Shown: piece after piece, positions 1-9,648 of the stretch
Layout of the letters: each line of letters opens with the position of its first letter
Numbering within the stretch: position 1 is the first letter of the stretch
Assembly: GCA_003697085.1 (NCBI GenBank)
Contig: RFFU01000060.1
Coordinates: forward strand, 1 to 9,648
Direction: 5' to 3'
DNA length: 9,648 nucleotides
Source: Candidatus Hydrogenedentota bacterium
GTDB lineage: Bacteria > UBA8481 > J006
Program-made: the position numbers and the translations under genes
The notes under the pieces: model-generated
Told to the model about the DNA's origin: nothing
Database searches by the model: none
What the model saw: the letters and a program-made list of their open reading frames with translations, nothing else

Positions 1-2
1 AG

Positions 3-1832
3 ATGGCCGTGCAAGTCGATGGTACGATCGATTCGATGTACGGCCCCTTCATCGCGGAGGACCCCGCGGCCGACCAATCCAATTACACGAACCTGGATCT
101 GACGCATCTTTGGGTAACGCGCGACGCCGATAACTTCTACTTCGGAATCGAGATCAACGCGGACATCTTCAACACGGCTTGGGGATATTACAACATCCTG
201 ATCGACACGACCGGCGACTCGACGCAGGGGGCGCCGGACTTCAAGTCCGGTTCGTTGGGAACACTGGCGAAGAAGATCGGCTTTCCGAACAACAAACCGG
301 AATACGCCGTCATCATCCAGAGCACGAACAGAAGCGATCCGGCGAACAAGGCGGAGATTTGGAAGTGGAACGGCTCGGATTGGCAGTGGGCCGCCGCGCT
401 CGACAATTTCGCCGTCTCGACGAACAACAGTCGTTCCTACATCGAATTGGCGGTGCCCGCCGCCGACATCGGATCCCCGACGCGGATTTGGACCGAGGTC
501 TTTTCCTCCGGAAACGGAACGAACGACCCCGCTCTCGACACACTTAACAAACTCGACGGAGATACCGAAAACAACGAGTGGAACGCGCCGGACTTCAACG
601 TCGGTACGACCGGGGCCTTGGCCGTCTCGACTCCCTTCCCTCCGGCTCTTCTGCCGCCCCGCAGCGCCACCGCGCTCGCCTTCGATTCGACCGGCTTCAT
701 CTTCTTCGAGTATCCGGCGCAGAATCCCGCGCTCGTCGATCACTACAACATCTACCTCGGAGCCGATTCGAACGCCGTCTCCGCCGCTGATCCCTCGACA
801 TTGGCCGGCACGACGCCATGGAACGCCACCGTATTCGAAACGACGACCGTTCCGGCCGGCGATTACTTCGCGATCGTCGAGGCCGTCGGCTTGACGGGAG
901 AAACCGCGCTCTCGAACCTCGCCCTCCTCTCCGTCAACGCTTCCGGGGACTCGATCATCGCCGTCCAGCAGAACGAAGTCGGCCGCACAATCATCGAACT
1001 CTCGCTCTCCCAATGGAAGGCCGTCCATGCGGGAGACACCTTTTTCCTGATCCGCATTCTCGATTACAACAGCCTTTACGAGATTGCTCACTTCAACGAC
1101 ACGGCTCTGGCTGAAAAACTGGCGATGATCAACAAGGCGAACGCGGCCGTTTTCTTCGATCCGAATCTGCGTCTCGTTTCCGATTTCATCTATTCCGATA
1201 CGCTGGCTCCGCTGCGATATGTGGATGTGGTGCTCCCCGACGGCTCCCCCGCCCCCGATTCCTACCTCTCGGGAATCGATGTCCGCTTCGAAATTCCGTA
1301 CTTGACGACTTCGGACGGCGTAACACTTGAGGGGCCGAGCCTGGGCAAGGAAAAGACACTTTTGATCCGCAAACTCGACGAGGGACAATTGAAATGGGCG
1401 GAGCCGAACGCGCAGAAGACCCAGTGGGTGGAGGAACCGAACGACCGCGTCGTGGTGATTACGAGTGAATTCTCGATTTGGAACGTTCTCGTCGGAGCCG
1501 GCGTCATCAACAACCTGGACAACCTCGTTGTCTATCCCAATCCCTTCAATGAAGCCGATTACTACGCGAAAGGGCATCCCGCTCCCGCGCACGTCACCTT
1601 CGCGTTCATTCCGAACTCGACCGAACGGATCGAAATCTTCAATGTCGCCGGCGAGCGTGTCAGGACTCTCGACCCGAACGATCCCAATGAATTCGAATCG
1701 AATGGGACACATTTGATCGCGAAGTGGGATGCGCGGAACGACTTCGGCAGGAAGGTCGCGTCGGGGATCTACATCTTCTGGATCCGAGCGAACGGCCAGG
1801 TCAAGATCGGCAAGATCGCGGTGATCAAATGA
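3..1832 (+). CDS. Secreted multidomain protein with FlgD-like/T9SS-type C-terminal domain (5' partial)
   Basis: The frame is open to the window edge, so the ATG at position 3 is probably internal and the true start and signal peptide lie upstream. The visible 609 residues show four regions. Residues 1-210 resemble a DOMON/carbohydrate-binding-like beta domain (VDGTIDSMYG, then aromatic-rich LWVTRDADNFYFGIEI and NILIDTTGD). Residues 215-310 look like a fibronectin type III-like fold (DHYNIYLG, AGDYFAIVEAV). Residues 310-505 are beta-rich and I do not recognise them. Residues 509-609 are a FlgD Ig-like domain (VVYPNPFN, IEIFNVAGERV, WDARNDFGRKVASGIYIF), the type used as a C-terminal sorting signal by type IX-like cargo. 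The stop overlaps the start of the next gene (ATGA), and that gene encodes a PorV/PorQ-type barrel, which fits a cargo role. The exact substrate or activity is unknown. The C-terminal domain is clear; the N-terminal domain is a looser resemblance. Confidence 0.85.
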   Translation: MAVQVDGTIDSMYGPFIAEDPAADQSNYTNLDLTHLWVTRDADNFYFGIEINADIFNTAWGYYNILIDTTGDSTQGAPDFKSGSLGTLAKKIGFPNNKPEYAVIIQSTNRSDPANKAEIWKWNGSDWQWAAALDNFAVSTNNSRSYIELAVPAADIGSPTRIWTEVFSSGNGTNDPALDTLNKLDGDTENNEWNAPDFNVGTTGALAVSTPFPPALLPPRSATALAFDSTGFIFFEYPAQNPALVDHYNIYLGADSNAVSAADPSTLAGTTPWNATVFETTTVPAGDYFAIVEAVGLTGETALSNLALLSVNASGDSIIAVQQNEVGRTIIELSLSQWKAVHAGDTFFLIRILDYNSLYEIAHFNDTALAEKLAMINKANAAVFFDPNLRLVSDFIYSDTLAPLRYVDVVLPDGSPAPDSYLSGIDVRFEIPYLTTSDGVTLEGPSLGKEKTLLIRKLDEGQLKWAEPNAQKTQWVEEPNDRVVVITSEFSIWNVLVGAGVINNLDNLVVYPNPFNEADYYAKGHPAPAHVTFAFIPNSTERIEIFNVAGERVRTLDPNDPNEFESNGTHLIAKWDARNDFGRKVASGIYIFWIRANGQVKIGKIAVIK

Positions 1833-3424
1833 TTCAGAACAGCCACAGAGACACAGAGACACAGAGGAAGGGATATGTTTTGGCGAAAGCAGATCAAGAA
1901 ACGAATCATTCGTGGCGAAGGATTTCGTCCCGGAGAGTTTCCTACCCGCGCCTACAGCAGGAGACTCGGAGACTGCTGCCAGCACTTCCCAGCGGTCATT
2001 TCTTCATTTTTCCCTTTCTTCTTCTCTTTCTCTCCGTGTCTCCGTGGCTCTTTGGTTTCCTTTCTCCTGTTCACGCGCTCGGACGTCCCAATGTCGGAAC
2101 CACCGGCGCAGCGTTTCTCAAGATCGGCGTTTCACCACGTTTGGCCGCGCTGGGGGGGGCCTACGGGGCGCTGGGCGAGGACGTCGGCGCCATCTTTTCG
2201 AATCCGGCCGGGTTGAGTTATCTCCCGCGAAAACAGGCGGAATTCGTGCACGCGCGATTGGTGGCCGACATCAAATTGAATTCGGTCTTCTACGCCCATC
2301 CGTTCCCTCATTCCCTGGGGACCCTGGCCCTCAATTATACCCTCGTGGATTTCGGGGAGATCGAGCGAACGGTATTGCAGGAGGTCGGAGCGGCCAGCCC
2401 GTTCGCCAAGGCCGGGCAGTTCGATGCGCAGGATCAGGCTTTGACGCTGTCCTACGGTGACGACTTCCACTTCCTCAATCGCCGCTTCGAATGGGGAATG
2501 TCTCTGAAATTCCTTCACCTGCGAATCGACGAGGAAACATCCAACGGACTCGCCTACGACGCCGGACTGATCTACCAGCCGACGGGTCGGAATTACCGTT
2601 TCGGCGTAACACTCCAGAATCTCGGGTTTCTCTCGAAATTCCGGGAGGAAGCGGACGATCTCCCCTTGAACCTCAAACTCTCCGCCGCCGGAAGTTTCGT
2701 CAAGAACCGCCTCAAACTCGCGCTCGACGCCAACTTCCCGATCGACAACTCCCCGATTCTCAATTTCGGTGCGGAATTCACGCCGGTAAAGGCCTTGGCT
2801 TTACGCGCCGGATACCGATTCGACAACAACAACAGCGATTTCAAGGGATACACGGCGGGGCTGGGCATTCACATCGCCGACGTCTCGCTCGATTACGCCT
2901 ATACCCCCTTCGAACTGCTCGGGAACAATCACCGTTTCGCGCTGGGAGTCGAGTTCGGAGCGGCGGCTCGGGAGGACCGCCGATTCCCGGTGGGCCCGGT
3001 CCCGCCGAAGAAGGCGACGACCTCGCCGACGGCCTTTCCCTCGGCTCGATCTTCGAGCGCTTCACCGACGACACCAGCAAGAAAAATCAAGAGGACCATT
3101 CCCGCCCTTCGTTCCGGAACCTTCACCTGGCGCGGCGGGCCTGAAGCCTTCGAGTGGATCGCGGAGGCCAGCCCCGAGGTCTTCCGAAAGCATTTCAAGA
3201 AACAAGGTCTTTACCACCGGCGAGGTCGTTTCCTGATCGACGGTTCCTGTCAGGTGGCCGACGGAGTTTTGTACATCCAGGCCGTCCTTCATGACGGAGA
3301 CAAGATCGTCGGCGTTTTTGAATCGAGCGGTGACCCGAACCTGCCGTTCAGTGTCTGGGAACCGACAGCGAAGCAGATCGACGGCCGCATCCGCTCGCTC
3401 GGGCTCCGCCCCCTCGTCCCCTGA
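1829..3424 (+). CDS. PorV/PorQ family outer-membrane beta-barrel protein with C-terminal TolB/FlgO-like domain
   Basis: Read from the ATG overlapping the upstream stop, the product is 531 residues. A hydrophobic signal segment lies at about residues 57-83 and ends in VHA, with cleavage likely before LGRPNVG. The mature protein opens with GTTGAAFLKIGVSPRLAALGGAYGAL and then SNPAGLSYL, the hallmark of the PorV/PorQ (UPF0164) family, in which PorV shuttles type IX cargo at the outer membrane. Alternating beta strands continue to about residue 378. A Pro/Ser/Thr-rich linker (about 379-425) leads to a C-terminal domain (RGRFLIDGSCQVADGVLYIQAVLHDG) that resembles TolB/FlgO-like domains; this last match is tentative. 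The start is uncertain: ATG 1829 lacks a strong SD, and a TTG at 1880 follows GGAAGGG (1866-1872) by 7 bases. Either way, 50-80 residues precede the signal segment, which is abnormal, and they are encoded by an inverted-repeat element. The linker may hide two compensating frame changes. Confidence 0.8.
   Translation: MIQNSHRDTETQRKGYVLAKADQETNHSWRRISSRRVSYPRLQQETRRLLPALPSGHFFIFPFLLLFLSVSPWLFGFLSPVHALGRPNVGTTGAAFLKIGVSPRLAALGGAYGALGEDVGAIFSNPAGLSYLPRKQAEFVHARLVADIKLNSVFYAHPFPHSLGTLALNYTLVDFGEIERTVLQEVGAASPFAKAGQFDAQDQALTLSYGDDFHFLNRRFEWGMSLKFLHLRIDEETSNGLAYDAGLIYQPTGRNYRFGVTLQNLGFLSKFREEADDLPLNLKLSAAGSFVKNRLKLALDANFPIDNSPILNFGAEFTPVKALALRAGYRFDNNNSDFKGYTAGLGIHIADVSLDYAYTPFELLGNNHRFALGVEFGAAAREDRRFPVGPVPPKKATTSPTAFPSARSSSASPTTPARKIKRTIPALRSGTFTWRGGPEAFEWIAEASPEVFRKHFKKQGLYHRRGRFLIDGSCQVADGVLYIQAVLHDGDKIVGVFESSGDPNLPFSVWEPTAKQIDGRIRSLGLRPLVP
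1841..2050. repeat. Inverted-repeat element (CACAGAGA-type arms) between cargo and porV-like gene
   Basis: The left arm (1841-1863) begins AGCCACAGAGACACAG and contains the octamer CACAGAGA repeated in tandem with period 8 up to about 1866. The right arm, read on the minus strand from 2050, is GAGCCACGGAGACACGGAGA. The two arms agree at about 19 of 23 positions in inverted orientation, so they enclose an element of roughly 210 bp. The interior has no transposase and ends in a C/T-rich tract (about 1999-2033). Sequences of the CACAGAGACACAGAG kind are common as dispersed intergenic repeats in many bacterial genomes; that is general knowledge, not a search result. I see no target-site duplication. 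The element is open in the frame of the following gene, and its right arm encodes part of that gene's signal peptide. Confidence 0.7.
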
Positions 3425-3452
3425 ATCCTATCGGCACGGTTCCGGGAGCACT

Positions 3453-3478
3453 GATGGGAGGACCTGCTGCGTCCCATC
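3453..3478 (+). terminator. Possible weak terminator hairpin after the porV-like gene
   Basis: GATGGGA (3453-3459) and TCCCATC (3472-3478) form a perfect 7 bp stem with a 12-base loop, 29 bases after the stop codon at 3422-3424. The only T-run nearby (about 3503-3508) is some 25 bases beyond the stem, too far for a standard intrinsic terminator. It may be a processing or stability hairpin instead. Confidence 0.3.
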
Positions 3479-3530
3479 GCTTGCCCTTGCCCTTTCCCTC
3501 CCTTTTTTCGTGTGTTCCTCCACGATACGG

Positions 3531-3610
3531 CGAAAATGGAGCACAGATTTGGCAACCTGGGAACGCAGGCATCTGCCCTGCGAAAATGGGGCGCAGGTTC
3601 TCCAACCTGC
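3531..3610. repeat. Tandem hairpin-forming repeat units (CGAAAATGG...CAACCTG)
   Basis: Two 30-base units start with CGAAAATGG at 3531 and 3581, exactly 50 bases apart, and match at about 23 of 30 positions. The second unit has a perfect stem, GCAGGTT (3593-3599) with AACCTGC (3604-3610), around a 4-base loop. The 20-base spacer between the units is itself palindromic (GCAGG 3565-3569 and CCTGC 3577-3581). The first unit keeps the same layout in degenerate form. The pattern is a string of small hairpins, like extragenic palindromic repeats. I see no coding content. Confidence 0.6.
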
Positions 3611-3631
3611 GGGGCGGATTGGCGTCCGCGT

Positions 3632-3820
3632 TGTCATTCCGAGCCCCTCGCATTCGCTCGGGACAGGCTCCGCGAGGAATCCCCTTCACGCGGTATCCCG
3701 CCGTGGTGCCAATACGCCCCCCTCACCCCAACCCTCTCCCCCGAGGGACGAGGGAGAACGAAGCGGTTGTCAGCAATCTTGGGGGATTTCTCGTCGGGCT
3801 GCGCCCGCCTCGGAATGACA
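3632..3820. repeat. MITE-like element with TGTCATTCCGAG terminal inverted repeats
   Basis: TGTCATTCCGAG at 3632-3643 is matched perfectly in inverted orientation by CTCGGAATGACA at 3809-3820, giving a 189 bp element. The similarity runs deeper: the left arm continues to GCGAGGAATCCCC (ending about 3684), and the right arm read inward continues to GACGAGAAATCCCCC (3781-3795 on the complement), so the imperfect arms are about 40-53 bp. The interior has no credible protein and no transposase. Elements with TGTCATTC-type ends are widespread non-coding repeats in several phyla (general knowledge). No target-site duplication is evident. Confidence 0.65.
3718..3756. repeat. CCCTCACCCCAACCCTCTCCC-type repeat nested inside the 189 bp element
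   Basis: A C-rich tract with CCTCACCCCAACCCTCTCCC is followed at once by its imperfect complement (GAGGGACGAGGG), so it can fold into a GC-rich hairpin. This is a recognisable dispersed intergenic repeat seen in many bacterial genomes. It lies wholly within the TGTCATTCCGAG element, which suggests sequential insertion. It carries no gene. Confidence 0.5.
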
Positions 3821-3878
3821 CCACGAGCGGATCGGCAATCCGCAGACAAGAGGGCCTACGCTCCAAACCTTCCGTTTC

Positions 3879-3948
3879 CTTTTGCCTTTTGCCTTCTTCC
3901 TTTTGCCTTTTCGCTTTTGCCTTTTTCCTTTTGACTTTTGACTTTCTC
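3879..3948. repeat. Ten in-register heptamers of CTTTTGN type
   Basis: From 3879 the sequence splits into exactly ten 7-base units without a slip: CTTTTGC, CTTTTGC, CTTCTTC, CTTTTGC, CTTTTCG, CTTTTGC, CTTTTTC, CTTTTGA, CTTTTGA, CTTTCTC. The Cs recur every seven bases and variants are mostly at positions 6-7. This resembles the short tandemly repeated heptamers described in cyanobacteria and seen in other genomes. On the complement it reads as GCAAAAG/TCAAAAG repeats. It lies about 130 bases upstream of the next gene's start. Confidence 0.75.
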
Positions 3949-3953
3949 CCCTC

Positions 3954-3970
3954 CCGTGTCTTCCGTGGTT
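3954..3970. repeat. Second copy of the CCGTGTCT(T)CCGTGG repeat arm
   Basis: CCGTGTCTTCCGTGGTT matches CCGTGTCTCCGTGGCTC at 2034-2050 apart from one inserted T and one late change. In both places the motif directly follows a C/T-rich tract (the heptamer array here) and lies upstream of a gene on the plus strand. No opposite CACAGAGA-type arm is visible nearby, so this copy is solo or degraded. Confidence 0.5.
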
Positions 3971-4065
3971 CGTTATTCACAGGCAAGAATTTTCCCTTGA
4001 ATTTCTCTTTGGACAAAAAGGGACAAAGGCGTTAATTTTTCAATTCAAGAAGTTTGCAAAAACTC
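3971..4065 (+). other. Leader region of the channel-like gene; promoter not clear
   Basis: This A/T-richer stretch between the repeats and the SD site should hold the promoter. The best sigma70-like pair is TTGGAC (4009-4014) and TTAATT (4032-4037) with a 17-base spacer, but the -10 match is weak. GGACAAA occurs twice, at 4011 and 4021, as a 10-base direct repeat. I do not claim a defined promoter. Confidence 0.25.
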
Positions 4066-4072
4066 GAGGAGG
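4066..4072 (+). promoter_or_regulatory. Strong Shine-Dalgarno that fixes the ATG start at 4080
   Basis: GAGGAGG ends 7 bases before ATG 4080. The in-frame TTG at 4074 would leave only one base of spacing, so the ATG is the start. Confidence 0.85.
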
Positions 4073-4079
4073 TTTGGAG

Positions 4080-5816
4080 ATGAGGAAAGGTTTGAGGGTC
4101 TTCACGGCGTTGGCCGTGTCGTTGGTCTTGTTGGGGAATCTTGCGGGGATCGCCGTGGCGGAACCGACCGGCGAAGAACCCTCGAGCGCGCCGGCAACGG
4201 CGGAAGCCGCAGCACCGGCGGCGACAGAAGCGACAGCATCGGAACCGGCCGCCGCCGAACCGGTCGAAGCAACCGCGCCGGCTCCCGTGCAAGTGCAGAA
4301 TGTCGCCCCTCCGCCGCAGCTGAATCCCCGCGCTCAAATCGATTCCATTCGCGCGACGGTCATCCCGATCATCTTCAAACTGATTTCGGCCATCGCTATC
4401 CTTATTATCGGCTACATTATCGCGAAATTCCTCCAGAGCACCGCCAACTTCGTTGTTGGCAAGACGGGATTGAACAAGCGGCTCGCCTCGGCCGTCGGCG
4501 GCGAAGCGGAGATGCCCTTCGATGCGACGCGCACCATTGGAGAACTCGTCTTCTGGATCGTTATGCTCTTCACGCTCGTCACCTTCTTCGACGCTTTGGG
4601 TCTGGAAGCGATCACCGATCCGCTCAACCGATTCCTCGGGACGGTGCTTCAGTATCTCCCGCGCCTGATCGGCGCCGCGATCATCTTCCTCGTTGCGCTC
4701 ATAATCGCCAGTTTGGCTCGTTGGGGCGTAACAACCGGCCTTCAGGCGACGAAGATCGACGAGATTTTGCTCAAGAAGACGGGAGTGAGCGAGGAAGACG
4801 CGCGAAAGCATACTGTCTCGCTCGGTAAGATCGTCTATTCCCTCGTCCTCCTCCTCTTCCTCCCGGCCATCCTCGATTCCCTCCAGATGAATGGACTCTT
4901 GGGGCCCGTCCAGAGCATGGTGGACAAAGCGATCGGAATTCTTCCGAACATCTTCGGAGCCGGAGTCATTCTCGTCATCGGCTGGTTCATCGCGAAACTC
5001 GTGCGCCAGATCTGCGCCAATCTTCTTTCCACCTCGGGCCTCGACACCACCGCCGAGAAACTCGGGCTTGGTAAGACGGGCGCCAAACCCCTCTCTGAGA
5101 TCGTCGGTATTCTGGTCTATACCCTGATATTGATTCCGGTGATCATCGCGGCTCTCAACGCTCTCCAGATAACCGCGATCTCCGAGCCGGCCACGCGGAT
5201 GTTGGAGATGCTTTTGAGGGCCGTTCCGAAGCTCTTCGGCGCCGCGCTCGTCTTGATCATCTCTTATTTCGTCGCGCGCCTCGTTGGCGAACTCGTCACG
5301 ACTCTCTTGGCCGGAATCGGCTTCAACAACATCCTGAAATTGCTTGGGCTTGGCGAGGCTTCCCAGGAGAAGGGCAAAACACCCTCCGACGTCGTGGGGT
5401 ACCTCGTCGTCGTTGGAATCCTTCTCTTCGCCGCGATCGAGGCGGCTCAGATCCTGGGCTTCAGCATTGTCGCGTACCTTTTGGCGCAGTTCATCACCTT
5501 TGCCGGAAAGGTGGCGCTGGCGGTCGTCGTCCTGGCCGTGGGAATCTACCTCTCGAAGGTGGCGCACACGATCGTTTCGGGAGCCGCGGGGCCGCTGGCT
5601 CCGGTCACGGCGCAGGTCGCGCGAATTGCGATCATCGTCTTCGCCTCGGCAATGGCTTTGCGCCAAACCGGTATCGCGGATGACATCGTCAATCTTACGT
5701 TCGCCTTCTTGATTGGGACGGTCGCCGTGGCGGCGGCCCTGGCCTTCGGATTGGGCTGTCGCGACATCGCGGCCCGGGCCATCGAGGACGCGATCCAGAA
5801 GTTTCGAAAAGACTGA
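4080..5816 (+). CDS. Mechanosensitive-channel-related membrane protein with repeated conserved TM helices
   Basis: The product has 578 residues. Residues 1-27 form a signal peptide ending AVA before EP. Residues 28-85 are an Ala/Pro/Glu-rich, probably extracytoplasmic, low-complexity spacer. The rest is a polytopic membrane domain with a unit repeated at about 93-98 residue spacing: helices starting near residues 94, 192, 287, 381 and 471, of the form LPxLxGAAxIxxVxxxIAxLxR. Each unit is followed by a short GL-rich loop and a second hydrophobic helix. The end (FLIGTVAVAAALAFGLGCRDIAARAIEDAI) matches the pore-proximal helix seen in proteins with the conserved TM helix of MscS-related channels (Pfam TM_helix type). 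No MscS beta domain follows, so the protein stops where that domain would begin. A role in ion flux or osmotic response is inferred from family, not shown. It appears monocistronic, with its own SD and terminator. Confidence 0.85.
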   Translation: MRKGLRVFTALAVSLVLLGNLAGIAVAEPTGEEPSSAPATAEAAAPAATEATASEPAAAEPVEATAPAPVQVQNVAPPPQLNPRAQIDSIRATVIPIIFKLISAIAILIIGYIIAKFLQSTANFVVGKTGLNKRLASAVGGEAEMPFDATRTIGELVFWIVMLFTLVTFFDALGLEAITDPLNRFLGTVLQYLPRLIGAAIIFLVALIIASLARWGVTTGLQATKIDEILLKKTGVSEEDARKHTVSLGKIVYSLVLLLFLPAILDSLQMNGLLGPVQSMVDKAIGILPNIFGAGVILVIGWFIAKLVRQICANLLSTSGLDTTAEKLGLGKTGAKPLSEIVGILVYTLILIPVIIAALNALQITAISEPATRMLEMLLRAVPKLFGAALVLIISYFVARLVGELVTTLLAGIGFNNILKLLGLGEASQEKGKTPSDVVGYLVVVGILLFAAIEAAQILGFSIVAYLLAQFITFAGKVALAVVVLAVGIYLSKVAHTIVSGAAGPLAPVTAQVARIAIIVFASAMALRQTGIADDIVNLTFAFLIGTVAVAAALAFGLGCRDIAARAIEDAIQKFRKD

Positions 5817-5847
5817 ACCCGCTCTTTTGAAAGAACAATCCTCCGGC

Positions 5848-5880
5848 GGGGAGAAGGGGGCCTCTTCTCCCCCCTTTTTT
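5848..5880 (+). terminator. Intrinsic terminator after the channel-like gene
   Basis: GGGGAGAAG (5848-5856) pairs perfectly with CTTCTCCCC (5864-5872) around a 7-base loop and is followed by CC and six Ts (5875-5880). It lies 31 bases after the stop. The T tract runs into CCTTTTGCCTTT, an echo of the heptamer array at 3879. From there to 6008 I see no gene and no convincing promoter. Confidence 0.85.
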
Positions 5881-6008
5881 CCTTTTGCCTTTCCGCCGGC
5901 TTCAGCGGTTCCCGCCGTGGACTGTTGTCAAGAACGGCGAGAAATTCGTTGACCGTTTGGCCAGGAAGGGGTTCTTTCCTCTTCCCCTGTCCCAGGTCCC
6001 TTTGTATC

Positions 6009-6012
6009 GGAG
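6009..6012 (+). promoter_or_regulatory. Shine-Dalgarno supporting a TTG start for the sulfotransferase
   Basis: GGAG, in the context TCGGAGAT, lies 6 bases before TTG 6019. The first ATG in frame is downstream of the P-loop, so a start there would remove the cofactor site; TTG is therefore preferred. Confidence 0.65.
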
Positions 6013-6018
6013 ATATTC

Positions 6019-7149
6019 TTGGAACTGCTCGATAACCTCGTTGTTTTGACGGGGATTCCCAAAAGCGGCACATCTCTCTTGATGGATCTTCTCGACGGTC
6101 ATCCGAATTATCTGCTCTATCCGGGAGAACCCTATTTCAGAGTACTGATGTTTCGAAAATATGAAGATGCGTTTCATATGTTGGCCGATTGGTTATGCGA
6201 ACAGTCCTACGTGATGACATTGAAACCAGAGTTTCGTTCTCTCGTGGAAGGGAAGCGTTCTCGTTACAGCCGCGCTATTGATCGGGAAATTCTGAAGCCT
6301 CTGATTGACCGACTCGAGAATGGCCGGATCTCCGACGTCATTGAACGCGCAAAGATCTTTTCTCAAGAACAAAATCCCTGGGAGAAGATGAATTTCGATC
6401 TTTTTCGTGACGAGTTTTATGACTCCTTTCTCCGAAACCTCGGATCCGCGTCGGAATGTACGATCCTTATTCGGGCGGTTTTTCAGGGGTTATACTCTTC
6501 CCTCGATCCCGAAATTCGAGGAAAGGCAAGGATGTGCCTCTTCAAGGATCCTGGATTTTTTAATTTCGATCTTTTGAAACGCGATTTTCCAAAGGCAAAA
6601 TGTCTCTTTATCGCTCGGGATCTCCGGGGCACATTCAATTCCGCCCTCAGAAGTTTCCAGAAACAGAAAGGGAAATATATGTCCCGATGGAACTTACGGA
6701 GATTTCTTTTCGCTCTTAACGCGGGAAAAACGATCTTTTTTCCTGAAAAATTCTTTCGAATAAGACACTCTGGCTTTGAAAACGATATCCATGTCGTGAA
6801 ATACGAAGATTGCGTTTTGAATACGGAAACGACAATGAGATCCATCGCTCAATTTTTGGAAAGTGATTACGATGAAATTTTAACGGTTCCAACAAAATTC
6901 GGTATTCCCGTCACGACCGGCACAGCCACGAGCGCGGGGCGCGGAGAGGTCTCGGCACGTTCCGTTGAAGCCTGGAAGAAGGAACTCAATCCTTTCGAAA
7001 AGTTTTACTTTCAACAACTGATGGCGGCCGTCCCGGATTACGCCGATCTCTATCTTCCCCCTTCTCCGTTCCACTGCATTCCCCGCCTCTTGCTCCAACC
7101 TCTCATAAGGTGTCTTTCCTGCAGTTTGGCAGTTGCGCGCGGAAACTGA
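6019..7149 (+). CDS. Sulfotransferase family protein (PAPS-dependent)
   Basis: The product has 376 residues. The N-terminal strand and P-loop, VVLTGIPKSGTSLLMDLL (residues 8-25), is the 5'-phosphosulfate-binding motif of PAPS-dependent sulfotransferases. The 3'-phosphate-binding motif is CLFIARDLRGTFNSALR (195-211), with Arg200 and Ser208 in the expected places. VVKYEDCVLNTETTMRSIAQFLE (259-281) matches the family's YEDL...P..T...I..FLG region, and the tail (ARSVEAWKKELNPFEKFYF) is the usual W..EL segment. The acceptor could be a carbohydrate, lipid or small molecule; the sequence does not tell. There is no signal peptide, so it is probably cytoplasmic. The gene starts at TTG, stands alone between a terminator and a convergent operon, and is visibly more A/T-rich, with more A/T-ending codons, than its neighbours, which suggests horizontal acquisition. 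Confidence 0.88.
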   Translation: MELLDNLVVLTGIPKSGTSLLMDLLDGHPNYLLYPGEPYFRVLMFRKYEDAFHMLADWLCEQSYVMTLKPEFRSLVEGKRSRYSRAIDREILKPLIDRLENGRISDVIERAKIFSQEQNPWEKMNFDLFRDEFYDSFLRNLGSASECTILIRAVFQGLYSSLDPEIRGKARMCLFKDPGFFNFDLLKRDFPKAKCLFIARDLRGTFNSALRSFQKQKGKYMSRWNLRRFLFALNAGKTIFFPEKFFRIRHSGFENDIHVVKYEDCVLNTETTMRSIAQFLESDYDEILTVPTKFGIPVTTGTATSAGRGEVSARSVEAWKKELNPFEKFYFQQLMAAVPDYADLYLPPSPFHCIPRLLLQPLIRCLSCSLAVARGN

Positions 7150-7151
7150 CG

Positions 7152-7171
7152 CCGGAGAGAAAACTCTTCGG
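7152..7171. terminator. Hairpin between convergent genes, possible bidirectional terminator
   Basis: CCGGAGAG (7152-7159) pairs with CTCTTCGG (7164-7171), with one G-U wobble and an AAAA loop. It sits exactly in the 25-base gap between the sulfotransferase stop (7147-7149) and the TPR gene stop (7175-7177). Neither strand has a T-run after the stem, so efficient intrinsic termination is not assured. Confidence 0.4.
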
Positions 7172-7174
7172 GTT

Positions 7175-7876
7175 CTACTGATACCTCTGAAGTTTTCTTG
7201 TCGTATCGATGCTCTTGGCGCGGGCGCGGGTCAGGAGTTGCTCGGCCATCTCACCCAAAAACGTCCCTTCTCCCAAACGAACGGCCTCCTCGAGATGAGA
7301 GATGGCCTCCTCGAAACGTCCCTGGCGCAGACGCAACGCCCCCAAGCGAAATCGAACCTTGAGCCGTTCGGGGCTATCCGTGAACCTCTGGAGAAATCTT
7401 TCGAAAACCTCGTAGGCTTCTTCAGGCTTTCCCGATTTTTCGAGGCAGATTCCGAGGCGGAAGAGCGATTCATCATCGTCGATCTCACGGTAGAGTTTGG
7501 CGGCACCGCTCCAGTCGTCGAGTTCCTCGAGGCAGAGGGCGGCGGAAAAACGAGCCAATCTCGCGCGTTCGCGCTCTTCCCTCCCGTACTCCTCGGCGTA
7601 AGCCAAATAGGTCTTCGCGGCCTCGCGGTAGCGTTTGAGACTTCGCAGACAGAAGGCCACCAACATCACCGCGTCCGCCCGATGTTCCGATTCCTGTTCG
7701 GCGCTCCTGCGCGCGTTGGCGAGAGCATCCCCGAGTTTTCCGGCGCGGAAACAGCAGGTGGCAAGGCGGAGACGCAATCCGGGGTCTTCGTGATCTTCCA
7801 AAAGACTTTCGAGTCGGGCCGCCGCTTCTTCGTATTTCTCTTCCTCGATCAAACTTTCCGCAATTTCATCCGGCAT
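7175..7876 (-). CDS. Tetratricopeptide repeat (TPR) protein
   Basis: The product has 233 residues and is almost wholly helical. It carries successive TPR-like helix pairs, for example EEEKYEEAAARLESLLEDH, CCFRAGKLGDALANARRSAEQ, CLRSLKRYREAAKTYLAYAEEYG, CLEKSGKPEEAYEVFERFLQRF and LRLRQGRFEEAISHLEEAVRLG, with the usual Gly/Ala and aromatic spacing. There is no signal peptide or membrane segment. TPR arrays are protein-binding scaffolds and the partner is not evident. The start at 7876 overlaps the 3' end of pth by 11 bases and has its own GGAGG six bases upstream, so it is translationally linked to pth and is the last gene of the cluster. The frame stays open upstream to 7996, but that extension lies within pth and is Arg-rich, as a shadow frame would be. 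Confidence 0.85.
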   Translation of the reverse strand: MPDEIAESLIEEEKYEEAAARLESLLEDHEDPGLRLRLATCCFRAGKLGDALANARRSAEQESEHRADAVMLVAFCLRSLKRYREAAKTYLAYAEEYGREERERARLARFSAALCLEELDDWSGAAKLYREIDDDESLFRLGICLEKSGKPEEAYEVFERFLQRFTDSPERLKVRFRLGALRLRQGRFEEAISHLEEAVRLGEGTFLGEMAEQLLTRARAKSIDTTRKLQRYQ

Positions 7877-8444
7877 TGAAGACCTCCATCGCCCTCGTGA
7901 CACCGTAGCGCAAAATAGTATCGATCGCGGCCTGGGCCTTCGCGATTCCAGAAAGAAGGTCCACCTGTACCTCGGGCCGCGGGCGCGAGAGAACATAATC
8001 CGTTCTTCGATCTCCTCCAGGATCCGGGCCGATTCCGATACGCAGGCGGGGATAATCCCGTGAGCCCAAGGCCTCCTCGATCGATTTCAATCCGTTGTGC
8101 CCCGCCGTTCCGCCTCGTTTTCGAACCCGAATCCGTCCCGTCGGAAGATAAAGATCATCGACGACGACGAGGATTTCCTCCGGCGCGATCCCCTCCAGCG
8201 CCGCGAAACGCGCGAGAACCGGTCCGGAACGATTCATAAATCTTTGCGGAAGAAGAAAAAAGACTCCATTGCGTTCCGCCACAAGCGCATCCTTTTGCTC
8301 GTCAAACGTACCGCCGGCCTTGCGAATAAACTCCTGGACCGTTTCTCTTCCGACGTTATGGAAGGTTCCTCGATATGCCGAACCGGGATTCCCCAGTCCG
8401 GCAACTAGAACAACCCGCGGATCCTGCTCCAGGGCGTCGGTCAT
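7866..8444 (-). CDS. pth: Peptidyl-tRNA hydrolase
   Basis: Pth cleaves the ester bond of peptidyl-tRNAs released from stalled ribosomes, recycling tRNA in the cytoplasm. The 192-residue length is normal. Family signatures are in order: GLGNPG (16-21), Y..TFHNVG (24-32) with the catalytic His at 29, PQRFMNRSG (66-74), VVDDLYLPTGRIRVR (94-108) with the Asp equivalent to the E. coli catalytic-site Asp at 96, and AGHNGLKSI (114-122). Small departures from consensus are F for R before the HN, V for H before the Asp, and Y for D in the DLDLP segment; the catalytic residues are kept. The start ATG at 8444 has only a weak GGGAAG upstream. A much stronger GGGAGGAGG lies about 40 bases upstream (8487-8495) with no usable in-frame start near it. 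The gene is 61 bases downstream of rplY and overlaps the TPR gene. Confidence 0.96.
   Translation of the reverse strand: MTDALEQDPRVVLVAGLGNPGSAYRGTFHNVGRETVQEFIRKAGGTFDEQKDALVAERNGVFFLLPQRFMNRSGPVLARFAALEGIAPEEILVVVDDLYLPTGRIRVRKRGGTAGHNGLKSIEEALGSRDYPRLRIGIGPDPGGDRRTDYVLSRPRPEVQVDLLSGIAKAQAAIDTILRYGVTRAMEVFNAG
7883..7887 (-). promoter_or_regulatory. Shine-Dalgarno of the TPR gene inside the pth coding sequence
   Basis: GGAGG on the minus strand lies 6 bases before ATG 7876-7874. It sets the start of the TPR gene within the last codons of pth and rules out the longer reading from 7996. Confidence 0.8.
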
Positions 8445-8505
8445 AAAACCGTACTTCCCGTAAAGGCGCGGGTTTCGATCTCGCCACCTCCTCCCGGAGC
8501 CGTTT

Positions 8506-9162
8506 TCAGGAGGAAGAGCCTTCCTCTTCCTTCCCGATCACTTCGGGTTCGGCGGCGGTCGGCTTTTCTTCCTCCCCCTCGGCCTTGCCCTCCTCCTTCT
8601 CCGCTACAGAAGGCGCCTGCACGGTCACAATGGTAATCCGCCCCGGTGTAATCACCTCGACCCCGTCGGGAATCTCGAGGTCCGATACGTGAATCGCGTC
8701 TCCGATCTTCTCCAGCCGGCCGAGATCGAGACGGATGGCGTCGGGGAGATCCTTCGGCAACGCGCGCACCTCGATCTCTTCATTCATATGCATCAGAATG
8801 CCGCCGAGTTTCACCGCCGGACTCTCTCCTTCCAGCAGGACCGGTAGCGTCGTGTCGAGTTTCTCCGTCATTTCGACCCGCAGCAGATCGACGTGCTGCA
8901 CCTTCCGGCTCACCGGATGGTGCTGGACATCGCGAACGAGGGCGGTTTCCGGAGCGCGATCTTCCACCTTCACATCGACAAGCGGTGTTTCCCCCGCGCT
9001 CTTCCCCAAAAGTCGCTCCACTTCCTTGGCATCAAGCAGGAGCGGTTCAGGGTCCCCGTGCCCGTAGAGCACCGAGGGAACCAACCCTTGACGCCGAAAC
9101 CTGCGAGCCGCACGTGAGCCGCGACTTGTTCGTCTGCGTGCTTCCAACACCATTCGTTCCAT
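8506..9162 (-). CDS. rplY: 50S ribosomal protein L25 / general stress protein Ctc (TL5 type)
   Basis: The product binds 5S rRNA in the large ribosomal subunit. It is 218 residues long and of the two-domain CTC/TL5 type rather than the short E. coli L25. The N-terminal 5S-binding domain is at about 1-90 (basic RRRTSRGSRAARRFRRQGLVPSVLYG, then VRDVQHHPVSRKVQHVDLLRV). The C-terminal domain is at about 92-185 (LPVLLEGESPAVKLGGILMHMNEEIEVRALPKDLPDAI...VSDLEIPDGVEVI). A Glu/Lys/Ala-rich acidic tail follows (186-218), as is common in long L25 proteins. The start at 9162 is supported by AAGGAG (9169-9174) six bases upstream; a second ATG three codons in has worse spacing. It lies 36 bases after prs and 61 bases before pth, the usual prs-ctc-pth order. 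The gene is often named ctc when of this length. Confidence 0.95.
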   Translation of the reverse strand: MERMVLEARRRTSRGSRAARRFRRQGLVPSVLYGHGDPEPLLLDAKEVERLLGKSAGETPLVDVKVEDRAPETALVRDVQHHPVSRKVQHVDLLRVEMTEKLDTTLPVLLEGESPAVKLGGILMHMNEEIEVRALPKDLPDAIRLDLGRLEKIGDAIHVSDLEIPDGVEVITPGRITIVTVQAPSVAEKEEGKAEGEEEKPTAAEPEVIGKEEEGSSS

Positions 9163-9198
9163 TCTTCTCTCCTTCCTCGGTGTGAACCGCTCCGCGCT

Positions 9199-9648
9199 CT
9201 ATTCCAAGAAGAGCGAACTGACCGATTCACCGAAATGAATTCTTCTGATTGCCTCGCCCAAAAGGGCAGCCACGCTGAGCTGCGTGATTTTATCCGCCGC
9301 CGGGCCTCCTTCCAGAGGAACCGTGTTCGTCACGATCACCTCGCTAATGGAGGATTCCGCCAACCGACTCCGAGCCGGACCGGAAAGGACGGGGTGAGTC
9401 ACGACCGCGCGGACGGATTCGGCTCCCTCCCGCTTCAAAGCCTCGGCGACGAGTCCGAGCGTTCCGGCGGTGTCGATCATATCATCGACGATGATGGCAT
9501 TTCTCCCCTCGACCTCGCCGATAATATGGAAGACTTCGGCGACATTCGGCCGCGGCCGACGTTTGTCGATAATGGCCAGCGGTAATCCCCCGAGGCGGCG
9601 GGCGAACCCTCGCGCGCGCTCGACCCCTCCGGCATCCGGAGACACGAC
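9199..9648 (-). CDS. prs: Ribose-phosphate pyrophosphokinase, C-terminal part (5' end beyond window)
   Basis: Prs makes PRPP from ribose 5-phosphate and ATP, feeding purine, pyrimidine, NAD, His and Trp synthesis. The last 149 residues are visible and the frame runs off the window end. It opens with [13 protein letters not shown], a Prs-specific segment. It continues with [25 protein letters not shown] and the ribose-phosphate-binding loop [10 protein letters not shown] (about residues 54-63 of the visible part). It ends with [14 protein letters not shown] and VTNTVPL...[28 protein letters not shown], all typical. The GTG near the edge is internal, not a start. As the first visible gene of the minus-strand cluster, it probably supplies the promoter, which is outside the window. 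Confidence 0.97.

Follow-up and report, generated by a model that had tools for sequence, protein, structure and literature searches.

A stretch of 9,648 nucleotides from a Candidatus Hydrogenedentota bacterium (hereafter the window) carries a PorV-like gene whose frame passes through an inverted repeat that also encodes most of the hydrophobic part of the signal peptide. The locus thus raises the question of whether a dispersed repeat landed at the start of the gene and was domesticated as part of its coding sequence, as was suggested by an initial annotation of the sequence, or whether translation begins inside the element, the other option put forward there. The coordinates of the features considered are collected in Table 1.

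Table 1. Features of the window at the PorV/PorQ-family gene and in its surroundings.
Feature	Position	Strand	Remarks
Upstream gene	3..1832	+	ATGA overlap between its stop and the following start codon; shares 49% identity with its syntenic counterpart in G001
PorV/PorQ-family gene	1829-3424	+	531 codons; frame open from ATG1829
Native start ATG ATT CAG	1829..1837	+	ATGA overlap conserved with the G001 ortholog
Left arm AACAGCCACAGAGACACAGAGACACAGAG	1838-1866	+	Three 8-bp CACAGAG units; dispersed in the genome
SD-like AGAGGAAGG and in-frame TTG (1880)	1863..1882	+	Candidate alternative start inside the element, read from sequence
Element interior	1867..1998	+	Single copy; nothing else in the genome matches it significantly
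Pyrimidine tract and right arm	1999..2052	+	Encodes F58-L74 (FFIFPFLLLFLSVSPWL), hydrophobic core of the predicted signal peptide
Right arm CTCTTTCTCTCCGTGTCTCCGTGGCTCTT	2024-2052	+	Imperfect inverted match to the left arm
Native signal peptide end FGFLSPVHA	2051..2077	+	Aligned with ortholog ...PLHA, then LGR
Mature PorV/PorQ-family outer-membrane protein (predicted)	2078..3424	+	NF033709 match; 50% identical to the G001 ortholog
CCGTGTCTTCCGTGG, related arm motif of the sister CCACGGAA family	3954..3970	+	Non-coding; extra base

The identity of the host gene was assessed by profile searches. Its product matched the NF033709 profile (PorV/PorQ family) over positions 1-326 of 326 with 165.3 bits, well beyond the curated cut-off of 90 bits, while the two equivalog profiles stayed below their cut-offs, NF033710 (T9SS PorV proper) with 55.2 of the 250 bits required and NF033711 (PorQ) with 120.2 of 220. 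The earlier description as a PorV-family gene therefore holds for the joint PorV/PorQ family but not for PorV or PorQ in the strict sense. The C-terminal part of the upstream gene product resembles T9SS-type sorting domains, with a score below cut-off.

The element, of about 215 bp, begins after the start codon in the ATGA overlap and stops short of where the signal peptide ends. Its two arms, 29 nt each and separated by 157 nt, are complementary at 24 of 29 positions (83%). Folded as RNA, the 207-nt core returned an energy of -76 kcal/mol, whereas shuffled sequences averaged -58 (z -4.0), and it outfolded all but one of the 200 shuffles. An Rfam search of the window gave no match. The arms are inverted like those of a MITE, but the single-copy interior provides no conserved body, and the element is best described as a dispersed paired-arm repeat, in which inverted arms made of tandem 8-bp CACAGAG units surround a variable interior. 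No target-site duplication was visible by eye between 1829-1837 and 2053-2060, the empty site being deduced from an ortholog that is 48-50% identical.

The occurrence of the arms in the rest of the genome was evaluated against reversed controls. The CACAGAGNCACAGAG pattern, with at most one mismatch, was found at 34 places (10 for the control), the right-arm pattern, which also catches reverse-complement left arms, at 38 (control 6), and the exact CCACAGAGNCACAGAG motif at 13 (control 0). The arms are thus multi-copy and the repeat is dispersed, as had been proposed; the pyrimidine tract also precedes the right arm in other genomic copies. The motif at 3954-3970, originally indicated as a second occurrence of the same sequence in non-coding DNA, is indeed non-coding and related, but it is not the same repeat, since it is longer by one base and belongs with the sister CCACGGAA family, which counts 173 copies in the genome (control 0). 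A coding-potential scan of 84 distinct arm sites of the CACAGAG and CCACGGAA types, a subset of all the copies in the genome, singled out the window copy as the sole convincing N-terminal coding insertion, and 20 ORFs overlapping other arm copies in this and other genomes showed no Pfam match; most of the sampled copies therefore appear to be intergenic.

Two further observations concern related repeats of the same genome. A menaquinone-biosynthesis gene (PF02621, 133 bits; L206:1537-2361, minus strand) takes its last residues, TAEDTE, and its stop from a CCACGGAA-type arm. A MITE-like element of about 280 bp, with ends ACCGGANTYCTGCAGG/CTTGCAGRAGTCCGGT, is present in about 17 full or near-full copies (L145-L163 and others; L060:60-240), and a similar end occurs just downstream of the G001 ortholog described below. 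This ACCGGA...TCCGGT element resembles the window element in its inner CACAGAG arm pair and pyrimidine tract, but its terminal repeats are different ones and its interior is conserved, two features absent from the window element. A derivation of the latter from the 280-bp element was rejected, neither ends nor interior being in common.

The state of the locus before the insertion was examined in other homologs. A species-level genome collection scanned for closer orthologs returned only the contig of Candidatus Hydrogenedentes bacterium CG07_land_8_20_14_0_80_42_17 (G001), the only genome of the same order that was compared. Its syntenic ortholog is 48-50% identical to the window gene and is preceded by a neighbour, 49% identical to the corresponding window gene, which ends in ...VKIGKVAIIK* and shows the same ATGA overlap. 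Immediately after the ATG the ortholog encodes an ordinary signal peptide of 23 residues, MKNKFVITTALFIFFSVAPPLHA, followed by LGRKDLG, and the element is absent. A comparison with an element-free relative, as suggested at the outset, thus revealed a gene devoid of the N-terminal extension that has kept both the ATGA start and an ordinary signal. Since this syntenic ortholog shares the overlap and lacks the element, the window gene carries an insertion, and landing of the element in the gene is well supported; the simplest reading of the two sequences is that the insertion occurred in the window lineage, with the ancestral state taken from one same-order genome. Most of the other homologs checked have a short hydrophobic signal and a nearby start codon ahead of a conserved GTTGA.FLK block. 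Identity between the orthologs was 29% at third codon positions, as opposed to 59% at first and 69% at second positions, which indicates protein-level constraint between the two lineages. This constraint on the PorV/PorQ-family protein has no bearing on the time since insertion.

The presequence predicted from the start codon consists of 83 residues, MIQNSHRDTETQRKGYVLAKADQETNHSWRRISSRRVSYPRLQQETRRLLPALPSGHFFIFPFLLLFLSVSPWLFGFLSPVHA, and is followed by LGRPNVG. Its hydrophobic peak spans residues 58-78 and is mostly element-encoded, the codons for F58-L74 occupying positions 2000-2050 of the pyrimidine tract and right arm, in agreement with the original proposal that these two parts encode the hydrophobic segment. 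The stretch ahead of it, for which 50-80 non-hydrophobic residues had been anticipated, counts 57 residues and is basic, hydrophilic and nearly all element-derived. The best 19-residue hydrophobic window scored 2.07 at residue 60; the ortholog has its best one at residue 6, with a score of 1.79. The features of a Sec signal peptide can be recognised in the sequence, as hydrophobic residues 58-78 are followed by the small-residue motif V-H-A before L, and cleavage is likely to take place before L84-G85. As the core F58-L74 comes from the element and the last nine residues, including the cleavage motif, are native, the predicted signal peptide is a chimera.

On the whole, the insertion of a dispersed non-coding repeat in a PorV/PorQ-family gene of the window lineage, with the frame kept, is well supported, and we consider it probable that the resulting chimeric presequence still directs Sec export. 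The repeat, of about 215 bp, with inverted CACAGAG arms and a unique interior, inserted just after codon 3, replacing or displacing the original n- and h-region of the signal peptide. With the frame kept, translation from the ATGA-coupled start would produce the 83-residue presequence, in which the 57-residue basic hydrophilic stretch, the element-encoded core F58-L74 and the native cleavage end FGFLSPVHA would follow one another, thus forming a long-n-region signal peptide on an otherwise unchanged protein. The junctions agree with this account, the ATG ATT CAG codons and FGFLSPVHA being the remnants of the old signal, whose n-region and most of whose core were lost or displaced. Removal of positions 1842-2048 (207 nt, in frame) leaves a signal of 14 residues, suggesting that the insertion probably cost the gene some of its original sequence. 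According to this account, ATG1829 would be used as start, the product would presumably be exported and selection would have acted on the locus after the insertion.

The reading frame itself has to be weighed against the idea that the gene is a recent pseudogene, in which the signal peptide was destroyed by the element and the frame stayed open by the chance absence of stops, an explanation that we regard as unlikely although several data agree with it. The frame from the ATGA overlap does run stop-free through the element, as first noticed, and is open from 1829 to 3424. However, the element is free of stops in all three plus-strand frames, and a first-order Markov model left one frame of it open in 23% of cases; the open frame is therefore no proof of selection. 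Codon scores ranged from -0.16 to -0.28 in the element, a non-coding-like value in every frame, and reached +0.25 in the mature part, while GC3 was 0.53 in the element versus 0.73-0.77 in native genes. Therefore, of the suggested landing and domestication of an element at the start of the gene, the landing stands, whereas domestication is a plausible inference, because the element has non-coding-like codons and an open frame of compositional origin and the genome collection scanned contained no relative close enough for a test of selection since the insertion. In addition, the near-perfect match of the left arm to other copies suggests that the insertion may be young, and the occurrence of 15 further matches to the PorV/PorQ-family protein elsewhere in the same genome points to a redundancy that could make this gene dispensable. 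Conversely, a pseudogene would have to join the start-codon frame to the gene frame by a chance of one in three, to acquire from the element a strong hydrophobic core that is correctly spaced from the native cleavage site, and to have retained the remaining 450 codons beyond the presequence, all of which are intact.

The second option of the initial annotation, a start inside the element, can be placed at TTG1880 behind AGAGGAAGG, where an SD-like AAGG lies 8 nt ahead of the in-frame TTG. The element would then provide start codon, ribosome-binding site and hydrophobic core, giving rise to a presequence of 66 residues. We judge this option distinctly improbable, because TTG is weak as a start, an out-of-frame ATG (1875) located between the SD-like sequence and TTG1880 would compete with it, and the gene has preserved its original in-frame ATGA start, although this retention is in itself weak evidence, being dictated by the Lys-stop of the upstream gene (AAATGA). 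The out-of-frame ATG and its SD-like sequence also speak against the main reading. An assembly artefact joining two unrelated stretches through the repeat is very hard to sustain, since, even if the contig is a short one from a 145-contig draft and repeats cause mis-joins, both flanks of the element match a single syntenic G001 block and the interior is single copy.

The distribution of the repeat was then evaluated beyond this genome. The left-arm motif CCACAGAGNCACAGAG was detected in 25 of the 290 genomes searched, with up to 101 copies in one of them and 0 or 1 occurrences of the reversed control everywhere; two genomes (G048 and G203) contain about 90-100 copies of paired-arm repeats each. 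Many copies form inverted pairs, such as TTTGCCACAGAGGCACAGAGACACAGAG ... CTCTGTGTCTCTGTGCCTCTGTGGCAAA (e.g. L129, L175-L191), with interiors mostly unlike between copies. The arm sequences were not found printed in a bacterial context in the open literature searched. We tentatively suggest that the pyrimidine-rich arm, stop-free and encoding hydrophobic residues, might now and then provide a working signal-peptide core to a gene in which such a repeat lands, as seems to be the case here, within a family of paired-arm repeats spread across many distant bacterial lineages.

Very different hydrophobic sequences can serve in signal peptides. This broad tolerance makes them a site where non-coding repeats may readily turn coding, and the locus described here offers an event of this kind for which the before-state can be identified (ATGA overlap, neighbour, element absent), with a division of labour between a repeat-derived core and a gene-derived cleavage end.

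A signal peptide made from a repeat is already on record, and what is new here is an example with a clear before-state. The RU-2 repeat encodes residues 1-30 of Yersinia pestis YPO1552, for which a signal peptide of 41 residues is predicted, and in homologs of YPO1552 from other genera the signal sequences, outside RU-2, are unrelated (PMC2759123). In the enterobacterial RU-2/YPO1552 case as in the present one, a small dispersed mobile repeat supplies an exported, or here presumably exported, protein with its N-terminus and with a portion of its predicted signal peptide. The two cases differ in the repeat, in the PorV/PorQ-family host and in the empty-site state, which is provided here by a syntenic ortholog sharing the start-codon overlap. 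Rickettsia palindromic elements are comparable in being palindromic repeats of about 150 bp found in frame in protein-coding genes (PMC10969869). However, they often occur in genes and encode a conserved peptide, whereas the window repeat is N-terminal coding at 1 of 84 arm sites and its interior is not conserved; a conserved peptide in frame in many genes, the hallmark of that class, is therefore not what the window repeat displays. The QMITE elements of Coxiella, also MITEs, lengthen genes in frame or become fused to them (PMC5896051). Unlike the present case, the QMITE cases considered from that paper are located mid-ORF or at the C-terminus, and its text never uses the word 'signal'.

Finally, two minor features of the window were recorded downstream of the gene. 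The intergenic region 3425-4079 is dense in dispersed-looking repeats, comprising a GCGAAAATGGRGCRCAG pair with 50-bp spacing (3530/3580), an inverted TGTCATTCCGAG pair (3627/3800), CCCTCACCCCAACCCTCTCCC at 3721 and a 14-bp CTTTTGCC tandem at 3879-3938. A sulfotransferase gene (PF13469) at 6019-7149 showed a codon score of -0.02 versus 0.12-0.38 in its neighbours, and was perhaps horizontally acquired.
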